Shown piece after piece: positions 1-64,000 of a stretch of 64,000 nt of DNA; positions within the stretch are counted from its first letter, which is position 1; every line of letters starts with the position of its first letter. The notes under the pieces are model-generated. The model was given only the letters and a program-made list of their open reading frames with translations, did no database searches and was not told the DNA's origin. Made by a program: the position numbers and the translations under genes. Origin of the DNA: Duganella sp. 1224 (lineage in GTDB: Bacteria > Pseudomonadota > Gammaproteobacteria > Burkholderiales > Burkholderiaceae_D). The DNA is taken from positions 124,001-188,000 of the forward strand of contig NZ_JACBYS010000005.1 in assembly GCF_013408245.1 (NCBI RefSeq). Direction: 5' to 3'.

Positions 1-1
1 G

Positions 2-1099
2 CCGATCGGCCGCCAACACTCGCTGGCGGCCGGCTGGGACATCGAACTGGGCCACCGCGAGGAGACCAAGGTCTCGGTCGACAAGAATGGCGTGCCGCAG
101 TTTGCCGATTCCGGCGACAACCTCACCGCCGAAACGAAACGCGTGGCGCTGTTCGCCCAGGACGAGTGGGACATCTCGGCGCAATGGTCGGGCTATGCCG
201 GCGTGCGCTGGGAGGGCATCCGCACCACCAGCAGCGGCGCCAGCACCGGCGACGTCAGCAATACCAGCAGCGTGTTCAGCCCGCTGTTGCACGTGGTCTA
301 CCGCATCCCCGGCCACGACAAGGACCAGTTGCGCGCCAGCCTGACCAAGAGCTACAAGGCGGCCAACATCCAGGACCTGATCGCGCTGCCGTCGCTGTCG
401 CGCCTGAACAGCGCCACGCGCCCGGACCGCACCGGCAATCCCAACCTGAAGCCGGAACTGGCCACCGGGCTGGACCTCGCCTACGAGCATTACCTGGGCC
501 GCGCCGGCATCCTCAGCGTCAGCGGCTTTATCCGTAATATCGAAGACCTGATCCGCCGCGACATTGCGCTGGAAAGCACCAGCACCGGCCCGCGCTGGGT
601 GTCGACGCCGCGCAATATCGGCCACGCGCAGAGCAAGGGCATCGAGCTGGAGGCCAAGTTCCAGTTGCAGGAGCTGGTGGCCGACGCGCCGGCCATCGAT
701 TTCCGCAGCAACTACAGCCACTTCTGGTCCAGCGTCGACGATATTCCCGGCCCCAACAACCGCCTCGACGCCCAGCCCAGGCAGACCGCCAATATCGGCG
801 CCGACTACCGCATGAAGGCGCTGCCGCTGACGCTGGGCGGCAGCCTCAACTGGACGCCGGAAACGCTGATCCAGAGCAGCCTGTCGCAGCTGGTTTACAC
901 TAGCCGCAAGCGCTCGTTCGACGCCTACGGCCTGTGGCGCTTCAACGCCAACAACCAGTTGCGCATCTCCGCCAACAACCTGGTGGCGGAGGACGCCATC
1001 GGCGCCAACACCGTGCGCACCAACGGCCTGACACAATTGGCCAACACGATCAACCAGACCTACGTCGTCTGGAGCGTCAAATACGAAATGAAGTTCTAA
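2..1099 (+). CDS. TonB-dependent receptor, C-terminal part (5' end outside window)
   Basis: The reading frame is open from base 2, so the gene starts upstream of the window; 365 residues are visible. The segment has the alternating hydrophobic/aromatic pattern of a TonB-dependent receptor beta-barrel, with asparagine-rich turns (NLKPELATGLDLAYEHY near the start of the barrel repeats). It ends in an aromatic residue, ...VKYEMKF, as expected for recognition by the outer-membrane assembly machinery. The plug domain and signal peptide are not visible, so the substrate cannot be assigned. The stop lies 15 bases before the first of three secreted M13 peptidases, so receptor and peptidase may be co-transcribed; a peptide-type substrate would fit but is inference. 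Confidence 0.85.
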   Translation, partial: PIGRQHSLAAGWDIELGHREETKVSVDKNGVPQFADSGDNLTAETKRVALFAQDEWDISAQWSGYAGVRWEGIRTTSSGASTGDVSNTSSVFSPLLHVVYRIPGHDKDQLRASLTKSYKAANIQDLIALPSLSRLNSATRPDRTGNPNLKPELATGLDLAYEHYLGRAGILSVSGFIRNIEDLIRRDIALESTSTGPRWVSTPRNIGHAQSKGIELEAKFQLQELVADAPAIDFRSNYSHFWSSVDDIPGPNNRLDAQPRQTANIGADYRMKALPLTLGGSLNWTPETLIQSSLSQLVYTSRKRSFDAYGLWRFNANNQLRISANNLVAEDAIGANTVRTNGLTQLANTINQTYVVWSVKYEMKF

Positions 1100-1114
1100 C
1101 CATAAGGACCTGCT

Positions 1115-3139
1115 GTGAAAAAAAGACTGTTGCTGACCACGCTGACCCTGACCCTGATGACCGCCTTCGCCGCCGACGCGCCTTTGCAATCCGGCATCGA
1201 CCTCCCGAACATGGACACCAGCGTGCGTCCGCAAGACGATTTCTTCACCTACCTCAACGGCAGCTGGCTGAAGACCACCGAGATCCCGGCCGACAAATCC
1301 AGCTGGGGCACGTTTGCCAAGCTGCGCGACGACACGCTGCCGCAGCTGCGCGGCCTGATCGAAAAAGCCCAGGCCGAGAAAGCCAAGAACGGCACCGAGC
1401 CGCAAAAGATCGCCGACCTGTACGCCAGTTACATGGATGAGGCCAGGCTGAACGAACTGGGCATCCGCCCGCTCGCCGGCGAGCTGAACCGCATTCGCGG
1501 CCTGAAGGACAAGAAGGGTCTGCCGATCCTGTTCGCCCACCTGGCGCAGGTCGGCATCACCACGCCGTACGGCGTCGGCGTGCGTCAGGACGCGCGCGAA
1601 TCGACCAGGTACGCGGTGTACATCGGCCAGAGCGGCCTGGGCTTGCCAGACCGCGACTACTACCTGAAAAAAGATGACGCCAAGCTGGCCGCCGCCCTGG
1701 CCAAGTACGAGTTGTACATCGCCAAGGTACTGACGCTGGCCGGCGACCACAACGCCAGTGCCAACGCCAAAAAAATCGTTGCGCTGGAAACCGCGCTGGC
1801 GGAAGTGCAGTGGACCAAGGTCGAGAACCGCGACCCGGTCAAGCGCTACAACAAGATGCCGATCAAGCAGTTGACCGACCTGGCGCCGGGCTACGACTGG
1901 GGCCACGCGCTGGCCTCGACCGGCGTGGCCAACAAGGTCGATTACGTGATCGTCAACCAGCCGAGCTACCTGACCGGCTTTGCCGCGCTGCTGGAGAAGA
2001 CCGACCTGGCCACGTGGAAGTCCTACCTGGAGTGGCAACTGCTGCGCGAAATGTCGCCGTTCCTGTCCAAGGATTTTGCCGACGCCCATTTCGATTTCTA
2101 CAGCACCGAGCTGACCGGCGTGGCCGTCAAGCCGCCGCGCTGGAAGACCGGGGTCGCCCTGGTGGAAGGCAGCCTGGGCGAAGCGCTGGGCAAGCTGTAT
2201 GTGGCGGAATACTTCCCGCCGGAGCGCAAGGCGCGCATGGATGAGCTGGTGAAGAACGTGTTGGCCGCCTACAAATCGTCGATCGACAACCTGGACTGGA
2301 TGAGCCCGGCCACCAAGGTGGAGGCGCAAGCCAAGCTGGCCAAGTTCACGCCCAAGATCGGTTACCCGACCAAGTGGCGCGATTACTCGGCGCTGGTGAT
2401 CGTCAAGGGCGACCTGGTCGGCAACGTGCTGCGCACCGCCAACTACCGCCACCAGCGCATGATCGCCAAGCTGGGCAAACCGATCGACCGCGAGGAATGG
2501 GGCATGACGCCGCAAACCATCAACGCCTACTACAACTCGACCATGAACGAGATCGTGTTCCCGGCCGCCATCCTGCAACCGCCGTTCTTTGACGCCAAGG
2601 CCGATGACGCGGTCAACTACGGCGCCATCGGCGCGGTGATCGGCCACGAGATCAGCCACGGCTTCGACGACGGCGGCAGCCAGTCGGACGGCGACGGCAA
2701 CCTGCGCGACTGGTGGACCAAGGAGGACAAGGCCAACTTCAAGGCCAAGACCGACGCCCTGGTCAAGCAGTACGACGGCTACAGCCCGCTGCCGGGCTAC
2801 CACGTCAACGGCGCGCTGACGCTGGGCGAGAACATCGCCGACAACAGCGGCATCGCCATCGCCTACAAGGCTTACCAGATTTCGCTGGGCGGCAAGGCGG
2901 CGCCGGTGATCGACGGCTTTACCGGCGACCAGCGCTTCTACATGGGCTTCGGCCAGATCTGGCGCGTGAAGATGCGCGAGAAACAGCAGATCGTGCAGAT
3001 CAAGACCGATCCGCACTCGCCGGGCCAGTTCCGCACCAATGGCCCGGTGGTCAACCAGCCGGGCTTCTACGAGGCCTTTGGCGTCAAACCGGGCGACAAG
3101 CTGTATGTTGCGCCGGAACAGCGCATTATCATCTGGTAA
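1115..3139 (+). CDS. Secreted M13 family zinc metallopeptidase (copy 1 of 3)
   Basis: 674 residues, usual length for the neprilysin/PepO (M13) family. The N-terminus MKKRLLLTTLTLTLMTAFAADA is a Sec signal peptide. The zinc motif HEISH lies near residue 510, with the third zinc ligand in GENIADNSG about 60 residues later. The family NAYYN substrate-binding motif lies upstream, and the protein ends in the conserved tryptophan (IIIW). The GTG start is chosen because AAGGA stands just before it. The gene follows the TonB receptor by 15 bases and ends in a strong hairpin. Compared with copies 2 and 3 it is the most divergent, with DGGSQSDGDG where they have DQGAQYDGDG. Predicted role: periplasmic or secreted hydrolysis of short peptides. 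Confidence 0.93.
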   Translation: MKKRLLLTTLTLTLMTAFAADAPLQSGIDLPNMDTSVRPQDDFFTYLNGSWLKTTEIPADKSSWGTFAKLRDDTLPQLRGLIEKAQAEKAKNGTEPQKIADLYASYMDEARLNELGIRPLAGELNRIRGLKDKKGLPILFAHLAQVGITTPYGVGVRQDARESTRYAVYIGQSGLGLPDRDYYLKKDDAKLAAALAKYELYIAKVLTLAGDHNASANAKKIVALETALAEVQWTKVENRDPVKRYNKMPIKQLTDLAPGYDWGHALASTGVANKVDYVIVNQPSYLTGFAALLEKTDLATWKSYLEWQLLREMSPFLSKDFADAHFDFYSTELTGVAVKPPRWKTGVALVEGSLGEALGKLYVAEYFPPERKARMDELVKNVLAAYKSSIDNLDWMSPATKVEAQAKLAKFTPKIGYPTKWRDYSALVIVKGDLVGNVLRTANYRHQRMIAKLGKPIDREEWGMTPQTINAYYNSTMNEIVFPAAILQPPFFDAKADDAVNYGAIGAVIGHEISHGFDDGGSQSDGDGNLRDWWTKEDKANFKAKTDALVKQYDGYSPLPGYHVNGALTLGENIADNSGIAIAYKAYQISLGGKAAPVIDGFTGDQRFYMGFGQIWRVKMREKQQIVQIKTDPHSPGQFRTNGPVVNQPGFYEAFGVKPGDKLYVAPEQRIIIW

Positions 3140-3151
3140 TCGTTTAGTCTC

Positions 3152-3184
3152 AGCAAAAAAGCCACCTCGCGTGGCTTTTTTGCT
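3152..3184. terminator. Bidirectional intrinsic terminator after M13 copy 1
   Basis: A perfect 14-bp stem (agcaaaaaagccac pairing with gtggcttttttgct) around a 5-base loop, with an A-run on one side and a T-run on the other. It lies between copies 1 and 2, so copy 2 probably has its own promoter. Confidence 0.85.
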
Positions 3185-3214
3185 ATTGTTTCAAGACTTT
3201 GGGAGAGCTCATCA

Positions 3215-5233
3215 ATGAAAAAATATTTGCTCAGCGCGCTGATGCTGGCGCTGCTGGCCTCGGCCGGCGTACAGGCGCAACAAAAAACCTCGGGCGTGGA
3301 CCTGGCCAACATCGATCCGTCGGTGCGCCCGCAGGATAACTTCTTCCTCAACCTGAATGGCAAGTGGCTGGCCAAGACCGAAATCCCGGCCGACAAGTCG
3401 AGCTGGGGCTCGTTCGAAAAGCTGGACGACGACACCAAGCCGCAGCTGCGCGCCATCATCGAGGCGGCCGCCGCCAATCCAAGCGGCCCGGACGCCCAGC
3501 GCATCGGCGATTTCTTCGCCAGCTACATGGACGAGGCCAGACTGGAGCAGTTGCGCCTGGCGCCGCTGAAGGCCGACTTCGACCGCGTGGCCGCGCTCAG
3601 CGACAAGCAGCAGATTCCCGCGCTGATCGCCCATTTCAACCGCTACGGCTACACCGCGCCCTACGGCTTCGCCATCCACCAGGACAACAAGGACTCCACT
3701 AAATACGTGGCCGACCTGGTGCAGGACGGCCTGAGCCTGCCGGACCGCGACTACTACCTGAAGAATGCGGACAAGAAGCTGGCCGACACGCTGGCCAAAT
3801 ACGAACAGCACGTGGCCCGCATGCTGACCCTGGCCGGCAACGCCAACGGCGCGGCCGACGCCAAGGCCATCGTGGCGCTGGAAACCGAGATCGCCAAGCT
3901 GCAGTGGACCAAGGTCGCGCTGCGCGATCCGGTCAAGGCCTACAACAAGGTGCCGCTGGACAAGCTGTCCAGGCTGGCGCCGGGCTACGACTGGACCACG
4001 TGGCTGAACGACACCGGCATCGGCGGCAAGGTCGATTACGTCATCGTCAGCCAGCCGAGCTTCATTAGCGGCTTCAACAAGCTGCTCAACAAGACGCCGC
4101 TGAGCACCTGGAAGGTGTACTTCCAGTGGCAGGTGCTGCACGCCAACGCGCCCTATCTGGCCAAGGATTTCGCGCAGGAGAACTTCGCCTTCTACGGCAA
4201 GGTGTTGAGCGGCATCGACGAACAGCAGCCGCGCTGGAAACGCGGCGTCAACGCCACCGACGGCGCGCTGGGCGAGGCGCTGGGCAAGCTGTACGTCGAG
4301 CAGCATTTCCCGGCCGAGCGCAAGGCGCGCATGGAGCAACTGGTGAAAAATCTGCTGGAGGCGTTCAAGGAAAGCATCAACACGCTGGACTGGATGGGGC
4401 CGGAAACCAAGCTGCAGGCGCAGGCCAAGCTGGCCAAGTTCACCACCAAGATCGGCTACCCGAACAAGTGGCGCGATTACTCGAAGCTGACGGTGTCGCG
4501 CGACGACCTGGTCGGCAACGTGCTGCGCTCGCACGCGTTTGACTACCAGAAGGAGGTCGACAAGCTCGGCAAGCCGATCGACCGCGACGAGTGGGGCATG
4601 ACGCCGCAGACCGTCAACGCCTACTACAACCCGGAGCTGAACGAGATCGTGTTCCCGGCCGTGATTCTGCAGCCGCCGTTCTTCGACGCCGACGCCGACG
4701 ACGCCGTCAACTACGGCGCCATCGGCGCGGTCATCGGCCACGAGATCAGCCATGGCTTCGACGACCAGGGCGCGCAGTACGACGGCGACGGCAACCTGCG
4801 CGACTGGTGGACCAAGGCCGACCACAAGGCCTTTGCCGCCAAGACCAAGATGCTGGTCAAGCAGTACAACAGCTACAGCCCGGTCAAGGGCTACTACGTC
4901 AACGGCGAGCTGACCTTGGGCGAAAACATCGCCGACAACAGCGGCGCCGCCATCGCCTACAAGGCTTACCTCATCTCGCTGGGCGGCAAGCCGGCGCCGG
5001 TGATCGACGGCCTGAGCGGCGAGCAGCGCTTCTACATGGGCTTTGGCCAGGTGTGGCGCAGCAAGATCCGCGACGCCCAGCAAATCGTCTACCTGAAAAC
5101 CGATCCGCACTCGCCGGATCAGTTCCGCGCCAATGGCACGGTGCGTAACCAGCCGGGCTTCTACCAAGCCTTTGGCGTCAAGCCGGGCGACAAGATGTAC
5201 CTGCCGCCCAAAGACCGCGTCATCATGTGGTGA
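3215..5233 (+). CDS. Secreted M13 family zinc metallopeptidase (copy 2 of 3)
   Basis: 672 residues, starting MKKYLLSALMLALLASAGVQAQ, a typical Sec signal peptide. HEISH lies near residue 509 and GENIADNSG near residue 570; NAYYN and the C-terminal VIMW are present, so all zinc and catalytic positions look intact. In a 90-residue stretch around the zinc site (LGKPIDRDEWG... to ...ADHKAF) I count only six differences from copy 3, so these two are the more recent duplicates. The ATG is preceded by a GGGAG-like ribosome site. Terminator-like hairpins on both sides make it a likely single-gene transcription unit. Predicted role: extracytoplasmic oligopeptidase. Confidence 0.93.
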   Translation: MKKYLLSALMLALLASAGVQAQQKTSGVDLANIDPSVRPQDNFFLNLNGKWLAKTEIPADKSSWGSFEKLDDDTKPQLRAIIEAAAANPSGPDAQRIGDFFASYMDEARLEQLRLAPLKADFDRVAALSDKQQIPALIAHFNRYGYTAPYGFAIHQDNKDSTKYVADLVQDGLSLPDRDYYLKNADKKLADTLAKYEQHVARMLTLAGNANGAADAKAIVALETEIAKLQWTKVALRDPVKAYNKVPLDKLSRLAPGYDWTTWLNDTGIGGKVDYVIVSQPSFISGFNKLLNKTPLSTWKVYFQWQVLHANAPYLAKDFAQENFAFYGKVLSGIDEQQPRWKRGVNATDGALGEALGKLYVEQHFPAERKARMEQLVKNLLEAFKESINTLDWMGPETKLQAQAKLAKFTTKIGYPNKWRDYSKLTVSRDDLVGNVLRSHAFDYQKEVDKLGKPIDRDEWGMTPQTVNAYYNPELNEIVFPAVILQPPFFDADADDAVNYGAIGAVIGHEISHGFDDQGAQYDGDGNLRDWWTKADHKAFAAKTKMLVKQYNSYSPVKGYYVNGELTLGENIADNSGAAIAYKAYLISLGGKPAPVIDGLSGEQRFYMGFGQVWRSKIRDAQQIVYLKTDPHSPDQFRANGTVRNQPGFYQAFGVKPGDKMYLPPKDRVIMW

Positions 5234-5251
5234 TGTGATATAAAGCAACAC

Positions 5252-5276
5252 GGCCCATCTGAGCAATGGGCCTTTC
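5252..5276 (+). terminator. Intrinsic terminator after M13 copy 2
   Basis: Stem ggcccat/atgggcc with a 7-base loop, followed by TTTCAT. The T-run is short, so termination may be partial. Confidence 0.65.
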
Positions 5277-5302
5277 ATATACATTCATAGAAGGAAATCC
5301 TC

Positions 5303-7369
5303 GTGAAACGTCATCTCGTAAGTGCATTGATGCTGAGCCTGATCGCAGGCCTGGCCGGCGCCGCGGACACTGCCAAAAGCAGCGCTCCAGCCAGCGCCAA
5401 GGTAGCTAGCAAGAAGCCGGTGTCCGGCATCGCCGTCGAATACACCGACCCGTCGGTGCGGGTGCAGGACGACCTGTTCCTGCACATGAACGGCAAGTGG
5501 CTGGCGACGACCGAGATCCCGGCCGACAAATCGAGCTGGGGCAGCTTTGCCAAGCTACGCGATGACATCCAGCCGCAACTGCGCGCCATCATCGAAGGCG
5601 CCGCCGCCAACCAGGCTGGCGGCCCCGAGGCGCAGCGCATCGGCGACTTCTACGCCAGCTTCATGGACGAGGCCCGGCTGGAGCAACTGGGCCTGACGCC
5701 GCTGAACGCGGAACTGGCCAAGGTGGCCGCCATCAGCGACAAGAAACAGCTGCCGCAGCTGATCTCGCACTTCAACCAGATCGGCGTGACCGCGCCGTAC
5801 GGCTACGGCATCCACCAGGACAACAAGGATTCCACCAAGTACGTGGTCGACATCGGCCAGGACGGCCTGGGCCTGCCGGACCGCGACTACTACCTGAAGG
5901 CCGACGACAAGAAGCTGGCCGACATCCTGGCCAAGTACGAACTGCACGTCGGCAAAATGCTGACGCTGGCCGGCGACCCGCACGGCGCCGCCACCGCCCA
6001 CGCCGTGGTCGAGTTCGAAAAGGAACTGGCCAAGCTGCAATGGACCAAGGTCGAGCTGCGTGACCCGATCAAGGCCTACAACAAGGTCGACGTCGCCAAG
6101 CTGGGCGAGGTGGCGCCGGGCTACGACTGGAACGCCTACCTGACCGACGCCGGCATCGCAGGCAAGGTCGGCTACGTGATCGTCAGCCAGCCGAGCTACC
6201 TGAAGGGCATGACCGCGCTGCTGGACAGCACGCCGCTGGACACGCTCAAAGCCTACTTCCAGTGGCAGCTGGTGCGCGCCCACGCCGGCTACCTGAGCAA
6301 AGCCTTCGTGGATGAGAGCTTCGCCTTCTACGGCACCGTGCTGAGCGGCGTGACCGAACAGCGTCCACGCTGGAAGCGCGGCGTGTCGGTGACCGAAGGC
6401 GCGCTGGGCGAGGCCGTCGGCAAGCTGTACGTGCAGCAGTACTTCCCGGCCGAGCGCAAGGCGCGCATGGAAGCGCTGGTGAAAAACCTGCTGGCCGCCT
6501 ACAAGACCTCGATCGACAAGCTGGACTGGATGACGCCGGCCACCAAGCAGCAGGCGCAAGCCAAGCTGGCCAAGTTCACCACCAAGATCGGCTACCCGAA
6601 CAAATGGCGCGACTACAGCGCGCTGGAGATCCGCAAGGATGACCTGGTCGGCAACGTGCTGCGCTCGCACCAGTTCGAGTACAACAAGGAGCTGAACAAG
6701 CTGGGCAAACCGATCGACCGCGACGAGTGGGGCATGACGCCGCAGACCGTCAACGCCTACTACAACCCGGAGATGAATGAAATCGTCTTCCCGGCGGCGA
6801 TCCTGCAGGCGCCGTTCTTCAACGCCGACGCCGACGACGCGGTCAACTACGGCGCCATCGGCGGCGTGATCGGCCATGAAATCAGCCACGGCTTCGACGA
6901 CCAGGGCGCGCAGTACGACGGCGACGGCAACCTGCGTGACTGGTGGACCCCGGCCGACCACAAGGCCTTCGACGCCAAGACCAAGATGCTGGTCGAGCAG
7001 TACAACCAGTTCAGCCCGCTGCCGGGCTACCACGTCAACGGCGAGCTGACGCTGGGCGAAAATATCGCCGACAACAGCGGCGTGGCGATCGCCTACAAGG
7101 CTTACAAGCTGTCGCTGCACGGCAAGAAGGCACCGGTCATCGACGGCCTGAGCGGCGATCAGCGCTTCTACATGGGCTTTGCGCAAGTGTGGCGCATGAA
7201 GATGCGCGAGGCGGCGCAGATCCAGCAGATCAAGACCGACCCGCACTCGCCGGGCCAGTTCCGCGCCAACGGCCCGATGCGCAACCAGCCGGGCTTCTAC
7301 GACGCCTTCAGCGTCAAGCCGGGCGACAAGATGTACCTGCCGCCAAAAGACCGCGTGATCATGTGGTAA
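5303..7369 (+). CDS. Secreted M13 family zinc metallopeptidase (copy 3 of 3)
   Basis: 688 residues, about 15 longer than its neighbours because of an Ala/Ser/Lys-rich linker (KSSAPASAKVASKKP) between the signal peptide and the catalytic region. HEISH lies near residue 523 and GENIADNSG near residue 586; NAYYN and the terminal VIMW are conserved. The GTG start has AAGGAAA upstream, and the signal peptide resembles copy 2 (MKRHLVSALMLSLIAG). A strong terminator follows. Together with copies 1 and 2 it forms a tandem array produced by local duplication, all copies apparently active. Predicted location: periplasm or outside the cell. Confidence 0.93.
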   Translation: MKRHLVSALMLSLIAGLAGAADTAKSSAPASAKVASKKPVSGIAVEYTDPSVRVQDDLFLHMNGKWLATTEIPADKSSWGSFAKLRDDIQPQLRAIIEGAAANQAGGPEAQRIGDFYASFMDEARLEQLGLTPLNAELAKVAAISDKKQLPQLISHFNQIGVTAPYGYGIHQDNKDSTKYVVDIGQDGLGLPDRDYYLKADDKKLADILAKYELHVGKMLTLAGDPHGAATAHAVVEFEKELAKLQWTKVELRDPIKAYNKVDVAKLGEVAPGYDWNAYLTDAGIAGKVGYVIVSQPSYLKGMTALLDSTPLDTLKAYFQWQLVRAHAGYLSKAFVDESFAFYGTVLSGVTEQRPRWKRGVSVTEGALGEAVGKLYVQQYFPAERKARMEALVKNLLAAYKTSIDKLDWMTPATKQQAQAKLAKFTTKIGYPNKWRDYSALEIRKDDLVGNVLRSHQFEYNKELNKLGKPIDRDEWGMTPQTVNAYYNPEMNEIVFPAAILQAPFFNADADDAVNYGAIGGVIGHEISHGFDDQGAQYDGDGNLRDWWTPADHKAFDAKTKMLVEQYNQFSPLPGYHVNGELTLGENIADNSGVAIAYKAYKLSLHGKKAPVIDGLSGDQRFYMGFAQVWRMKMREAAQIQQIKTDPHSPGQFRANGPMRNQPGFYDAFSVKPGDKMYLPPKDRVIMW

Positions 7370-7390
7370 GCGGGTAAGCCCGTCAGCGAA

Positions 7391-7414
7391 GGCCGCAGCG
7401 ATGCGGCCTTTTTT
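7391..7414 (+). terminator. Intrinsic terminator after M13 copy 3
   Basis: Perfect 7-bp stem ggccgca/tgcggcc with a 4-base loop and a run of six T residues. It closes the M13 array. Confidence 0.9.
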
Positions 7415-7461
7415 CATTTCAGAGTAAACTAGCGGCTTCCGATTCAACCACCCCGATTGTC

Positions 7462-8013
7462 ATGCGCTATACCCTTGCTCTTGTCTTGCCGCTGCTGCTG
7501 AGTGCCTGCGGCGATTCCTACACGCCGGTGGACGTCTACATGGCCAAGACGCCGGAGTGCGCCAGCTGGCAGGAAGGCTCGCGCTTCGCGCTGCCGCGCG
7601 GCATCAGCGTGTCGACCACGCCGCCGGTGACGCTGCCGGACGGCGGCGCCGAGTTCACCTTCGTCTACCTGGTGCCGCGCGGCGAGCGCGCGCTGTTCCT
7701 CAGCCGCGAATACGCCGTGACACAGCCGAAAGGACCGGTGATCGCCAAGCCGCAGCTGGTCAGCTTCTACCAGCGCACCACCAATTCGCCGGCCGAAATC
7801 GTCGAGGTGATCCCCAAGGTGCCGGACATGCTGATTGCCGGCGCCACCGGCGAGGAAACCATCTGGCGCGTGCGCCTGCGCGTGACCGACAAGCTGCCGG
7901 CGCGTTTCGACGTCACGCCGCCAGCGTTCGAGATCGCGCTGCACAAGTACCCGATGCGCACCTTCACCTACCGCTATTTCCCGGACCGCAAGGCCTACGG
8001 TTTGTGCAGCTAA
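7462..8013 (+). CDS. Predicted lipoprotein of unknown function
   Basis: 183 residues. The N-terminus MRYTLALVLPLLLSACGDS has a short signal peptide and the lipobox LSAC, so Cys16 should be lipidated and the protein anchored to a membrane. The rest is a soluble beta-rich domain with no motif I recognise. No strong ribosome-binding site precedes the ATG. It stands alone between the M13 array and a convergent cytochrome gene with which it shares a terminator. Confidence 0.75.
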   Translation: MRYTLALVLPLLLSACGDSYTPVDVYMAKTPECASWQEGSRFALPRGISVSTTPPVTLPDGGAEFTFVYLVPRGERALFLSREYAVTQPKGPVIAKPQLVSFYQRTTNSPAEIVEVIPKVPDMLIAGATGEETIWRVRLRVTDKLPARFDVTPPAFEIALHKYPMRTFTYRYFPDRKAYGLCS

Positions 8014-8014
8014 T

Positions 8015-8041
8015 AAAAAACCGGCCGCGCGGGCCGGTTTT
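8015..8041. terminator. Shared bidirectional terminator between lipoprotein and cytochrome genes
   Basis: Stem aaaccggcc/ggccggttt around gcgcg, with an A-run on the left and a T-run on the right. It serves the converging genes on both sides. Confidence 0.85.
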
Positions 8042-8062
8042 GCGTTGGCGGCGCGAGGCCGC

Positions 8063-8620
8063 TTATTTCTGCGGCTCCGACGCGGCCGGCGCGGCAGCCG
8101 CAGCCGCCGGGGCCGGCACGTCCGGCTCCTTGAACTTGGCGCCGGCGTGGTTGGCCATGTAGACCACCGCGCGCGCCACTTCCACATCGTCCAGATCCGG
8201 ATTGCCGCCCTTGGCCGGCATCGCGCGCAAGCCCTCGATGGCGTGCTTGACGACGGTATCGTAACCCTGGGCGATACGCGCGCCCCAGGCGCCGGCATCG
8301 CCGAACTTCGGCGCGCCAGCGGCGCCGGTGCCATGGCAGGCCGCGCAGGTGGAGGTGTAGATCGCCTCGCCGGACTGCAGCACCTTCGGCGCGTTGGCGT
8401 CCTTCAGCGTAAAGCCCTCGTTAGCCACCGGCGCGATGCGCGCGGCCACTTCCTCCGGCGCCTGACTGTTGGAGCCGGCGCCCGTGAGCTTGGTGGTGGT
8501 GACGTATTGGACCAGCAGGATGATGCCGAGGATGGTGACTGCGAAGAAGCCGATCACGGCTCCAACCAGCTGTTTTGGGGTACGGATGACGGATTCGTGT
8601 TCGTTGTGTGCGTCGCTCAT
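8063..8620 (-). CDS. Membrane-anchored monoheme cytochrome c (cytochrome c5-like)
   Basis: 185 residues. One transmembrane helix (about residues 18-40) anchors the protein, with the C-terminal domain in the periplasm. The heme c site CAACH is at residues 92-96, and a methionine in RAMPAKGG is the likely second axial ligand. The tail is Ala/Pro rich. The ATG has AAGGAAA upstream. The family carries electrons between quinol-oxidising complexes and terminal oxidases or other acceptors; the specific partner is not visible here. It is a single gene ending at the shared terminator. Confidence 0.88.
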   Translation of the reverse strand: MSDAHNEHESVIRTPKQLVGAVIGFFAVTILGIILLVQYVTTTKLTGAGSNSQAPEEVAARIAPVANEGFTLKDANAPKVLQSGEAIYTSTCAACHGTGAAGAPKFGDAGAWGARIAQGYDTVVKHAIEGLRAMPAKGGNPDLDDVEVARAVVYMANHAGAKFKEPDVPAPAAAAAAPAASEPQK

Positions 8621-8824
8621 GATTTCCTTCAGAAACAGATTTCAGGCCGGGGTGGCGCGAAGAGTTGATCAGCAGCAGCCTTGTAAAAACCTTCACCAAA
8701 CGGCTGATTATAGACACAAGAATGCTGCGAAGGAAACGCAAACATGTACAAAACGACAGCGGCCCCATGGACGGCCGCCGGTAAACACGGTATCCTACGG
8801 CACGCCTTCGCGTATCTCCCTGTC

Positions 8825-8900
8825 GCGGCTGTAGCTCAGTGGATAGAGTATTGGCCTCCGAAGCCAAGGGTCACTGGTTCGATCCCAGTCAGCCGCACCA
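8825..8900 (+). tRNA. tRNA-Arg (anticodon CCG)
   Basis: A complete cloverleaf. The acceptor arm gcggctg pairs with cagccgc. The anticodon stem is ttggc/gccaa with loop ctCCGaa, so the anticodon CCG reads the CGG codon. The T arm contains ggttcgatccc, and the CCA end is encoded in the DNA (8898-8900). It is a single tRNA gene; about 200 bases on each side (8621-8824 and 8901-9096) contain nothing I can identify. Confidence 0.97.
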
Positions 8901-9096
8901 ATTTTTCCCATAGAATCAATCGCTTATCGCGTGCGGTATGCCGCATGGCCAGGCCGGCGCACGCGCGGCGCGGCTTGGCCGATAGCCGGCAAGCGCGCGC
9001 GGTCTGGATAGTTGTATTGTGCCACCGCAGCAAATCGCCGGGAATTTCTCGCGGCTTTTTGATGTGCATCAAAAAATGCGTTAATTGAGGCCTTTG

Positions 9097-10062
9097 TTAC
9101 GGTTTGGCGCTATAGGGCAGGGGCATCCACTGGTATCCCTGGTCCAGCGCCTGCACATGGCCCAGGCCGGGGAAGGACAGGTGTGCCCCGCCGACCAGGT
9201 AGCCTTGCTTGGCCGCGTCCGATAGCCGGGTGGCGCGGGTGGCGCTGGCCGCGGCGGCGTCCACGTCGTAATCGATCGTCACTTCCGGGTGGCGGAACTG
9301 CACCTCCGCCGCGTGGATGATGTCACCCCACAAGTACAGTCGCTGGCCCTTGCTCTCCACCATGTAACCGTTCATGCCGGGCGTGTGGCCGTACTCCGTC
9401 ACGCTGTGGATGCCAGGGATGATTTCCGTATCGCCATCGAAAGTGCGCAGCATGCCCGCCGCCACGTACGGGTTCACGGTTTGCCGCGACTGCTGGAAGC
9501 TCAGGCGGCGCGTGCTGGGCGCCTGCGTTTCGTGCTGGACGTCGAGCCAGTAGGCCGGATCGCGCCGGTCGACGTACACCAAGGCTCGCGGGAAGACGCG
9601 CTTGCCGCCGACGCTCAGGCCGCCGGAATGATCGCCATGGATGTGCGTCAGCAGCACCACATCGATATCCTCCGGCGCATAGCCGGCGGCGCGCAAATTC
9701 GCCACCAGGCTGCCGGCGGTATCGCCGAAGAGTTCGCCCGCGCCGGTGTCGACCAGCACGCGCTGGCTGCCGGTGTCGATCAGGTAGCAGTTGATCGACA
9801 GCTCGACCGGCAAGGCCTGGTGCGCGTCCGCAAAGGCGCGGCGGACGGTGGCCGGATTGCTCATGATGCTGGACACGTCGCGCGACGCCACGCCATCGGA
9901 CAACACGGTGACGCGGAAGTCGCCCAGGCGCAGTCGGTAAAAGCCGGGTGTCTGTTGCGGCTGCCAGCCGCCGCCGCCGGCGGCGGTGGTTGCCGGCGCG
10001 GCGTTGGCGGGGCCGGCGATCAGCGCGGCGGCGAGGACAGCACGGGTGAGACAGTGGCGCAT
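9097..10062 (-). CDS. Secreted MBL-fold metallo-hydrolase (methyl parathion hydrolase/lactonase-like)
   Basis: 321 residues from the start chosen here, an ATG with AGGAGAA upstream, which opens a clean signal peptide (MRHCLTRAVLAAALIAGPANA). The frame extends 39 codons further upstream but those residues do not look like a protein start. The metal-binding motif HIHGDH is present (LTHIHGDHSGG), followed by further metal ligands (WGDIIHAAE region). The opening GFYRLRLGDFRVTVLSDG is typical of the family that includes organophosphate hydrolases and lactonases. The true substrate is unknown. It is transcribed away from a LysR regulator, its probable controller. Confidence 0.85.
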   Translation of the reverse strand: MRHCLTRAVLAAALIAGPANAAPATTAAGGGGWQPQQTPGFYRLRLGDFRVTVLSDGVASRDVSSIMSNPATVRRAFADAHQALPVELSINCYLIDTGSQRVLVDTGAGELFGDTAGSLVANLRAAGYAPEDIDVVLLTHIHGDHSGGLSVGGKRVFPRALVYVDRRDPAYWLDVQHETQAPSTRRLSFQQSRQTVNPYVAAGMLRTFDGDTEIIPGIHSVTEYGHTPGMNGYMVESKGQRLYLWGDIIHAAEVQFRHPEVTIDYDVDAAAASATRATRLSDAAKQGYLVGGAHLSFPGLGHVQALDQGYQWMPLPYSAKP

Positions 10063-10082
10063 ATCGTTCTCCTGCGGTAAGT

Positions 10083-10095
10083 GGACATGCTGTCC
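10083..10095. promoter_or_regulatory. Short inverted repeat upstream of MBL hydrolase gene
   Basis: GGACA-TGC-TGTCC, 5-bp perfect arms, 21 bases upstream of the hydrolase ATG. It could be a regulator site or part of the leader; role unknown. Confidence 0.3.
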
Positions 10096-10133
10096 ATGAT
10101 AGGCGCGCGCGATTGAAATGATAATTGCATATA

Positions 10134-10154
10134 ATTGGGAAAGATTATCCCAAT
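10134..10154. promoter_or_regulatory. Candidate LysR-type operator between hydrolase and LysR genes
   Basis: Perfect inverted repeat ATTGGGA-N7-TCCCAAT in the divergent intergenic region. It fits the T-N11-A pattern of LysR boxes and lies next to the LysR start, as expected for autoregulation plus control of the divergent hydrolase. Confidence 0.6.
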
Positions 10155-10155
10155 A

Positions 10156-11097
10156 ATGGCTCAATATAGCCCCATGCAAGCGGACTTGAACGACATCGTG
10201 GTGTTTCTCCGCGTGGCGGAGCTGGGCAGTTTCACCCAGGCCGCCCAGGCCTTGTTATTGCCCAAAACCACGGTCAGTCGCAAGGTGCGCGAGCTGGAAC
10301 AACGTCTCGGCGCGCAGCTGCTGCACCGGACCACGCGCCGTCTGAGCCTGACCCAGGCGGGCAAGCTTTACTTCGAGCATTGCCGGCAGATTCCCGCCAC
10401 CCTGCGCGACGCCGAATCGGCGCTGCGCGAAATACAGGGCCAGCCCGCGGGCAGCTTGCGGATCACCTGCCCCTATTCCGTCGCCATCAGCCTGCTGTCG
10501 CCGCTGCTGGGTGAATTCCACGGCCTGTATCCACGCATCCACGTCGACCTGATGCTGAGCCATCGCGTGGTGGACCTGATCAGCGACAAGGTGGACGTGG
10601 CCCTGCGCCTGGGCAACTTGCCCGATTCGTCGATGGTGGCCAGACGCCTGGCCGTGCTGCCGAACCGCGTGTATGCCAGCGATCTTTACCTGGAAAAATT
10701 CGGCGAACCCACGCATCCGGCGCAATTGCGCAACCATCGTGCGCTGGTGACGCGCGTGGCGCGTTCCGCCGCCGGCTATGCCTGGCTGATGCGCAACGGC
10801 GAGACCATGGAAAGTTTCGAGGTCACGCCCATCATTGAAGCGGATGATCCGGAGGTCCTCAAGGCGCCCCTGGCGGCGGGCGCCGGACTGATGATGGCCA
10901 CCGACCTGATCATGCACGACGAGGTCAAGGCGGGCCGCGTGCGGCCGATCCTGAGCGGCTGGCTGGGCCGCTGCCCGCCCTTGCATGCCGTGTTCCCGCA
11001 AGGCCTGGTCCAGCCGCCGGCGCTGCGCGCCTTCATCGACTTTCTCGTGAAAAAAATGGCTGACAGCAGCACCGTGTTGCGGGAAGAAGCGCTGTGA
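10156..11097 (+). CDS. LysR family transcriptional regulator
   Basis: 313 residues from the ATG at 10156; the ATG at 10174 (MQADLNDIVVFLRV) is equally possible, while an upstream TTG at 10135 lies inside the putative operator and is unlikely. The N-terminal winged helix-turn-helix is clear (LGSFTQAAQALLLPKTTVSRKVRELEQRLG), followed by the substrate-binding domain typical of the DsdA/AaeR-like subgroup (GSLRITCPYS, VDVALRLGNLPDSSMVARRL). It probably regulates the divergent MBL hydrolase. A gap of about 100 bases without clear features follows, before the end of the minus-strand hydrolase gene. Confidence 0.9.
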   Translation: MAQYSPMQADLNDIVVFLRVAELGSFTQAAQALLLPKTTVSRKVRELEQRLGAQLLHRTTRRLSLTQAGKLYFEHCRQIPATLRDAESALREIQGQPAGSLRITCPYSVAISLLSPLLGEFHGLYPRIHVDLMLSHRVVDLISDKVDVALRLGNLPDSSMVARRLAVLPNRVYASDLYLEKFGEPTHPAQLRNHRALVTRVARSAAGYAWLMRNGETMESFEVTPIIEADDPEVLKAPLAAGAGLMMATDLIMHDEVKAGRVRPILSGWLGRCPPLHAVFPQGLVQPPALRAFIDFLVKKMADSSTVLREEAL

Positions 11098-11203
11098 TGC
11101 CCGCCCCAGTGAGGCGCGATGAGCGTTGGCAATGCGATGGCCGATGGCATGCCGCCGGCAACGATGATTCAAGCTTATCGTGCGCTATGGCTGCATGGCT
11201 GCA

Positions 11204-12241
11204 TCAGGTGCGCCACTTGCCGCCGCGGGCCAGTGCGGCCACGGCGTCGGCGAAGGCGCGCGGGGCTTCCTGCGGCAGGTTGTGGCCGGCGCCGGGAATC
11301 TGGCGGTGCTGGCGCGGGCCGCTGAATCGGGCGGCGTCGGCGCGGCCGTCGGTGGCGGGCAGCAGGCCGTCCGCCAGCCCGTCCAGCGTGATGGCCGGCG
11401 ATTTGATCACCGGCTGGGCGGCCAGCAGGGCTTCCGTTTCCTCGTAATCGGGATAGCCGGCGGCCTGGCCCAGGCGGTGGCGGTAGGCGTGCAGCACCAC
11501 GTCCACGTAGTCGGGATTGTCAAAGGCCCGCGCCGCACGCGCAAAGCTGGCGTCGTCGAAGCGCCAGGCGGGCGAATTGTGTTTCCACAGCACGCGCGCG
11601 ATGGCCGCGCGGTTGGCGGTCAATCCCGCGCGGCCGCGCTCGGTCAGGAAGTAGTACTGGTACCACAGGCCGGCCTCCACCGGGGCCGGGGCCGGCGTGG
11701 CGGCACGGCCGATGTCCTGGATCAGGTAGCCGTTGACCGCCACCAGCCCGACGCAGCGCGTCGGCTTCATGGCGGCCGCCACGCAGGCGGCGCGGCCGCC
11801 CCAGTCGTAGCCGGCCAGCACCGCCTCCGGGATGTGCAGCGCGTCCATCAGGTCGATCACGTCCTGGCCCAGCGCGGCCTGCTGGCCGGCGCGCGGCGTG
11901 GCGGGGTCGAGGAAGCGGGTGCTGCCGTGGCCGCGCAAGTACGGCACGATCACGCGGTAGCCTTGCGCCGCCAGGCGCGGCGCCACCTCGGCGTAGCTGT
12001 GGATGTCGTAGGGGAAGCCGTGCAGCAGGATGACGGGATGGCCGTTCTCCGGCCCGGCTTGGTGGTAGCCGACGTCCAGCACGCCGGCTTCGACCTGCCG
12101 GGTCGGCATCCCGGCCAGCCGGCGCGCGGCGGCGGCGCTGGACGAGGCGGCGGCCGCCAGCGCCAGGCTGTCCAGCGACAGGCCGGCGGCCGCGCCGGCG
12201 GCGGCGCCCAGCAGCAGGCGGCGGCGTTGCAGCGGGTTCAT
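11204..12241 (-). CDS. Exported alpha/beta hydrolase, epoxide hydrolase-like, in bufferin operon
   Basis: 345 residues from the ATG that overlaps the stop of the upstream maturase gene as ATGA. The N-terminus MNPLQRRRLLLGAAAGAAAG resembles a twin-arginine signal. The oxyanion motif HGFPYD and the nucleophile motif GYDWGG (aspartate, not serine) place it with epoxide hydrolases and haloalkane dehalogenases; a catalytic His is in GAGHNLPQ. It is the last gene of a seven-gene minus-strand operon built round a bufferin-type peptide system. A hydrolase here is not part of the core system as known, so its role is open. Confidence 0.82.
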   Translation of the reverse strand: MNPLQRRRLLLGAAAGAAAGLSLDSLALAAAASSSAAAARRLAGMPTRQVEAGVLDVGYHQAGPENGHPVILLHGFPYDIHSYAEVAPRLAAQGYRVIVPYLRGHGSTRFLDPATPRAGQQAALGQDVIDLMDALHIPEAVLAGYDWGGRAACVAAAMKPTRCVGLVAVNGYLIQDIGRAATPAPAPVEAGLWYQYYFLTERGRAGLTANRAAIARVLWKHNSPAWRFDDASFARAARAFDNPDYVDVVLHAYRHRLGQAAGYPDYEETEALLAAQPVIKSPAITLDGLADGLLPATDGRADAARFSGPRQHRQIPGAGHNLPQEAPRAFADAVAALARGGKWRT

Positions 12242-13083
12242 GCCAGCGCCCCTTCGGCGCTGCCGGCCAGCCGGCGCGCGATGTCCAGCTCGCGCAGCAG
12301 CTCGGCCAGCGGCGGAATGTCGGCGTCGCGCTCGATCATGGTGGCGACCGGGCCGGCCAGCGTCATCACGCGCGCGTACAGCGCCCACACGGCGCGGCAG
12401 ACGTCGCGGTCGTGGGTGTCGATCAGGAGCTCGCCCGGCGTGTGGCCGGCCAGGTGGATTTGCCGCACGTGCCCGAACGGCAGGCCGGCCAGGTAGTCGT
12501 CCAGCCGGTAGCCGTGGTTGACCGCGCTGACGTAGATATTGTTCACGTCCAGCAGCAGGCCGCAGCCGGTGCGCGCGCACATCGCGGACAGGAATTCCCA
12601 CTCGCTCATCTCGGCCGGGGCGAAGCACAGGTAGCTGGACGGATTTTCAAACAGCATGGTGCGTCCTAGCGCCAGTTGCGCGCGGTCGATGTTGTCGCAG
12701 ACGATGTTCAGCGCCTCTTGCGTGTACGGCAGCGGCAGCAGGTCGTGCGAATTGAAGTTGTCGATGCGCGACCAGCTCAGGTGGTCCGACACGAACAGCG
12801 GGTCGATCTCGTCGGCCAGCGCGCGCAGGCGCCGCAGGTAGTCGCCGCGCAGGCCGTCGGCCGAGCCGACCGACAGCGACACGCCGTGCAGCGCCACCGG
12901 ATGGCGCGCGCGCACCTGGCGCAGAATGTGGCGCGGCTGGCCGCCGTCCACCATGAAATTCTCGGAGATGACTTCGACAAAATCAACCGCCACCGGCGTC
13001 TGCTGGTCGAGGAAGTCGGCGTAGTGTTCCTTGCGCAGGCCGAGGCCGAAGCCGGAAAAGGGGTTCATCGCGTGCCCGATCAT
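12238..13083 (-). CDS. bufB: DUF692/MNIO family bufferin maturase
   Basis: 281 residues. The protein has the family's conserved segments: FGLGLRKEHYADFL at the start, the metal-site segments ENPSSYL and DVNNIYVSAVNHGY, QIHLAGHT and DTHDRDV. This family (multinuclear non-heme iron oxidases, including MbnB, TglH and BufB) modifies cysteines of ribosomal peptides. The start at 13083 (MIGHAMNPF) or 13068 (MNPF) cannot be settled because neither has a strong ribosome site. It lies 51 bases after the Cys-rich precursor bufA2 and overlaps the following hydrolase by four bases. Inferred reaction: oxidative conversion of precursor cysteines into metal-binding groups. Confidence 0.88.
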   Translation of the reverse strand: MIGHAMNPFSGFGLGLRKEHYADFLDQQTPVAVDFVEVISENFMVDGGQPRHILRQVRARHPVALHGVSLSVGSADGLRGDYLRRLRALADEIDPLFVSDHLSWSRIDNFNSHDLLPLPYTQEALNIVCDNIDRAQLALGRTMLFENPSSYLCFAPAEMSEWEFLSAMCARTGCGLLLDVNNIYVSAVNHGYRLDDYLAGLPFGHVRQIHLAGHTPGELLIDTHDRDVCRAVWALYARVMTLAGPVATMIERDADIPPLAELLRELDIARRLAGSAEGALA

Positions 13084-13134
13084 AAAGGGAAAAACCGCGC
13101 GGCACGCCCGGGGCGCGCCGCGCGGGCGTGACGG

Positions 13135-13425
13135 TTATTTCTTCTTCGGCTCGGTCAGCGTGCCGCCGGCGGCCAGGCATTCGCTCTTGGTCTTGACCAG
13201 CACGCCTTCGCCCTTGCAGCTGTTCAGGCCTTTGCAATCGTTCTTGGCGGTGGCGCACAGGCTGGTGCCCTTGCAGGTGTTGATGCCGTAGCAGCGGCCT
13301 TTCGGCTCGGCGGCGTCGGCCGGCTTGTCGGCGGCTTGGGCGTGGGCGGCGGCGCCCAGGGCGCTGAGGGCCAGCAGCATCGAGGCGGCGGCGCGGGCGG
13401 AACGGGAGGCGGTGTTCTGGGTCAT
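13135..13425 (-). CDS. bufA2: Cys-rich secreted precursor, BufA2-type bufferin
   Basis: 96 residues with a signal peptide (ending near AHAQA) and six cysteines at 45, 51, 57, 64, 70 and 83. Five of them form a regular ladder: GRCYG, NTCKG, SLCAT, NDCKG, NSCKG. The repeated CKG/CYG pattern matches what is known of BufA2-type periplasmic bufferins, which bind copper after MNIO modification. The ATG has AAGGAG upstream. It sits directly before the DUF692 gene. Its cysteine spacing differs from the other precursor (15455-15739), so the maturase may act on two substrates. Confidence 0.8.
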   Translation of the reverse strand: MTQNTASRSARAAASMLLALSALGAAAHAQAADKPADAAEPKGRCYGINTCKGTSLCATAKNDCKGLNSCKGEGVLVKTKSECLAAGGTLTEPKKK

Positions 13426-13453
13426 GGTGTTCTCCTTGGTTGAAAAAAAATGG

Positions 13454-14212
13454 TTAGCGGCCGTGGGCCGCGTCGTCGATCACCTTCGCCACCTGGTCGG
13501 GTTGCGAGATGTAGGTCAGGTGGCTGCCCTTGACTTCGGTGACCTTGGCGCCGGCGCGCTGGTACATCCAGCGCTGCAGGTCCGGGCTCAGCGCGCGGTC
13601 TTCGGTGGACAGGATGGCGTAGCTCGGCTTGTGGTGCCAGGCGGCGGCCCAGATCTGCGTGTTGAAGGCGGCCACCGTGGCCGGCACCTGCGAGATCGCC
13701 ATGTAGTTGGTGCGGTTTTCCGGCAGGTCGGCGCCGACATCGGCGTGGAAGCGGGCCGGGTCGACGAACAGGTGGCCGTCCTGCGTCGGCCGGACGCTGT
13801 TGCTTGGCGACGGCATCGAGCCGATCACCTGCGCCACGCTTTCACCGATGTCCGGCAGCAGCGCCGACACGTAGACCAGGGCCTTCACCTTGTCGCGCTC
13901 GCCGGCGGCGGAGATCACCGCGCCGCCCGAGCTGTGGCCGACCAGCACCACCGGGCCGACCTGCTGGTCGAGGATGTCGCGGGTGGCGGCGACGTCGTCG
14001 TCCAGGCTGGTGTGGGGCTGCGCCGCCACCGTGACCTTGTAGCCTTTCTGCGTCAGGATGTCGTGGATCACGCGCCAGCCGGAGCCGTCGACGAACGAGC
14101 CGCTGACGATGACGATGTTCTTGACCGGCGCGGCGCTGGCGTTGGCGTTGGCGTGCAGCGCCGGTGCGGCGGCCAGGGCCAGCGCGGCCGCCAGGGTGGG
14201 GATGCGTTTCAT
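13454..14212 (-). CDS. Secreted alpha/beta hydrolase (esterase-like) in bufferin operon
   Basis: 252 residues. The signal peptide is [25 protein letters not shown]. The nucleophile elbow is GHSSGG (serine), with a candidate acid in STEDRAL and the catalytic His in [10 protein letters not shown], so the triad looks complete. It resembles small periplasmic esterase-like proteins often annotated only as alpha/beta hydrolase. The start overlaps the DoxX stop as ATGA, so translation is coupled. It is placed inside the operon, between DoxX and bufA2, and its substrate is unknown. Confidence 0.82.
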
Positions 14213-14688
14213 GCGTTTTCTCCATCAGGTTGGGAAGGGTGCAGGCGGCGCCACAGCAGGTGGTCCAGCGACCACGCGCCGGCGCCGCGGGCGATCAGCG
14301 GCAGCAGCAGGCCGGCCCAGCTCAGGTGCGTGGGCCAGGCGTCCGGGTAGACGAAGATCTCGATCACCAGCGTCATGCAGAACATGCCGAGGGCGGCCGG
14401 CCGCGTCGCCAGGCCCAGCGCCAGCAGCACCGGCAAGAAGTTCTCGGCGGCGGTGGCCAGCTGCGCCGCCACTTCCGGCGGAATCAGCGGCAGCGCGTAT
14501 TCGCTGCGGAACAGGTCGTAGGTCGAGGGCTTGATGGTGAGGAAGCCTTCGACCTTGGTGCGGCCGGACAGGAAAAACACCGCGCCGATGCCGAGGCGGG
14601 CAATCAGCAGCAGCAGGCTGTCGGGCACGGCGCGCCGCAGCCAGGCGCGCCAGGCGGGCGCCGTGTCTTGCAGGTGGAGGGGGGTCAT
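14209..14688 (-). CDS. DoxX family membrane protein in bufferin operon
   Basis: 159 residues with about four hydrophobic helices. The first is [22 protein letters not shown], and the conserved RTKVEGFL...[19 protein letters not shown] follows, typical of DoxX. A DoxX-like protein (HvfX) is a known companion of DUF692/DUF2063 clusters. It overlaps the upstream DUF2063 gene and the downstream hydrolase gene by four bases each (ATGA), so the three are translationally coupled. The ATG has AAGGAA upstream. Molecular role unclear; membrane redox function is a common suggestion for the family. Confidence 0.88.
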
Positions 14689-15446
14689 AACATTCCTTCA
14701 GTCGGGGTGTCGATGCCGGTGATCAGTTCGGCGCCCAGCCAGTGCGCCAGCAGCGCGCCGGCCTGGGCGATGCCGTCCTGCTCGCCGCAGTGGTCAACCA
14801 GCCAGTCGCACAACTCGGCGAAGCGGCCGTCGCGCCGCACTTGCAGCAGCGCCGCGTACTCCAGCGGTTCGGCCATGCGCAGCACGCTGGTGCGGCCGCG
14901 CCGCCAGACGATGTAGCCGCCGGGCGCGGCCAGCATCTCGCCCTCCGGCGGCGGCCGTTGCTCCCACAGCGCGCTCCAGATGGCTTCGGCGTTGGTGGTG
15001 GCGGCGCGCAGCCTTAGCGACGGCGTCAGCCGCAGCACCGCGCGGTCCCAGTCCACCGCCGCCAGCCGCTCGGCCGTCAGCGGCGCGGCGTCCGCTGCCA
15101 CGAAGGCGGCGTTCAGCGCGTGCTCGATCCAGGCCAGCTCGTGCAGGTCCGGGTGGTTGGCGTAGGCTTGTTCCAGCGTGTGCTGGAAACCGTCGGCGTA
15201 GGCGTCCAGCGTCCAGCCGTGCGGCGGGCAGGCGTCGATGTGGCGCACCGCCATGCCGAGGAAGGCGTCCTCGCCCATCCAGCCGCGCAGCAGCGGAAAC
15301 GCGTGTTCGAGGCAGCCCGCCAGCTGGCTGCGGTAGTTGTTCTGGTACACCGCCAGCCGCGCGGCGGGTCCCAGGCGTTGCGCCAGCGCGGCGTCCGGCG
15401 CCACCAGCCAGGCGCCGAAATCGCGTTGCAGGTCGGCCAGTTTCAT
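14685..15446 (-). CDS. bufC: DUF2063 (HvfC/BufC-like) bufferin maturation partner
   Basis: 253 residues from [14 protein letters not shown]. The N-terminal DUF2063 domain is recognisable by [26 protein letters not shown] and [15 protein letters not shown]. Members act with the DUF692 enzyme, probably by presenting the precursor. The start lies 8 bases after the bufA1 stop; the frame extends upstream through bufA1 but that part is a shadow. The DoxX start overlaps its stop. In this operon it is separated from its expected partner bufB by three genes, an unusual order. Confidence 0.85.
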
Positions 15447-15454
15447 CGCGGCGC

Positions 15455-15739
15455 TCAGCGTGGCGTCAGCGAGCCGTAGCCTTTCGGCGTCTTGATCTTG
15501 GTGCAGGTGCCCTTGTCGACCAGCACCCAGGCGTTGCCCTGGTAGTCGGTCTTGGCGGTGCCGGCGCAGCTGGTGCCGGCGCCGGCCGCGCAGTCGTTCT
15601 GGCCGGCCTTGGCGACGCCGTAGCATTTTTCGGTCGGCTTCTTGGCGGCGTCCTTGGCGTCGGCGGCCTCGGCGCTGCCGGCCAGCGCGGTCAGCGACAG
15701 CGCCAGTGCGGCGGCCAGGGCGGTGTGGGTGCGGTGCAT
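15455..15739 (-). CDS. bufA1: DUF2282 secreted precursor, BufA1-type bufferin
   Basis: 94 residues. The signal peptide ([25 protein letters not shown]) is followed by a short mature part with four cysteines at 39, 50, 58 and 79 in the DUF2282 arrangement: [17 protein letters not shown], then TSCAG, then GTC. DUF2282 proteins are the BufA1 bufferin precursors, copper-buffering peptides made from cysteine by an MNIO enzyme. It is the first gene of the minus-strand operon, and its ATG has GAGGAG upstream. The divergent neighbour is a NarL-type response regulator. Confidence 0.85.
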
Positions 15740-15907
15740 GGTGTACTCCTCGTTATCGGATGAAAGGAAAGACAGCGAGGAGCAGTGTAGAAGCGGCGGC
15801 CCGATCTGCCATCCTTAGATCTCGATACCGCGCGCTCGTCCGATCGGGTAGGTAGGCCGGCGCCGATTTGTGGCAAAGTAGCGCTTTTCCGCTCTAGCGA
15901 AAGGCAG

Positions 15908-16576
15908 ATGCACATGGGGCCAGCACCAATCACCGTACTGATGGTAGACGATCATCCGATTTTTCTGGACGGCGTGGCCGGCGCGCTGGACGCGATGGAC
16001 GATGTGCGCCTGGTCGGCCGCGCCGGCACCGGCCAGCAGGCCATCGAGCTGCACCGGCTGCTGCGCCCGGACGTCACGCTGATGGACCTGCAGCTGCCGG
16101 ACATGCACGGCAGCGCCGCCATCAGCGCCATCCGCCGCGACAGCCCGGGCGCGCGCGTGATCGTGCTGACCACTTATGAAGGCGAGGCCCACGCGGCGCA
16201 GGCGATCCGCGCCGGCGCGGTCGGCTACATGCTGAAAAGCGCGGTGCGCCACGATCTGCAGGACACCATCCGCAGCGTACACGCCGGGCGCCGCCGCATC
16301 CTGCCGGCGGTGGCCTGCGCGCTGGCCGAGCAGATGCACACCGAGGCGCTGAGCCAGCGCGAGATCGAGGTGCTGCGGCTGGCCGCGGTCGGCAATACCA
16401 ACCAGAAGATCGGCGACCAGCTCGGCCTGTCCGAGGGCACCATCAAGACCCACATGAAAAACGTGATGGCCAAGCTGCAGGCCAAGGACCGCACCCACGC
16501 GGTGCTGCTGGCGATCCAGCGCGGCATCATCAGCATGGGCGCCGGCGGCCGCCTGCCGCCGGGCCTGCGGCTGTAA
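15908..16576 (+). CDS. NarL/FixJ-type response regulator
   Basis: 222 residues. The receiver domain has the acidic pair D14-D15 (MVDDHP), phosphoacceptor D60 (TLMDLQLPD) and K110 (GYMLKSA). The LuxR-type helix-turn-helix (LSQREIEVLRLAAVGNTNQKIGDQLGLSEGTIKTHM) forms the C-terminal third. ATGs at 15908 and 15914 are both possible. The gene converges on a propeller sensor kinase with only six bases between the stops, so the two are the obvious pair. Being divergent from the bufferin operon, it may control it, but no binding site can be named. Confidence 0.92.
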   Translation: MHMGPAPITVLMVDDHPIFLDGVAGALDAMDDVRLVGRAGTGQQAIELHRLLRPDVTLMDLQLPDMHGSAAISAIRRDSPGARVIVLTTYEGEAHAAQAIRAGAVGYMLKSAVRHDLQDTIRSVHAGRRRILPAVACALAEQMHTEALSQREIEVLRLAAVGNTNQKIGDQLGLSEGTIKTHMKNVMAKLQAKDRTHAVLLAIQRGIISMGAGGRLPPGLRL

Positions 16577-16582
16577 CTCGCG

Positions 16583-19500
16583 CTAGCCGCGGCGGCGCTG
16601 CCACCAGCCGCGCAGCCGCCGGCCCCAGCCGGGACGGCTGTCGCGGTCGTAGGCGCGGCCGGCCGGAATGCGGGCCGTCACCTGCAGCCCGCGCGGCACG
16701 GCCGGCGTCAGCGTCAGCACCCCGTTCAGCGCGGCGGCGCGCTCGCGCATGCCCACCAGGCCCCAGTGGCCATCCTTGCCGCCCTGGCGCAGCACCTCGT
16801 CCGCCAGTCCCTTGCCATTGTCGCTGACGGTCAGCGTCAGCTCCTGGGCGCCGTAGTCGAGCGCCAGCAGCACGCGGCTGGCGCTGGCGTGGCGGCAGGC
16901 GTTGAGCAGCGCCTCGGCGCCGATGTGGTAGACCTCCTCCCACGCCAGCGGATCGAGGCGACGGCGCACGCCGCGCACCTGCAGCGCGATCGCCAGCCGG
17001 TGCTCGGCCTGCATGCGTTCGACCAGGCGGGTGAAGGCGGTGGCCAGGTCGCCGCCGTGCACGCTGGCCAGGCGCAGCCCCATGACGGCGTTGCGGCCCT
17101 CGACGATCACGCCGTCGGCCTCGGCCAGCAGCGCGTCCAGCTGCGCGCGCGCGGCGCTGTCGGCCGGCAGGCGCTGGCTGACGGCGCTGAAGCGCAGCAC
17201 CAGCGCCTGCACGCTTTGCAGCAGGCTGTCGTGCAGCGCGCGGGCGATGCGCTCGCGCTCCAGCAGGCGCGCGGCCAGCACCGCGTTGAGGCGGCGCACC
17301 AGCTGGCGCATGCGCATCAGGTACAGGCCGTAGGCGGCGGCCAGCGCGGCGCCGGCGCACAGCAGGTAGAACCAGGCGGTCTGCGTGAAGCTGGGCTGGA
17401 TGGCGAAGCGCAGCGTGGCGCCTTGCTCGTTCCACACGCCGTCCGCGTTGGCGGCCTTGACGGTGAAGCGGTAGCTGCCGGGGCCGAGGTGGGAATAGCT
17501 GGCGCCGCGGCGGGTGCCGGCCAGTTGCCAGTCGCGGTCCACGCCCTCCAGCTTGTACCAGACCTGCATCCGCTCCGGCATCGTCAGGCTGAGCGCGGCG
17601 AAGCCGATGTCCAGCCGCATCGGCTTTTGCGGCAGCAGCAGGCCGGGCGTCGGCGCGTACGGGCGGTTGTCGACGCTGAGCGCGGTGATCTGCAGCGCCG
17701 GCGGCAACGGGTTGCGGTACATGCGGGTGGTGTCCAGCACGCCGATGCCCTCGGTGCTGGCAAACCACAGCTTGCCGCTGTCGTCGAGCGCGCCGTTGGC
17801 CACCGGCGCGACCAGCATCGGCGCGCCGGGATAGCCGTCGGCGGCGTCCAGCAGCTCCATGCGCAGCGGCCGGCGCGGGTCGCCGACGCTGGCGTTCCAG
17901 TCGGCGGCGCGCACGTGCGCCAGGCCGAGGCCGGTGTGCAGCCAGCGGTCGCCGTTGGGCAGGATGACCAGGCCGGCCAGGTTGTTCAGCACATCCGGAT
18001 CGGCGGCGCGCAGCCGCTCGAAGCGGCCATGGCGCAGCACCGCCGTGCCCTCGGCGCCCGAAATGACGACCTCGGCTTGCGCATCGATCAGTTGCAGCGC
18101 GCCCAGGCTGGCGGCGGCGGCCGGCGCGTAGTCGGTCAGGCGGCCGTCCTGGTAGTGCTGCAGGCTGCCGTTGCGGTGGCCGAACCACATCGCGCCGTCG
18201 GGCGCGGCGGTCATCACCCGCTCCTGCGGCGCGATGCCGAGGCTGGCCGCGCCGCGCCAGGCGCCGTCGCGGTAGCGGAACAGGCCGCAGTCGCGCAGGC
18301 TGGCCCACAGCGCGTCGCGGTCCTGCATCAGGCGGTTGACTTGCTCGCTGCGCGCGCCGGGGCAGGCGGGCGGCATCGGCAGCGTGGTCAGCCTGCCGTC
18401 GCGGCGGATCTCGATGCCGCGCGCGCTGGCGCTGAGGATGGCGCCGTCGCGGCCGGCCACCGCCAGCCGGCGTTCGCCCTCGCGCAGCGCTGGCGCGGCG
18501 GCGCCGGCGACGTCCCATAGCTGGTCGAGATTGACGCCGCCGACCCAGATGCGGCCCTGGCCGTCGGCGGCCAGCGTCGGCACGGTGACGTTGTCCGGCA
18601 GCGCGATGGTGCGGATGCGCTGGTTGCGGAAGCGCTCCAGGCCGCTGGGCGTCATGGCCCACAGATTGCCCTCGCGGTCTTCCAGCATGCCGGTCACGCG
18701 CGGATTGCTGAGCTGCCAGCCCTGGGCGATGCGCTCCGCCGGCAGCTGGCTTGGATCGAAGCTGTCGCTGTGCGGCAGGTCCTGCTTGCGGATGCGGGCG
18801 ATGCCGTTGGGGGGGCCGAACAGCCACAGGTTGCCGTCGGCGTCGAACAGGTGATGGGCCTGGGCGATGCGGTAGCGGCGCGATTCCTCGCGCGGCTGCA
18901 CCGGGCCCGGCTGGCCGTTGGGCACGCGCACGATCAGCTGGCCCTTGCGCCGCCACATCGCGCCGTCCGGCGCGTAAAACGCGTTGTCCTCGCCGGCGTG
19001 GCCGGTGGGATGGAAGCGCCGCGCTTCGCGGTCCAGCTTGTACCACTCGTTGCTCAGCCGCACCCATACCTGGCCGTACTGGTCCAGCGTGCCTTCCTGC
19101 ACGGTCTGGCGCGGCAAGCCCCAGCTGGCGTTGATGGTCTGCCACGCGCCCTTGGCGTAGTGGATCAGGCCGGAGCGGGTGCAGATCCAGACGCTGCCGT
19201 CGTTGTCGGCGATGAGGTCGTACACCGTGTCGACCTGGGCCGCGCTCCACGCCGGCAGCGGCACGATCTCGCCCTGGCGGATCAGGTTGACGCCGCCGTT
19301 GATGTGGCCGACCAGCAGGTCGCCGCCGGCGGTGGCGGTCAGCGCCGAGATGCGCGGGCTGAGCAGAAGCTGACCGGTGGGGGAGCGGTAGCGTTCGAAG
19401 CGCAGGCCGTCGAAGCGGTACAGGCCCTGTTCGGTGCCGATCCACAGCCAGCCGTCGCTGGTCTGGGCCATGGCGGTGATGCTGACGGGCGCGCCGTCCT

Positions 19501-19621
19501 GGCGGCGCCAGGTGTCGTGGTGGTAATCGAACAGGCTGACGGCCGGGTCCAGCGCCCACGCGTGGGGCAGGCCGGACAGCATGGCCGCCAGCAGGCAAAG
19601 CCGTGAAAATAAACTGCGCAT
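16583..19621 (-). CDS. Two-component sensor kinase with periplasmic beta-propeller and Y_Y_Y domain
   Basis: 1012 residues. A signal sequence is followed by about 650 residues of repeated propeller blades of the Reg_prop type (DGWLWIGTEQGLYRFDG, DGSVWICTRSGLI, GRIWVGGVN and others). Next come a Y_Y_Y-type domain near residue 670, one transmembrane helix (YLLCAGAALAAAYGLYLM), a HisKA_3 region with the phospho-His H797 (ARALHDSLLQSVQAL), and an ATPase domain with NACRHA and VSDNGKGL. This architecture often senses polysaccharide or nutrient fragments in the periplasm. Partner: the convergent NarL-type regulator. The upstream gene, GH30, is divergent across 289 bases. Confidence 0.92.
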   Translation of the reverse strand: MRSLFSRLCLLAAMLSGLPHAWALDPAVSLFDYHHDTWRRQDGAPVSITAMAQTSDGWLWIGTEQGLYRFDGLRFERYRSPTGQLLLSPRISALTATAGGDLLVGHINGGVNLIRQGEIVPLPAWSAAQVDTVYDLIADNDGSVWICTRSGLIHYAKGAWQTINASWGLPRQTVQEGTLDQYGQVWVRLSNEWYKLDREARRFHPTGHAGEDNAFYAPDGAMWRRKGQLIVRVPNGQPGPVQPREESRRYRIAQAHHLFDADGNLWLFGPPNGIARIRKQDLPHSDSFDPSQLPAERIAQGWQLSNPRVTGMLEDREGNLWAMTPSGLERFRNQRIRTIALPDNVTVPTLAADGQGRIWVGGVNLDQLWDVAGAAAPALREGERRLAVAGRDGAILSASARGIEIRRDGRLTTLPMPPACPGARSEQVNRLMQDRDALWASLRDCGLFRYRDGAWRGAASLGIAPQERVMTAAPDGAMWFGHRNGSLQHYQDGRLTDYAPAAAASLGALQLIDAQAEVVISGAEGTAVLRHGRFERLRAADPDVLNNLAGLVILPNGDRWLHTGLGLAHVRAADWNASVGDPRRPLRMELLDAADGYPGAPMLVAPVANGALDDSGKLWFASTEGIGVLDTTRMYRNPLPPALQITALSVDNRPYAPTPGLLLPQKPMRLDIGFAALSLTMPERMQVWYKLEGVDRDWQLAGTRRGASYSHLGPGSYRFTVKAANADGVWNEQGATLRFAIQPSFTQTAWFYLLCAGAALAAAYGLYLMRMRQLVRRLNAVLAARLLERERIARALHDSLLQSVQALVLRFSAVSQRLPADSAARAQLDALLAEADGVIVEGRNAVMGLRLASVHGGDLATAFTRLVERMQAEHRLAIALQVRGVRRRLDPLAWEEVYHIGAEALLNACRHASASRVLLALDYGAQELTLTVSDNGKGLADEVLRQGGKDGHWGLVGMRERAAALNGVLTLTPAVPRGLQVTARIPAGRAYDRDSRPGWGRRLRGWWQRRRG

Positions 19622-19688
19622 GGGTTGGGGGCAGAGGGGTGCGGGCTGTGAAAAAAAACAGGCGCATCATAGCATCCACGCAACGGCG

Positions 19689-19766
19689 GTAGCGGCGGAC
19701 GGCAGCCGCGAAACCCGCACACCGCCGCCGCCAGGGTCTGACCCCGTACGGGGTCAGACCCTTTCG
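19689..19766. repeat. Dispersed intergenic repeat, family 1, copy A
   Basis: A 78-bp unit that is 70/78 identical by my count to 40546-40623. Its right part is a perfect 28-bp palindrome (19734-19761) with arms gggtctgaccccgt/acggggtcagaccc followed by TTTCG. Both full copies lie between genes. It could form a strong hairpin in RNA, but the loop-less palindrome suggests a mobile or protein-binding repeat more than a simple terminator. Confidence 0.8.
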
Positions 19767-19822
19767 TCCGGGGTGCTTTTACGCAGCAAACCGACAAAAA
19801 ACCCACACCCGCCGCGCCTTCG

Positions 19823-19852
19823 TTGACACCGAAGATTTGCCGATGCTATAGT
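19823..19852 (+). promoter_or_regulatory. Promoter of the GH30-TonB receptor unit
   Basis: A perfect -35 box TTGACA (19823-19828) and an extended -10 TGCTATAGT (19844-19852), with 18 bases between the -35 box and TATAGT. The LacI-type operator starts 11 bases downstream, covering the expected transcription start. Confidence 0.7.
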
Positions 19853-19862
19853 TTCTGCAATA

Positions 19863-19880
19863 AATGGAAACGATTCCATT
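19863..19880. promoter_or_regulatory. LacI-family type operator
   Basis: AATGGAAACGATTCCATT, a near-perfect palindrome (8 of 9 positions pair) with the central CG typical of LacI/GalR operators. Its position just after the -10 box fits repression of the GH30 and TonB receptor genes. It differs from the ATCGAT sites near 59.4 kb, so a regulator outside the window is expected. Confidence 0.7.
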
Positions 19881-19910
19881 TAATTCATAAATAAAACAAA
19901 CGGAGACAGC

Positions 19911-21359
19911 ATGTTGACCAGCCCCCCTGTGCCGGGCGATGGAGCGGTGCGCCCGTCGTCCTGGAAAAAAATCTTCCCCGTCATGCTGCTGGGCGCGCTC
20001 GCCGGGCCGGCGCTGGCGCAGACCGTGCAGGCCTGGATCACCACCGGCGACCAGACCCAACTGCTGGCGCGCGGCGCCGACGCGCGTTTTCACCCCGGCG
20101 CCCGGGCTGCCACCATCATCGAGGTCGACCCCAGGCAGCGCTTCCAGGACATGGTCGGTTTCGGCGCCGCCATCACCGACGCCTCGGCCTGGCTGATCCA
20201 GAACAAGCTGAACCCGCAACAGCGCGCCGACCTGCTGAACGAGCTGTTCGGCAAAGCCCCTGGCGCCGGCTTCAGCTTCACGCGCCTGACCATCGGCGCC
20301 TCGGATTTTTCGCGCAGTCACTACAGCTTTGACGACATGCCGCCCGGCCAGACCGACCCGGAGCTGCGGCATTTCTCGATCGATCCCAACCGCGCCGACG
20401 TGCTGCCGGTGACCAAGGCCGCGCTGGCGATCAATCCCCGGCTGCGCGTGATGGCCTCGCCGTGGAGCGCGCCGGGCTGGATGAAGTCCACCGACAGCCT
20501 GATCCAGGGCACCCTGAAGCCGGAGGCGTACGCACCGTTCGCCCGCTATCTGTCGCGCTACATCAGCGCCTACCAACAGGAAGGCGTGCCGATCTACGCC
20601 CTGACCCTGCAGAACGAGCCGCACTTCGAGCCCAAGGATTATCCCGGCATGCGCGTCGATCCGGCCCAGCGCGCGGCCTTCATCGGCGGTCACCTGGGCC
20701 CGCTGCTGGCCAAGGAACACCCGCACACCAGAATCCTCGACTGGGACCACAACTGGGACGCGCCGGGCTCGCCGGCCGAGGTGCTGAAGGACGCCACCGC
20801 CAACCAGTACGTGGCCGGCGTCGCCTGGCATTGCTACGGCGGCGATGTGCGCGTGCAGGCCGCGCTGCACGACCGCTGGCCCGACAAGGAAACCTTTTTC
20901 ACCGAGTGCTCGGGCGGCAAGTGGGCGCCGGTGTGGTCGGACAATCTGCAGCACTTCGCCCGTACCCTGGTGATCGGCACCACGCGCGGCTGGGCCAGGG
21001 GTGTGCTGTTGTGGAATCTGGCGCTGGATGAGCACGACGGCCCTCACCTCGGCGGCTGCAACGATTGCCGCGGCGTCGTCACCATCGACAGCCGCGACGG
21101 CAAGATCACCCGCAACGAAGAGTATTACGCGCTGGCCCACGCCAGCCGCTTCGTGCGCCCGGGCGCGCGCCGCATCGCTTCCACCAGCGGCTACGACCAG
21201 CTCGACACGGTGGCGTTCCGCAACGCCGACGATGGCGAACTGGCGCTGCTGGTGGCGAATTCTGCCAGGGCGCCGCGCAGTTTCGCGGTGCGCATCGGCC
21301 AGCGCAGTTTCGATTACACCTTGCCGGCGACCAGTGTGGCCACCTTCACCTGGAAATAA
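19911..21359 (+). CDS. Glycoside hydrolase family 30 (glucosylceramidase-like beta-glycosidase)
   Basis: 482 residues with a signal-type hydrophobic stretch (FPVMLLGALAGPALAQ) after a 20-residue N-terminal extension. GH30 markers are clear: GFGAAITDASAWLI, RLTIGASDFS, the acid/base glutamate E236 in TLQNEPHFEP, and the nucleophile E332 in FFTECSGG. A C-terminal beta-sandwich follows. The family cleaves beta-glucosyl or beta-xylosyl linkages (glucosylceramide, beta-1,6-glucan). A TonB receptor gene follows after 24 bases, so products are probably taken up through it. The operator upstream suggests induction by a sugar. Confidence 0.92.
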   Translation: MLTSPPVPGDGAVRPSSWKKIFPVMLLGALAGPALAQTVQAWITTGDQTQLLARGADARFHPGARAATIIEVDPRQRFQDMVGFGAAITDASAWLIQNKLNPQQRADLLNELFGKAPGAGFSFTRLTIGASDFSRSHYSFDDMPPGQTDPELRHFSIDPNRADVLPVTKAALAINPRLRVMASPWSAPGWMKSTDSLIQGTLKPEAYAPFARYLSRYISAYQQEGVPIYALTLQNEPHFEPKDYPGMRVDPAQRAAFIGGHLGPLLAKEHPHTRILDWDHNWDAPGSPAEVLKDATANQYVAGVAWHCYGGDVRVQAALHDRWPDKETFFTECSGGKWAPVWSDNLQHFARTLVIGTTRGWARGVLLWNLALDEHDGPHLGGCNDCRGVVTIDSRDGKITRNEEYYALAHASRFVRPGARRIASTSGYDQLDTVAFRNADDGELALLVANSARAPRSFAVRIGQRSFDYTLPATSVATFTWK

Positions 21360-21383
21360 AACGATAAAAGGGAGACGAGAAAA

Positions 21384-24104
21384 ATGCAGACCAAGATGAC
21401 ACCGATTGCGGCCGCCTGCGCGGTGCTGGCGCTGGCCGCCCAGCCGGCGCTGGCGCAACAGCAGCAACAGCAGCAGGGCAGCGCGCCGCAGGCGCAAAAG
21501 AGCGAGGACGGCATGCAGGAAGTGGTGGTGACCGGCATCCGCCGCAGCATCGAGAACTCGATGGCGATCAAGCGCGACGCCGATTCCATCGTCGAGGCGG
21601 TGACGGCCGAGGACATCGGCAAGCTGCCGGACGTGTCGATCGCCGAATCCATCGCCCGCCTGGCCGGCCTGACCGCGCAGCGGGTCGAGGGCCGCGCGCA
21701 GGTGATTTCGATCCGCGGCCTGGCGCCGGACTTTTCCACCACCTTGCTGAACGGCCGCGAGCAGGTGTCCACCAGTAACAACCGCGGCGCCGAGTACGAC
21801 CAGTATCCGTCCGAGCTGATCAACGGCGTTACCGTCTACAAGACGCCGGATGCGTCGCTGGTGTCGGGCGGCCTGTCCGGCACGGTGGACCTGCAGACCG
21901 TGCGCCCGCTCGACCTGCGCCAGCGCACCATCGTGCTGAACGCGCGCGCCGAGCACAATTCCAACGGCAAGCTCAACTCCAACACCTCGGCCAACGGCAA
22001 CCGCCTGAGCGCATCCTACGTCGACCAGTTCCTGAACAACACGCTGGGCGTGGCGGTCGGCTACGCGCACCTCGATTCGCCGGGGCAGCAGCAGGAATAC
22101 AAGTCGTGGTGGTGGGGCCGCGACAACAAGCTGCCGGCCGGCATGGAGGACGTGGTGGCGCTCAAGGGCGCCGAGGTCACCGCCTCGTCGCGCGAGCAGA
22201 AGCGCGACGGCCTGATGGGCGTGATCGAGTACCGTCCGTCCAGGGAATTCCGCACCACGCTGGACCTGTACTATTCCGAGTTCAGGCAGAACACCACCAT
22301 GCGCGGCATGATGTGGAATTCGCACCAGTGGAGCGACGTCACCTACCGCGATCCGGTCGTGCAGACCATCGGCGGCACGCGCCTGCTGGTGGGCGGCAAG
22401 CTGGTCAACCTGGAACCGATCGTGCGCAACGACTACAACCAGCGCAAGGACACGCTGGGCGCGCTCGGCTGGAACAACACCTTCAAGAAGGATGGCTGGA
22501 CGCTGGTCGGCGACCTGTCGTACTCGACCGCCAAGCGCAAGGAGGAGGTGCTGGAGACGTACGCCGGCCTGGGCCCGGCCGGCTCGCACATCACCGACAA
22601 CAACTTCGAGTTCCACATCCCCACCGCCAGCGGACTGCCGACGTTTACGCCAAGCTTCAACTACACCGATCCGAAGATCATCAAGCTGACCGACGTCGGC
22701 GGCTGGGGCAAGGACGCCGACATGCACCACCCGGTGGTGGACGACAAGCTGGGCTCGGCCAAGTTCTCGGCCAAAAAGGAGCTGGACGGCATGTTCCGCA
22801 GCCTGGAGGGCGGCGTCAACTACAGCAAGCGCGAGAAAACCCACGCCGATACCAACAACTACTGGTTCCTGAAGAACGGCCGCGCGCCGGCCACGGTGTC
22901 GTCCGACCTGCTGCAGCCGTCCACCTCGCTGGCGTTTGCCGGCATTCCGGCGGTGATGAGCTATGACGTGCTGGGCGTGCTGAACAAGTACTACGACAAG
23001 CAGCCGGCGCGTCCGGACGACCAGGCGCTGCAGGACTGGGGCGTGACCGAGAAGATCACCACCGCCTACGCCAAGCTGGGCATCGACGCCGACCTCGGTC
23101 CGGTGCCGGTGCGCGGCGCGCTGGGCCTGCAGGCGGTCAATGTCGATCAGCAGTCGCGCGGCGCCACCGTCAACGCCGGGACGCTGGGCAGCATCAGCGG
23201 CGGCAAAAGCTACACCGACTGGCTGCCGAGCCTGAACCTGAACTTCGACCTCGATCAATACCTGAGCACCACCAACCTGCGCCTGGGCCTGGCCAAGACG
23301 GTGGCGCGGCCGCAGATGTCGGACATGCGCGCCGGCATTTCCGGCGGCGTTGATTCCACCACCCGCATGTGGAACGGCAGCGGCGGCAATCCGCAGCTGG
23401 AGCCGTGGCGCGCCAATGCCTACGATTTGTCGATGGAGAAGTACATCGGCAAGCGCAGCTACATCGCCGGCGCGCTGTGGTACAAGAAGCTGCAAAGCTA
23501 CATCTACAACCAGCAGACCGCGTTCAGCTTCGCCGGCTTCCCGAATCCGTCGGCAGTGGTGCCGATCCAGGACATCGGCACGTTGAACCGCCCGGCCAAC
23601 GGCACCGGCGGCCTGGTCAAGGGCGTCGAACTGTCCGGCGCGCTGGATGGCGGCATCGTCTGGGATCCGCTGGCCGGCTTTGGCGTCACCGGCAGCATTT
23701 CCGGCACCGAGAGCTCGATCCACCCGAACGGCCCGGGCACCAAGGAGAAGCTGCCCGGCCTGTCCGGCGTGGTGTCCAATATCACGGTGTACTACGAGAA
23801 GGATGGCTACTCGGCGCGCGCCAGCCGCCGCTACCGTTCGGCCTACCGCGGCGAGGTCACCGGCCTGTTCGCGCAGCGCGCCTTCAGCGAGATCCTGGCC
23901 GAGCGCCAGATCGACCTGCAGCTCGGCTATGCGATCGAGGAGGGCCGGTACAAGGGCTTGTCGTTGCTGTTCCAGGTCAACAACCTGAACAACTCGCCGT
24001 ACCAGACGCGCCAGGGCGACCCGTTCTCCGGCGGCTCGTACGCGCCGGAGCGTTACACCACTTATGGCCGGCAATTCCTGCTGGGGCTCAACTACAAGCT
24101 ATAA
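21384..24104 (+). CDS. TonB-dependent receptor, oligosaccharide type
   Basis: 906 residues. A signal peptide ends at ALAQ and is followed by a short polyglutamine run. The TonB box region (MQEVVVTGIRRSIENSM) and plug domain (DIGKLPDVSIAESIARLAGLTAQR, VISIRGLAPDFSTTLLNGRE) are of the subfamily common in Caulobacter and Xanthomonas for carbohydrate uptake. The barrel ends ...FLLGLNYKL. It is co-transcribed with the GH30 gene 24 bases upstream, so the likely substrate is the beta-glucoside product of that enzyme (inference). A spaced GGGAGACGAG sequence precedes the ATG. Confidence 0.92.
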   Translation: MQTKMTPIAAACAVLALAAQPALAQQQQQQQGSAPQAQKSEDGMQEVVVTGIRRSIENSMAIKRDADSIVEAVTAEDIGKLPDVSIAESIARLAGLTAQRVEGRAQVISIRGLAPDFSTTLLNGREQVSTSNNRGAEYDQYPSELINGVTVYKTPDASLVSGGLSGTVDLQTVRPLDLRQRTIVLNARAEHNSNGKLNSNTSANGNRLSASYVDQFLNNTLGVAVGYAHLDSPGQQQEYKSWWWGRDNKLPAGMEDVVALKGAEVTASSREQKRDGLMGVIEYRPSREFRTTLDLYYSEFRQNTTMRGMMWNSHQWSDVTYRDPVVQTIGGTRLLVGGKLVNLEPIVRNDYNQRKDTLGALGWNNTFKKDGWTLVGDLSYSTAKRKEEVLETYAGLGPAGSHITDNNFEFHIPTASGLPTFTPSFNYTDPKIIKLTDVGGWGKDADMHHPVVDDKLGSAKFSAKKELDGMFRSLEGGVNYSKREKTHADTNNYWFLKNGRAPATVSSDLLQPSTSLAFAGIPAVMSYDVLGVLNKYYDKQPARPDDQALQDWGVTEKITTAYAKLGIDADLGPVPVRGALGLQAVNVDQQSRGATVNAGTLGSISGGKSYTDWLPSLNLNFDLDQYLSTTNLRLGLAKTVARPQMSDMRAGISGGVDSTTRMWNGSGGNPQLEPWRANAYDLSMEKYIGKRSYIAGALWYKKLQSYIYNQQTAFSFAGFPNPSAVVPIQDIGTLNRPANGTGGLVKGVELSGALDGGIVWDPLAGFGVTGSISGTESSIHPNGPGTKEKLPGLSGVVSNITVYYEKDGYSARASRRYRSAYRGEVTGLFAQRAFSEILAERQIDLQLGYAIEEGRYKGLSLLFQVNNLNNSPYQTRQGDPFSGGSYAPERYTTYGRQFLLGLNYKL

Positions 24105-24202
24105 GTACGGTAGCGAACACAGGCTGCTGCGCGGCGCCTGTGGCAGCGGGGAGGGTGGTAGAATCGCGGCTTCCTCCCCCCCCTGAAAGCGATGTCGCGC
24201 CA

Positions 24203-26362
24203 ATGCAAGCGATCGATCCCGTCACGCTGGACAATTGTGCGGACGAGCCCATCCATATCCCCGGCAGCATCCAGCCGCACGGCGCCTTGCTGGCGTTCGA
24301 CCCGGCCGGCGCGCTGCTGGCCTGGAGCGCCAACGCGCCCGACCTGCTGGGCCTGGCGCTGGCGCTGAATCTGCCGCTGGACAGCGTGGCGCTGCCGGCC
24401 GAGGTACGCGCGGCGGTGGCCGAGTGCCTGGACGGGGTCGAGGACGGCGAGGCGCCGGCGGTCGCGCTGGCGGTCGCGCTGGCCGGCCGCCAGTTCGACT
24501 GCATCGTGCATGTCTACCAGGAGCGGCTGATCATCGAGTTCGAGCGGCGCGAGACGCCCAGCGACGCCGTGGCCGCCTTCGCGCTGAAGGCGCATGCCGC
24601 CATCGACCGCCTCAAGCGGCAGAAATCGGTCGACGCGCTGCTGCAGCTGGCCACCGAGCAGGTGCGTGCCATCACCGGCTTCGACCGCGTGATGGCCTAC
24701 CGCTTCCACCCGGACGACAGCGGCGACGTCACCGCCGAGTCGCGCCGCGACGACCTGGAACCGTATCTGGGCCGGCGCTATCCGGCCAGCGACATTCCGG
24801 CGCAGGCGCGGCGGCTGTACATCATCAACACGCTGCGGCTGATCGCCGATGTCGGCTACACGCCGGCGCCGCTGGTGGGCCGCCAGTGGGAGGCGCCGCT
24901 GGACCTCAGTCAAAGCGTGCTGCGCAGCGTGTCGCCGATCCATATCGAGTATTTGCAGAACATGGGCGTGGCCGCCTCGATGAGCGTGTCGATCGTGGTG
25001 GCCGGCCGCTTGTGGGGCCTGCTGGCCTGCCATCACATGGCGCCGTTGCAGGTGCCGTATTCGGTGCGCATGGCGGCCGACGTCATGGCCCAGGTGATTG
25101 CCTCGCTGGTGCAGTCGATGGAGGCGCGCCAGCGCGCCGGGCGGGTCGAGCAGTCGGCCGAGGTGCGCACGCGCGTGATGGAAGCGCTGCTGCACCACGA
25201 CGAGCCGGCGCGCGCGCTGCTGGAGCATGCGCCGGCGCTGTGCCAGTCGTTGCAGGTGGAAGCGCTGGTGGTCACCCAGTATGGCAAGCTGATGGTGCAC
25301 GGCGACCTGGACGCCGAGCTGGCCGCGCGCATGGTGGCCTCGCTGCCGGACAGCGGCCACGACCTGGTCGAGCGCAGCGCCGTCGGCGACTGGCCCGAGG
25401 ACCTGCGGCCGGCGCTGGGCCAGTGGGCCGGCCTGCTGGCGCTGCGCTTCGACCCGGCCACGTCCGGCTGGCTGGTGGGCCTGCGGCGCGAGCAGATCCA
25501 CACCATCCGCTGGGGCGGGCGGCCGGAAAAGCAGGTGCGCGCCGGCCCGCTGGGGCCGCGCCTGACGCCGCGCGGCTCGTTCGACGAGTGGCGCGAGACG
25601 GTGCGCGGCCGTGCCATGCCATGGGATCCGGCCGAAAAGCTGGCGGCCAGCCAGCTGCTGGGCGAGATGCACCGCGCCAGCGTGGCCAAGCACGTGGAAA
25701 CCGACCGCGCCCGCGCCCAGCTGCTGGCCATGCTGGGCCACGACCTGCGCGGCCCGCTGCATTCGATCAATATGGCGGCGACCGTGCTGCAGCACGGCGG
25801 CGCCGCCAGCACCATGAGCAGCCGCATCCAGGCGTCCAGCACGCGCATGGAGCGCCTGATCAGCCAGGTGCTGGACATGAGCCGCATCAATGGCGGCCTG
25901 GGCCTGGGCCTGCAGCGCGCCGAGCTGGACCTGGTGCCGCTGCTGCAGGATCTGCTGGACGAGGTGCGCACCGCCCACGCCGACCTGCGCATCGACGCCC
26001 GCCTGCCGCCAGCGCTGGTGGCGCGGGTCGACGGCGACCGCCTGCTGCAGGTGGTGAGCAACCTGGTCAGCAACGCCCGCCACCACGGCGACCACGGCGA
26101 GCCGATCCAGGTATGCCTGGCGGAGCGCGACGGCGCGGTGCTGCTGGAGGTGCGCAACCGGGCGCCGGCCATTCCGGACGAGCTGCTGTCCACGCTGTAC
26201 AGCCCGCTCAAGCACGCCTCGGTCGGCAATGTGCGCAACCGCGGCGGCCTCGGCCTGGGCCTGCATATCGCGCAAGAAATCGTCCAGCAGCACGGCGGCC
26301 AGATCGCCTACCGCTACGAGGCGCCGCAAGTGGTGTTTGCCGTCACCCTGCCGCGCGCCTGA
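24203..26362 (+). CDS. bphP: Bacteriophytochrome histidine kinase
   Basis: 719 residues from the ATG at 24203; the frame is open further upstream but only as a shadow of the receptor gene. The order is PAS-GAF-PHY-HisKA-HATPase. The bilin-binding cysteine is C12 in DNCADEPIHIPGSIQPHG, the GAF motif is YPASDIPAQARRLY, and the PHY tongue motif is PRGSFDEW. The phospho-His is H513 (LGHDLRGPLHS), and the ATPase has NLVSNARHHGDHG and GGLGLGLHIA. It should sense red/far-red light through biliverdin. No heme oxygenase gene is next to it; the kinase/regulator pair downstream starts 106 bases later. Confidence 0.95.
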   Translation: MQAIDPVTLDNCADEPIHIPGSIQPHGALLAFDPAGALLAWSANAPDLLGLALALNLPLDSVALPAEVRAAVAECLDGVEDGEAPAVALAVALAGRQFDCIVHVYQERLIIEFERRETPSDAVAAFALKAHAAIDRLKRQKSVDALLQLATEQVRAITGFDRVMAYRFHPDDSGDVTAESRRDDLEPYLGRRYPASDIPAQARRLYIINTLRLIADVGYTPAPLVGRQWEAPLDLSQSVLRSVSPIHIEYLQNMGVAASMSVSIVVAGRLWGLLACHHMAPLQVPYSVRMAADVMAQVIASLVQSMEARQRAGRVEQSAEVRTRVMEALLHHDEPARALLEHAPALCQSLQVEALVVTQYGKLMVHGDLDAELAARMVASLPDSGHDLVERSAVGDWPEDLRPALGQWAGLLALRFDPATSGWLVGLRREQIHTIRWGGRPEKQVRAGPLGPRLTPRGSFDEWRETVRGRAMPWDPAEKLAASQLLGEMHRASVAKHVETDRARAQLLAMLGHDLRGPLHSINMAATVLQHGGAASTMSSRIQASSTRMERLISQVLDMSRINGGLGLGLQRAELDLVPLLQDLLDEVRTAHADLRIDARLPPALVARVDGDRLLQVVSNLVSNARHHGDHGEPIQVCLAERDGAVLLEVRNRAPAIPDELLSTLYSPLKHASVGNVRNRGGLGLGLHIAQEIVQQHGGQIAYRYEAPQVVFAVTLPRA

Positions 26363-26468
26363 AACTGGTGCCATACAGTGCCACCAGAATGTGGAGTTTC
26401 TGTGAAGAATTAGCGTGGTTTGCGCCGCGCCGCTTGTGGCCGGCCCGCCAACGTGGCTAAATGGCCCG

Positions 26469-27890
26469 ATGGTCAAGATCGGTATTACCGCCCGCCTGTT
26501 TCTCTCCTTGCTGATCGTCAGCGTGCTGACGGCGGTGGGGGTCGGGCTGGGCACGCGCTGGAGCTTCAAGCGCGGCTTCCAGGGCTATCTGAACGAGGTC
26601 GAGGCGCGCCGCATGGAGGCGATGGCCTTCGAGTTCGCGCGCGCCTACCAGCAGCATGGCAACTGGGACTTCATCCGCAACAACCGCGAGGCCTGGGAGC
26701 GCTACACCGGCGCCATCGGCCGCGAACGCGCCACCTCGCCGCGCCCCGGCGGCGATTCCATCTATTACGCGGTGCCGGACAAGGCGCCGCGCCGCCTCGG
26801 CCTGTATGACCAGCACGGCCACCACCTGGCCGGCAACCTGCAGACCGGCGACGACCTGCGCTACCAGCCGGTGCTGGTGGATGGCCAGGTGGTCGGCACG
26901 CTGGCCGGCGCGCCGCTGCGCGGCCTGCAGGAAGAGGCCGAACAGACTTTCCAGGCGCAGCAGCAGCGCGACAGCCTGTTCATCGGCCTGGCGACGCTGG
27001 TGCTGGCCGCGCTGGCGGCCGTGCTGCTGGCGCGCGGCTTCGTGGCGCCGACGCGGCGGCTGATCGCGGCCGCGTCCAAGGTGGCGGCCGGCGACTACGG
27101 CGTGCGCGTGCCGCACGCCCAGCGCGACGAGCTGGGCACATTGGCGCGCAACTTCAACATCATGGTGGCCACGCTGGAGAGCAACGAGGCGCTGCGCCGC
27201 CACTTCATGGCCGACATCTCGCACGAGCTGCGCACGCCGCTGTCGGTGCTGCAGGCGCAGCTGGAGGCGATGGAGGACGGCATCGAGCCGATCGACGCCA
27301 GCAGCCTGCAGGCGCTGATGGCCGAGGTGGCAACGCTGAGCCGGCTGGTCGAGGACATGCGCCAGATCACGCTGTCCGAGGTGGGCGCCTTCGACTACCG
27401 GCGCGAGCCGCTGGACCTGGCGGCGCTGCTGGACAGCGAAATCCACACCTGGCGCGAGCCGCTGGCGCAGGCCGGCATGGCCATCGTGGCCGAGCGCCCG
27501 CCGGCGATGCTGATCGACGGCGATACGGTGCGCCTGCGCCAGCTGCTGCGCAACCTGTTCAACAACGCGCTGCGCCACGCCGAGGGCGCCGACCAGTTGC
27601 GCATCGGCCTGCACGTGATGCGCAACCAGGCGCTGCTGGTGCTGGCCGACAACGGCGCCGGCGTCAGCGACGCCGGTCTGCCGCTGCTGTTCGAGCGCTT
27701 CTGGCGCGGCGACCACGCGCGCAGCCGCAGCACCGGCGGCAGCGGACTCGGGCTGGCGATCTGCCGCAGCATCGTCGAGGCGCACGGCGGCGCCATCGGC
27801 GCCGCGCACACCCACCCGCAGCTGCCCGCCGGCGCGCGGCGCGGCCTGACCATCCGCGTCACGCTGCCGCTGTCCGGAGCGGGCGCATGA
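26469..27890 (+). CDS. BaeS-like membrane sensor histidine kinase
   Basis: 473 residues from MVKIGITARLFLSLLIVSVLTAVG. Two membrane helices (about residues 8-28 and 170-192) flank a roughly 140-residue periplasmic sensor. A HAMP domain follows, then HisKA with H252 (ADISHELRTPLSVL) and an ATPase with NLFNNALRHAEG, LADNGAGV and GGSGLGLAICRSIVEAHGG. Layout and motifs resemble BaeS, the envelope-stress kinase; the actual signal is unknown. Its stop overlaps the response regulator start as ATGA. Confidence 0.92.
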   Translation: MVKIGITARLFLSLLIVSVLTAVGVGLGTRWSFKRGFQGYLNEVEARRMEAMAFEFARAYQQHGNWDFIRNNREAWERYTGAIGRERATSPRPGGDSIYYAVPDKAPRRLGLYDQHGHHLAGNLQTGDDLRYQPVLVDGQVVGTLAGAPLRGLQEEAEQTFQAQQQRDSLFIGLATLVLAALAAVLLARGFVAPTRRLIAAASKVAAGDYGVRVPHAQRDELGTLARNFNIMVATLESNEALRRHFMADISHELRTPLSVLQAQLEAMEDGIEPIDASSLQALMAEVATLSRLVEDMRQITLSEVGAFDYRREPLDLAALLDSEIHTWREPLAQAGMAIVAERPPAMLIDGDTVRLRQLLRNLFNNALRHAEGADQLRIGLHVMRNQALLVLADNGAGVSDAGLPLLFERFWRGDHARSRSTGGSGLGLAICRSIVEAHGGAIGAAHTHPQLPAGARRGLTIRVTLPLSGAGA

Positions 27891-28567
27891 ACGCGCCGCA
27901 CGTGCTGGTGGTGGAGGACGAACAGCGGCTGGCGCGGCTGCTGGTCAGCTATCTGCAGGCGGCCGGCTACCGCGCCACGGCGCAGCACGACGGCCTGGTG
28001 GTGCAGGCCACGGTGGCGGCCGGCGACGTCGACCTGATCCTGCTGGACTGGATGCTGCCCGGCATCGATGGCCTGAGCCTGTGCCGCGCGCTGCGCGCCA
28101 GCAGCGATATTCCCATCATCATGATGACCGCGCGCGCGCAGGAGGAGGACCGCCTGGACGGCCTCGACAGCGGCGCCGACGATTACATCTGCAAGCCGTT
28201 CAGCCCGCGCGAGGTGGTGGCGCGGGTGCGCGCGGTGCTGCGGCGCCGGCCGTCCGGCACGCCGCAGCCGGGCCTGCAGATCGACGACCAGGGCATGCGC
28301 GCCTTCGTTCACGGCAGGGAGCTGGCGCTGACGCCGGTGGAATTCCGCTTGCTGAAACGCTTGCGCGACGCGCCCGGCCTGGCCTTGTCACGCGATGACT
28401 TGCGCAGCCGGGTGTACGAGGACCGGCGCATCGTGCACGACCGCACGATCGATACGCATGTGAAGAACCTGCGCCGGAAACTGGAGGAAGCCGGTCTGGC
28501 CGAGGCGATTTCGGCCGTCTACGGGGTCGGCTATCGATGGGAAGCGCGCAGCGCGCGGCAACCCTGA
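27887..28567 (+). CDS. BaeR-like OmpR/PhoB-type response regulator
   Basis: 226 residues. The receiver domain has D54 (LILLDWMLPG) and K103 (YICKPFSP). The C-terminal winged helix (LTPVEFRLLKRLRDAPGLALSRDDLRSRVYED..., VKNLRRKLEEAGL, IYGVGYRW-type end) binds DNA. The four-base overlap with the kinase gene shows they form one system. The dehydrogenase operon starts 24 bases downstream in the same direction, so it may be read through from this unit or regulated by it. Confidence 0.93.
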   Translation: MNAPHVLVVEDEQRLARLLVSYLQAAGYRATAQHDGLVVQATVAAGDVDLILLDWMLPGIDGLSLCRALRASSDIPIIMMTARAQEEDRLDGLDSGADDYICKPFSPREVVARVRAVLRRRPSGTPQPGLQIDDQGMRAFVHGRELALTPVEFRLLKRLRDAPGLALSRDDLRSRVYEDRRIVHDRTIDTHVKNLRRKLEEAGLAEAISAVYGVGYRWEARSARQP

Positions 28568-28590
28568 CGTCTCACAACTAGGAGAAAGCA

Positions 28591-29319
28591 ATGTCAGACG
28601 ATACACAGTCGCCGTCGCGGCGCAACCTGATTAAAAGCATGGTGTTCGTACCGATCGGCGCGGTGGCCGCGACCGGCGCGGTGCGCGCGCTGCAGTCGGC
28701 CACGGCGGCCGACGCCAGCGCGCCCGAGGGCAAGCCGGACGCGTACACGCCGGCCTTCTTCAACCAGGCGGAGTGGAAGTTCCTGAGCGCCGCGGTCGAC
28801 CGCCTGATTCCGCACGACGAGCACGGCCCCGGCGCCATCGAACTGGGCGTGCTGGCATTCCTCGACCGCCACATGCAGACGCCGTACGCCGCCGGCGACA
28901 TCTGGTACATGCAGGGCCCGTACGTCAGCGCCAAGCCGGAGTTCGGCTACCAGGGCAAGCTGCCGCTGCGCGACATCCTGCGCGTCGGCATCAAGAACGT
29001 GGACGGCTATTGCGCCTCGCAGTTCGGCGGCAAGGCGTTCGCCGACCTCGACCGCAAGCAGCAGGAAGAGATCCTCAAGGGCTGCGAGGGCGGCAAGCTG
29101 AAGCTGGAAGAGATCTCGGCCAAGCTGTTCTTCACCAATCTGCTGAACGAAACGCGCAACGGCTACTTCGCCGATCCCAAGCACGGCGGCAACCAGGGCA
29201 TGGGGGCGTGGAAGATGATCGGCTATCCCGGCATGCGCGCCGACTATCTGGACTGGGTGGAGGTCCGTGACAAACCATATCCGATCGGCCCCGTCGATCT
29301 GGCTGGACGCAGAGGTTAA
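28591..29319 (+). CDS. Gluconate 2-dehydrogenase-type subunit 3 (Tat-exported small subunit)
   Basis: 242 residues. The twin-arginine signal SRRNLIKSMVFVPIGAVAATG carries the protein, probably with its bound flavoprotein partner, across the inner membrane. The body matches the small subunit of gluconate-2-dehydrogenase-like enzymes (FFNQAEWKFLSAAVDRLIPHDEHGPGAIELGVLAFLDRHM, GAWKMIGYPGMRADYLDWV). AGGAG precedes the ATG. The flavoprotein gene follows after three bases and the cytochrome subunit after that, giving the standard three-subunit membrane dehydrogenase. Confidence 0.9.
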   Translation: MSDDTQSPSRRNLIKSMVFVPIGAVAATGAVRALQSATAADASAPEGKPDAYTPAFFNQAEWKFLSAAVDRLIPHDEHGPGAIELGVLAFLDRHMQTPYAAGDIWYMQGPYVSAKPEFGYQGKLPLRDILRVGIKNVDGYCASQFGGKAFADLDRKQQEEILKGCEGGKLKLEEISAKLFFTNLLNETRNGYFADPKHGGNQGMGAWKMIGYPGMRADYLDWVEVRDKPYPIGPVDLAGRRG

Positions 29320-29322
29320 GAC

Positions 29323-31098
29323 ATGAGTATCGTAAAAAACAAAGTGGACGCCGTCATCGTCGGCATGGGCTGGACCGGCGCCATCATGGCCAAGGAGCTG
29401 ACCGACGCCGGCCTCAGCGTGGTGTGCCTGGAGCGCGGCCCGGACCGCGACACCCAGCCGGACTTCGCCTATCCGCGCGTGGTCGACGAGCTGGAGGGAT
29501 CGGTGCACCGCAAGTACCTGCAATCGCTGAACAAGGAAACCGTGACCATCCGCCACGGCGTCAACGACACGGCGGTGCCGTACCGCCAGATGGGCTCGTT
29601 CAAGCCGGGCACCGGCGTCGGCGGTGCCGGCAGCCACTGGTCGGGCTGCCATTTCCGCGCGCTGCCGGAGGACTTCAAGGTGCGCAGCAATGTCGAGCAG
29701 CGCTACGGCAAGAAGTTCATCCCGCAGGGCATGACGATCCAGGATTTCCCCGTCACCTACGAGGACCTGGAACCGCACTTCGACCATTTTGAATATGTGT
29801 GCGGCACCTCCGGCAAGGCCGGCGTGTTGAACGGCAAGGTGGTCGAGGGCGGCAACCCGTTCGAAGGCTCGCGCTCGCGCGAGTTCGCGCTGCCGCCGAA
29901 CCCCAACTACCTCGGCGCGGAGATGTTTTACAAGGCGGCGCGCGAGATGGGCTATCACCCGTATCCGATCCCGGCATCCAACGCCTCGGCGCCGTATGTC
30001 AATCCGTATGGCGCGCAGATGGGGCCGTGCAACTTCTGCGGCTTCTGCTCCGACTATGGTTGCCTCAACTATTCCAAGGCCAGCCCCAACGCCTGCATCA
30101 TGCCGGTGCTGCGCGGCCGCAAGGGCTTCGAGCTGCGCACGCTGGCGCAGGTGCTGAAGGTCAACCTGAGCGCCGACAAGAAGCAGGCCACCGGCGTCAC
30201 CTACCTCGACGCGCAGGGCCGCGAAACCGAGCAGCCGGCCGACATCGTGGTGCTGTGCGCGTTCTCGCTGTTCAATGTGCACCTGATGCTGTTGTCCGGC
30301 ATCGGCACGCCGTATGATCCGGTCAGCAATACCGGCACCATCGGCCGCAACTACTCGTACCAGAACCTGAACCGGGTGTCGCTGTTCTTCGACGAGACGG
30401 TGCAGGCCAACCAGTTCATTGGCATCGGCGGCGGCGGTACCACCATCGACGACTTGAACGGCAACCAGAACGACAGCACCAAGTCCGGCTTTATCGGCGG
30501 CGGCCTGGTGTGGGCACGCCAGCCGGGCGGCGGTCCGGTGCGCGGCATCGCCACCGCGCCGGGCGTGCCGAACTGGGGCAGCGCGTGGAAGCAGGGCGTC
30601 AAGGAAGCGTTCCGCCATTCGTTCTATTACGAGGTGCAGGGCTCGTGCATGTCCTACCAGGATGCCTACCTGAGCCTGGACCCGACCTACAAGGACGCCT
30701 TCGGCCGGCCGCTGCTGCGCATGACGTTCGACTGGCACGACAACGAGATCAAGGCCTCGCAGTACCTGGTGGAGAAGGCGTCCGACATGTGCAAGGTGCT
30801 GGGCCCTAAAGCCATCAAGGGCGACGCCAAGAAGGACGGCGACCACTACAACGTGACCCAGTACCAGTCGACCCACACCTGCGGCGGCGCCATCATGGGC
30901 AGCGATCCCAAGACCTCGGCGCTGAACCGCTACCTGCAGTCGTGGGACGTGTCGAACGTGTTCGCGCCGGGCGCCAACGCCTTCCCGCAGAACAATGGCT
31001 ACAACCCGACCGGCATGGTGGGCGCGCTGACCTACTGGTGCGCCAAGGCGGTGCGCGAGCTGTATCTGAAAAACCCCGGCCCGCTGGTGCAGGCTTAA
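29323..31098 (+). CDS. GMC-type FAD oxidoreductase, catalytic subunit of membrane dehydrogenase
   Basis: 591 residues. The FAD-binding fold is at the N-terminus (DAVIVGMGWTGAIMAKELTDAGLSVVCLERG). A cysteine-rich segment near residues 235-255 (GPCNFCGFCSDYGC) is like the iron-sulfur site of FAD-dependent glucose, fructose or gluconate dehydrogenases. The C-terminal GMC domain carries the catalytic His region (STHTCGGAIMG) and PGANAFPQNNGYNPTG. It has no signal of its own and should be exported with subunit 3. It oxidises a sugar, sugar acid or polyol in the periplasm; the substrate cannot be read from the sequence. Confidence 0.92.
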   Translation: MSIVKNKVDAVIVGMGWTGAIMAKELTDAGLSVVCLERGPDRDTQPDFAYPRVVDELEGSVHRKYLQSLNKETVTIRHGVNDTAVPYRQMGSFKPGTGVGGAGSHWSGCHFRALPEDFKVRSNVEQRYGKKFIPQGMTIQDFPVTYEDLEPHFDHFEYVCGTSGKAGVLNGKVVEGGNPFEGSRSREFALPPNPNYLGAEMFYKAAREMGYHPYPIPASNASAPYVNPYGAQMGPCNFCGFCSDYGCLNYSKASPNACIMPVLRGRKGFELRTLAQVLKVNLSADKKQATGVTYLDAQGRETEQPADIVVLCAFSLFNVHLMLLSGIGTPYDPVSNTGTIGRNYSYQNLNRVSLFFDETVQANQFIGIGGGGTTIDDLNGNQNDSTKSGFIGGGLVWARQPGGGPVRGIATAPGVPNWGSAWKQGVKEAFRHSFYYEVQGSCMSYQDAYLSLDPTYKDAFGRPLLRMTFDWHDNEIKASQYLVEKASDMCKVLGPKAIKGDAKKDGDHYNVTQYQSTHTCGGAIMGSDPKTSALNRYLQSWDVSNVFAPGANAFPQNNGYNPTGMVGALTYWCAKAVRELYLKNPGPLVQA

Positions 31099-31110
31099 GG
31101 AGACGACCAC

Positions 31111-32457
31111 ATGAACAATCTGAAAAAAGGTATGGCGGTCGTCGCTGGCGTGGTGGTGATTGGCGTGGCGGGCGCGTACGCGTATGCCACCCAGGCCAGC
31201 GCCACCAGGGACATCGGACCGGGCACGGCGAACCTAGCGGCGCCGGGCGCGCAGCTGATCGACAAGGGCCGCTACCTGGCGGTGGCGGCCGATTGCGTGG
31301 CCTGCCACACGGCGCCCCAGGGCCAGCCGTTCGCCGGCGGGCTGGCGATGGCCACGCCGGTGGGCGCGGTGTACAGCTCCAACATCACGCCGGACAAGCA
31401 GACCGGCATCGGCAACTACAGCCTGCATGACTTCGACCGCGCGGTGCGGCACGGCATCGCGCCGTCCGGCGCCACGCTGTATCCGGCCATGCCGTATCCG
31501 TCCTACGCCAGGATCACCGACGACGACTTGCGCGCGCTGTACGCCTACTTCATGCATGGCGTGCAGCCGGTGGCGCAGGCCAACCACGCGCACGGCATCG
31601 CCTGGCCGCTGTCGATGAACTGGCCGCTGGCGATCTGGCGCAAGACCTACGCGCCGCCGGTGGCGCCGCTGGTGCTGAGCAAGTACCAGGGCGAGGCGCT
31701 GGCGCGCGGGGCTTACCTGGTGCAGTCGCTGGGCCACTGCGGCGCCTGCCACACGCCGCGCGCGGCCACGCAGCAGGAGCTGGCGCTGGATGAGTCGAGC
31801 CCGGCCTTCCTGTCCGGCGGCCCGGTGATCGACGGCTGGCTGGCGGTCAACCTGCGCAGCAATCCGGCCGGCGGCCTGGGCCGGTGGAGCGAGCAGGACA
31901 TCATCGATACGCTGAGCAAGGCGCGCAACGCGCATTCGGCGGTGGTCGGTTCGCCGATGGCCGATGTGGTCGAGCACAGCACGCAGAATATGTCGGCGGA
32001 GGACCTGAAGGCCATCGCCGCCTACCTGAAGTCGCTGACGCCGGGGCCGGACGAGAAGGCGCGCTACGCCGCCAGCGACGCGACCGCCAGGGCGCTGAAG
32101 GCCGGGCATGACGACACGCGCGGCGCCCAGCTGTACCTCGACAACTGCGCCGCTTGCCATCGCTCGGATGCCACCGCCAACGCCAAGGTGTTCCCGGCGC
32201 TGGCCGGCAATCCGTCGGTGCTGTCGGATGATCCGACCTCGCTGATCCGGCTGGTGCTGGCCGGCAGCGCGCTGCCGTCGACCAGGGGCGCGCCGTCGCC
32301 GCTCGGCATGCCGGGCTTCGCCTGGCGCCTGTCGGACGAGGAGACGGCGCAGCTGGTGACGTTCGTGCGCCAGAGCTGGGGCAACCAGGCTTCGGCGGCG
32401 GATGCCGGCCAGGTGGCGAAGATCCGCAAGCAGATCGACGCCGGGGCGCGCCACTAG
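31111..32457 (+). CDS. Triheme cytochrome c subunit of membrane dehydrogenase
   Basis: 448 residues. The N-terminal hydrophobic segment (MAVVAGVVVIGVAGAYAYA) is a signal or anchor. Three heme c motifs, CVACH, CGACH and CAACH, start near residues 62, 210 and 346, the arrangement of cytochrome subunits of alcohol, gluconate and sorbitol dehydrogenases. Electrons pass from the FAD subunit through these hemes to ubiquinone. AAGGAG precedes the ATG. It is the last gene of the operon; a dispersed repeat begins about five bases after its stop. Confidence 0.93.
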   Translation: MNNLKKGMAVVAGVVVIGVAGAYAYATQASATRDIGPGTANLAAPGAQLIDKGRYLAVAADCVACHTAPQGQPFAGGLAMATPVGAVYSSNITPDKQTGIGNYSLHDFDRAVRHGIAPSGATLYPAMPYPSYARITDDDLRALYAYFMHGVQPVAQANHAHGIAWPLSMNWPLAIWRKTYAPPVAPLVLSKYQGEALARGAYLVQSLGHCGACHTPRAATQQELALDESSPAFLSGGPVIDGWLAVNLRSNPAGGLGRWSEQDIIDTLSKARNAHSAVVGSPMADVVEHSTQNMSAEDLKAIAAYLKSLTPGPDEKARYAASDATARALKAGHDDTRGAQLYLDNCAACHRSDATANAKVFPALAGNPSVLSDDPTSLIRLVLAGSALPSTRGAPSPLGMPGFAWRLSDEETAQLVTFVRQSWGNQASAADAGQVAKIRKQIDAGARH

Positions 32458-32461
32458 CCCC

Positions 32462-32523
32462 TCATTCCCGCGCAGGCGCGAATGCAGGCGTTGTATGGGT
32501 TCCGGCGTGTGCCGGAACGACGG
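32462..32523. repeat. Dispersed intergenic repeat, family 2, copy 1
   Basis: TCATTCCCGCGCAGGCGCGAA at the left and GGTTCCGGCGTGTGCCGGAA at the right resemble the ends of copies at 52782-52871 and 63565-63645. The two ends are inverted relative to each other, as in MITE or REP-like elements. This copy is shorter in the centre and supplies the last codons and stop of the minus-strand LysR gene. Confidence 0.7.
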
Positions 32524-33418
32524 CGGCGAGGGCCTCGGCCAGCAGGTCGGTGAACACGCGGATCTTGGACGCGCCGCGCCGGTTGGCCGGATACACCGCG
32601 TAAATGCCGACGTCCATCTCGCCCGGATTGGCCTGGTAGCCGGCCAGCACCGGCACCAGCGCGCCGGCGTCCAGGTCGGGCTGGATCAGCCAGCCCGGCA
32701 GCAAGGCCAGGCCCAGTCCTTGCAGCGCCGCCTGGCGCAGCATTTCCGAGTTATTGACATGCAGGCTGCCGCCGACCTCCACCTCGGTGGCCAGGTCGGC
32801 GTTGCGCAGGCGCCAGGTCGAGCGGCTGGCGCCATAGGCGAACAGCAGGCAGTTGTGCCGGCCCAGTTCGTCCGGCGTCTGCGGCGCGCCGTGCGCGGCC
32901 AGGTAGGCCGGGCTGGCGACGATGTGGCGCTGGTGGCCGGCCAGCTTGCGGGCGATCAGGTTGGGCTGCCGCTCCGGATTGCCGATGCGGATGGCGACGT
33001 CGATCGCCTCGTCCACCATATTGCTCAGGGCGTCGCTGAGGCGCATGTCCAGCTCCAGCTTCGGATGGCGGCGCGCCAGCTCGGGCAGCAGCGGGGCGAT
33101 GTAGCGGATCGCCAGCGTGACCGGGGCGGCGATGCGCAGCACGCCGGCCGGCTCGGCGTCGCGGCCGGCGGCGGCGTCGTCGGCCTCGTCCAGCGCGGCC
33201 AGGATCTGGCTGGCGTGGTCGAAGTAGCTGCGGCCGCTGTCGGTCAGCGTGATGCTGCGCGTCGAGCGGTTCAGCAGCGGCGCGCCGAGCCGCTGTTCGA
33301 GGGCATCGACCAGCCGCGTCACCGACGACGTGGCCACACCCAGCTGGCGGGCGGCGGCGGAAAAGCCGCCATTGCTGGCGACCAGGCAAAACGCTTTCAG
33401 TTCGGCGAATCGGTCCAT
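32462..33418 (-). CDS. LysR family regulator with repeat-derived C-terminus
   Basis: 318 residues from MDRFAELKAFCLVASNGGFSAAARQLGVATSSVTRLVDALEQRLG, a standard LysR helix-turn-helix, followed by the usual effector-binding domain (GVLRIAAPVTLAI, IDVAIRIGNPERQPNLIARKL). The frame runs on upstream but that part covers the divergent promoter. The last 19 or so residues (VVPAHAGTHTTPAFAPARE) are translated from dispersed repeat copy 1, so the ancestral stop was probably lost or displaced. It is divergent from a TauD-like dioxygenase and probably regulates it. Confidence 0.9.
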   Translation of the reverse strand: MDRFAELKAFCLVASNGGFSAAARQLGVATSSVTRLVDALEQRLGAPLLNRSTRSITLTDSGRSYFDHASQILAALDEADDAAAGRDAEPAGVLRIAAPVTLAIRYIAPLLPELARRHPKLELDMRLSDALSNMVDEAIDVAIRIGNPERQPNLIARKLAGHQRHIVASPAYLAAHGAPQTPDELGRHNCLLFAYGASRSTWRLRNADLATEVEVGGSLHVNNSEMLRQAALQGLGLALLPGWLIQPDLDAGALVPVLAGYQANPGEMDVGIYAVYPANRRGASKIRVFTDLLAEALAAVVPAHAGTHTTPAFAPARE

Positions 33419-33432
33419 AGGCGGTCCATGTA

Positions 33433-33447
33433 TTGCGTCCTGCGCAA
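33433..33447. promoter_or_regulatory. Candidate LysR box upstream of TauD-like gene
   Basis: TTGCG-tcctg-CGCAA, perfect 5-bp arms containing a T-N11-A core, 15 bases from the LysR start codon in the divergent intergenic region. Confidence 0.5.
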
Positions 33448-33470
33448 AGGTGTGTGCGAATCTGCCTATA

Positions 33471-33499
33471 TTATCAGCAGACTGGGCCGGGATTATAGT
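33471..33499 (+). promoter_or_regulatory. Probable promoter of TauD-like gene
   Basis: -35-like TTATCA (33471-33476) and -10 TATAGT (33494-33499) separated by 17 bases; an AGGAGG ribosome site follows at 33521-33526 before the ATG. Confidence 0.5.
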
Positions 33500-33530
33500 G
33501 ATTTCAACCTTAAATGCTTTAGGAGGCAGT

Positions 33531-34313
33531 ATGAAAATCACCCCGCTCCCCATTGGTTTTGGCGCCGAGATCGACGGCGTCGATTTGCGCCAGGCAGATG
33601 CCGGCGTGGCCGAGCTGCTGCGGTCGACCTTGCTCGAATACGGCATGCTGGTCGTGCGCGGCCAGTCATTCACGCCGGAACAGCAGCTGGCGGCCAGCCG
33701 GCTGTTCGGCAGCCTGGAGACGTTCCCGACCATGCGCGGCCAGCTGCAGGGCTGGCCGGAGATCTTCCGCGTCGCCAGCCGGCCGGAGGATGGCCATGTC
33801 GAGGTGGGCCGCTACTGGCACTCGGACGGCTCGTTCCGCGAGGACCCCACGCCGATCAGCTTCTGGTATTCGGAAGTGCGGTCGGAGGAGGGCGGCGACA
33901 CGCTGTTTACCGACCTGCAGCGCGCCTACGCCGAGCTGCAGCCGGAGATCCAGCGCGAGTTCGACGGCCTGAGCACGGCGCACCGCAACGGCGTGGTGCA
34001 TCCGCTGGTGCTGCGCCACCCGAAGACCGGCGTGCCGGCGCTGTACCTGAACATCGGCCTGACGGCCGGCGTGCTGGGCTACAGCCCCGACCACTCGCGG
34101 GCGCTGATGGACGCGGTGGACCGCCATTACTCGCGGGATGGCGCCACCTACCGCCACCACTGGCTGCCGGGCGACGTGGTGGTGGCCGACAACCTGCACG
34201 TGGCCCACAAGGCGACGCCGATCACGCCCGCCACGCGCCGCATCCTCAACCGCACCACCGTTCGCGCCGACGGCGTCATCTGGTATGACGGCGGAGCGCA
34301 ACGGGCGGCCTGA
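33531..34313 (+). CDS. TauD/TfdA family Fe(II)/2-oxoglutarate dioxygenase
   Basis: 260 residues from MKITPLPIGFGAEIDGVDL, the start chosen for its perfect AGGAGG. The iron ligands are H97 and D99 (YWHSDGSF) and distal H223 (NLHVAH); a 2-oxoglutarate-binding arginine lies in RRILNRTT near residue 240. Members hydroxylate small molecules such as taurine, alkyl sulfates or aryloxyacetates; the substrate is not identifiable. No transporter gene is linked, unlike sulfonate-use operons. Control by the divergent LysR protein is likely. Confidence 0.9.
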   Translation: MKITPLPIGFGAEIDGVDLRQADAGVAELLRSTLLEYGMLVVRGQSFTPEQQLAASRLFGSLETFPTMRGQLQGWPEIFRVASRPEDGHVEVGRYWHSDGSFREDPTPISFWYSEVRSEEGGDTLFTDLQRAYAELQPEIQREFDGLSTAHRNGVVHPLVLRHPKTGVPALYLNIGLTAGVLGYSPDHSRALMDAVDRHYSRDGATYRHHWLPGDVVVADNLHVAHKATPITPATRRILNRTTVRADGVIWYDGGAQRAA

Positions 34314-34426
34314 GGATATTTGCGTGGGGGATATGTTATTTCCCTCACGCACGATTGAAATGACGGGCCAGTTAAGCTTGCGTTTGAGATAAACTTCTTG
34401 TTTCTTAAGCTAATCTGGCCCAGACC

Positions 34427-37400
34427 ATGCCGAATTCCACCACGCTGGACGACCGCGCCTTTCGTCGTATCCTTGTTCGTAATGTCACGCTGCCGCTGGC
34501 CGCTGGCGTGGTCAGCGCCGGCGTGTTCGTCGTGTTGCTGGCGTATCTGATCACCACCATGAACTGGGTCGAGCACAGCGAACGGGTGATCGGCAACGCC
34601 AACCAGGTCGGCAAGGAGATGGTCGACATGGAAACCGGCCTGCGCGGCTACATGCTGGCCGGCGACGAGGTCTTTCTGCAGCCCTACATCATCTCCAAGC
34701 CCAAGGTGGCGGCCAACCTAGCCGGCCTGATGAAGCTGGTGGAGGACAATCCGGCCCAGGTCGACCGCCTGCGCTCCATCCAGTACCAGCAGCAGCAATG
34801 GGACCAGTACGCCCAGGAAATGATACGCCTGCGCGCCGCCAACGGCGATGTCACCGGCCCGGTCAAGACCGGCCGCGGCAAGACCCAGTTCGATGAAATC
34901 CGCCGCCAGCTCGATACCTTTGTCGCCACCGAGGTGCGCATGCGCCAGGACCGCAACGACGAGGCGCGCACCGTCACCACCTGGGTGGCGGTGGTCTACC
35001 TGATTCTGACGCTGGGCGTGGGCGGCATCCTGGCCTGGTTCGGCCGGCGCGAGCTGACCGGCCTGTCGCGCGTCTACACCAAGGCGCTGGGCGAGCATGC
35101 CGAACATGCCCGGCAGCTGCAGCAGCAGGCCTGGCTGCGCACCGGCCAGAGCGAGCTGGCGCAGCAGGGCATCGGCCAGATGGCGCTGCCGCAGCTGTCG
35201 TCGGCGCTGCTGCATTTCCTGGCGCGCTACATGGGCGTGGTGGTCGGCGCGCTGTATCTGCGCCAGGCCGACGGCAGTTTCCGCCGGGTGGCCTCGTACG
35301 GCTTCAGCGATGCCTGGGAACAGCGCGACCAGCAGATCAAGCCGGCCGAGAGCCTGGTGGCGCAAGCCGCGCTGGAACGCCGCGTGCTGCGCCTGGAGCC
35401 GGTGCCGGCCGATTACATCCAGGTCGCGTCCGGCCTCGGCGGCGGCGCGCCGGCCAGCGTGCTGGTGGCGCCGGTGGATAGCGATGGCGTGGTCAACGGC
35501 GTCATCGAACTGGGCCTGCTGCGCCCAGTCGCCGAGCGCGACATCGATCTGCTGACGCTGGTGCGCGGCAATATCGGCAGCGCCATCGAGGCCAGCCATT
35601 CGCGCCAGCGCCTGCAGGAAGTGCTGGCCGAAACCCAGCAGCTGAACGAGGAATTGCAGGTGCAGCAGGAAGAACTGCGCACCGCCAACGAAGAGCTGGA
35701 AGAACAGTCACGCGTGCTGGAAGAATCGCAGGCCAGCCTGGAAAACCAGAAGGCCGAGCTGGAGCAGACCAACGAGCAGCTGGCCGAGCAGAGCAGCGCG
35801 CTCGACCAGAAGAACGCCGAACTGCTCAAAGCCCAGCAGGACCTGGAAGAGCGCGCCCGCGACCTGGAACGCGCCAGCCAGTACAAATCGCAATTCCTGG
35901 CCAATATGTCGCACGAGCTGCGCACGCCGCTGAACAGCTCGCTGATCCTGGCCAAGCTGCTGGCCGAGAATGCGCTGGGCAACCTGAACGACGAGCAGGT
36001 GCGCTTCGCCAACACCATTTACTCGGCCGGCAACGACCTGCTGAACCTGATCAACGACATCCTCGACATTTCCAAGGTGGAAGCCGGCAAGCTGGACCTG
36101 GTGCCGGAAAACCTGTCGATCCGCCACGTGGTGGAAGGCATGGCGATGGTGTTCGAGCCGCTGGCGCAGCAGAAAAAGCTGGCCTTCCAGTTGCAGGTGG
36201 CCGACGGCGCCGACGGCCAGATGGTGACCGACCGCCAGCGCCTGGAGCAGATCCTCAAAAACCTGCTGTCGAACGCGCTCAAGTTCACCAGCAGCGGCCA
36301 GATCACGCTGTCGGTGCAGCCGGCCGCCAATGGCGCGGTGGCGTTCGCGGTGCAGGACACCGGCATCGGCATCCGCCCGGAAGACCAGCAGGGCATCTTC
36401 AACGCCTTCCAGCAGGCCGACGGCACCACCAGCCGCAAGTACGGCGGCACCGGCCTGGGCCTGGCGATCTCGCGCGACCTGGCGCATCTGCTGGGCGGCG
36501 CCATCAGCCTGGTGAGCGAGCCGGGCAAGGGCAGCTGCTTCACGCTGACGTTGCCGACCGTGTGGACCGACCCGGCGCCGGGCCCGCGCGCCGGCAGCGC
36601 CACCACGGCGGCCGCAGTGGAAACCGGCCTGAGCGCGCTGCCGCGGCCACTCGAGCCGGCGGCCACGCCGGCACCGGCGCCGGCGCCAGCCGCGCCGCGC
36701 GCGTTCGACGACGACCGCGCGCAACTGGACGCGCCGGACGCCGTGCGCGGCCGCCTGGTGCTGGTGGTCGAGGACGACGTGCCGTTTGCCCACATCCTGT
36801 ACGACCTGGCGCACGAGAAGAAATACCAGTGCCTGGTGGCCTTCGACGCCGAGGAAGGGCTGGCGCTGGCGCGCCAGTACAAGCCGGACGCGGTGCTGCT
36901 GGACGTGCGCCTGCCGGACCGCTCCGGCCTGTCGGTGCTGCAGCTGCTGAAGGATGACGCGCAAACGCGCCACATCCCGGTGCACGTGGTGTCCGGCTCC
37001 GACAACGGCGAGGCGGCGCTGCACCTGGGCGCCATCGGCTACGCACTCAAGCCGACCACGCGCGAGCAGCTGATGGAAGTGTTCCGCCGCATCGAGTCCA
37101 AGCTGACGCAGAAGATCAAGCGCGTGCTGCTGGTGGAGGACGACGACCGCCAGCGCGACAGCGTGGTGCAGCTGATCTCGGACGACGACGTTGAAATCGT
37201 CGCCGTCGGCAGCGGCGAGGAAGCGCTGGCGCTGCTGCGCACCACCATCTACGACTGCATGATCATCGACCTCAAGCTGCCGGACATGCAGGGCAACGAG
37301 CTGCTGCAGCGGATGTCGGCCGAATCGCTGGCGGCCTTCCCGCCGGTGATCGTCTACACCGGCCGCAACCTGTCGCGCGCCGAGGAGGCCGACCTGCACA

Positions 37401-37933
37401 AGTACTCGCGCTCGATCATCATCAAGGGCGCGCGCTCGCCGGAGCGCCTGCTGGACGAGGTGACGCTGTTCCTGCACAAGGTCGAGGCCGACCTGTCCAG
37501 CGAACGCCAGCGCATGCTGAAGACGGTGCGCTCGCGCGACCGGGTGTTCGAGGGCCGCCGCATTCTGCTGGTGGACGACGACGTGCGCAACATCTTCGCG
37601 CTGACCAGCGCGCTGGAACAGAAGGGCGCGCTGGTGGAAGTCGGCCGCAACGGCCACGAGGCGCTGGAAAAACTCGACACCGTGCCGGACATCGACCTGG
37701 TGCTGATGGACGTGATGATGCCGGGCATGGACGGCCTGGAAGCCACGCGCCGCCTGCGCGACGATCCACGCTTCGCCCGCCTGCCGGTGATCGCCATCAC
37801 CGCCAAGGCCATGAAGGACGACCAGGAGCAATGCCTGGCGGCCGGCGCCAGCGATTACCTGGCCAAGCCGATCGATCTGTCCCGTCTGTATTCGCTGCTG
37901 CGCGTGTGGATGCCGAACGCCGAGCGGAGTTGA
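34427..37933 (+). CDS. Hybrid sensor kinase: CHASE3-GAF-coiled coil-HisKA-HATPase-REC-REC-REC
   Basis: 1168 residues. An N-terminal membrane helix, a CHASE3 sensor (EMVDMETGLRGYMLAGDEVFLQPY) and a second helix (VYLILTLGVGGILAWF) are followed by a GAF-like domain. Next comes a long coiled coil (about residues 400-490, rich in E/Q/L heptads). The kinase has H496 (NMSHELRTPLNSS) and an ATPase with GGTGLGLAIS. Three receiver domains follow: VLVVEDDVPFAH...LLDVRLPD, VLLVEDDDRQRD...IIDLKLPD and ILLVDDDVRNIF...LMDVMMPG. It heads a four-gene cassette with CheR, CheB and a second hybrid kinase. Confidence 0.93.
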   Translation: MPNSTTLDDRAFRRILVRNVTLPLAAGVVSAGVFVVLLAYLITTMNWVEHSERVIGNANQVGKEMVDMETGLRGYMLAGDEVFLQPYIISKPKVAANLAGLMKLVEDNPAQVDRLRSIQYQQQQWDQYAQEMIRLRAANGDVTGPVKTGRGKTQFDEIRRQLDTFVATEVRMRQDRNDEARTVTTWVAVVYLILTLGVGGILAWFGRRELTGLSRVYTKALGEHAEHARQLQQQAWLRTGQSELAQQGIGQMALPQLSSALLHFLARYMGVVVGALYLRQADGSFRRVASYGFSDAWEQRDQQIKPAESLVAQAALERRVLRLEPVPADYIQVASGLGGGAPASVLVAPVDSDGVVNGVIELGLLRPVAERDIDLLTLVRGNIGSAIEASHSRQRLQEVLAETQQLNEELQVQQEELRTANEELEEQSRVLEESQASLENQKAELEQTNEQLAEQSSALDQKNAELLKAQQDLEERARDLERASQYKSQFLANMSHELRTPLNSSLILAKLLAENALGNLNDEQVRFANTIYSAGNDLLNLINDILDISKVEAGKLDLVPENLSIRHVVEGMAMVFEPLAQQKKLAFQLQVADGADGQMVTDRQRLEQILKNLLSNALKFTSSGQITLSVQPAANGAVAFAVQDTGIGIRPEDQQGIFNAFQQADGTTSRKYGGTGLGLAISRDLAHLLGGAISLVSEPGKGSCFTLTLPTVWTDPAPGPRAGSATTAAAVETGLSALPRPLEPAATPAPAPAPAAPRAFDDDRAQLDAPDAVRGRLVLVVEDDVPFAHILYDLAHEKKYQCLVAFDAEEGLALARQYKPDAVLLDVRLPDRSGLSVLQLLKDDAQTRHIPVHVVSGSDNGEAALHLGAIGYALKPTTREQLMEVFRRIESKLTQKIKRVLLVEDDDRQRDSVVQLISDDDVEIVAVGSGEEALALLRTTIYDCMIIDLKLPDMQGNELLQRMSAESLAAFPPVIVYTGRNLSRAEEADLHKYSRSIIIKGARSPERLLDEVTLFLHKVEADLSSERQRMLKTVRSRDRVFEGRRILLVDDDVRNIFALTSALEQKGALVEVGRNGHEALEKLDTVPDIDLVLMDVMMPGMDGLEATRRLRDDPRFARLPVIAITAKAMKDDQEQCLAAGASDYLAKPIDLSRLYSLLRVWMPNAERS

Positions 37934-37935
37934 GC

Positions 37936-38757
37936 ATGCATCACCCGAGCGACACCGATATCGAGCTGAAGATGCTGACCGAGGCCATCTACCTCAAGTA
38001 CAGCTACGACTTCCGCGACTACACCGGCGCCTCGCAAAAGCGCCGCGTGCTGCACGCGCTGAAGGAAATGGACTGCGACAGCATCTCGGCGCTGCAGGCG
38101 CGCGTGATCCACGAGCCGGCCGCCTTCAGCCAGCTGCTGCAGTTCCTGACGATCCCGGTGACCTCGATGTTCCGCGACCCGACCTACTTTGCCGCGTTGC
38201 GCGAGCACGTGGTGCCGGTGCTGCGCACCTATCCGTCGCTGAAGATCTGGATCGCCGGCTGCAGCACCGGCGAGGAAGTGTATTCGATGGCCATCCTGCT
38301 CAAGGAGGAGGGCTTGCTCGAACGCAGCATGATTTACGCCACCGACATCAATCCGCAGTCGCTGGAGAAGGCGCGCCAGGGCGTGTTCCACCTCGACGAC
38401 ATGCGCGAGTACACGCAAAACTACCAGCAGGCCGGCGGCACCCGCAGCTTTTCCGATTACTACACGGCCGCCTACAACGGCGCGCTGTTCGACAAGTCGC
38501 TGTGCGACAACGTCACCTTCGCCGACCATAGCCTGGCCACCGATGCCGTGTTCGCGGAAACCCACCTGATCAGCTGCCGCAACGTGATGATCTACTTTAA
38601 GAAGAAGCTGCAGGAACGCGCCTTCGGCCTGTTCCACGAGTCGCTGTGCCATCGCGGCTTCCTTGGCCTGGGCAGCAAGGAAAGCATCGACTTCTCGGCC
38701 TACGCGCCGTGCTTTGAGCCGGTGCTGAAGCGTGAGCGCCTGTTCCGCAAACGTTGA
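37936..38757 (+). CDS. CheR-like protein glutamate methyltransferase
   Basis: 273 residues from MHHPSDTDIELKMLTEAIYL, starting two bases after the upstream kinase stop. The N-terminal CheR helical domain is followed by the SAM-binding domain (WIAGCSTGEEVYSMAILL, YATDINPQSLEKARQG, FAETHLISCRNVMIYF). It transfers methyl groups from S-adenosylmethionine to glutamates of receptor-like proteins. It is paired with a CheB-type esterase but no chemoreceptor, CheA or CheW gene is adjacent, so a signalling role outside classical chemotaxis is likely. Confidence 0.92.
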   Translation: MHHPSDTDIELKMLTEAIYLKYSYDFRDYTGASQKRRVLHALKEMDCDSISALQARVIHEPAAFSQLLQFLTIPVTSMFRDPTYFAALREHVVPVLRTYPSLKIWIAGCSTGEEVYSMAILLKEEGLLERSMIYATDINPQSLEKARQGVFHLDDMREYTQNYQQAGGTRSFSDYYTAAYNGALFDKSLCDNVTFADHSLATDAVFAETHLISCRNVMIYFKKKLQERAFGLFHESLCHRGFLGLGSKESIDFSAYAPCFEPVLKRERLFRKR

Positions 38758-38759
38758 TC

Positions 38760-39362
38760 ATGGACACCTCCCATATCCGCACAGCACTGGCCGGCCGCAA
38801 GGTGGAGGCGGTGGTCATCGGCGCCTCGGCCGGCGGCGTTGGCGCGCTGCTGCGCCTGCTGCCGGACCTGCCGGCCGGCTATGGCTGCGCGGTGGTGGCG
38901 GTGCTGCACATTCCCGATGGGCGCCAGAGCCATCTGGCCGGGGTGTTTCAGCAGCGCATGCGGCTGCCGGTGCGCGAGGCGCGCGACAAGGAGGAAGTGG
39001 CGTCCGGAACGCTGTATTTCGCCGGATCGGGCTACCATTTGTCGGTAGAGCGCGACCGCAGCTTTTCGCTCAGCTGCGAGGCGCCGCTGCACTTCGCCCG
39101 GCCGGCGATTGATTACTTGATGGAATCCGCGGCAGACGCCTATGGCCCGGCGCTGGTTGGCATCCTGCTGACCGGGGCCAACCACGACGGCGCGGCCGGG
39201 CTGGCCGCGATCGGCAAGGCCGGCGGCCTGACCGTGGTGCAGGATCCGCACGAGGCCGAGGTGCCGACCATGCCGCAGCAAGCCATCCGCCTGCGCGCGC
39301 CGGACCTGATTTTGCCGTTGGAAGAGATACACACCCTGTTGATGATGCTGGAGAATAATTAA
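38760..39362 (+). CDS. CheB-type methylesterase lacking a receiver domain
   Basis: 200 residues from the ATG at 38760, two bases after the CheR stop; an in-frame TTG at 38754 overlapping the CheR stop is an alternative. The sequence is the CheB catalytic domain only, with the Ser-His-Asp triad visible in GASAGGVGAL, LHIPDGRQSHL and LLTGANHDGAAGL. No regulatory receiver domain precedes it, so it cannot be switched by phosphorylation in the usual way. The next kinase gene starts within its stop codon (TAATG). Confidence 0.9.
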   Translation: MDTSHIRTALAGRKVEAVVIGASAGGVGALLRLLPDLPAGYGCAVVAVLHIPDGRQSHLAGVFQQRMRLPVREARDKEEVASGTLYFAGSGYHLSVERDRSFSLSCEAPLHFARPAIDYLMESAADAYGPALVGILLTGANHDGAAGLAAIGKAGGLTVVQDPHEAEVPTMPQQAIRLRAPDLILPLEEIHTLLMMLENN

Positions 39363-40540
39363 TGCAAGACGCATCCCCCACCAAGCTGCTGATCGTCGAC
39401 GATCTGCCGGAAAACCTGCAGGCGCTGGAAGCGCTGATACGCGACGACGGGCGCGAAATCTTCCAGGCGGGTTCCGGCGAGGAAGCGCTGGCGCTGCTGT
39501 TGCAGCACGACTTTGCCATGGCCATCCTGGACGTGCAGATGCCGGGCATGGACGGCTTCGAGCTGGCCGAGCTGATGCGCGGCACCGAGAAGACGCGGCA
39601 GATACCGATCGTGTTCGTGACGGCGGCCGGCAAGGAGCTGAATTACTCGTTCAAGGGCTACGAGGCGGGCGCGGTGGACGTGCTGTACAAGCCGCTCGAT
39701 CCGCGCGCGGTGAAGGGCAAGGTGCAGGTGTTCGTGGCGCTGTACGAGGCGCGCGAGGCGATGCGGCGCCAGGTCGAGGCGCTGGAGACGGCGCAGCAGA
39801 AACAGGCCGCCACGCAGGCGCAGCTGGAGCGGGCGCTGTTGATGCGGGATGAGTTCATGTCGATGGTGTCGCACGAGATGCGCACGCCGCTGAATACCTT
39901 GTACCTGGAGACGCAGTTGCGCAAGATGCAGCTGGAGCGCGGCAACATGGCGGCGTTTGGCGCCGAGCAGTTGCAGCGCATGGTGGCGCGGGATGACCGG
40001 CAGATCCAGAGCATCATCCGGCTGATCGACGACATGCTGGACGTGTCGCGCATCCGCAGCGGCAAGCTGTCGTTGCGGCCGGGCTGGGTGGAGTTGTCCG
40101 GCCTGCTGCGGCGCGTGGTGCATGATCTGACGCCGCAGGCGAATACGGCCGGCACCGCGATCACGCTGGACGCGGGCACGCCGGTCAGCGGCTGGTGGGA
40201 TGAGTTCCGCATCGAGCAGATCGTGGTCAACCTGCTGACCAACGCCATGCGCTACGGCTGCCAGCAGCCGGTCAGCGTGACGCTGACGGTGGATACCGAC
40301 TGGGCGCGCGTGGATGTGCGCGATTGCGGTCCCGGCATCGCGCCGGAGAATCAGGCCAAGATTTTTGAGCCGTATGAGCGTGGCGTGGGCAGCGATGCGC
40401 CGGCGGGGCTGGGGTTGGGGTTGTATATCTCGCGTCAGTTGGCCGAGGTGCACGAGGGGAGTCTGACGTTGCACAGCAAGCCGGGCGAGGGTTCCACCTT
40501 CAGCCTGACCTTGCCACGCCGCGATGCGCCGCCGGAGTGA
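39362..40540 (+). CDS. Receiver-histidine kinase (REC-HisKA-HATPase)
   Basis: 392 residues. The N-terminal receiver has D57 (MAILDVQMPG) and a lysine in YKPLDP. A coiled linker leads to HisKA with H171 (SMVSHEMRTPLNTL) and an ATPase (NLLTNAMRYG, RDCGPGIA, GLGLGLYIS). There is no membrane segment, so it is cytoplasmic and probably receives phosphate from the large hybrid kinase at the head of the cassette. Its start shares a base with the CheB stop. Family 1 repeat copy B follows within six bases of the stop. Confidence 0.92.
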   Translation: MQDASPTKLLIVDDLPENLQALEALIRDDGREIFQAGSGEEALALLLQHDFAMAILDVQMPGMDGFELAELMRGTEKTRQIPIVFVTAAGKELNYSFKGYEAGAVDVLYKPLDPRAVKGKVQVFVALYEAREAMRRQVEALETAQQKQAATQAQLERALLMRDEFMSMVSHEMRTPLNTLYLETQLRKMQLERGNMAAFGAEQLQRMVARDDRQIQSIIRLIDDMLDVSRIRSGKLSLRPGWVELSGLLRRVVHDLTPQANTAGTAITLDAGTPVSGWWDEFRIEQIVVNLLTNAMRYGCQQPVSVTLTVDTDWARVDVRDCGPGIAPENQAKIFEPYERGVGSDAPAGLGLGLYISRQLAEVHEGSLTLHSKPGEGSTFSLTLPRRDAPPE

Positions 40541-40545
40541 GCGCC

Positions 40546-40623
40546 GTAGCAGCGGACGGCACCGCCAAACCCCGCACACCGCTGCGGCCAGGGTCTGACC
40601 CCGTACGGGGTCAGACCCTTTCG
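40546..40623. repeat. Dispersed intergenic repeat, family 1, copy B
   Basis: A 78-bp unit matching 19689-19766 at 70 of 78 positions by my count, including an identical 28-bp perfect palindrome (40591-40618). It starts six bases after the kinase stop and ends 25 bases before the convergent EF-hand gene. Confidence 0.8.
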
Positions 40624-40648
40624 TTTGGGGGGAAAGGAAACTTTAAAT

Positions 40649-41032
40649 CTACCGCGAATGCGCTTCTTCGCGGCGCTGGATCAGGAAGGTTTTCAGATCA
40701 TCGAAACTCACCGCCCCGCGTTGCGCGGTGTCGATGTGGTCGAAATTCTTGTCGACCACCGTCAGCCCGGCCTGGCGGGCTTCCTCGCGGCTGAGCGTGC
40801 CGCTGCCGTCCACGTCGGCGGCCTCGAAGCGCTTTTTCAGTTTCTGCATTGGCTGGTAGCGCAGCAAGGCCGTGCCGGTCGCGTCGCGCAGCGGCTTGCG
40901 CAGGGCGGGGGGCAGATACGGTTCGGCACCGCGCATCGCGGCCGGCGCGTCTGGTTGCGGCGCCTGGGCGCCGGCATGCGACAGGGCCGTCATTCCCACG
41001 GCGGTCAGCATGACTAATTGCAAAATCTTCAT
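40649..41032 (-). CDS. Secreted EF-hand domain protein
   Basis: 127 residues with a signal peptide (MKILQLVMLTAVGMTALSHAGAQA). One canonical EF-hand calcium loop is visible (DVDGSGTLSREE), and a second, degenerate one follows (DHIDTAQRGAVSFDDL). GGGAGA precedes the ATG. It is a single gene; the 133 bases upstream (41033-41165) hold nothing I recognise. Role unknown; calcium-responsive periplasmic proteins of this size are common in the group. Confidence 0.82.
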   Translation of the reverse strand: MKILQLVMLTAVGMTALSHAGAQAPQPDAPAAMRGAEPYLPPALRKPLRDATGTALLRYQPMQKLKKRFEAADVDGSGTLSREEARQAGLTVVDKNFDHIDTAQRGAVSFDDLKTFLIQRREEAHSR

Positions 41033-41165
41033 GGTTGTCTCCCCGCATCCCGATGATGCATGGTTCAGGAAGATACTTTGATCCGATTGCGCGAATTAAT
41101 CAATCCAGTTTCATTCAACCGGACCGTGGTGTCTCACGGAAACATCACTTCGCCGTGGAACTTTG

Positions 41166-41642
41166 TTATTTGTGCCAGAAGTCCGCGTGCGCCAGCCGCG
41201 CCTCGTCTTCGCGCAGCGGGCCGATGACGTCGGTCGGGCGCTGGCCGGCGGCAAACACGGCGCGGCAGGGCAGCGACAGGGTCGGGTTCTCGGGATCGCT
41301 GCCGGTCAGTTCCAGCAGGCTGGCTTCGGACATCGCGTACACCACCCGTCCCACGCCGCTCCAGTAGGTGCCGCCGGCGCACATGGCGCACGGCTCGGCA
41401 TTGGCGTACAGCGTGGCGCTCGCCAGTTCGGCCGGGCTGTATTGTTGCGACGCCAGCCGCAGCGCGTTCATCTCGGCATGCGCGGTGCGGTCGCTGCTGG
41501 AGGCGTTCATGGCTTGCGCGATGATGGTGCCGTCAGCCGCCACCACCATGGCGGCGAACGGATGGTGGCCCTCGTCGCGCGAGCGCTGCGCCAGGGCCAG
41601 CACGCGGGTGAGGAAGTCGTGGTCTTGTGCGGTGGCGGTCAT
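41166..41642 (-). CDS. Nucleoside/guanine deaminase-like (CDA fold) enzyme
   Basis: 158 residues from MTATAQDHDFLTRVLALAQ. The zinc-site motifs of the cytidine/deoxycytidylate deaminase fold are present: TAHAEMNAL (HAE) and NAEPCAMCAGGTYWSGV (PCxxC). Sequence and length resemble guanine deaminase GuaD and related purine deaminases. Its ATG overlaps the Rieske oxygenase stop (ATGA), so the two are translationally coupled. In the setting of a nucleoside transporter it probably deaminates a purine base. Confidence 0.88.
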   Translation of the reverse strand: MTATAQDHDFLTRVLALAQRSRDEGHHPFAAMVVAADGTIIAQAMNASSSDRTAHAEMNALRLASQQYSPAELASATLYANAEPCAMCAGGTYWSGVGRVVYAMSEASLLELTGSDPENPTLSLPCRAVFAAGQRPTDVIGPLREDEARLAHADFWHK

Positions 41643-42622
41643 CGTAGTACTCCGTAATGCAGGTTCTGTTGTTTGAGATAGGCGCGGTAGGCCAGCGACA
41701 TGCGGTCGCAGGCCACCGAGACTTCGGCGCCGGGCGTCAGCGGCAGGCGCGCCGGGTGCTGGCTTTCCAGGATGGGCAGGTCTTGCGCGAAGATGGTGTC
41801 CTGGAATCCGCGCAGCGCCTCGTCGCTGGAGGTGAAGTCGTTGAGCGCCATCACGATCCACGCGCGCGTGGTGGTTTCGGTCAGCGGCTGCAGCAGCAGC
41901 GCGATCGCCTCCGGCATGGCGCCCGGCGGGTGCTTGGTCAGGATGGCCGTCAGCGGGCGCACCACGCGGTAGCTGTATTCGATATCGCTGCCGCCGGTGG
42001 CGGCCTTGCTGGCCTGCGGCTGGTAGGCGTGGCACTGGCGCGCCCACACGCCGCTGCCATAGTCGGCATCGTCGAAGATCTCGACGCGGTAGTCGGCGAT
42101 GACCGGATGGCGCGGGTCGCCCAGTATGCCCTCGTGCACAAACGCGAAGTGCGCCATGTCGAGGAAGTTCTCGACGATGCGCGGGCCGCTGCTGCGCACA
42201 TCGTAAGGACCGCACCACACCTTGCGCAGCCGCGCATCGCCGAATTCCGGAAACGCCGGCGGCCCGTCCAGCGCCGGCGTGCCGAGGCAGACCCACGCCA
42301 GGCCATACTGTTCCAGCACGTGGTACACCGCCACCTGCGCCTTCAACGGCGCGTGCGGCAGCGCGGGGATGTGCGTGCAGCGGCCCTGCTTGCCGAACGC
42401 CCAGCCGTGATAAGGACAGGTCAGCGTGTCGTCGCGCAGCGCGCCCATGGACAGCCGCGTGCCGCGATGCGGACAGCGGTCTTCCCACGCGCGCAGCACG
42501 CCGCCGCTGTCGCGCCACAGCAGCACGCGCGTCTCCAGCAGGTCGGTGGCCAGCAGGGCGCCGGCCGCGATCTGCGTGGAGAGCGCGACCGGGTGCCAGT
42601 CGTTCAGCAGGACCGGGTCCAT
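41639..42622 (-). CDS. Rieske-type oxygenase, alpha subunit-like, in purine locus
   Basis: 327 residues from the ATG at 42622, preceded by GAAG; a GTG six bases further upstream, overlapping the binding-protein stop, is also possible. The Rieske cluster motifs are CPHRG and CPYHGW, and the mononuclear iron site is NFLDMAHFAFVHEG (N-x2-D-x2-H-x4-H). Size and motifs resemble vanillate demethylase oxygenase and purine N-demethylases of the NdmA/B type. It is coupled to the deaminase downstream and follows the binding-protein gene. No reductase gene is adjacent. The substrate is probably a modified purine, which is inference from context. Confidence 0.87.
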   Translation of the reverse strand: MDPVLLNDWHPVALSTQIAAGALLATDLLETRVLLWRDSGGVLRAWEDRCPHRGTRLSMGALRDDTLTCPYHGWAFGKQGRCTHIPALPHAPLKAQVAVYHVLEQYGLAWVCLGTPALDGPPAFPEFGDARLRKVWCGPYDVRSSGPRIVENFLDMAHFAFVHEGILGDPRHPVIADYRVEIFDDADYGSGVWARQCHAYQPQASKAATGGSDIEYSYRVVRPLTAILTKHPPGAMPEAIALLLQPLTETTTRAWIVMALNDFTSSDEALRGFQDTIFAQDLPILESQHPARLPLTPGAEVSVACDRMSLAYRAYLKQQNLHYGVLR

Positions 42623-42624
42623 GC

Positions 42625-43701
42625 TCACTTCGGCATGGTGCCTTCCACACCCTGCACGTAGAAGTTCATGCCCAGCAGGTCCTTCTCCGGCGCCTTGACG
42701 CCGGCCGCGTACTTGATGGCGCCCGACTGGTCCTTGATCGGGCCGGTGAACGGCGCAAAGGTGCCGGCGGTCAGCGCGGCCTTTTTCTCCTCGAACGCTT
42801 TCACGGCGTCGGCCGGCACCACCGCGTTAATCTTCGACATCTTGACCATGCCTTCCTTCAGGCCGCCGCGATATTCGTTGGTCTTCCAGGTGCCGGCCAG
42901 CACGGCCTTGGCGGTGTCGACGTAGTAGCCGGTCCAGTCGTTGGTGGCGGCGGTCAGGTGCGCCTTGGGCGCGAACTTGGACATGTCCGAGTCCCAGCCG
43001 AACGCATATACGCCCTTTTCCTGCGCCACCTGCAGCGTGGCCGGCGAGTCGGTGTTCTGCGCCATCACGTCCGCGCCTTGCGCCACCAGGGTTTCCGCCG
43101 CCTGGCGCTCCTTCGCCGGGTCGTACCACGAGTTCACCCAGATAACCTTGGTCTTGATTTTCGGGTTGACGCTCTGCGCGCCCAGCGTGAAGGCGTTGAT
43201 GTTGCGGATGACCTCGGGCACCGGGAAGGAGGCGATGAAGCCCAGCGTGTTCGACTTGGTCATCTTGCCGGCCAGGATGCCGTCGAGGTAAGCGCCTTCG
43301 TACAGGCGCGATTCGTAGGTGCCCATGTTCTTGCCGGTCTTGAAGCCGGTGGCGTGCAGGAACACCACGCCCGGCGCGCTCCGGGCCACTTTCTCGGTCG
43401 CGTTCATGTAGCCGAACGAGGTGGTGAAAATCAGCTTGTTCCCTTCCGCCACCAGCTTGCGGATCACGCGCTCGGCGTCCGCGCCTTCCGGCACGTTTTC
43501 CACGTAGGTGGTTTTGACCTTGCCGGCCAGCTCCTTCTCCATCGCCAGGCGGGCCTGGTCGTGGGCGTAGGTCCAGCCGGCATCGCCGACCGGGCCAACG
43601 TAGACGAAGCCGATCTTCAGCGGCTCCGCCGCGAACGATGGCGCGGCGGCCAGGGTTGCTGCTGCGGCCAGGGTAGCCAGTACTGTGCGACGATTCATCA
43701 T
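42625..43701 (-). CDS. BMP family ABC transporter substrate-binding protein (purine/nucleoside)
   Basis: 358 residues. The N-terminus MMNRRTVLATLAAAATLAAAPSFA is a signal peptide of possible Tat type. The body is the basic membrane protein (BMP/PnrA) family: KIGFVYVGPVGDAGWTYAHDQ, VIFTTSFGYMN-like, VWVNSWYDPAKERQAAETL, GWDSDMSKFAPKAHL. These proteins bind nucleosides or purines for ABC import. AAAGGAAA precedes the ATG. The matching ATPase and two permease genes lie across the GntR gene on the opposite strand (45.6-49.1 kb). Confidence 0.9.
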   Translation of the reverse strand: MMNRRTVLATLAAAATLAAAPSFAAEPLKIGFVYVGPVGDAGWTYAHDQARLAMEKELAGKVKTTYVENVPEGADAERVIRKLVAEGNKLIFTTSFGYMNATEKVARSAPGVVFLHATGFKTGKNMGTYESRLYEGAYLDGILAGKMTKSNTLGFIASFPVPEVIRNINAFTLGAQSVNPKIKTKVIWVNSWYDPAKERQAAETLVAQGADVMAQNTDSPATLQVAQEKGVYAFGWDSDMSKFAPKAHLTAATNDWTGYYVDTAKAVLAGTWKTNEYRGGLKEGMVKMSKINAVVPADAVKAFEEKKAALTAGTFAPFTGPIKDQSGAIKYAAGVKAPEKDLLGMNFYVQGVEGTMPK

Positions 43702-43727
43702 ACGGTTTCCTTTACGTTGAGAAGAAG

Positions 43728-44576
43728 TTAGAAGTGGTATTCCGCGCGCACCATCGGCGTCTTGGCGGTGGCGCCGGGCACGATGCGGTCGGGGTTGCCG
43801 AATTTGTTTTTCCAGTACTGGTACTCGACGCCGATCTTGAAGGTGTTCTTCGGCGTGCCGAAAGTCTCGCTGATGTCGTACATGATCTGCATGTCGATGT
43901 TGGTCTCGGGGGCGGTGCCGCCGCCGAATTCGTTGGTGCCCTTGCCGGTGATGAAGTTGGCGTAGCCTTCGAACGACAGCGGAATGCCGATGTTGAACGG
44001 GATGCCCCAGGCGCCGGTCAGCATGGCGTGCGTCTTGTAGGCGTAGCGCGGCGTGGCCTGGTTGGTGTAGCCGTTGTACGGCGCGTTGGATTCCCACAGC
44101 GCGAGCAGGCTGATATCGAGGAAGCCCGGCACGTCCATCATCAGCGTGGGGCCGAGCACCAGCATGCGCTTCTTGGAGTTGTAGCCGGCATCGGTCTTGC
44201 TGTTGTAGTCAAAGCCGCCGCTCAGCCCGACGCCGCGCACCGGGCCGAAGGCGTAGCTCTTGTTGAAGATCTTGCCGAAGTCCAGCGTGTGGCGATACAC
44301 CACGTAGGCCTCGTGCGCGCCGGCGTTGGAGCCGGCCGCCGACGGATCGAGCTCCGACGACATCAGCAGGTCGACGCTGAAGAAGTTCTTGCCGTACTTG
44401 TAGCCGGACACGCTGCTCAGGTTGACGATGTTCTTGGTGATGTCGTTGTTGTTGTATGGCTCGGCGAATTTGGTGCCGTAGCGGTAGCTGAGCGAGGTGT
44501 CGGTCCAGTCGGCGGCTTGCGCGCTGCAAGCGGCGAAGAGGGCGAGGACTGCGGTGCTGCGGGCGAGACGTGGCAT
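43728..44576 (-). CDS. Tsx-like nucleoside-specific outer-membrane channel
   Basis: 282 residues from MPRLARSTAVLALFAACSAQAADW, chosen because GGAG lies six bases before this ATG; an ATG 12 bases upstream has none. A signal peptide is followed by a beta-barrel sequence of the Tsx family (WTDTSLSYRYGTKFAEPYNNNDITKNIVNLSSVSGYKYGKNFF) ending in ...MVRAEYHF with a terminal Phe. Tsx channels admit nucleosides through the outer membrane. It is first in the minus-strand run toward the BMP, Rieske and deaminase genes, giving a complete outer-to-inner membrane route together with the ABC genes. Confidence 0.82.
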   Translation of the reverse strand: MPRLARSTAVLALFAACSAQAADWTDTSLSYRYGTKFAEPYNNNDITKNIVNLSSVSGYKYGKNFFSVDLLMSSELDPSAAGSNAGAHEAYVVYRHTLDFGKIFNKSYAFGPVRGVGLSGGFDYNSKTDAGYNSKKRMLVLGPTLMMDVPGFLDISLLALWESNAPYNGYTNQATPRYAYKTHAMLTGAWGIPFNIGIPLSFEGYANFITGKGTNEFGGGTAPETNIDMQIMYDISETFGTPKNTFKIGVEYQYWKNKFGNPDRIVPGATAKTPMVRAEYHF

Positions 44577-44612
44577 TGTGAACTCCATGGTGGGTTTGAA
44601 AGCACTTTGTTT

Positions 44613-44622
44613 TTGTATCCAA
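44613..44622. promoter_or_regulatory. Candidate GntR site upstream of Tsx-like gene
   Basis: TTGTATCCAA differs at one position from TTGTATACAA and resembles the exact inverted pair in the GntR-ABC intergenic region. It lies 37 bases upstream of the Tsx-like start. Confidence 0.4.
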
Positions 44623-44683
44623 TTTGTTTAGATAATTGGATTCAATCTCGTCTACCCCCTTTAGCAATAAGCGGGCCAAGTTC

Positions 44684-45370
44684 TTAGAAACCCGACAACG
44701 CTTCCGCCAGATTCACTTTCTTGTATTGCTCGGCAAGACGCAGCCGCGCCTCGATCTCCAGCAGGTGGTGCTCGATCAGGTGGGTGGCTTCCTTGACCTT
44801 GCGCTTCTCGATCAGCGTGGCCAGATCCTGGTGCTCGCCGTTCTCGCACATGGCGCTGCCGGGCGTTTCGTACAGCGCGATGATGAGCGAGCAGCGTGAC
44901 ACCAGTTCCGCCATGAAGCGCTGCAGCACGCGGTTGCCGGCCAGTTCCGCCAGCAGCAGGTGGAACTCGCCGCCCAATCGTATCCACGCGGCGCGGTCGC
45001 CGCCGCGGCGCGCCGCGTCTTCGGCCGCGATGGCGGCGCGGATCTGCTGCAGCGATTCCGGTGTGGCGTGCTGGATCACCAGCGGCACGATCTCGCGTTC
45101 CAGCGCGCGGCGGGCGGCGAAAATGTCGCGCGCCTCCTGCGGCGTGGGCGAGGCCACCACCGCGCCGCGATTGGGCCGCAGCTCGATGATGTGATCGTGC
45201 GCCAGCCGTTGCAGCGCCTTGCGCACGATGGTGCGGCTGACGTTATACAGCTCGCAGAAATCCGCTTCGCCCAGGTGGGTTCCGGGCGGCAGGCGGTGGC
45301 TCATGACGGCGTTGACCACCGCCTTGTAGATGCGCATATCGATGGCGGTGGTACCGCGCTTGGTAGGCAT
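44684..45370 (-). CDS. GntR family (FCD subfamily) transcriptional regulator
   Basis: 228 residues. The N-terminal winged helix is clear (IYKAVVNAVMSHRLPPGTHLGEADFCELYNVSRTIVRKALQRLAHDHIIELRPNRGAVVA), followed by the all-helical FCD ligand domain with metal-ligand residues (D in ARDIFAARR, H in GGEFHLLLAELAGN, H in NGEHQDL). It stands between the Tsx/BMP/Rieske/deaminase genes and the ABC transporter operon, the position of a local regulator. Candidate sites of one sequence type occur upstream of all three units. Likely ligand: a purine or catabolite. Confidence 0.92.
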   Translation of the reverse strand: MPTKRGTTAIDMRIYKAVVNAVMSHRLPPGTHLGEADFCELYNVSRTIVRKALQRLAHDHIIELRPNRGAVVASPTPQEARDIFAARRALEREIVPLVIQHATPESLQQIRAAIAAEDAARRGGDRAAWIRLGGEFHLLLAELAGNRVLQRFMAELVSRCSLIIALYETPGSAMCENGEHQDLATLIEKRKVKEATHLIEHHLLEIEARLRLAEQYKKVNLAEALSGF

Positions 45371-45390
45371 GGGAAAAACTCCGATATCTG

Positions 45391-45400
45391 TGGATACGAT
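45391..45400. promoter_or_regulatory. Possible GntR half-site near GntR start
   Basis: TGGATACGAT, matching most of the TTGTATACGA pattern, 20 bases upstream of the GntR start codon. Weaker than the other sites. Confidence 0.25.
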
Positions 45401-45426
45401 TCCGATAAAGCAGGAAGCGTGCTAAG

Positions 45427-45436
45427 TCGTATACAA
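45427..45436. promoter_or_regulatory. Candidate GntR operator 1
   Basis: TCGTATACAA, the exact reverse complement of the site at 45564-45573 and centred on the palindrome GTATAC, 57 bases upstream of the GntR start. It fits FCD-subfamily GntR operators, which are short palindromes. Confidence 0.55.
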
Positions 45437-45563
45437 AGTTATTGCACCATTCGCACGGTTTTGGGGAGCGCGGCATCCCGCTTTAGTGCAGTGCGCCGCC
45501 AAAACAGCGCATCTCCCTTGGGCTGCGCGTGGCATGCTAATTGCGTCTGATGCGGCATCCGAT

Positions 45564-45573
45564 TTGTATACGA
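45564..45573. promoter_or_regulatory. Candidate GntR operator 2
   Basis: TTGTATACGA, exact reverse complement of operator 1, just upstream of the AAGGAAGG ribosome site and the ABC ATPase ATG. Its position would block transcription of the ABC genes. Confidence 0.55.
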
Positions 45574-45588
45574 TGAAGGAAGGCGCCG

Positions 45589-47130
45589 ATGACTGAACCG
45601 CGCTTGCAGATGCTGGGCATCTCCAAGATCTATCCCTCGGTGGTGGCCAACGCCGATGTGAACCTGAGCGTGATGCCGGGCGAGATCCACGCCGTGCTGG
45701 GCGAGAATGGCGCCGGCAAGAGCACGCTGATGAAGATTATCTACGGCGTGGTCAAGCCAGACGATGGCCAGGTCATGTGGGAAGGCCGCCAGGTGCATAT
45801 CCACTCGCCGCACGACGCGCGCAAGCTGGGCATCGGCATGGTGTTCCAGCACTTCGCGCTGTTCGAGACGCTGACGGTGGCCGAGAACATCGCGCTGGCG
45901 CTGGACCAGAAGCTGTCGCCGGCGGCGCTGGCGCCGCGCATCAAGACGGTGTCGGAACAATATGGCCTGCCGCTCGATCCGCAGCGGCTGGTGCACAGCA
46001 TGTCGGTCGGCGAGCGGCAGCGGGTGGAGATCGTGCGCTGCCTGCTGCAGTCGCCCAAGCTGCTGATCATGGACGAGCCGACCTCGGTGCTGACGCCGGA
46101 CGCGGTGCTCAAGCTGTTCGAGTCGCTGCGGCGGCTGGCGGCGGAGGGCGTCAGCATCCTGTACATCAGCCACAAGCTCGATGAGATCCAGGCGCTGTGC
46201 GACAAGGCCACGGTGCTGCGCGCCGGCCGCGTGTCCGGCACCGCGCTGCCGAAGCAGGAAAGCGCGAAGTCGCTGGCGGAACTGATGATCGGCCGCGAAC
46301 TGCCGGTGTGCGTGCAGCAGCCGCGCGCGCCGGGCGAGGTGCGGCTGTCGCTGGAGAACCTGAATGTGCGGAGCGGCGATCCATTCGGCACCCGCCTGAA
46401 GGACATCAGCCTGGCGCTGCGCGGCGGCGAGATCGTCGGCATCGCCGGCATTTCGGGCAATGGCCAGCAGGAGCTGCTGAAGGTGATTTCCGGCGAACGC
46501 ACGCTGGGCCAGCGCGAGGGCGCGATACGGCTGGGCGAGCGCGATGTCGGCGCGCTGGACGCGGCGCAGCGCCGCCAGCTCGGCCTGGGCTTCGTGCCGG
46601 AGGAGCGCCTGGGGCGCGGCGCCGTGCCCGCACTGTCGCTGGCCGACAACGCGCTGCTGACCGGCTACGTGCCGGCCGCCGCCACCGGCATGGTCCGGCG
46701 TGGCCTGATACAGCGCGGCGCGGTGCAGGCGTTCGCGCGGCAGGTCATCGAGCGCTTCAAGGTCAAGTGCGGCGGCGCGCAGTCGGCCGCCGCCAGCCTG
46801 TCCGGCGGCAACCTGCAGAAGTTCATCGTCGGCCGCGAGATCATGCTGGCGCCGAAGGTGATGGTGTTCGCGCAGCCCACCTGGGGCGTGGACATTGGCG
46901 CCGCCATGCTGATACGCCAGGCCATCATCGACATGCGCGACCAGGGCGTGGCGGTGCTGGTGCTGTCCGAGGAACTGGACGAATTGTTCATGATGAGCGA
47001 CCGCATCGCCGTGCTGGCCGATGGCCGCCTGTCGCGCGCGGTGCCGGCCAAGGCCACCAGCATCAACCAGATCGGCGTGTGGATGAGCGGCGATTTCCAT
47101 GATCAAGGAGCAGAGCATGTCCCGGCTTGA
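45589..47130 (+). CDS. Nucleoside/purine ABC transporter ATP-binding protein (two ABC domains)
   Basis: 513 residues with two fused ATPase domains as in sugar/nucleoside importers (RbsA/YufO type). Domain 1 has Walker A GENGAGKST, signature SVGERQRVEI and Walker B LLIMDEPTS. Domain 2 has a degenerate Walker A (GISGNGQQEL), signature LSGGNLQKFIVGRE and FAQPTWGVD in place of the usual Walker B, so only the first half is likely to be fully catalytic. AAGGAAGG precedes the ATG. It overlaps the first permease gene by 14 bases. Confidence 0.93.
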   Translation: MTEPRLQMLGISKIYPSVVANADVNLSVMPGEIHAVLGENGAGKSTLMKIIYGVVKPDDGQVMWEGRQVHIHSPHDARKLGIGMVFQHFALFETLTVAENIALALDQKLSPAALAPRIKTVSEQYGLPLDPQRLVHSMSVGERQRVEIVRCLLQSPKLLIMDEPTSVLTPDAVLKLFESLRRLAAEGVSILYISHKLDEIQALCDKATVLRAGRVSGTALPKQESAKSLAELMIGRELPVCVQQPRAPGEVRLSLENLNVRSGDPFGTRLKDISLALRGGEIVGIAGISGNGQQELLKVISGERTLGQREGAIRLGERDVGALDAAQRRQLGLGFVPEERLGRGAVPALSLADNALLTGYVPAAATGMVRRGLIQRGAVQAFARQVIERFKVKCGGAQSAAASLSGGNLQKFIVGREIMLAPKVMVFAQPTWGVDIGAAMLIRQAIIDMRDQGVAVLVLSEELDELFMMSDRIAVLADGRLSRAVPAKATSINQIGVWMSGDFHDQGAEHVPA

Positions 47131-48187
47131 ACGACGTCCCGAACCTTCGCGCCGCATGATGCTGGCGTCGCCGCTGATCGCGGCGGCGGCCATGCTGCTG
47201 AGCGGATCGCTGCTGTTCTTCTTCATCGGCCAGGCGCCGCTGCACGCGTTCTACGTCTACTTCGTCAAGCCGTGGACCACGCTGTACAGCGTGGGCGAGC
47301 TGCTGCTGAAGGCGACGCCGCTGATCCTGTGCGGCGTCGGGCTGGCGCTCGGCTTCCGCGCCAACGTCAACAACATCGGCGCCGACGGCCAACTGACCAT
47401 CGGCGCGATCTGCGCCGGCGCGGTGGCCTTGTATTTCGATGAAGTGCAGGCATGGTGGGTGCTGCCGCTGATGCTGCTGGCCGGCGCCGCCGGCGGCATG
47501 CTGTGGGCGGCGATACCGGCGCTGCTGCGCACGCGCTTCAACACCAGCGAGATCCTGGTCAGCCTGATGATGGTCTACGTGGCCTACCACCTGCTCAGTT
47601 ATCTGGTGCACGGGCCGATGCGCGACCCGGCCGGCTTCAACTTCCCGCAGTCGAAGATGTTCAGCGAGTCGGCCACGCTGCCGCTGCTGGTGGAGGGCTT
47701 GCGCGTCAACGCCGCCGTCATCCTGTCGCTGCTGGCGGCGGGCGCCGCGTGGTTCTTCTGCAAGCACACGTTTGCCGGCTACCGCATGCAGGTCAGCGGC
47801 ATGGCGCCGGCGGCGGCGCTGTACGCGGGCTTCAGCGAGCCGCGCAACGTCTGGCTGGCGTTCATGGTCAGCGGCGCGCTGGCCGGCATCGCCGGTGTGG
47901 GCGAGGTGGCCGGGCCGCTGGGGCAGTTGCAGCCGTCGGTGTCGCCGGGCTATGGCTTTGCCGCCATCATCGTCGCCTATGTCGGGCGGCTGCATCCGCT
48001 GGGCGTGGTGCTGTCGGCGCTGCTGATGTCGCTGCTGTACATCGGCGGCGAGACGGCGCAGATCGAGCTGCAGACGCCGTCCGCCATCACCGGCATCTTC
48101 CAGGGCCTGCTGCTGTTTTACCTGCTGGCCGCCGACCTGTTCATCCACTACCGCATCAAGCCGCACACGCGAGGAGCCACCGCATGA
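47117..48187 (+). CDS. Nucleoside ABC transporter permease 1
   Basis: 356 residues from MSRLERRPEPSRRMMLASPL, chosen for AAGGAG upstream; an ATG at 47099 lies inside the ATPase gene. About eight to ten hydrophobic helices and the conserved BPD_transp_2 segment (LALGFRANVNNIGADGQLTIGA) identify the permease of the BMP-dependent family. Its stop overlaps the next start (ATGA). It works with the second permease as a heterodimer in the inner membrane. Confidence 0.92.
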   Translation: MSRLERRPEPSRRMMLASPLIAAAAMLLSGSLLFFFIGQAPLHAFYVYFVKPWTTLYSVGELLLKATPLILCGVGLALGFRANVNNIGADGQLTIGAICAGAVALYFDEVQAWWVLPLMLLAGAAGGMLWAAIPALLRTRFNTSEILVSLMMVYVAYHLLSYLVHGPMRDPAGFNFPQSKMFSESATLPLLVEGLRVNAAVILSLLAAGAAWFFCKHTFAGYRMQVSGMAPAAALYAGFSEPRNVWLAFMVSGALAGIAGVGEVAGPLGQLQPSVSPGYGFAAIIVAYVGRLHPLGVVLSALLMSLLYIGGETAQIELQTPSAITGIFQGLLLFYLLAADLFIHYRIKPHTRGATA

Positions 48188-49110
48188 TGACCACTGAATT
48201 GTTGATCGCCTTCCTGGCCAGCACCGCCGGCGCGGCCACGCCGCTGGTGGTGGCGTCGATGGGCGAACTGGTGACGGAGCGCTCCGGCGTGCTCAATCTG
48301 GGCATGGAGGGCATGATGCTGGTGGGGGCGGTGACCGGCTTCGGCGTCACGCTCGGTACCGGCAGCATGGTCGCCGGCCTGCTGGCGGCGGCGGCGGCGG
48401 GCATGCTGATGTCGCTGATCTTCGGCTTCCTGGTGCTGACGCTGCAGACCAACCAGGTGGCCACCGGACTGGCGCTGACCTTGTTCGGCATCGGCGCCTC
48501 GGCCTTCCTGGGGCAGGGCTTCGTCGGGCAGACGGTGGCGCCGATGCCGCATCTGCATGTTCCGCTGCTGTCCGCGCTGCCGTTTGTCGGGCCGCTGCTG
48601 TTCCGCTTCGACGCCATGGTCTACCTGTCGGTGGCGCTGGTGGCGCTGGTCGGCTGGATGCTGGCGCGCACGCGGCTGGGCCTGGTCATCCGCGCGGTGG
48701 GCGAGTCGCCGCACAGCGCCCACGCCATCGGCTTTCCGGTGATCGGCCTGCGCTACGGCACGGTGCTGTTTGGCGGCGCACTGGCGGGACTGGGCGGCGC
48801 CTACCTGTCGCTGGCGCTGACGCCGATGTGGGTGGAGGGCATGACCGCGGGACGCGGCTGGATCGCGCTGGCGCAGGTGGTGTTCGCCACGTGGAAGCCG
48901 CGCGGCGTGCTGGTGGGCGCCTATCTGTTCGGCGGCGTGACGGTGCTGCAGTTCCACGGCCAGGGCATGGGGCTGGCGATTCCGTCCGAGTTTTTGTCGA
49001 TGCTGCCTTACCTCGCCACGATCGTGGTGCTGGTCATCATCTGCCGCAATCCGCAGACAATCTTGTTGAATAAGCCAATGTCGCTTGGTCAGAATTTCAA
49101 ACCTGACTAG
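48184..49110 (+). CDS. Nucleoside ABC transporter permease 2
   Basis: 308 residues, starting [29 protein letters not shown]. The family's [22 protein letters not shown] and [24 protein letters not shown] segments are present along with multiple membrane helices. It is translationally coupled to permease 1 by a four-base overlap. With the two-domain ATPase and the BMP-type binding protein it makes a full importer. No clear terminator is visible in the 164 bases before the next gene. Confidence 0.92.
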
Positions 49111-49274
49111 ATTGCCTGTTGTATCGCCGCAAAAATTGTGGCATTGCGACAATTGGTGACTATCGCGCGCCAAAAAACTTCTATTGTGGGTACACAGGCC
49201 GTTGCGCGCCTGTGGCGCCCCCCAGCCCCCGGTTCGCCTCTACTGATCCCACAAAAGCAAATAAAGGAGCCGTC

Positions 49275-50942
49275 ATGCGAGTAAACAGCCCGGTCACGTC
49301 CAATGAATATGTGATGGAGGATGGCAAGACCATCGTCTCCAGCACCGATTTGCAGGGCAACATCAATTACGCCAATCCCTACTTCATCGAAGTCAGCGGC
49401 TTTACCGAAGAGGAGCTGATGGGCGCGCCGCAAAACATCGTGCGCCATCCTGACATGCCGGTCGAGGCCTTTGCCGACCTGTGGGCCACCATCAAAAGCG
49501 GCACGCCCTGGACCGGGCTGGTGAAGAACCGCTGCAAGAACGGCGATTTCTACTGGGTGCTGGCCAACGTCACGCCGGTGATCGAGAACGGCAAGCCGGT
49601 CGGCTATCTGTCGGTGCGCACCAAGCCGTCACGCGAGCAGGTGCGCGAGGCCGACGCGCTGTACCGCGAAATCAGCCAAGGCAATCCGCGCCAGCTGCGC
49701 ATCGTCAAAGGGCGGGCGGTGCGCACCGGCATGCTGGCACGCCTGACAGCGCTGACGGCGATGTCGCTGCCGACGCAGATCGCCGCCGCCACCAGCTTGC
49801 TGGTGGGCGCACTGGCGGCGCTGGCCCTGCTGCTGCTGGTGCTGGACGACGGCGCCGTGGCCAGGGCCAACGGCTGGCTGGCCGGCGCCGCGCTGGCGGC
49901 CATGCTGGGCACGCTGGCGTTTGGGCGCCACCTGTACGTCAACGTGGCGCTGCCGTTGCGGCGCGCCACCAAGGCGGCACGCATGATGGCGGGCGGCGAC
50001 CTGACCGCCACCATCGAGATCCAGCGCGACGACGAGGTCGGCCAATTGCTGGCGGCGCTGCGCCAGACCAATATCAACCTGCACAGCATCATCGGCGACG
50101 TGCGCGCCAACTTCGACCAGATCTCGCAGGCCACCGACGAAATCGCCGATGGCAATATGGACCTGTCCGGCCGCACGGAGTCGCAGGCGTCCAGCCTGCA
50201 GCAGACCGCCTCCAGCATGGAGGAGCTGACCGCCACCGTGCAGCAGAGCGCGACCAACGTGGCCAGCGCCAACCAGCTGGCCGAGCGCGCGCGCGAGGTG
50301 GCCACGCAGGGCGGCAACATCGTGTCGCAGGTGGTGTCGACCATGGGCGATATCAGCGCGTCGTCCAACAAGATCCTGGACATCATCGGCCTGATCGACG
50401 GCATCGCCTTCCAGACCAATATCCTGGCCCTGAACGCGGCGGTGGAGGCGGCGCGCGCCGGCGAGCAGGGACGCGGCTTCGCGGTGGTGGCCAGCGAGGT
50501 GCGCGGACTGGCGCAGCGTTCGGCCACGGCGGCCAAGGAAATCAAGGAGCTGATCGATACCTCGATCCAGAAGGTGCAGGCCGGCACGGCGCTGACCAAC
50601 AACGCCGGCGTCACCATGAACGAGGTGATCGAATCGGTGTGCCGGGTGTCGAAGGTGATGGGCGAGATTTCCGATTCCACCCGCGAGCAGAGTTCCGGCA
50701 TCGGCCAGGTCAACCAGGCGGTGATCAAGATCGACGACATCACGCAGCAGAACGCGGCGCTGGTGGAGCAGGCGGCGGCGGCGGCCGGCAACCTGGCGCA
50801 GCAGGCGCGCTGCGTGTCGCAGGCGATCGCGGTGTTCAAGCTGCAGCAGGGACCGGGCCACGCGCGGCCGGGTCGGCCGGTGGGCGGGCAGCCTTCGCGG
50901 CCGCCGGCCAGCGCCAAGCCGCAGTTGCGCCTGCCCGCTTGA
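49275..50942 (+). CDS. Methyl-accepting chemotaxis protein with N-terminal PAS (Aer-like)
   Basis: 555 residues from MRVNSPVTSNEYVMEDGKTIVSSTDL, with AAGGAG upstream. An Aer-type PAS domain (FIEVSGFTEEELMGAPQNIVRHPDMPVEAFADLW, GDFYWVLANVTPV) is followed by two close membrane helices (near residues 165-220), a HAMP region and the MCP signalling domain with the highly conserved hairpin tip (DGIAFQTNILALNAAVEAARAGEQGRGFAVVASEVR). The C-terminus is Pro/Gln rich and lacks the NWETF pentapeptide for CheR docking. It should sense redox state or energy through PAS in the cytoplasm. Confidence 0.94.
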   Translation: MRVNSPVTSNEYVMEDGKTIVSSTDLQGNINYANPYFIEVSGFTEEELMGAPQNIVRHPDMPVEAFADLWATIKSGTPWTGLVKNRCKNGDFYWVLANVTPVIENGKPVGYLSVRTKPSREQVREADALYREISQGNPRQLRIVKGRAVRTGMLARLTALTAMSLPTQIAAATSLLVGALAALALLLLVLDDGAVARANGWLAGAALAAMLGTLAFGRHLYVNVALPLRRATKAARMMAGGDLTATIEIQRDDEVGQLLAALRQTNINLHSIIGDVRANFDQISQATDEIADGNMDLSGRTESQASSLQQTASSMEELTATVQQSATNVASANQLAERAREVATQGGNIVSQVVSTMGDISASSNKILDIIGLIDGIAFQTNILALNAAVEAARAGEQGRGFAVVASEVRGLAQRSATAAKEIKELIDTSIQKVQAGTALTNNAGVTMNEVIESVCRVSKVMGEISDSTREQSSGIGQVNQAVIKIDDITQQNAALVEQAAAAAGNLAQQARCVSQAIAVFKLQQGPGHARPGRPVGGQPSRPPASAKPQLRLPA

Positions 50943-50970
50943 TATCATATTGCCTTTCGGGGCAATCGGG

Positions 50971-51282
50971 ATGGCAGGCATGAAGGTGACGCTGGCGGGG
51001 CAGGGATGGACGTTTGAGACGGCGGCGCCGGACACTGTGCTGCAGTCGGCCGACCGTGCCGGCATCCGCCTGCCCAGTTCCTGCCGCAACGGCACCTGCC
51101 GCACCTGCATCTGCCAGGCCACCAGCGGCGCGGTGCGCTACAAGATCGACTGGCCGGGCCTGAGCCCGGACGAAAAGCGCGACGGCTACATCCTGCCCTG
51201 CGTCGCCATCGCCGAGACCGATCTGGTCATTCAGGCGCCCGCCGCCGGTAAGCTCCCGGTCCCACCCCGTACTGGCGCTTGA
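50971..51282 (+). CDS. 2Fe-2S ferredoxin
   Basis: 103 residues from the ATG at 50971; an ATG three codons later is equally good. The plant-type ferredoxin motif is clear: SCRNGTCRTC (C-x4-C-x2-C) plus a downstream Cys in YILPCVA. It carries electrons in the cytoplasm; partner unknown, but no reductase is linked to the Rieske oxygenase 8 kb away, so it is one candidate donor (speculative). It converges with the AraC gene, overlapping it by 56 bases at the 3' ends. Confidence 0.88.
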   Translation: MAGMKVTLAGQGWTFETAAPDTVLQSADRAGIRLPSSCRNGTCRTCICQATSGAVRYKIDWPGLSPDEKRDGYILPCVAIAETDLVIQAPAAGKLPVPPRTGA

Positions 51283-52120
51283 AGGCGCGGTTGAACGCCG
51301 CCTCGGACTGATAACCGACCGCCTCGCCGACGGCACCGGCCGGCTGGCCGGCGTCCAGCAGGCGGGCGGCGCGCGCCATGCGCAGCTGCGTCAGCACGTC
51401 GGCCGGCGTGGCATTGGCGGCCTGCTTGAACAGGCGCGCGAAGGTGGCGCGCGACATGTGGCTGGCGTCGGCCAGGTCTTCCAGCGTCCACGGTTTTTCC
51501 GGCGCGGTCAGCATGCCGTTGATGGCGGCCTGCAGGCGCCGCTCGGCCAGCACGCCAAACAGGCCGGGCACCGTCAGCGCCTGCTCCAGCCAGGTGCGGA
51601 TCAGCAGCGCGAACAGCGCCGACGCCAGCTGGCGGATGATGGCTTCCGAGCCGCCGCGCGGCGTTTCCGCCTCTTCGTGCAGCATGCGCAGCAGGTGGCG
51701 CAGGCTTTGCGCGTCCGGACGGCCGGCGGTGCGCACCACCAGCACGTCCGGCAGCGCCGCCAGCAGGCCGCCGCCGCCGTCGGCGTCGAAGCGGAATTCG
51801 CCGCACAGGATGTCGGTCTGCGGGCCGTCGCCGTCGTTGCCTTCAAAGCGCAGCAGTCCGGGCGCGCTGTGCGTGGGCGAGGCTTGCGCCGGGTCGCCGA
51901 TGTGCAGCCGGTGCGCGTGGCCGTGCGGGAAGACGATGATGTCGCCGGTCTGCAGCGTCTGGCCGTCGGTCTGCGCCTCGCCGCGCACGATCAGGTGGTA
52001 GGGGGCGACGCCGTGCGGCGCGCCTTCATGGTCGAGCACCCACGGCGCGCCGAAGCGGCAGCGCACGTCCAGCGCGGTGCGCACGGGGTACAGGGAGAGC
52101 AGGTGGCTGAGTGGGTCCAT
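51227..52120 (-). CDS. AraC family transcriptional regulator (cupin_6 type)
   Basis: 297 residues. The N-terminal cupin domain (GDIIVFPHGHAHRLH, DILCGEFRFD) and the C-terminal double helix-turn-helix (WTLEDLADASHMSRATFARLFKQAANATPADVLTQLRMARAARLL, GYQSEAAFNRAFKRQYGVGPGAYRR) are complete. It is divergent from the carboxymuconolactone decarboxylase-like gene by 113 bases and probably controls it, a common pairing. Its 3' end overlaps the ferredoxin gene by 56 bases. Confidence 0.92.
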   Translation of the reverse strand: MDPLSHLLSLYPVRTALDVRCRFGAPWVLDHEGAPHGVAPYHLIVRGEAQTDGQTLQTGDIIVFPHGHAHRLHIGDPAQASPTHSAPGLLRFEGNDGDGPQTDILCGEFRFDADGGGGLLAALPDVLVVRTAGRPDAQSLRHLLRMLHEEAETPRGGSEAIIRQLASALFALLIRTWLEQALTVPGLFGVLAERRLQAAINGMLTAPEKPWTLEDLADASHMSRATFARLFKQAANATPADVLTQLRMARAARLLDAGQPAGAVGEAVGYQSEAAFNRAFKRQYGVGPGAYRRRAPE

Positions 52121-52233
52121 AAGTCAGAGATGAGACGATGGAGCAAATTATAGAGCATTTGAGGTATTCATCATCGCACCTTGCGCGCCTACACTGTTTC
52201 CCATGCAAACACACTTTTGAAAGGAAACACATC

Positions 52234-52770
52234 ATGTCCCGTCTGTTCACCCAACCTGTCTCGGCAGCCACCGGCCACGCTGCCCAACTGTTCACCGCCA
52301 TCAAAGGCGCGATCGGCAAGGTGCCAAACGCCTATGTCGGCATCGGCACCAACAGCCCGGTGGCGCTGGAAGCTGCGCTGAACCTGGATGGCGCGCTGCG
52401 CAAAAGCAGCTTGAGCGCGAAGGAAATCGAAGTGATCAAGCTGGCCGTCAGCCAGGATGCGCAATGTGACTACTGCCTGGCCGCGCACACGCTGATGGGC
52501 GGCAAGGCCGGCCTGAGCGCGGACGCCATCGTCGGCGTGCGCCACGGCACCGCCAGCGGCGACGCGCGCCTGGATGCGCTGGCCAGCTTCGTGCACAGCG
52601 TGGTGACCACCAGCGGCGACGTGCCGGCCAACGTGGTGCTGGCCGTGAAGCAAGCCGGCTACAGCGACGCGCAGATCGTCGACACGCTGCTGGCGATCAC
52701 GTCGATCACGTTCACCAACCTGTTCAACCGGGTCAACGTGACCGAGATCGACTTCCCGCGCGCCGCCTGA
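52234..52770 (+). CDS. Carboxymuconolactone decarboxylase/AhpD-like protein
   Basis: 178 residues from MSRLFTQPVSAATGHAAQLF, with AAAGGAAA upstream. The AhpD-type redox motif CDYCLAAH (C-x2-C-x3-H) near residue 77 indicates alkylhydroperoxidase-like or thiol-disulfide activity. The helical pattern (FVHSVVTTSGDVP, AGYSDAQIVDTLLAITSITFTNLFNRVN) matches the family. A single gene behind the divergent AraC regulator; likely induced by oxidative or electrophile stress. Confidence 0.9.
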   Translation: MSRLFTQPVSAATGHAAQLFTAIKGAIGKVPNAYVGIGTNSPVALEAALNLDGALRKSSLSAKEIEVIKLAVSQDAQCDYCLAAHTLMGGKAGLSADAIVGVRHGTASGDARLDALASFVHSVVTTSGDVPANVVLAVKQAGYSDAQIVDTLLAITSITFTNLFNRVNVTEIDFPRAA

Positions 52771-52781
52771 CGGTCGCCCGC

Positions 52782-52871
52782 CGTCATTCCGGCGCAGGCC
52801 GGAATCCATGGAAGGCGTGCGCTTCTGCCAGGCGTGCGTTCCATGGGTTCCGGCTTGCGCCGGAACGACGG
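52782..52871. repeat. Dispersed intergenic repeat, family 2, copy 2
   Basis: A 90-bp unit with inverted ends: CGTCATTCCGGCGCAGGCC at the left and CCGGCTTGCGCCGGAACGACGG at the right in shortened form (about 20 bases each pair with each other). It contains inner inverted CCATGG blocks. It occupies nearly the whole gap between the AhpD-like gene and the next, convergent gene. Confidence 0.75.
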
Positions 52872-52877
52872 GGTGGG

Positions 52878-53189
52878 TTACTCCTCGCCGGGCTTGCGCA
52901 GGCGCTGCAGCAGCGCTTCGGTGCTATCGCTCAGCGGCACGCCGTGGCGGCGCAGCAGCTGGATGTTGAGCACCAGGTTCTCCAACACCAGCTTGGCCGC
53001 CACGGCCAGCAGCGTCAGTTGCTTATCCTCCTCACTGAAATTCTCCATCGCGTCGGCCATCTCGCACAGGTGGTTGGAGATGAGGCCGCGCAGCTCGTGC
53101 TCGTCGAACGGCAGGTCGGCGAAATCGATGGGATCTTCCTTTTCCACTTCCTGCATCAGCAGTTCCAGTTCTTGCGGCGTAATCGACAT
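52878..53189 (-). CDS. Small acidic protein of unknown function
   Basis: 103 residues from MSITPQELELLMQEVEKEDPIDF, chosen for GGAG six bases before the ATG. It is acidic and predicted helical (HLCEMADAMENFSEEDKQLTLLAVAAKLVLENLVLNIQLL), without signal peptide or membrane helix. I do not recognise the family. It is divergent by 61 bases from the MoaD/ThiS-like gene. Confidence 0.75.
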   Translation of the reverse strand: MSITPQELELLMQEVEKEDPIDFADLPFDEHELRGLISNHLCEMADAMENFSEEDKQLTLLAVAAKLVLENLVLNIQLLRRHGVPLSDSTEALLQRLRKPGEE

Positions 53190-53250
53190 GCAGGACTCCA
53201 TTGATTGAGGCGATTTCATTTTAGCGCCAATCGGCATAGAATCGGTTCGC

Positions 53251-53520
53251 ATGGCGCATCTCATCTTCACACAACAATTAGGGCGCTTCATGACCGTGCC
53301 GCAGGTGGAGACCGATGCGGCCAACCTGCGCGGCGCCCTGGACGCGTGCTTTGCCGACCACCCGCGGCTGCGCGGCTACGTGCTCGACGAGCAGGGACAC
53401 CTGCGCGAAAACGTGGTCATCTTCATCGACGGCCAGCGCGCCCGCGATCCCCGGCGGCTCGATGATGTTCTGGCGCCACAATCCCACGTCTATATTCTGC
53501 AAGCTCTGTCAGGAGGCTGA
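53251..53520 (+). CDS. MoaD/ThiS-like ubiquitin-fold protein
   Basis: 89 residues. The sequence has the beta-grasp pattern of MoaD/ThiS proteins and ends in LSGG, the diglycine needed for C-terminal adenylation and thiocarboxylate formation. It ends two bases before a gene for an Asp-box repeat protein, with the latter's ribosome site (AGGAGG) inside its 3' end. No molybdopterin or thiamine genes are near, so it is not the housekeeping MoaD or ThiS. Confidence 0.82.
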   Translation: MAHLIFTQQLGRFMTVPQVETDAANLRGALDACFADHPRLRGYVLDEQGHLRENVVIFIDGQRARDPRRLDDVLAPQSHVYILQALSGG

Positions 53521-53522
53521 CC

Positions 53523-54614
53523 ATGTCCGACCGCGCCTACATCGCCACCCGCAAGGGGCTGTTCGAAGCCTACCGCACGCACGAGGCGTGGCTGCTGGAC
53601 CAGCAGCATTTCCTCGGCGATCCGGTGTCGATGGTGCTGCCGGACCGGCGCGACGGCACGCTGTACGCGGCGCTCAACCTCGGCCATTTCGGCGCCAAGC
53701 TGCACCGGCGCGATGCCGGCAGCAATGACTGGGTCGAGGTGGCGGCGCCAGCCTTCCCGGAAAAGCCGGCCGACAGCGGCGATCCGGTCGAGTGGAAAGT
53801 AAGGCAGATCTGGTCGCTGGCGGCCGGCGGGCCGGACCAGCCGGGCGTGCTGTGGGCCGGCACGCTGCCGGGCGGCCTGTTCCGTTCCGACGACCGCGGC
53901 GACAGCTGGCGGCTGGTGGAGGGGCTGTGGAATGTGCCGGAGCGGGCGCAGTGGATGGGCGGCGGCTACGATGTGCCGGGCATCCACAGCATCTGCGTCG
54001 ATCCGCGTGACAGCAACGCGGTGCTGGTCGGCGTGTCCTGCGGCGGCGCCTGGCTGACCGGGGATGGCGGCGCCAGCTGGACGCTGCGCGCCCGGGGCAT
54101 GGTGGCCAGCTACATGCCGCCCGAGCTGCAAACGTCAGAAGCGGTGCAGGACCCGCACCGCATCGTGCGCTGCGCGGGCGAGCCGGACAAGTTGTGGTGC
54201 CAGCATCACAACGGCATCTGGCGCAGCGTCGACAACGGCGCGCTGTGGACCGAGGTCAAGCCGGCGGCGCCGGTGTCGAATTTCGGCTTCGTCACCGCCG
54301 TGCACCCGCGCGATGGCGAGACGGCGTGGTTTGTGCCGGCCGAGGCGGACAGCAAGCGGATCCCGCCGCACGCCTCGCTGGCGGTCACGCGCACCACCGA
54401 CGGCGGCGCTCACTTCACCGCCTGGCGTGGCGGCCTGCCGCACGCGCAGTGCTACGACCTGGTGTACCGGCACGGGCTGGCGGTCAGCGATGACGGCCAG
54501 ATTTTGCTGATGGGCTCGACCACCGGCGGGGCCTGGGTGTCGGAGGATGGCGGCGGCCAGTGGCAGGCGATCTCCACCCACCTGCCGCCGATTTACGCGG
54601 TGGCGTTCGCGTAG
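53523..54614 (+). CDS. Asp-box (BNR) repeat beta-propeller protein paired with MoaD-like gene
   Basis: 363 residues with no signal peptide, so probably cytoplasmic. Four Asp-box motifs are visible: SDDRGDSW, TGDGGASW, TTDGGAHF and SEDGGGQW, as in sialidases and Vps10-like propellers. No sialidase catalytic residues can be identified with confidence. The 2-base gap to the MoaD-like gene and shared orientation suggest they act together; the biochemical link is unknown. Its 3' end overlaps the convergent TetR gene by 22 bases. Confidence 0.82.
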   Translation: MSDRAYIATRKGLFEAYRTHEAWLLDQQHFLGDPVSMVLPDRRDGTLYAALNLGHFGAKLHRRDAGSNDWVEVAAPAFPEKPADSGDPVEWKVRQIWSLAAGGPDQPGVLWAGTLPGGLFRSDDRGDSWRLVEGLWNVPERAQWMGGGYDVPGIHSICVDPRDSNAVLVGVSCGGAWLTGDGGASWTLRARGMVASYMPPELQTSEAVQDPHRIVRCAGEPDKLWCQHHNGIWRSVDNGALWTEVKPAAPVSNFGFVTAVHPRDGETAWFVPAEADSKRIPPHASLAVTRTTDGGAHFTAWRGGLPHAQCYDLVYRHGLAVSDDGQILLMGSTTGGAWVSEDGGGQWQAISTHLPPIYAVAFA

Positions 54615-55207
54615 GACAGGAACATCTCGACGGTGGCGTCGACCACCTTGCGCTGCGTTTCCGCGTCCAGTGGCGGCTGGTTCAGCGTCACTTGCGGCCA
54701 GAAGGCGAAGGTCTTCAGATTCCCTTGCAGCATTTGCGAGGCCAGCACCGGATCGGCGCGGGTCAGCTGGCCGTCGGCCTGCGCGGCGCGCAGCCAGGTG
54801 GTGATGGCTTCTTCCTTCTCGGTCAGGCGCGCCACCATTTCCTGCGCCCGCGCCGGCGAGTGGATGGCTTCGGCGATGGCCACGCGCGCCAGGTCGAGGA
54901 AGTAGCCGTCCTGCAGCATGTCCATCTTATTGTTCAGCAACTGGTGCAACTGGTCGCGCAGCGGCCTGGCCGGGTCGTAGGGCGGCGGCGGCATGGCGGC
55001 GGTGCTGCTCCACAATTCATGCAATATTTGCGCGAACAGTTCGTCTTTACTGGGGAAATGGTTGTAGACGGTGCGCTTGGAAACGCCGGCCGTGGCGGCG
55101 ATCTTGTCCATGCTGGTGGCTTCGAAGCCGGTCGCGCGAAACTCGGCGATTGCCGCATCGACAATGGCCTGGCGCTTGCGGTCGGTCAGTTTAAGGGGCG
55201 CGTTCAT
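54593..55207 (-). CDS. TetR family transcriptional regulator
   Basis: 204 residues. The N-terminal helix-turn-helix is typical (RQAIVDAAIAEFRATGFEATSMDKIAATAGVSKRTVYNHFPSKDELFAQIL), followed by a helical ligand domain of the AefR-like group. It is divergent from the MBL hydrolase gene, with a palindromic site between them, so it probably represses that gene and itself. Confidence 0.92.
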   Translation of the reverse strand: MNAPLKLTDRKRQAIVDAAIAEFRATGFEATSMDKIAATAGVSKRTVYNHFPSKDELFAQILHELWSSTAAMPPPPYDPARPLRDQLHQLLNNKMDMLQDGYFLDLARVAIAEAIHSPARAQEMVARLTEKEEAITTWLRAAQADGQLTRADPVLASQMLQGNLKTFAFWPQVTLNQPPLDAETQRKVVDATVEMFLSYANATA

Positions 55208-55250
55208 GGCTTTATTTTACACCGGCTAGTTTACTTTTCTCAAAACTGGA

Positions 55251-55265
55251 ACTACACTGTGTAGT
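55251..55265. promoter_or_regulatory. Candidate TetR operator
   Basis: ACTACAC-T-GTGTAGT, perfect 7-bp arms round one central base, midway between the TetR gene and the ATG at 55294. Confidence 0.65.
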
Positions 55266-55293
55266 GTACATTTTAAATCGCAGGAGCGCCATC

Positions 55294-55385
55294 ATGACTT
55301 TTCCATCCGCCGTCGATAGCCTGGATACCCTGTCCGTCCCCAGCGCGCCGCGCAGCCCGACGGCCGTTTCCGCAATCCGGTCAAG
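55294..55385 (+). other. Displaced 5' end of MBL hydrolase gene (apparent frameshift)
   Basis: An ATG at 55294 with AGGAG upstream is the natural start behind the TetR operator, but its frame runs into unrelated sequence. The hydrolase frame, open from 55320, encodes a plausible family N-terminus (PQRAAQPDGRFRNPVKMHKM) before the first in-frame ATG at 55386. Joining them needs a shift of one base between about 55317 and 55385: the sequence is one base short, or two in excess. It may be a genuine mutation or a sequence error. Confidence 0.6.
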
Positions 55386-56357
55386 ATGCACAAGATGGGC
55401 TTGTTCAAATCGCTGGGCATCATGTTGCGCTTCATGTTCGACAAGCCGAAAGACACCGTGCCCTCGCTCCCGATTCCCGTTCACGCGATCACGCAGCAGC
55501 AGTTATTGGATGCTCCGGATCGCAGCCTGTTCCGCCTCGGCCACTCGACGGTGCTACTCAAGCTCAACGGCAATTTCTGGCTGACCGATCCGGTGTTTTC
55601 CGAGCGCGCGTCGCCGGTGCAGTGGGCCGGGCCGCAGCGCTTCCACCAGCCGCCGATCAGCATCGATGAGCTGCCGCCGATCAAGGGCGTGATCCTGTCG
55701 CATGACCATTATGATCACCTGGACTACGCGGCAGTGAAGCAGTTGGCCGGCAAGACCGAGCATTTCATCACCACGCTGGGCGTGGGCGACCGCCTGGTTG
55801 CGTGGGGCATCCCGGCGAAGAAGGTGCAGCAGCTGAGCTGGTGGCAGAGCACCTATGTGGCGGGCGTGAAGCTGGTGGCAACGCCGGCGCAGCATTTCTC
55901 CGGCCGTGGCCTGGGCGACCGCAACAAGACGCTGTGGGCGTCGTTTGTGATCGAGGATCGCGACGTTCGGATCTTCTTCAGTGGCGATAGCGGCTATTTC
56001 GATGGTTTCAAGGAGATCGGCCGGCGTTATGGCCCGTTCGACCTGACCATGGTGGAAACCGGCGCCTATGATCCGCAATGGCCGGATGTGCACATGCAGC
56101 CGGAGGAGTCCTTGCAGGCGCACATCGATTTGCAGGGCAAGGTGCTGCTGCCGATTCATAACGGGACGTTCGACCTGTCGCTGCATGCGTGGCACGATCC
56201 GTTCGACCGCATCGCCCAGCTGGCCGAGGAGCGCCGGTTGCCGATCGCCACGCCGGAAATCGGCCAGCCGCTGGATATCCTGCAGCCGCACGCAGAGACC
56301 AAATGGTGGGAGCCGCTGGCGCAGCGGGAAGCCGCCGCAGCGGCCGCGCACGCCTGA
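55386..56357 (+). CDS. MBL-fold hydrolase (NAPE-PLD/UlaG-like), 5' end probably frameshifted
   Basis: 323 residues from the first in-frame ATG, which has no ribosome-binding site. The metal motif HDHYDHLD (HxHxDH), the later His in TPAQHFSGRG, the Asp in FSGDSGYFDG and the His in LPIHNGTF complete the MBL site. The FRLGHSTVLLKLNGNFWLTDPVF opening is typical of N-acyl-phosphatidylethanolamine phospholipase D-like proteins. The intended start is likely at 55294 in another frame. Regulated by the divergent TetR. Its stop abuts the stop of the next convergent gene. Confidence 0.85.
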   Translation: MHKMGLFKSLGIMLRFMFDKPKDTVPSLPIPVHAITQQQLLDAPDRSLFRLGHSTVLLKLNGNFWLTDPVFSERASPVQWAGPQRFHQPPISIDELPPIKGVILSHDHYDHLDYAAVKQLAGKTEHFITTLGVGDRLVAWGIPAKKVQQLSWWQSTYVAGVKLVATPAQHFSGRGLGDRNKTLWASFVIEDRDVRIFFSGDSGYFDGFKEIGRRYGPFDLTMVETGAYDPQWPDVHMQPEESLQAHIDLQGKVLLPIHNGTFDLSLHAWHDPFDRIAQLAEERRLPIATPEIGQPLDILQPHAETKWWEPLAQREAAAAAAHA

Positions 56358-56696
56358 TCAGGCGGTGATGTTGATGAACTTGCCGATGGTCTGGCCGAGC
56401 GTGTTGATCTGAGGCTTGGGCACGGCCAGTTCCGGCGGTAGCTGCTGCTCGGAACGCGGCGGGTTTTCGATGGCGCGGGGGAGATTGACCGTGGGCAGCG
56501 GCTTTTGCGCCGCTTGCGTGGCTTGGTTGCTGTCGCGTTGGTTGTCGGCCAGCGTTTGTTTGTCCTTGGCCAATTGGTCGCGGCTGGCTTCCAGCCGGTC
56601 CGCGTCTTCGTTCACGCGCACCTGATCGCGCTGTACCTGCCTTTCAGCCTGTACAACCGATGCTTGCAGCGCGTTGATCGAGGACAGCGAGGGCAC
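56358..56696 (-). CDS. Small coiled-coil protein of unknown function
   Basis: 112 residues from a GTG start with GAGG upstream. Residues 10-60 form a predicted coiled coil rich in Q, R, D and A (VVQAERQVQRDQVRVNEDADRLEASRD...), and the C-terminal half is Pro-rich. No signal peptide. I recognise no named family, though short proteins starting MxSxSSINALQ occur in related bacteria. It converges on the MBL gene with no gap. Confidence 0.7.
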   Translation of the reverse strand: MPSLSSINALQASVVQAERQVQRDQVRVNEDADRLEASRDQLAKDKQTLADNQRDSNQATQAAQKPLPTVNLPRAIENPPRSEQQLPPELAVPKPQINTLGQTIGKFINITA

Positions 56697-56786
56697 GGTG
56701 AATTCCTCTTCCGCAGATGATGGGCAGGTTTATTGTAGATTAGACCATGGAATTGGAAAAGGCAAGCAGACCCGCACGGCCATGCA

Positions 56787-56814
56787 GGGTCGGACCCTGT
56801 ACGGGGGCCGACCC
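56787..56814. repeat. Dispersed intergenic repeat, family 1, copy C (degenerate)
   Basis: A 28-base imperfect palindrome (gggtcggaccctgt/acgggggccgaccc) matching the palindromic core of copies A and B, preceded by a CCCGCAC-containing stretch also found in them. It lies between the small coiled-coil gene and the end of the TonB receptor gene. The gap 56697-56860 contains nothing else I recognise. Confidence 0.6.
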
Positions 56815-56860
56815 TTAAGTGGTGACGCTGATGTCGAGGCAACTGCGTGCGGGTGGTGTC

Positions 56861-59326
56861 TTAGAAGCGGTACAGCAGCGACGCTTCCCACGTGCGGCCA
56901 AACAACGGCCGCGCATTGATCGGCCCCACATTGCCCGTCGTCAGACGCGAATTGCCCTCGGTCAGGCCCAACTCGTTGTTGAGGTTGGTCCCGGCCAGGC
57001 GCACTTCGATCTTGTCGCCAAACGAGAACAGCACGCCCGCGTCCACCGTGCGGTACGACGGCAGGTACTGCGTGTTCAACTGGTCCGCCCAGCGCTCGCC
57101 AATCGAGGTGTAGGTCGCGTACAGCTTGGCCGAGTTGCCGTCGCCGAACGGAATACGGTAGGTCGGCGTGAAGCGGAATTGCAGCTTCGGCTGGCGCTGC
57201 ACGACTTTGCCCGCCGTCTCGGGATTGTCCTTGTACTCCGACTTCTGGTAATCACCGGTCAGCGACAATTGCAGGTTCTCGATCGGACGCACCGCCACCT
57301 CGAACTCCAGGCCGTTGCCCTTGGAACCGCTGGTGCGGTGCAGTTCGGTGCCGTCGGTGAGGATCTGGGTGAACGCGATACCATCAAAATCCGTGTGGAA
57401 GGCGTTGATATACGCGGTGTAGAACGGCGTAGCCGTCTTGAAGCCGATCTCGTACTGGCTCACCTTGGGCGTCGGCAGGAAGTTGCGGTCGTTCACATTG
57501 GCCTGGGTGCCGGCGCCGCGCATGTCGTCGAACGAGATGAAGGTGTGGCCGCGGTTGGCGCGCACGAATACCGAGCTGTTGGCCGCCAGCTTGTAGTTGC
57601 CGCCGATGGTGAACGAATTGGCGCTGTCGGTGCGGCTCAGGTAGGTGTTGGAACCGTTCGGCATCGAGGTGCCGTTGTTGTACACGGTCAGCACGTTGTT
57701 GTCGGTGTCGCCGGACGACAGGTTGGAGATGGTGCCGCTGATCTTCTGCTGTTCGTGGCGGATGCCGGCGTCCACCTTGATCTTGTCGTTGATCTGCCAT
57801 TCGTCCGAAATGAAGCCGGCGGTATTGCGGCCGTCATACGAGGCCACCGGCGCGAAGTTGACCGGGCCGTCGGTGCCGTTCTTCGACACCACCACGCCGT
57901 TGTTCAGCGTGACATTGATCAGGCTGGCTTGCGGCTGGGCGGTCATCAGGTGGCTGTTGCCCAGATACCAGACGTCGTGCGACGAGTAGTCGGCAAAGTA
58001 GCCGCCCACGGTGATGGTGTTGCCCTTGAACAGTTCCTTGCTGACGCGCAGCTCGTCGGTGAACGATTTCAGCTTTTTCTCCACTGCCCACAAGCCGGCC
58101 TGCACCACCTGCTGGTTGCCGGCCACGGCGCCGCCGTGCACGTAGGAGGCCGTGCCCGAAGTCGCCGGGCCGCCGGCCGCTGCCACCAGCGCCGGGTTGC
58201 TGTTGGCCGAGGCGATGGCCTGGCTGATGTAGTCGCTCATCGACAGCGGGTTGTTGCCGGTGAACATGGCGATGGTGTTCATGTCGCCGTCAAAGCGGTT
58301 GAACTTGTTGGAGATGCTCCAATCGCCGACTTTCTGGTCGAAGTCGGCGCCAAACACGGTGGCCTTCAGGCCACGGCCGTCTCCCAGGTCCTTGGTCAGC
58401 GTCTTGCCGGGACCGGCTTCGATGGTGAAGTTGCGCATCTCGCCGCTCATCAGCGTGCCGGTCAGCGGGTCAAAGCCGGGGAAAGCGGAGATGGTGCGGC
58501 CGCCGTTGCTGGAAATCAGCGGTACGCCGGTGTAGAAGGCGTTCTTGTCGTCGGTGTTGCGCGCGTACAGGGTCAGCTTGCCCTGGTCGAGGTTGCGCGT
58601 CAGCGTGGCGGTGATCTGGTGGCCATCGTCGGCCGGGAAGCCGGCGTCGCGCACGCCGTCGGTCTTGCGGTAGAAGCCGCCGACCGAGCCGTACCAGCCA
58701 TCGCTGATCTTGCCGCCGTAGTACATGTCGACGCGGCGCAGGCTGCCGGTGCCGGTGGTGAAGCGCACCGTGCCTTCCGGCGTGTCGGTGCCTTCCTTCA
58801 GGATGAAGTTCATGGTGGCGCCCGGCTGGCCGTTGGACCAGATGGTCGACGGGCCGCCACGCAGCACTTCCACGCGCTCGACCGTGTCGTCCAGGCGGAA
58901 GGCCGACGAGCCTTCAAAGAACGACAGCGTCGGCGGCGGGTAGATCGGGTTGCCCATCAGCTGCACCGAGACGAACGGCGAGTCGGAACCCGACGGGAAG
59001 CCGCGCACCTCGATGTTGGCGCCGGACTGGCCGCCGGTCGATTCCGCGTACACGCCCGGCACGATTTTCATGATGTCGGCGGTGCTGCTGGGCGCGGCCT
59101 GCTTCAGTTGCTCTTCGTTGGCGGTGGTGATCGAGAAGGCGGAGTCGACCTTGCGCACGCCGCGCGCCGAGGCCACGCCGGTCACCACGACCTGCTGGAT
59201 TTCTTTGGAAACTTCTTTGGACGGTTCGGCGGCCGGGGCTTCAGCGGTCTGGGCCTGGGCGGCGCTCTGGTTGACAAGGATCAGGACGGCGGCCGCGATG
59301 GCCGAGGGCAGGAACGGGTTTTTCAT
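56861..59326 (-). CDS. TonB-dependent receptor of the alpha-glucoside locus
   Basis: 821 residues. A signal peptide ending AAQAQ is followed by the TonB box region (EIQQVVVTGVASARGVRKVDSAFSITTANEEQLKQ) and the plug (STADIMKIVPGVYAESTGGQSGANIEVRGFPSG, VERVEVLRGGPSTIWSNGQPGATMNFI). The barrel ends ...FGRTWEASLLYRF with a terminal Phe. Divergent from the LacI gene by 187 bases that hold two phased operator copies. The plug looks like siderophore receptors, but the linkage to LacI, GH65, pgmB and MFS genes points to a sugar. Confidence 0.92.
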   Translation of the reverse strand: MKNPFLPSAIAAAVLILVNQSAAQAQTAEAPAAEPSKEVSKEIQQVVVTGVASARGVRKVDSAFSITTANEEQLKQAAPSSTADIMKIVPGVYAESTGGQSGANIEVRGFPSGSDSPFVSVQLMGNPIYPPPTLSFFEGSSAFRLDDTVERVEVLRGGPSTIWSNGQPGATMNFILKEGTDTPEGTVRFTTGTGSLRRVDMYYGGKISDGWYGSVGGFYRKTDGVRDAGFPADDGHQITATLTRNLDQGKLTLYARNTDDKNAFYTGVPLISSNGGRTISAFPGFDPLTGTLMSGEMRNFTIEAGPGKTLTKDLGDGRGLKATVFGADFDQKVGDWSISNKFNRFDGDMNTIAMFTGNNPLSMSDYISQAIASANSNPALVAAAGGPATSGTASYVHGGAVAGNQQVVQAGLWAVEKKLKSFTDELRVSKELFKGNTITVGGYFADYSSHDVWYLGNSHLMTAQPQASLINVTLNNGVVVSKNGTDGPVNFAPVASYDGRNTAGFISDEWQINDKIKVDAGIRHEQQKISGTISNLSSGDTDNNVLTVYNNGTSMPNGSNTYLSRTDSANSFTIGGNYKLAANSSVFVRANRGHTFISFDDMRGAGTQANVNDRNFLPTPKVSQYEIGFKTATPFYTAYINAFHTDFDGIAFTQILTDGTELHRTSGSKGNGLEFEVAVRPIENLQLSLTGDYQKSEYKDNPETAGKVVQRQPKLQFRFTPTYRIPFGDGNSAKLYATYTSIGERWADQLNTQYLPSYRTVDAGVLFSFGDKIEVRLAGTNLNNELGLTEGNSRLTTGNVGPINARPLFGRTWEASLLYRF

Positions 59327-59404
59327 CGTGTCTCTTCTTTCTTATAGGGTCTATCGTCTCCCGGAGACAGCGTGCCGCCATCGCCGATTTAGTCATTGAA
59401 ACAA

Positions 59405-59422
59405 GAAATGTTATCGATGTCA
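59405..59422. promoter_or_regulatory. LacI-type operator, copy 1
   Basis: GAAATGTTATCGATGTCA, containing the imperfect palindrome ATGxxATCGATxxCAT. An identical copy follows 21 bases later. Confidence 0.7.
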
Positions 59423-59425
59423 ATT

Positions 59426-59443
59426 GAAATGTTATCGATGTCA
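59426..59443. promoter_or_regulatory. LacI-type operator, copy 2
   Basis: Identical 18 bases to 59405-59422, spaced 21 bases start to start, i.e. two helical turns, so two repressor dimers could sit on one face of the DNA between the divergent receptor and LacI genes. Confidence 0.7.
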
Positions 59444-59513
59444 TTTTTCGCGACAAACGAAAAATTTCTGTCATAATGCGTCCGCAATTGCGCTTTTTGA
59501 CTTGATAACAACG

Positions 59514-60509
59514 ATGCCCGCAAAGAAAACCGACGCCGCCGCGCTGACGATGGAAGACCTGGCCAAGCTGGCCGGCGTGTCCAAGATCACCGTGTCGCGG
59601 GCGTTGCGCGACAGCCCGCTGGTCACGCCCGAGACGCGCGAGAAGATCCGCGCGCTGGCCGAGCAGCAGGGCTATCGCCTGAATGTGAGCGCGCGCAACC
59701 TGCGCATGGGCCGCAGCTATTCGGTGGCGGTGGTGGTGGAAATGACACCGGTGCGCGGCCGGCCGATGTCCGATCCGTATCCGCTGGAGCTGCTGGGCGG
59801 CATCACGCAGGAACTGACGACGGCCGGCTACAGTGTTGTTTTGACGTCAAAGCAGCTGATGAACACGGCGCCGGTGATGGGCGCGGACGGCTTGATCCTG
59901 CTGGGCCAGGGCTCGCACGGCGAGGCGGTGCGCACCTTGCAGCAGACCGGCATGCCGCTGGTGGTGTGGGGCGCGCCGGAGAAGGGCGCCGACTACATCG
60001 TGGTGGGCTCGGACAACCGCAAGGGTGGCATCAGCGCGGCCGAGCGCTTCATCGCGCAGGGCCGGCAGAAACTGGTTTTCCTGGGCGACGTTGACCACGC
60101 CGAGGTGCAGGAGCGCTGCGCCGGCTTCATCGACGCCATGGGCGGCGCGGCCGCCGTGCACATCATCCGGCCGAAGGCGTTCACCTTCGAGGCCGGCTTT
60201 GACAGCATTTCGGCGCTGCTGAAAAAGAAGGGCGCGTCGTTCGACGGCGTGTTTGCCGCCAGCGACCTGCTGGCCATGGGCGCGATCCGCGCGCTGGCCG
60301 AGAAGAATTTGCGGGTGCCGGAGAACGTCTCCGTCATCGGTTACGACGATACACCCGGCGCGGCCAGTTTCGTGCCGCCGCTGACCAGCGTGCACCAGTA
60401 TCTGCGCGACGGCGGCGTGTTGTTGGCTAAAAAGATGTTGGGCCTGATCGAAGGCCACCCGGTCGCTTCCGAAATGCTGCCGACCACCCTGATGGTACGC
60501 CAGACCTAG
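59514..60509 (+). CDS. LacI family transcriptional regulator
   Basis: 331 residues from MPAKKTDAAALTMEDLAKLAGV; the frame extends upstream through the operators but that start is unlikely. The helix-turn-helix TMEDLAKLAGVSKITVSRALRDSPLVTPETREKI and the hinge (NVSARNLRMGRSYSVAVVV) are canonical, followed by the sugar-binding domain (FDGVFAASDLLAMGAIRALAEKNLRVPENVSVIGYDD). It stands between the divergent TonB receptor and the GH65-pgmB-MFS operon, and probably represses both until an alpha-glucoside is present. Confidence 0.93.
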   Translation: MPAKKTDAAALTMEDLAKLAGVSKITVSRALRDSPLVTPETREKIRALAEQQGYRLNVSARNLRMGRSYSVAVVVEMTPVRGRPMSDPYPLELLGGITQELTTAGYSVVLTSKQLMNTAPVMGADGLILLGQGSHGEAVRTLQQTGMPLVVWGAPEKGADYIVVGSDNRKGGISAAERFIAQGRQKLVFLGDVDHAEVQERCAGFIDAMGGAAAVHIIRPKAFTFEAGFDSISALLKKKGASFDGVFAASDLLAMGAIRALAEKNLRVPENVSVIGYDDTPGAASFVPPLTSVHQYLRDGGVLLAKKMLGLIEGHPVASEMLPTTLMVRQT

Positions 60510-60596
60510 TTTTTCCAGAAAATCGCCAAAAAAAAGGAAAAACCAGGCGCTTTTGTAAATTCAAACCGCTTTGAATAGCTCTCTAAGGAATTCGTC

Positions 60597-62918
60597 GTGC
60601 AGAAACACACTTATCCGCTTGAAGCCTGGTGCATCCGCGAAACCAGCTTCGATACCGCCTCCCACTTCCTCGACGAGACGCTGTTCGCGCTGGGCAATGG
60701 CTACATCGGCCTGCGCGGCACCGCCGAGGAAGGCTACAGCGGTCCGGCCGGCACCTCGCTGGATGGCACTTACCTGAACGGTTTCTACGAGTCGGAACCG
60801 ATCGTCTATCCGGAAACGGCATACGCGCTGGCCAAGGTCAACCAGTTCATGCTGAACGTGCCGAACGCGAAAGGCATCGGGCTGTGGCTGGACGGCGAGC
60901 GCTTCGACCTGCTGACCGGCACCGTGCAGACCTACGAGCGCGTGCTGGATTTCCGCACCGGCCTGCTGACGCGCGTGGTCGAGTGGACCTCGCCGCAAGG
61001 CCGCAGCGCGCGTGTGCGCAGCCGCCGCCTGGTCAGCTTCGACAACAAGCACCTGTTTGCGATCGAGTTCGAGGTGACGCCGCTGGCCAATGTGGGCACG
61101 CTGCGGCTGGAGTCGGCGCTGGATGGCGCGGTGAAGAATCTGGAGGCGGGCGACGATCCGCGCGTGGGATCGGCGGTGTCCGGCCCGACGCTGCACATGA
61201 TCGACAGCGAGCAAACCGGCAGCCTGTCGGCGCTGGTGCAGAAGACGCACAACAGCGGCTTCACCCTGGTCAGCGCGACCGAGACGGTGCTGAGCGCCGC
61301 ATTGCCGGCGGCGACGGCGCAGGAAGGCCAGCGGCTGACGCACACCTGGGAGCTGGCCGCCAGCGCCGGGCAGCCGGTCACGCTCACCAAGTACGGCAGC
61401 TACTACTCGTCGCGCGACTACGACGCGCAGGAGCTGATGTGGCGCAGCAAGGACACGCTGTCCAGCGCCGCCGCCGCCGGCTTCGACGCGCTGCGCCTGG
61501 CGCAGGAACAGTACCTGGCTGACTTCTGGCAGCAGGCCGACGTGCAGATCGCCGGCGACGACGCGCTGCAGCAAGGCATGCACTTCAACCAGTTCCACCT
61601 GCTGCAGTCGGTGGGCCGCGACGGCAAGACCAACATCTCCGCCAAGGGCGTGACCGGCGAAGGCTACGAAGGCCACTATTTCTGGGATACGGAAATCTAC
61701 ATCTTCCCGTTCTTCCTGTATTCCAAGCCGGAGATCGCGCGCAAGCTGCTGGAGTACCGCTACGCCGGCCTGCCGAAGGCACGCGAGCGCGCGCGCCAGA
61801 TGTCGCATGACAAGGGCGCGCTGTACCCGTGGCGCACCATCGCCGGCGACGAGTGCTCGGCCTACTTCCCGGCGGGGACGGCGCAGTACCACATCAACGC
61901 CGATATCGCCTATTCGATCAAGACCTACATGGAAGCAACCGGCGACCAAGATTACCTGATCCAGGCCGGTGCGGAAATCGTCATGGAGACGGCGCGCATC
62001 TGGACCGGCATCGGTTCCTACGACCGCGAGGGCCGCTTCTGCATCAACCAGGTGACGGGGCCTGACGAGTACACGGCGCTGGTCAACAACAACTACTACA
62101 CCAACGCCATGGCGCGGATGCACCTGAACTTCGCGGCCGCCATCGCCGAGCAGTTGCGGGAACAGGCGCCGTCTGAATTCGCGCGCATCGCCGCCGCCAT
62201 GGCGCTGGAGGCGAACGAGCCGGCCGAGTGGCGCCGCGCCGCGTCGCTGATGAATCTTCCGTACGACAGCGCGCTGCAAATCCACGCGCAGGACGACAGC
62301 TTCCTGTCGAAGAAAGTGTGGGACTTCGCCAACACGCCGAAGGAAAACTACCCGCTGCTGCTGAACTACCACCCGATGGTGATCTACCGCCACCAGGTCT
62401 GCAAACAGGCGGACGTGGTGCTGGCGCTGCTGCTGTTGAGCGAACAGTTCTCGCTGGACGACAAGCGCCGCGACTTCGATTACTACGAGGCGGTGACCAC
62501 GCACGATTCGTCGCTGTCCACCTGCATTTTCAGCATCATCGCGGCGGAAGTGGGTTATGAGGACAAGGCCTACGACTACTTCATGGAAACCGCGCGCCTC
62601 GATCTTGACGACACGCACGGCAACACGCACTACGGCGTGCACACGGCGGCGATGGCCGGCACCTGGATGGGCGTGGCCTACGGTTTCGCCGGCATGCGCG
62701 TGGTCGGCGGCGAGCTGCATTTCGCGCCCAAGCTGCCGAAGCAGTGGCAGCACTACACCTTCAAGGTGCACTTCCGCGGCGCGCTGCTGGAGGTGCACGT
62801 GCAGCCAGGCCAGGTGGAATATCGCCTGCTGCAAGGCGAGGTGCTGGACTTTACCCACGGCGGCGAGCACGTCACGCTGACCCTGTCGCAACCAAAGCAA
62901 TCGAGGAGCATGGTATGA
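60597..62918 (+). CDS. Glycoside hydrolase family 65 disaccharide phosphorylase
   Basis: 773 residues, family-typical length. GTG start with AAGGA upstream. GH65 features: the N-terminal beta-sandwich (FALGNGYIGLRGTAEEGY, SLDGTYLNGFYESEPIVYPE), the (alpha/alpha)6 barrel (GEGYEGHYFWDTEIYIFPFF) and the acid catalyst E491 in TGPDEYTALVNNNYYTNAMA. It phosphorolyses an alpha-glucosyl disaccharide (maltose, trehalose, kojibiose or nigerose) to beta-glucose 1-phosphate and sugar. The pgmB gene overlapping its stop (ATGA) uses that product. The exact disaccharide cannot be assigned. Confidence 0.93.
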   Translation: MQKHTYPLEAWCIRETSFDTASHFLDETLFALGNGYIGLRGTAEEGYSGPAGTSLDGTYLNGFYESEPIVYPETAYALAKVNQFMLNVPNAKGIGLWLDGERFDLLTGTVQTYERVLDFRTGLLTRVVEWTSPQGRSARVRSRRLVSFDNKHLFAIEFEVTPLANVGTLRLESALDGAVKNLEAGDDPRVGSAVSGPTLHMIDSEQTGSLSALVQKTHNSGFTLVSATETVLSAALPAATAQEGQRLTHTWELAASAGQPVTLTKYGSYYSSRDYDAQELMWRSKDTLSSAAAAGFDALRLAQEQYLADFWQQADVQIAGDDALQQGMHFNQFHLLQSVGRDGKTNISAKGVTGEGYEGHYFWDTEIYIFPFFLYSKPEIARKLLEYRYAGLPKARERARQMSHDKGALYPWRTIAGDECSAYFPAGTAQYHINADIAYSIKTYMEATGDQDYLIQAGAEIVMETARIWTGIGSYDREGRFCINQVTGPDEYTALVNNNYYTNAMARMHLNFAAAIAEQLREQAPSEFARIAAAMALEANEPAEWRRAASLMNLPYDSALQIHAQDDSFLSKKVWDFANTPKENYPLLLNYHPMVIYRHQVCKQADVVLALLLLSEQFSLDDKRRDFDYYEAVTTHDSSLSTCIFSIIAAEVGYEDKAYDYFMETARLDLDDTHGNTHYGVHTAAMAGTWMGVAYGFAGMRVVGGELHFAPKLPKQWQHYTFKVHFRGALLEVHVQPGQVEYRLLQGEVLDFTHGGEHVTLTLSQPKQSRSMV

Positions 62919-63556
62919 GCCGCTTCAAGGCAGTCATATTCGATCTGGATGGCGTGATCACCGATACCGCCCATTACCACTACCTGGCCTGGAAGGAGCT
63001 GGCGGAATCGCAGGGCGTGCACTTTGACCTGGAGTTCAACGAGCGCCTCAAAGGTATTGACCGCATGGGTTCCCTGGACCTGATCCTGGCGTCGTCCGCG
63101 CGCCAGTACACGCCGGAGGAAAAGCTGGCGCTGGCGGACCGCAAGAACGCGCGCTACCAGGAGCTGATCGCGACCATGTCGTCCAAGGACCTGCTGCCCG
63201 GCGCGGTGGAGGCGCTGGACACCGTGCGCCGCGCCGGCCTGCGCATCGGCCTTGCCTCGGTCAGCAAGAACGCCTTTACGGTGCTGGAGCGCCTGGGCAT
63301 CACCGATAAATTCGATTACGTGGTGGACGCCGCCACCATCGCGCGCGGCAAGCCCGATCCGGAGATTTTCCTCAAGGCCGCGCGGGAGCTGGGGGTGGCG
63401 CCGGCCGACTGTCTGGGCGTGGAGGATGCGGTGGCCGGCGTGGCGGCCATCAAGGCGGCCGGCATGTTCGCACTGGGTATCGGTCATCCCTTCGTGCTGA
63501 GCGAAGCCGATGTGGTCATTACGAGCCTGAGGGAGTTTAACCTCGCCGCCTACTGA
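62915..63556 (+). CDS. pgmB: Beta-phosphoglucomutase
   Basis: 213 residues of the HAD superfamily. D10 and D12 (FDLDGVITDTA) are the nucleophile and acid/base. The beta-PGM signature loop KGIDRMGSLDLIL, the SVSKNA lysine region and the GVEDAVAG magnesium site are present. It converts beta-glucose 1-phosphate from the GH65 enzyme into glucose 6-phosphate. Start overlaps the GH65 stop; GAGGAG lies 9 bases upstream of the ATG. Confidence 0.95.
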   Translation: MSRFKAVIFDLDGVITDTAHYHYLAWKELAESQGVHFDLEFNERLKGIDRMGSLDLILASSARQYTPEEKLALADRKNARYQELIATMSSKDLLPGAVEALDTVRRAGLRIGLASVSKNAFTVLERLGITDKFDYVVDAATIARGKPDPEIFLKAARELGVAPADCLGVEDAVAGVAAIKAAGMFALGIGHPFVLSEADVVITSLREFNLAAY

Positions 63557-63564
63557 ATCCCTGC

Positions 63565-63645
63565 CGTCACTCCGGCGAAAGCCGGAGTCCATACGCCGCA
63601 AGCCAGCCCGCGTTCTATGGATTCCCGCCTGCGCGGGAATGACGG
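63565..63645. repeat. Dispersed intergenic repeat, family 2, copy 3
   Basis: An 81-bp unit with inverted ends CGTCACTCCGGCGAAAGCCGG and CCCGCCTGCGCGGGAATGACGG (shortened matches of the same family as 52782-52871). It lies between pgmB and the MFS gene and may form a hairpin in the operon transcript. Confidence 0.75.
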
Positions 63646-63666
63646 GGGCAGAATATTGGAGACAGC

Positions 63667-64000
63667 ATGAAAAATAACAAAATACTCTTTGCGCTATTCC
63701 TGATCTACTTCGTGTTCGCCATTCTGCTGAACAGCGTGGGCACGGTGATCCTGCAGGTGATCAGCAACTATGGCGTGAGCAAATCTGCCGCCAGCGTGCT
63801 GGAAGGCTTCAAGGATCTGCCGATTGCGGTGGTGTCCTTCCTCGTGGCGTCCTTCCTGCCGCGCATCGGCTACAAGAAGGCGATGCTGATCGGCCTGGCC
63901 ATCGTCACCGCCGCCTGCGTGGCGATGCCGCTGCTGCCGTCCTTCGCCACCACCAAGGCCTTGTTCTTCTGTGTCGGCGTGTCGTTCGCGCTGGTGAAGG
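63667..64000 (+). CDS. MFS transporter, N-terminal part (3' end outside window)
   Basis: 111 residues are visible from MKNNKILFALFLIYFVFAIL, with GGAG upstream of the ATG. At least three membrane helices are present, separated by a conserved-type loop (SFLPRIGYKKAMLIGLAIV). Major facilitator family is the best call. Position after GH65 and pgmB suggests import of the disaccharide across the inner membrane. The gene runs off the window end. Confidence 0.82.
   Translation, partial: MKNNKILFALFLIYFVFAILLNSVGTVILQVISNYGVSKSAASVLEGFKDLPIAVVSFLVASFLPRIGYKKAMLIGLAIVTAACVAMPLLPSFATTKALFFCVGVSFALVK

What the first reader, a model, noticed from the sequence alone, without database searches (positions are those of the whole stretch)
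11204..15739. Two-precursor bufferin operon with unusual gene order and two embedded alpha/beta hydrolases
Seven minus-strand genes run bufA1 (DUF2282) - DUF2063 - DoxX - Ser hydrolase - bufA2 - DUF692/MNIO - Asp-nucleophile hydrolase, several coupled by ATGA overlaps. MNIO enzymes are known to convert precursor cysteines into metal-binding groups, and BufA1/BufA2 precursors are copper-buffering. Here a single maturase appears to serve two precursors with different cysteine patterns (4 Cys: 39, 50, 58, 79; 6 Cys: 45, 51, 57, 64, 70, 83). The DUF2063 partner is separated from the maturase, and two exported hydrolases with different nucleophiles sit inside the operon. The hydrolases might modify, release or protect the mature peptide, a function not described for the core system as I know it.
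Basis: partly seen in the sequence, partly recalled or inferred. Interest (0 to 1): 0.72.

Follow-up and report, generated by a model that had tools for sequence, protein, structure and literature searches.

The report
Two-bufferin operon with eroding hydrolase partners
This is a conserved bacterial gene cluster for two small, probably copper-binding modified peptides that almost always carries an exported hydrolase-like protein; in several lineages that protein has lost its catalytic residue yet is kept, hinting that it now does something other than ordinary hydrolysis.

Summary
In detail: seven minus-strand genes, Buf1 - DUF2063 - DoxX - Hyd1 - Buf2 - MNIO - Hyd2, with the stated cysteines and three 4-base overlaps. 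It is not a local oddity. MNIOs at least 69% identical form one clade beside Buf2-type maturases. In an MNIO-driven census Hyd1 lies near them in 54 of 55 loci (the miss is cut by a contig end; one of the 54 is partial), against 0 of 28 sampled loci with other MNIOs, through about six gene orders. The composition was listed in 2021 as 'Pep4' in Pseudomonas, without a function. DUF2063 placed early is peculiar to one Duganella subclade.

New here: the hydrolases look domesticated. Hyd1 has lost its serine nucleophile in 20 of 65 linked proteins (three or more origins) but keeps Asp205/His231; 0 of 28 unlinked homologues lost it. Hyd2 is often shrunk, yet 43 of 44 linked copies end in WR(T), against 0 of 27 others. 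Classical hydrolysis of the peptides is therefore unlikely to be the shared role; periplasmic binding or base catalysis fits better, though Hyd1 seems mildly relaxed after serine loss. The window's own Hyd1 and Hyd2 still look catalytically intact. Function is inferred, not shown.

The parts
15455..15739 (-). Buf1 precursor (DUF2282), 94 aa, 4 Cys (39, 50, 58, 79), signal-peptide-like N-terminus (by eye)
   Evidence: PF10048 89.4 bits; Cys positions; the four Cys conserved in at least 95% of 69 aligned Buf1 rows
14685..15446 (-). DUF2063 partner protein (BufC / PME-type 1), 253 aa
   Evidence: PF09836 69.8 bits; NCBIfam HvfC 34.2 bits, below its cut-off of 142
14209..14688 (-). DoxX membrane protein, 159 aa; 4-nt overlaps with both neighbours
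   Evidence: PF07681 63.4 bits; sequence
13454..14212 (-). Hyd1, exported-looking alpha/beta-hydrolase-fold protein of the SABP2 / hydroxynitrile lyase / pyrethroid hydrolase kind, 252 aa; Ser94, Asp205 and His231 present here
   Evidence: PF12697 71.1 bits; AlphaFold2 pLDDT 89.8; Foldseek 8hfw, 5y57, 6tj2, 1xkl; residues; census
13135..13425 (-). Buf2 precursor, 96 aa, 6 Cys (45, 51, 57, 64, 70, 83), Cys-Lys motifs
   Evidence: NF050166 BufA2 83 bits over cut-off 60; Cys conserved in at least 95% of 70 aligned Buf2 rows
12238..13068 (-). MNIO maturase (BufB), 276 aa, Buf2-type lineage; IERDADIPPL at the presumed specificity site
   Evidence: PF05114 347.9 bits; NF050167 364.9 over 310; site; tree
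11204..12241 (-). Hyd2, epoxide-hydrolase-like protein with twin-arginine-like start (by eye), Asp146 nucleophile motif, His320 motif, C-terminal tail GKWRT, 345 aa
   Evidence: PDB 5bov E 2.8e-89; motifs and tail; tail absent in 27 other homologues
15908..16576 (+). Divergent LuxR-type response regulator (neighbour, seen beside the cluster only in the window's subclade)
   Evidence: PF00072, PF00196; beside the cluster in L075, L076, L077, L046

Best explanation
A dedicated two-bufferin operon. The MNIO with its DUF2063 partner converts cysteines of both Buf1 and Buf2 in the cytoplasm; both peptides are exported and bind copper (or another soft metal) in the periplasm; DoxX is the membrane component. 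Hyd1 is a dedicated periplasmic partner recruited from ordinary exported hydrolases. Its shared role does not need the serine nucleophile but does need the Asp205-His231 pair and cap residues such as Asn166-Arg167. I think it binds or handles the mature peptides, or uses the Asp-His pair as a general base, rather than cleaving esters or peptides. Hyd2 is an accessory partner that in many lineages is losing its catalytic body while keeping a C-terminal Trp-Arg-(Thr) tail, perhaps a docking tail. Shown: gene content, linkage, ancestry, nucleophile loss, tail. Inferred: substrates, cell location, copper, and every functional step.
For: Linkage: Hyd1 near the MNIO in 54 of 55 MNIO-driven loci of the clade (window 1/1, Duganella 13/13, rest of family 13/13 with L097 partial, Pseudomonas 27/28, the miss L120 cut by a contig end) and in 0 of 28 sampled loci with other MNIOs. 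Sharp identity gap between the groups: at least 69% against at most 55% among matches listed. One MNIO clade, 98/99 support. Hyd1 stays through about six gene orders. Linked Hyd1 (65 rows) plus L063 group together, SH-aLRT 99, quick tree without bootstrap. Ser94 lost in 20 of 65 linked rows (18 of 54 census genes), 0 of 28 unlinked; Asp205 and His231 in 64 of 64 readable rows. Ser-less groups stay under purifying selection: Hyd1 pN/pS 0.18, 0.28, 0.14 and 0.39, against 0.28 for unlinked homologues. WR(T) tail in 43 of 44 linked Hyd2 genes and 0 of 27 others.
Against: No experiment. All linked Hyd1 descend from one recruitment, so the linkage is one origin plus persistence, not many gains. In the window both hydrolases keep their nucleophiles, and 45 of 65 linked Hyd1 keep Ser. 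Asp205/His231 kept throughout argues against a pure pseudoenzyme; four Ser-less proteins have Asp, which can itself be a nucleophile. Signs of relaxation after Ser loss: Hyd1 against MNIO pN/pS is 0.18/0.16, 0.28/0.14, 0.14/0.18 and 0.39/0.27 in Ser-less groups, but 0.09/0.13, 0.05/0.12, 0.19/0.28, 0.32/0.26 and 0.35/0.41 in groups with Ser. One complete cluster of the clade outside the census, L144 of Cupriavidus pampae, lacks Hyd1, which sits with a second Buf2 elsewhere in that genome. Short Hyd2 evolves faster than Hyd1 and MNIO of the same loci. No copper regulator or copper gene was recognised among 10 upstream genes scanned.
Confidence: 0.43

Rival explanations
1. Co-regulated bystanders: the hydrolases belong to the same stress regulon but detoxify unrelated small molecules (esters, epoxides, lactones) and never touch the bufferins.
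For: Closest solved relatives act on small molecules (SABP2, pyrethroid hydrolase, epoxide hydrolase). Hyd1-like and Hyd2-like genes also occur side by side away from buf genes (L175, L191, L196, L068).
Against: Linkage is near absolute through rearrangement. A detoxifying enzyme should not lose its nucleophile repeatedly while staying under purifying selection.
Confidence: 0.27
2. Hydrolytic tailoring: Hyd1 and Hyd2 cleave, release or edit the modified peptides in the periplasm by classical nucleophilic hydrolysis.
For: Exported-looking, next to the precursors; triad intact in the window, Ser kept in 45 of 65 linked Hyd1.
Against: Nucleophile lost in 20 of 65; full Hyd2 in only 13 of 63 scored rows. 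The best fold matches of Hyd1 are small-molecule enzymes. The sections of PMC12452194 that I read describe no such step.
Confidence: 0.18
3. Hitch-hiking: the operon moves between species as a block and the hydrolases are passengers in decay.
For: Patchy distribution: 13 of 74 genomes of the genus, 28 of 398 Pseudomonas, 1 of 369 in a class-wide sample, the window itself. Hyd2 eroded or absent in 50 of 63 rows. Hyd1 somewhat relaxed relative to MNIO in three of four Ser-less groups. L144 lacks Hyd1; L097 is decaying.
Against: Hyd1 is near the MNIO in every census locus that is not cut by a contig end; pN/pS stays well below 1; Asp205 and His231 are invariant; the tail is conserved.
Confidence: 0.1

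Closest known systems
'Pep4' gene cluster of Pseudomonas fluorescens-group strains (PMC8719888, eLife 2021, appendix list)
   Same: Same seven kinds of protein: DUF2282 peptide, DoxX, hydrolase, second short peptide, DUF692, DUF2063, hydrolase. 27 of my 28 Pseudomonas loci have this order of the core genes.
   Different: The window puts DUF2063 and DoxX directly after Buf1. The passages that I saw give a list only, with no function or analysis of the hydrolases.
Buf1 and Buf2 bufferin clusters (PMC12452194)
   Same: Core of precursor, MNIO, DUF2063, DoxX; signal-peptide precursors; 4-Cys and 6-Cys patterns
   Different: Two unlike precursors with one MNIO, plus a conserved hydrolase; that paper says additional conserved genes occur in extremely low proportions and that tandem precursors exist.
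SABP2 / hydroxynitrile lyase / pyrethroid hydrolase group of alpha/beta hydrolases
   Same: Fold and, in the window, the Ser, Asp and His positions
   Different: Nucleophile replaced by Gly or Asp in 20 of 65 linked relatives; exported-looking; operon-bound
Klebsiella putative epoxide hydrolase 5BOV
   Same: Sequence match over residues 47-335 of Hyd2, E 2.8e-89; also the best fold match of a short Hyd2
   Different: Cluster Hyd2 carries a WR(T) tail and is often reduced to about half size

Membership tests
Bufferin biosynthetic cluster | Precursor with DUF2282 or Buf2 signature and 4 or 6 Cys | tested here: met
   PF10048 over cut-off for Buf1, NF050166 over cut-off for Buf2; Cys positions
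Bufferin biosynthetic cluster | MNIO of the BufB kind | tested here: met
   NF050167 364.9 bits, cut-off 310; beside Buf2-type MNIOs in the tree
Bufferin biosynthetic cluster | DUF2063 partner (PME-type 1) | tested here: met
   PF09836 over cut-off; the NCBIfam HvfC model is below its cut-off
Bufferin biosynthetic cluster | Cys converted to thiooxazole; copper binding; copper induction | not testable with these tools
   Reported for Caulobacter Buf1 in PMC12452194 (section 21 read); not shown for these peptides
Pep4 cluster (PMC8719888) | Seven listed protein kinds in one cluster | tested here: met
Pep4 cluster (PMC8719888) | Listed gene order | tested here: not met
   The window has DUF2063-DoxX after Buf1; 27 of 28 Pseudomonas loci have the listed order of the core genes, the other being cut by a contig end
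Ser alpha/beta hydrolase (SABP2-like esterase), for Hyd1 | Ser, Asp and His triad positions in the fold | tested here: met
   Met in the window; Ser94 in 45 of 65 linked rows; fold
Ser alpha/beta hydrolase (SABP2-like esterase), for Hyd1 | Hydrolytic activity | not testable with these tools
   No assay
Epoxide hydrolase, for Hyd2 | Asp nucleophile motif, His motif, full length with cap | tested here: met
   Window GYDWGG, GHNLPQ and full length; cap tyrosines not checked
Epoxide hydrolase, for Hyd2 | Activity on epoxides | not testable with these tools
   No assay

The most novel reading that the evidence does not exclude
Two enzymes of the alpha/beta-hydrolase superfamily have been domesticated by a metallophore operon: Hyd1 as a serine-independent periplasmic chaperone or base catalyst for thiooxazole bufferins, and Hyd2 reduced in many lineages to a mini-fold that survives to present a C-terminal Trp-Arg-(Thr) docking tail. 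This would be a new accessory, periplasmic stage in MNIO peptide maturation or copper handling.
Probability: 0.3. Interest if true: 0.75.

Novelty: new variant of a known kind. Interest (0 to 1): 0.57.

Why it matters
MNIO-made peptides are a fast-growing class, and the papers that I read leave open what happens to bufferins after export. This cluster offers a natural experiment: one maturase beside two unlike precursors, and an accessory protein whose catalytic serine has been replaced several times by evolution. It tells experimenters to test binding and base catalysis, not just cleavage, and gives ready-made Ser, Gly and Asp forms to compare.

Tried and rejected
Rejected: that the order or the DUF2063 separation is a property of the system (seen only in the window's subclade). 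Rejected: that hydrolase linkage is an accident. Rejected: that the short Hyd2 frames are all random decay. Their frames are tightly kept in length (150-155 codons stop to stop in 12 Pseudomonas rows), mean pN/pS is 0.24 there and 0.17 and 0.36 in two other groups, and the tail persists; but they evolve faster than Hyd1 and MNIO of the same loci, and L097 does look like true decay. Led nowhere: the class-wide sample (1 of 369, the window itself); 10 upstream genes scanned for a shared regulator (none common to all; two Pseudomonas loci share a Trans_reg_C/AAA protein); literature for a function of the hydrolases (listings; passages). One search was a wasted search (the word 'buffering' matched). 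Not done: transcriptomes, supplements of PMC12452194, prediction of complexes, the pdb_via library.

Weak points of my counts. Loci were found with Hyd1 and are left out of the 55-locus census unless the MNIO search found them again; 14 of them do enter the 65 linked Hyd1 rows, the MNIO tree and the Hyd2 counts. The 28 control loci were my choice out of well over a hundred lower matches listed. One of the 27 tail-less Hyd2 homologues (in L104) lies only about 4 kb outside its cluster. Fisher's test (p 0.0005) ignores relatedness; the number of origins is the fairer figure. Rows were scored with profiles built from the same loci. Signal types (Sec for Hyd1, twin-arginine for Hyd2) are read by eye from recalled motifs. 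That the residue after the catalytic Asp is the FonB-Phe250 site is my mapping by motif; FonB itself was not aligned. On re-checking I lowered the best explanation from 0.45 to 0.43 and raised hitch-hiking from 0.08 to 0.10, because of the pN/pS comparison and L144.
Full report
What is there. Cysteine positions match, and three junctions are 4-base ATGA overlaps. The genome also has two other MNIO loci: L002, a DUF2282 precursor followed by one 582-residue frame that holds both MNIO and DUF2063, and L003, a canonical Buf1-MNIO-DUF2063-DoxX cluster.

Is the arrangement conserved? I searched with the MNIO, not with the hydrolase: 74 genomes of the genus, 392 of the family, 398 Pseudomonas and 369 across the class (only the window matched). 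Listed matches fall into two groups with a clear gap: at least 69% identity, and at most 55%. I fetched the high group and annotated it with profile models. With the window this makes 55 loci: 14 from Duganella, 13 more from the rest of the family, 28 from Pseudomonas. Hyd1 is near the MNIO (centres within 7 kb) in 54; the exception, L120, ends at a contig edge beside the MNIO, and the Hyd1 of L097 is only partial. Buf1 is in 54 and Buf2 in 53. Of the lower group I fetched 28 loci out of well over a hundred listed (7 from the genus, 16 from the rest of the family, 5 from Pseudomonas, Paraburkholderia and Dyella genomes); none has Hyd1, 22 have Buf2 and 4 have Buf1, one of them (L088) having both. 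Loci found independently with Hyd1 add Dyella, Luteibacter and Paraburkholderia. One complete cluster of the clade outside the census, L144 of Cupriavidus pampae, lacks Hyd1; that genome has Hyd1 with a second Buf2 elsewhere, L063.

Order. By stop codons and leaving Hyd2 aside, the layouts are Buf1-DoxX-Hyd1-Buf2-MNIO-DUF2063 (27 Pseudomonas), Buf1-Hyd1-Buf2-MNIO-DUF2063-DoxX (14), DoxX-Buf1-Hyd1-Buf2-MNIO-DUF2063 (3), the window's own Buf1-DUF2063-DoxX-Hyd1-Buf2-MNIO (3 plus the window), Hyd1-Buf1-Buf2-MNIO-DUF2063-DoxX (2), and a few single variants. So genes move, but Hyd1 stays.

Ancestry. The 67 MNIO rows of this clade form one side of a branch (98/99) beside the Buf2-only enzymes and apart from the five Buf1-only ones, though the latter sit on long branches. 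The residue after the catalytic Asp, which I take for the site that PMC13097082 (section 14 read) links to Cys-Lys substrates when it is Asp, is Asp in 21 of 22 Buf2-only enzymes, in 46 of 70 rows of the clade, and Ala in the window. I read this as a Buf2 maturase that acquired a Buf1 partner. Whether it modifies both is untested. Of 56 genomes with the cluster, only G247 (97% complete, about 520 contigs) has no other MNIO match, and it carries both precursors (L106).

The hydrolases: Hyd1. It models well (pLDDT 89.8), and its best fold matches are an alpha/beta hydrolase (8hfw), a pyrethroid hydrolase, an extracellular SABP2-like hydrolase, hydroxynitrile lyases and SABP2. Linked Hyd1 rows group together, with the Cupriavidus copy L063, which itself sits beside a Buf2 (SH-aLRT 99 in a quick tree). 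Position 94, the nucleophile, is Ser in 45, Gly in 16 and Asp in 4 of 65 linked rows; L063 has Gly; all 28 other unlinked homologues have Ser. Within the census alone, 18 of 54 Hyd1 genes lack Ser (with the three places whose row stands under another locus id). Asp205 and His231 are present in all 64 linked rows that can be read. On the Hyd1 tree this needs four changes including L063, and three without it; on the MNIO tree three when scored as Ser or not, six when Gly and Asp are told apart. Ser-less groups still show Hyd1 pN/pS of 0.18, 0.28, 0.14 and 0.39, against 0.28 for unlinked homologues. Set against their own MNIOs (0.16, 0.14, 0.18, 0.27), three of the four are higher; in groups that keep Ser, Hyd1 is lower than MNIO in four of five. 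So loss of Ser comes with mild relaxation, not with collapse. Asn166 and Arg167, in the region that I take for the cap, are invariant in linked rows and variable outside. A Gly94 form still matches Abhydrolase_6 with 68.7 bits.

The hydrolases: Hyd2. It is full length with its motifs in 13, eroded in 29 and absent in 21 of 63 scored rows of the MNIO tree (L060, L097, L106 and L120 left out; Hyd1-driven loci included). Eroded forms run from about 150 to 320 residues, mostly 150-200. The short ones keep a twin-arginine-like start, the first half of the fold and the last helix; a 149-residue one is predicted to fold (pLDDT 82.6 for the best model, 38 for the worst of five) and matches epoxide hydrolases best. 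The striking mark is the C-terminus: 43 of 44 linked Hyd2 genes that can be read to the end finish in WRT (39) or WR (4), whether intact or eroded; the exception is L060 of Dyella silvatica. None of 27 other homologues does. Hyd1-like and Hyd2-like genes also sit side by side away from buf genes, with nucleophiles in place (L175, L068, L191, L196), so ordinary exported hydrolases are the likely source.

How it works. Cytoplasmic modification by MNIO and DUF2063, export, and copper buffering follow from PMC12452194 (sections 14, 18, 19 and 21 read) for Caulobacter Buf1, with preliminary data there for Buf2. For the hydrolases I favour a periplasmic handling role or a base-catalysed step, since the nucleophile is dispensable and the Asp-His pair is not. 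The window's copies are intact, so hydrolysis here cannot be excluded.

Prior art. The composition was published as 'Pep4' (PMC8719888, passages seen). PMC12452194 reports tandem precursors and says additional conserved genes are rare. PMC13097082 and PMC12538549 were seen in passages and mention no hydrolase in such clusters there. Neither the listings nor the passages seen describe a function for the hydrolases, the nucleophile loss or the tail; the library lacks most subscription papers.

Verdict. A real, conserved variant of a known system, already listed in print by composition, with a new and testable puzzle in its hydrolase-fold partners.

Noticed in passing
L002 (G000:C3 near 246058): MNIO and DUF2063 partner in one 582-residue frame next to a DUF2282 precursor; lower MNIO matches in most other genomes of the genus also lie in frames of roughly 480-800 codons, so the fusion may be common there.
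   Followed up: partly
L063 10001-11129 and L144: Cupriavidus pampae has a Hyd1 (Gly at the nucleophile) next to a second Buf2, away from its MNIO cluster, and that cluster lacks Hyd1.
   Followed up: partly
L104 6617-11846: A cluster with three precursors: an extra Buf2 between DoxX and Buf1.
   Followed up: no
L097: A decaying copy: partial Hyd1, Hyd2 split in two frames, no Buf2 called; the same genome has a fuller copy, L098.
   Followed up: no
window 15908-19621: Response regulator and large sensor kinase beside the operon; found beside it only in the window's subclade, so perhaps a local regulator.
   Followed up: partly
window 9097-10065: Exported-looking metallo-beta-lactamase-fold protein resembling AidB-type lactonases but below that family's cut-off (210.8 against 360 bits).
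   Followed up: no
L175, L068, L191, L196: Hyd1-like and Hyd2-like genes side by side without buf genes, as if an older gene pair.
   Followed up: partly
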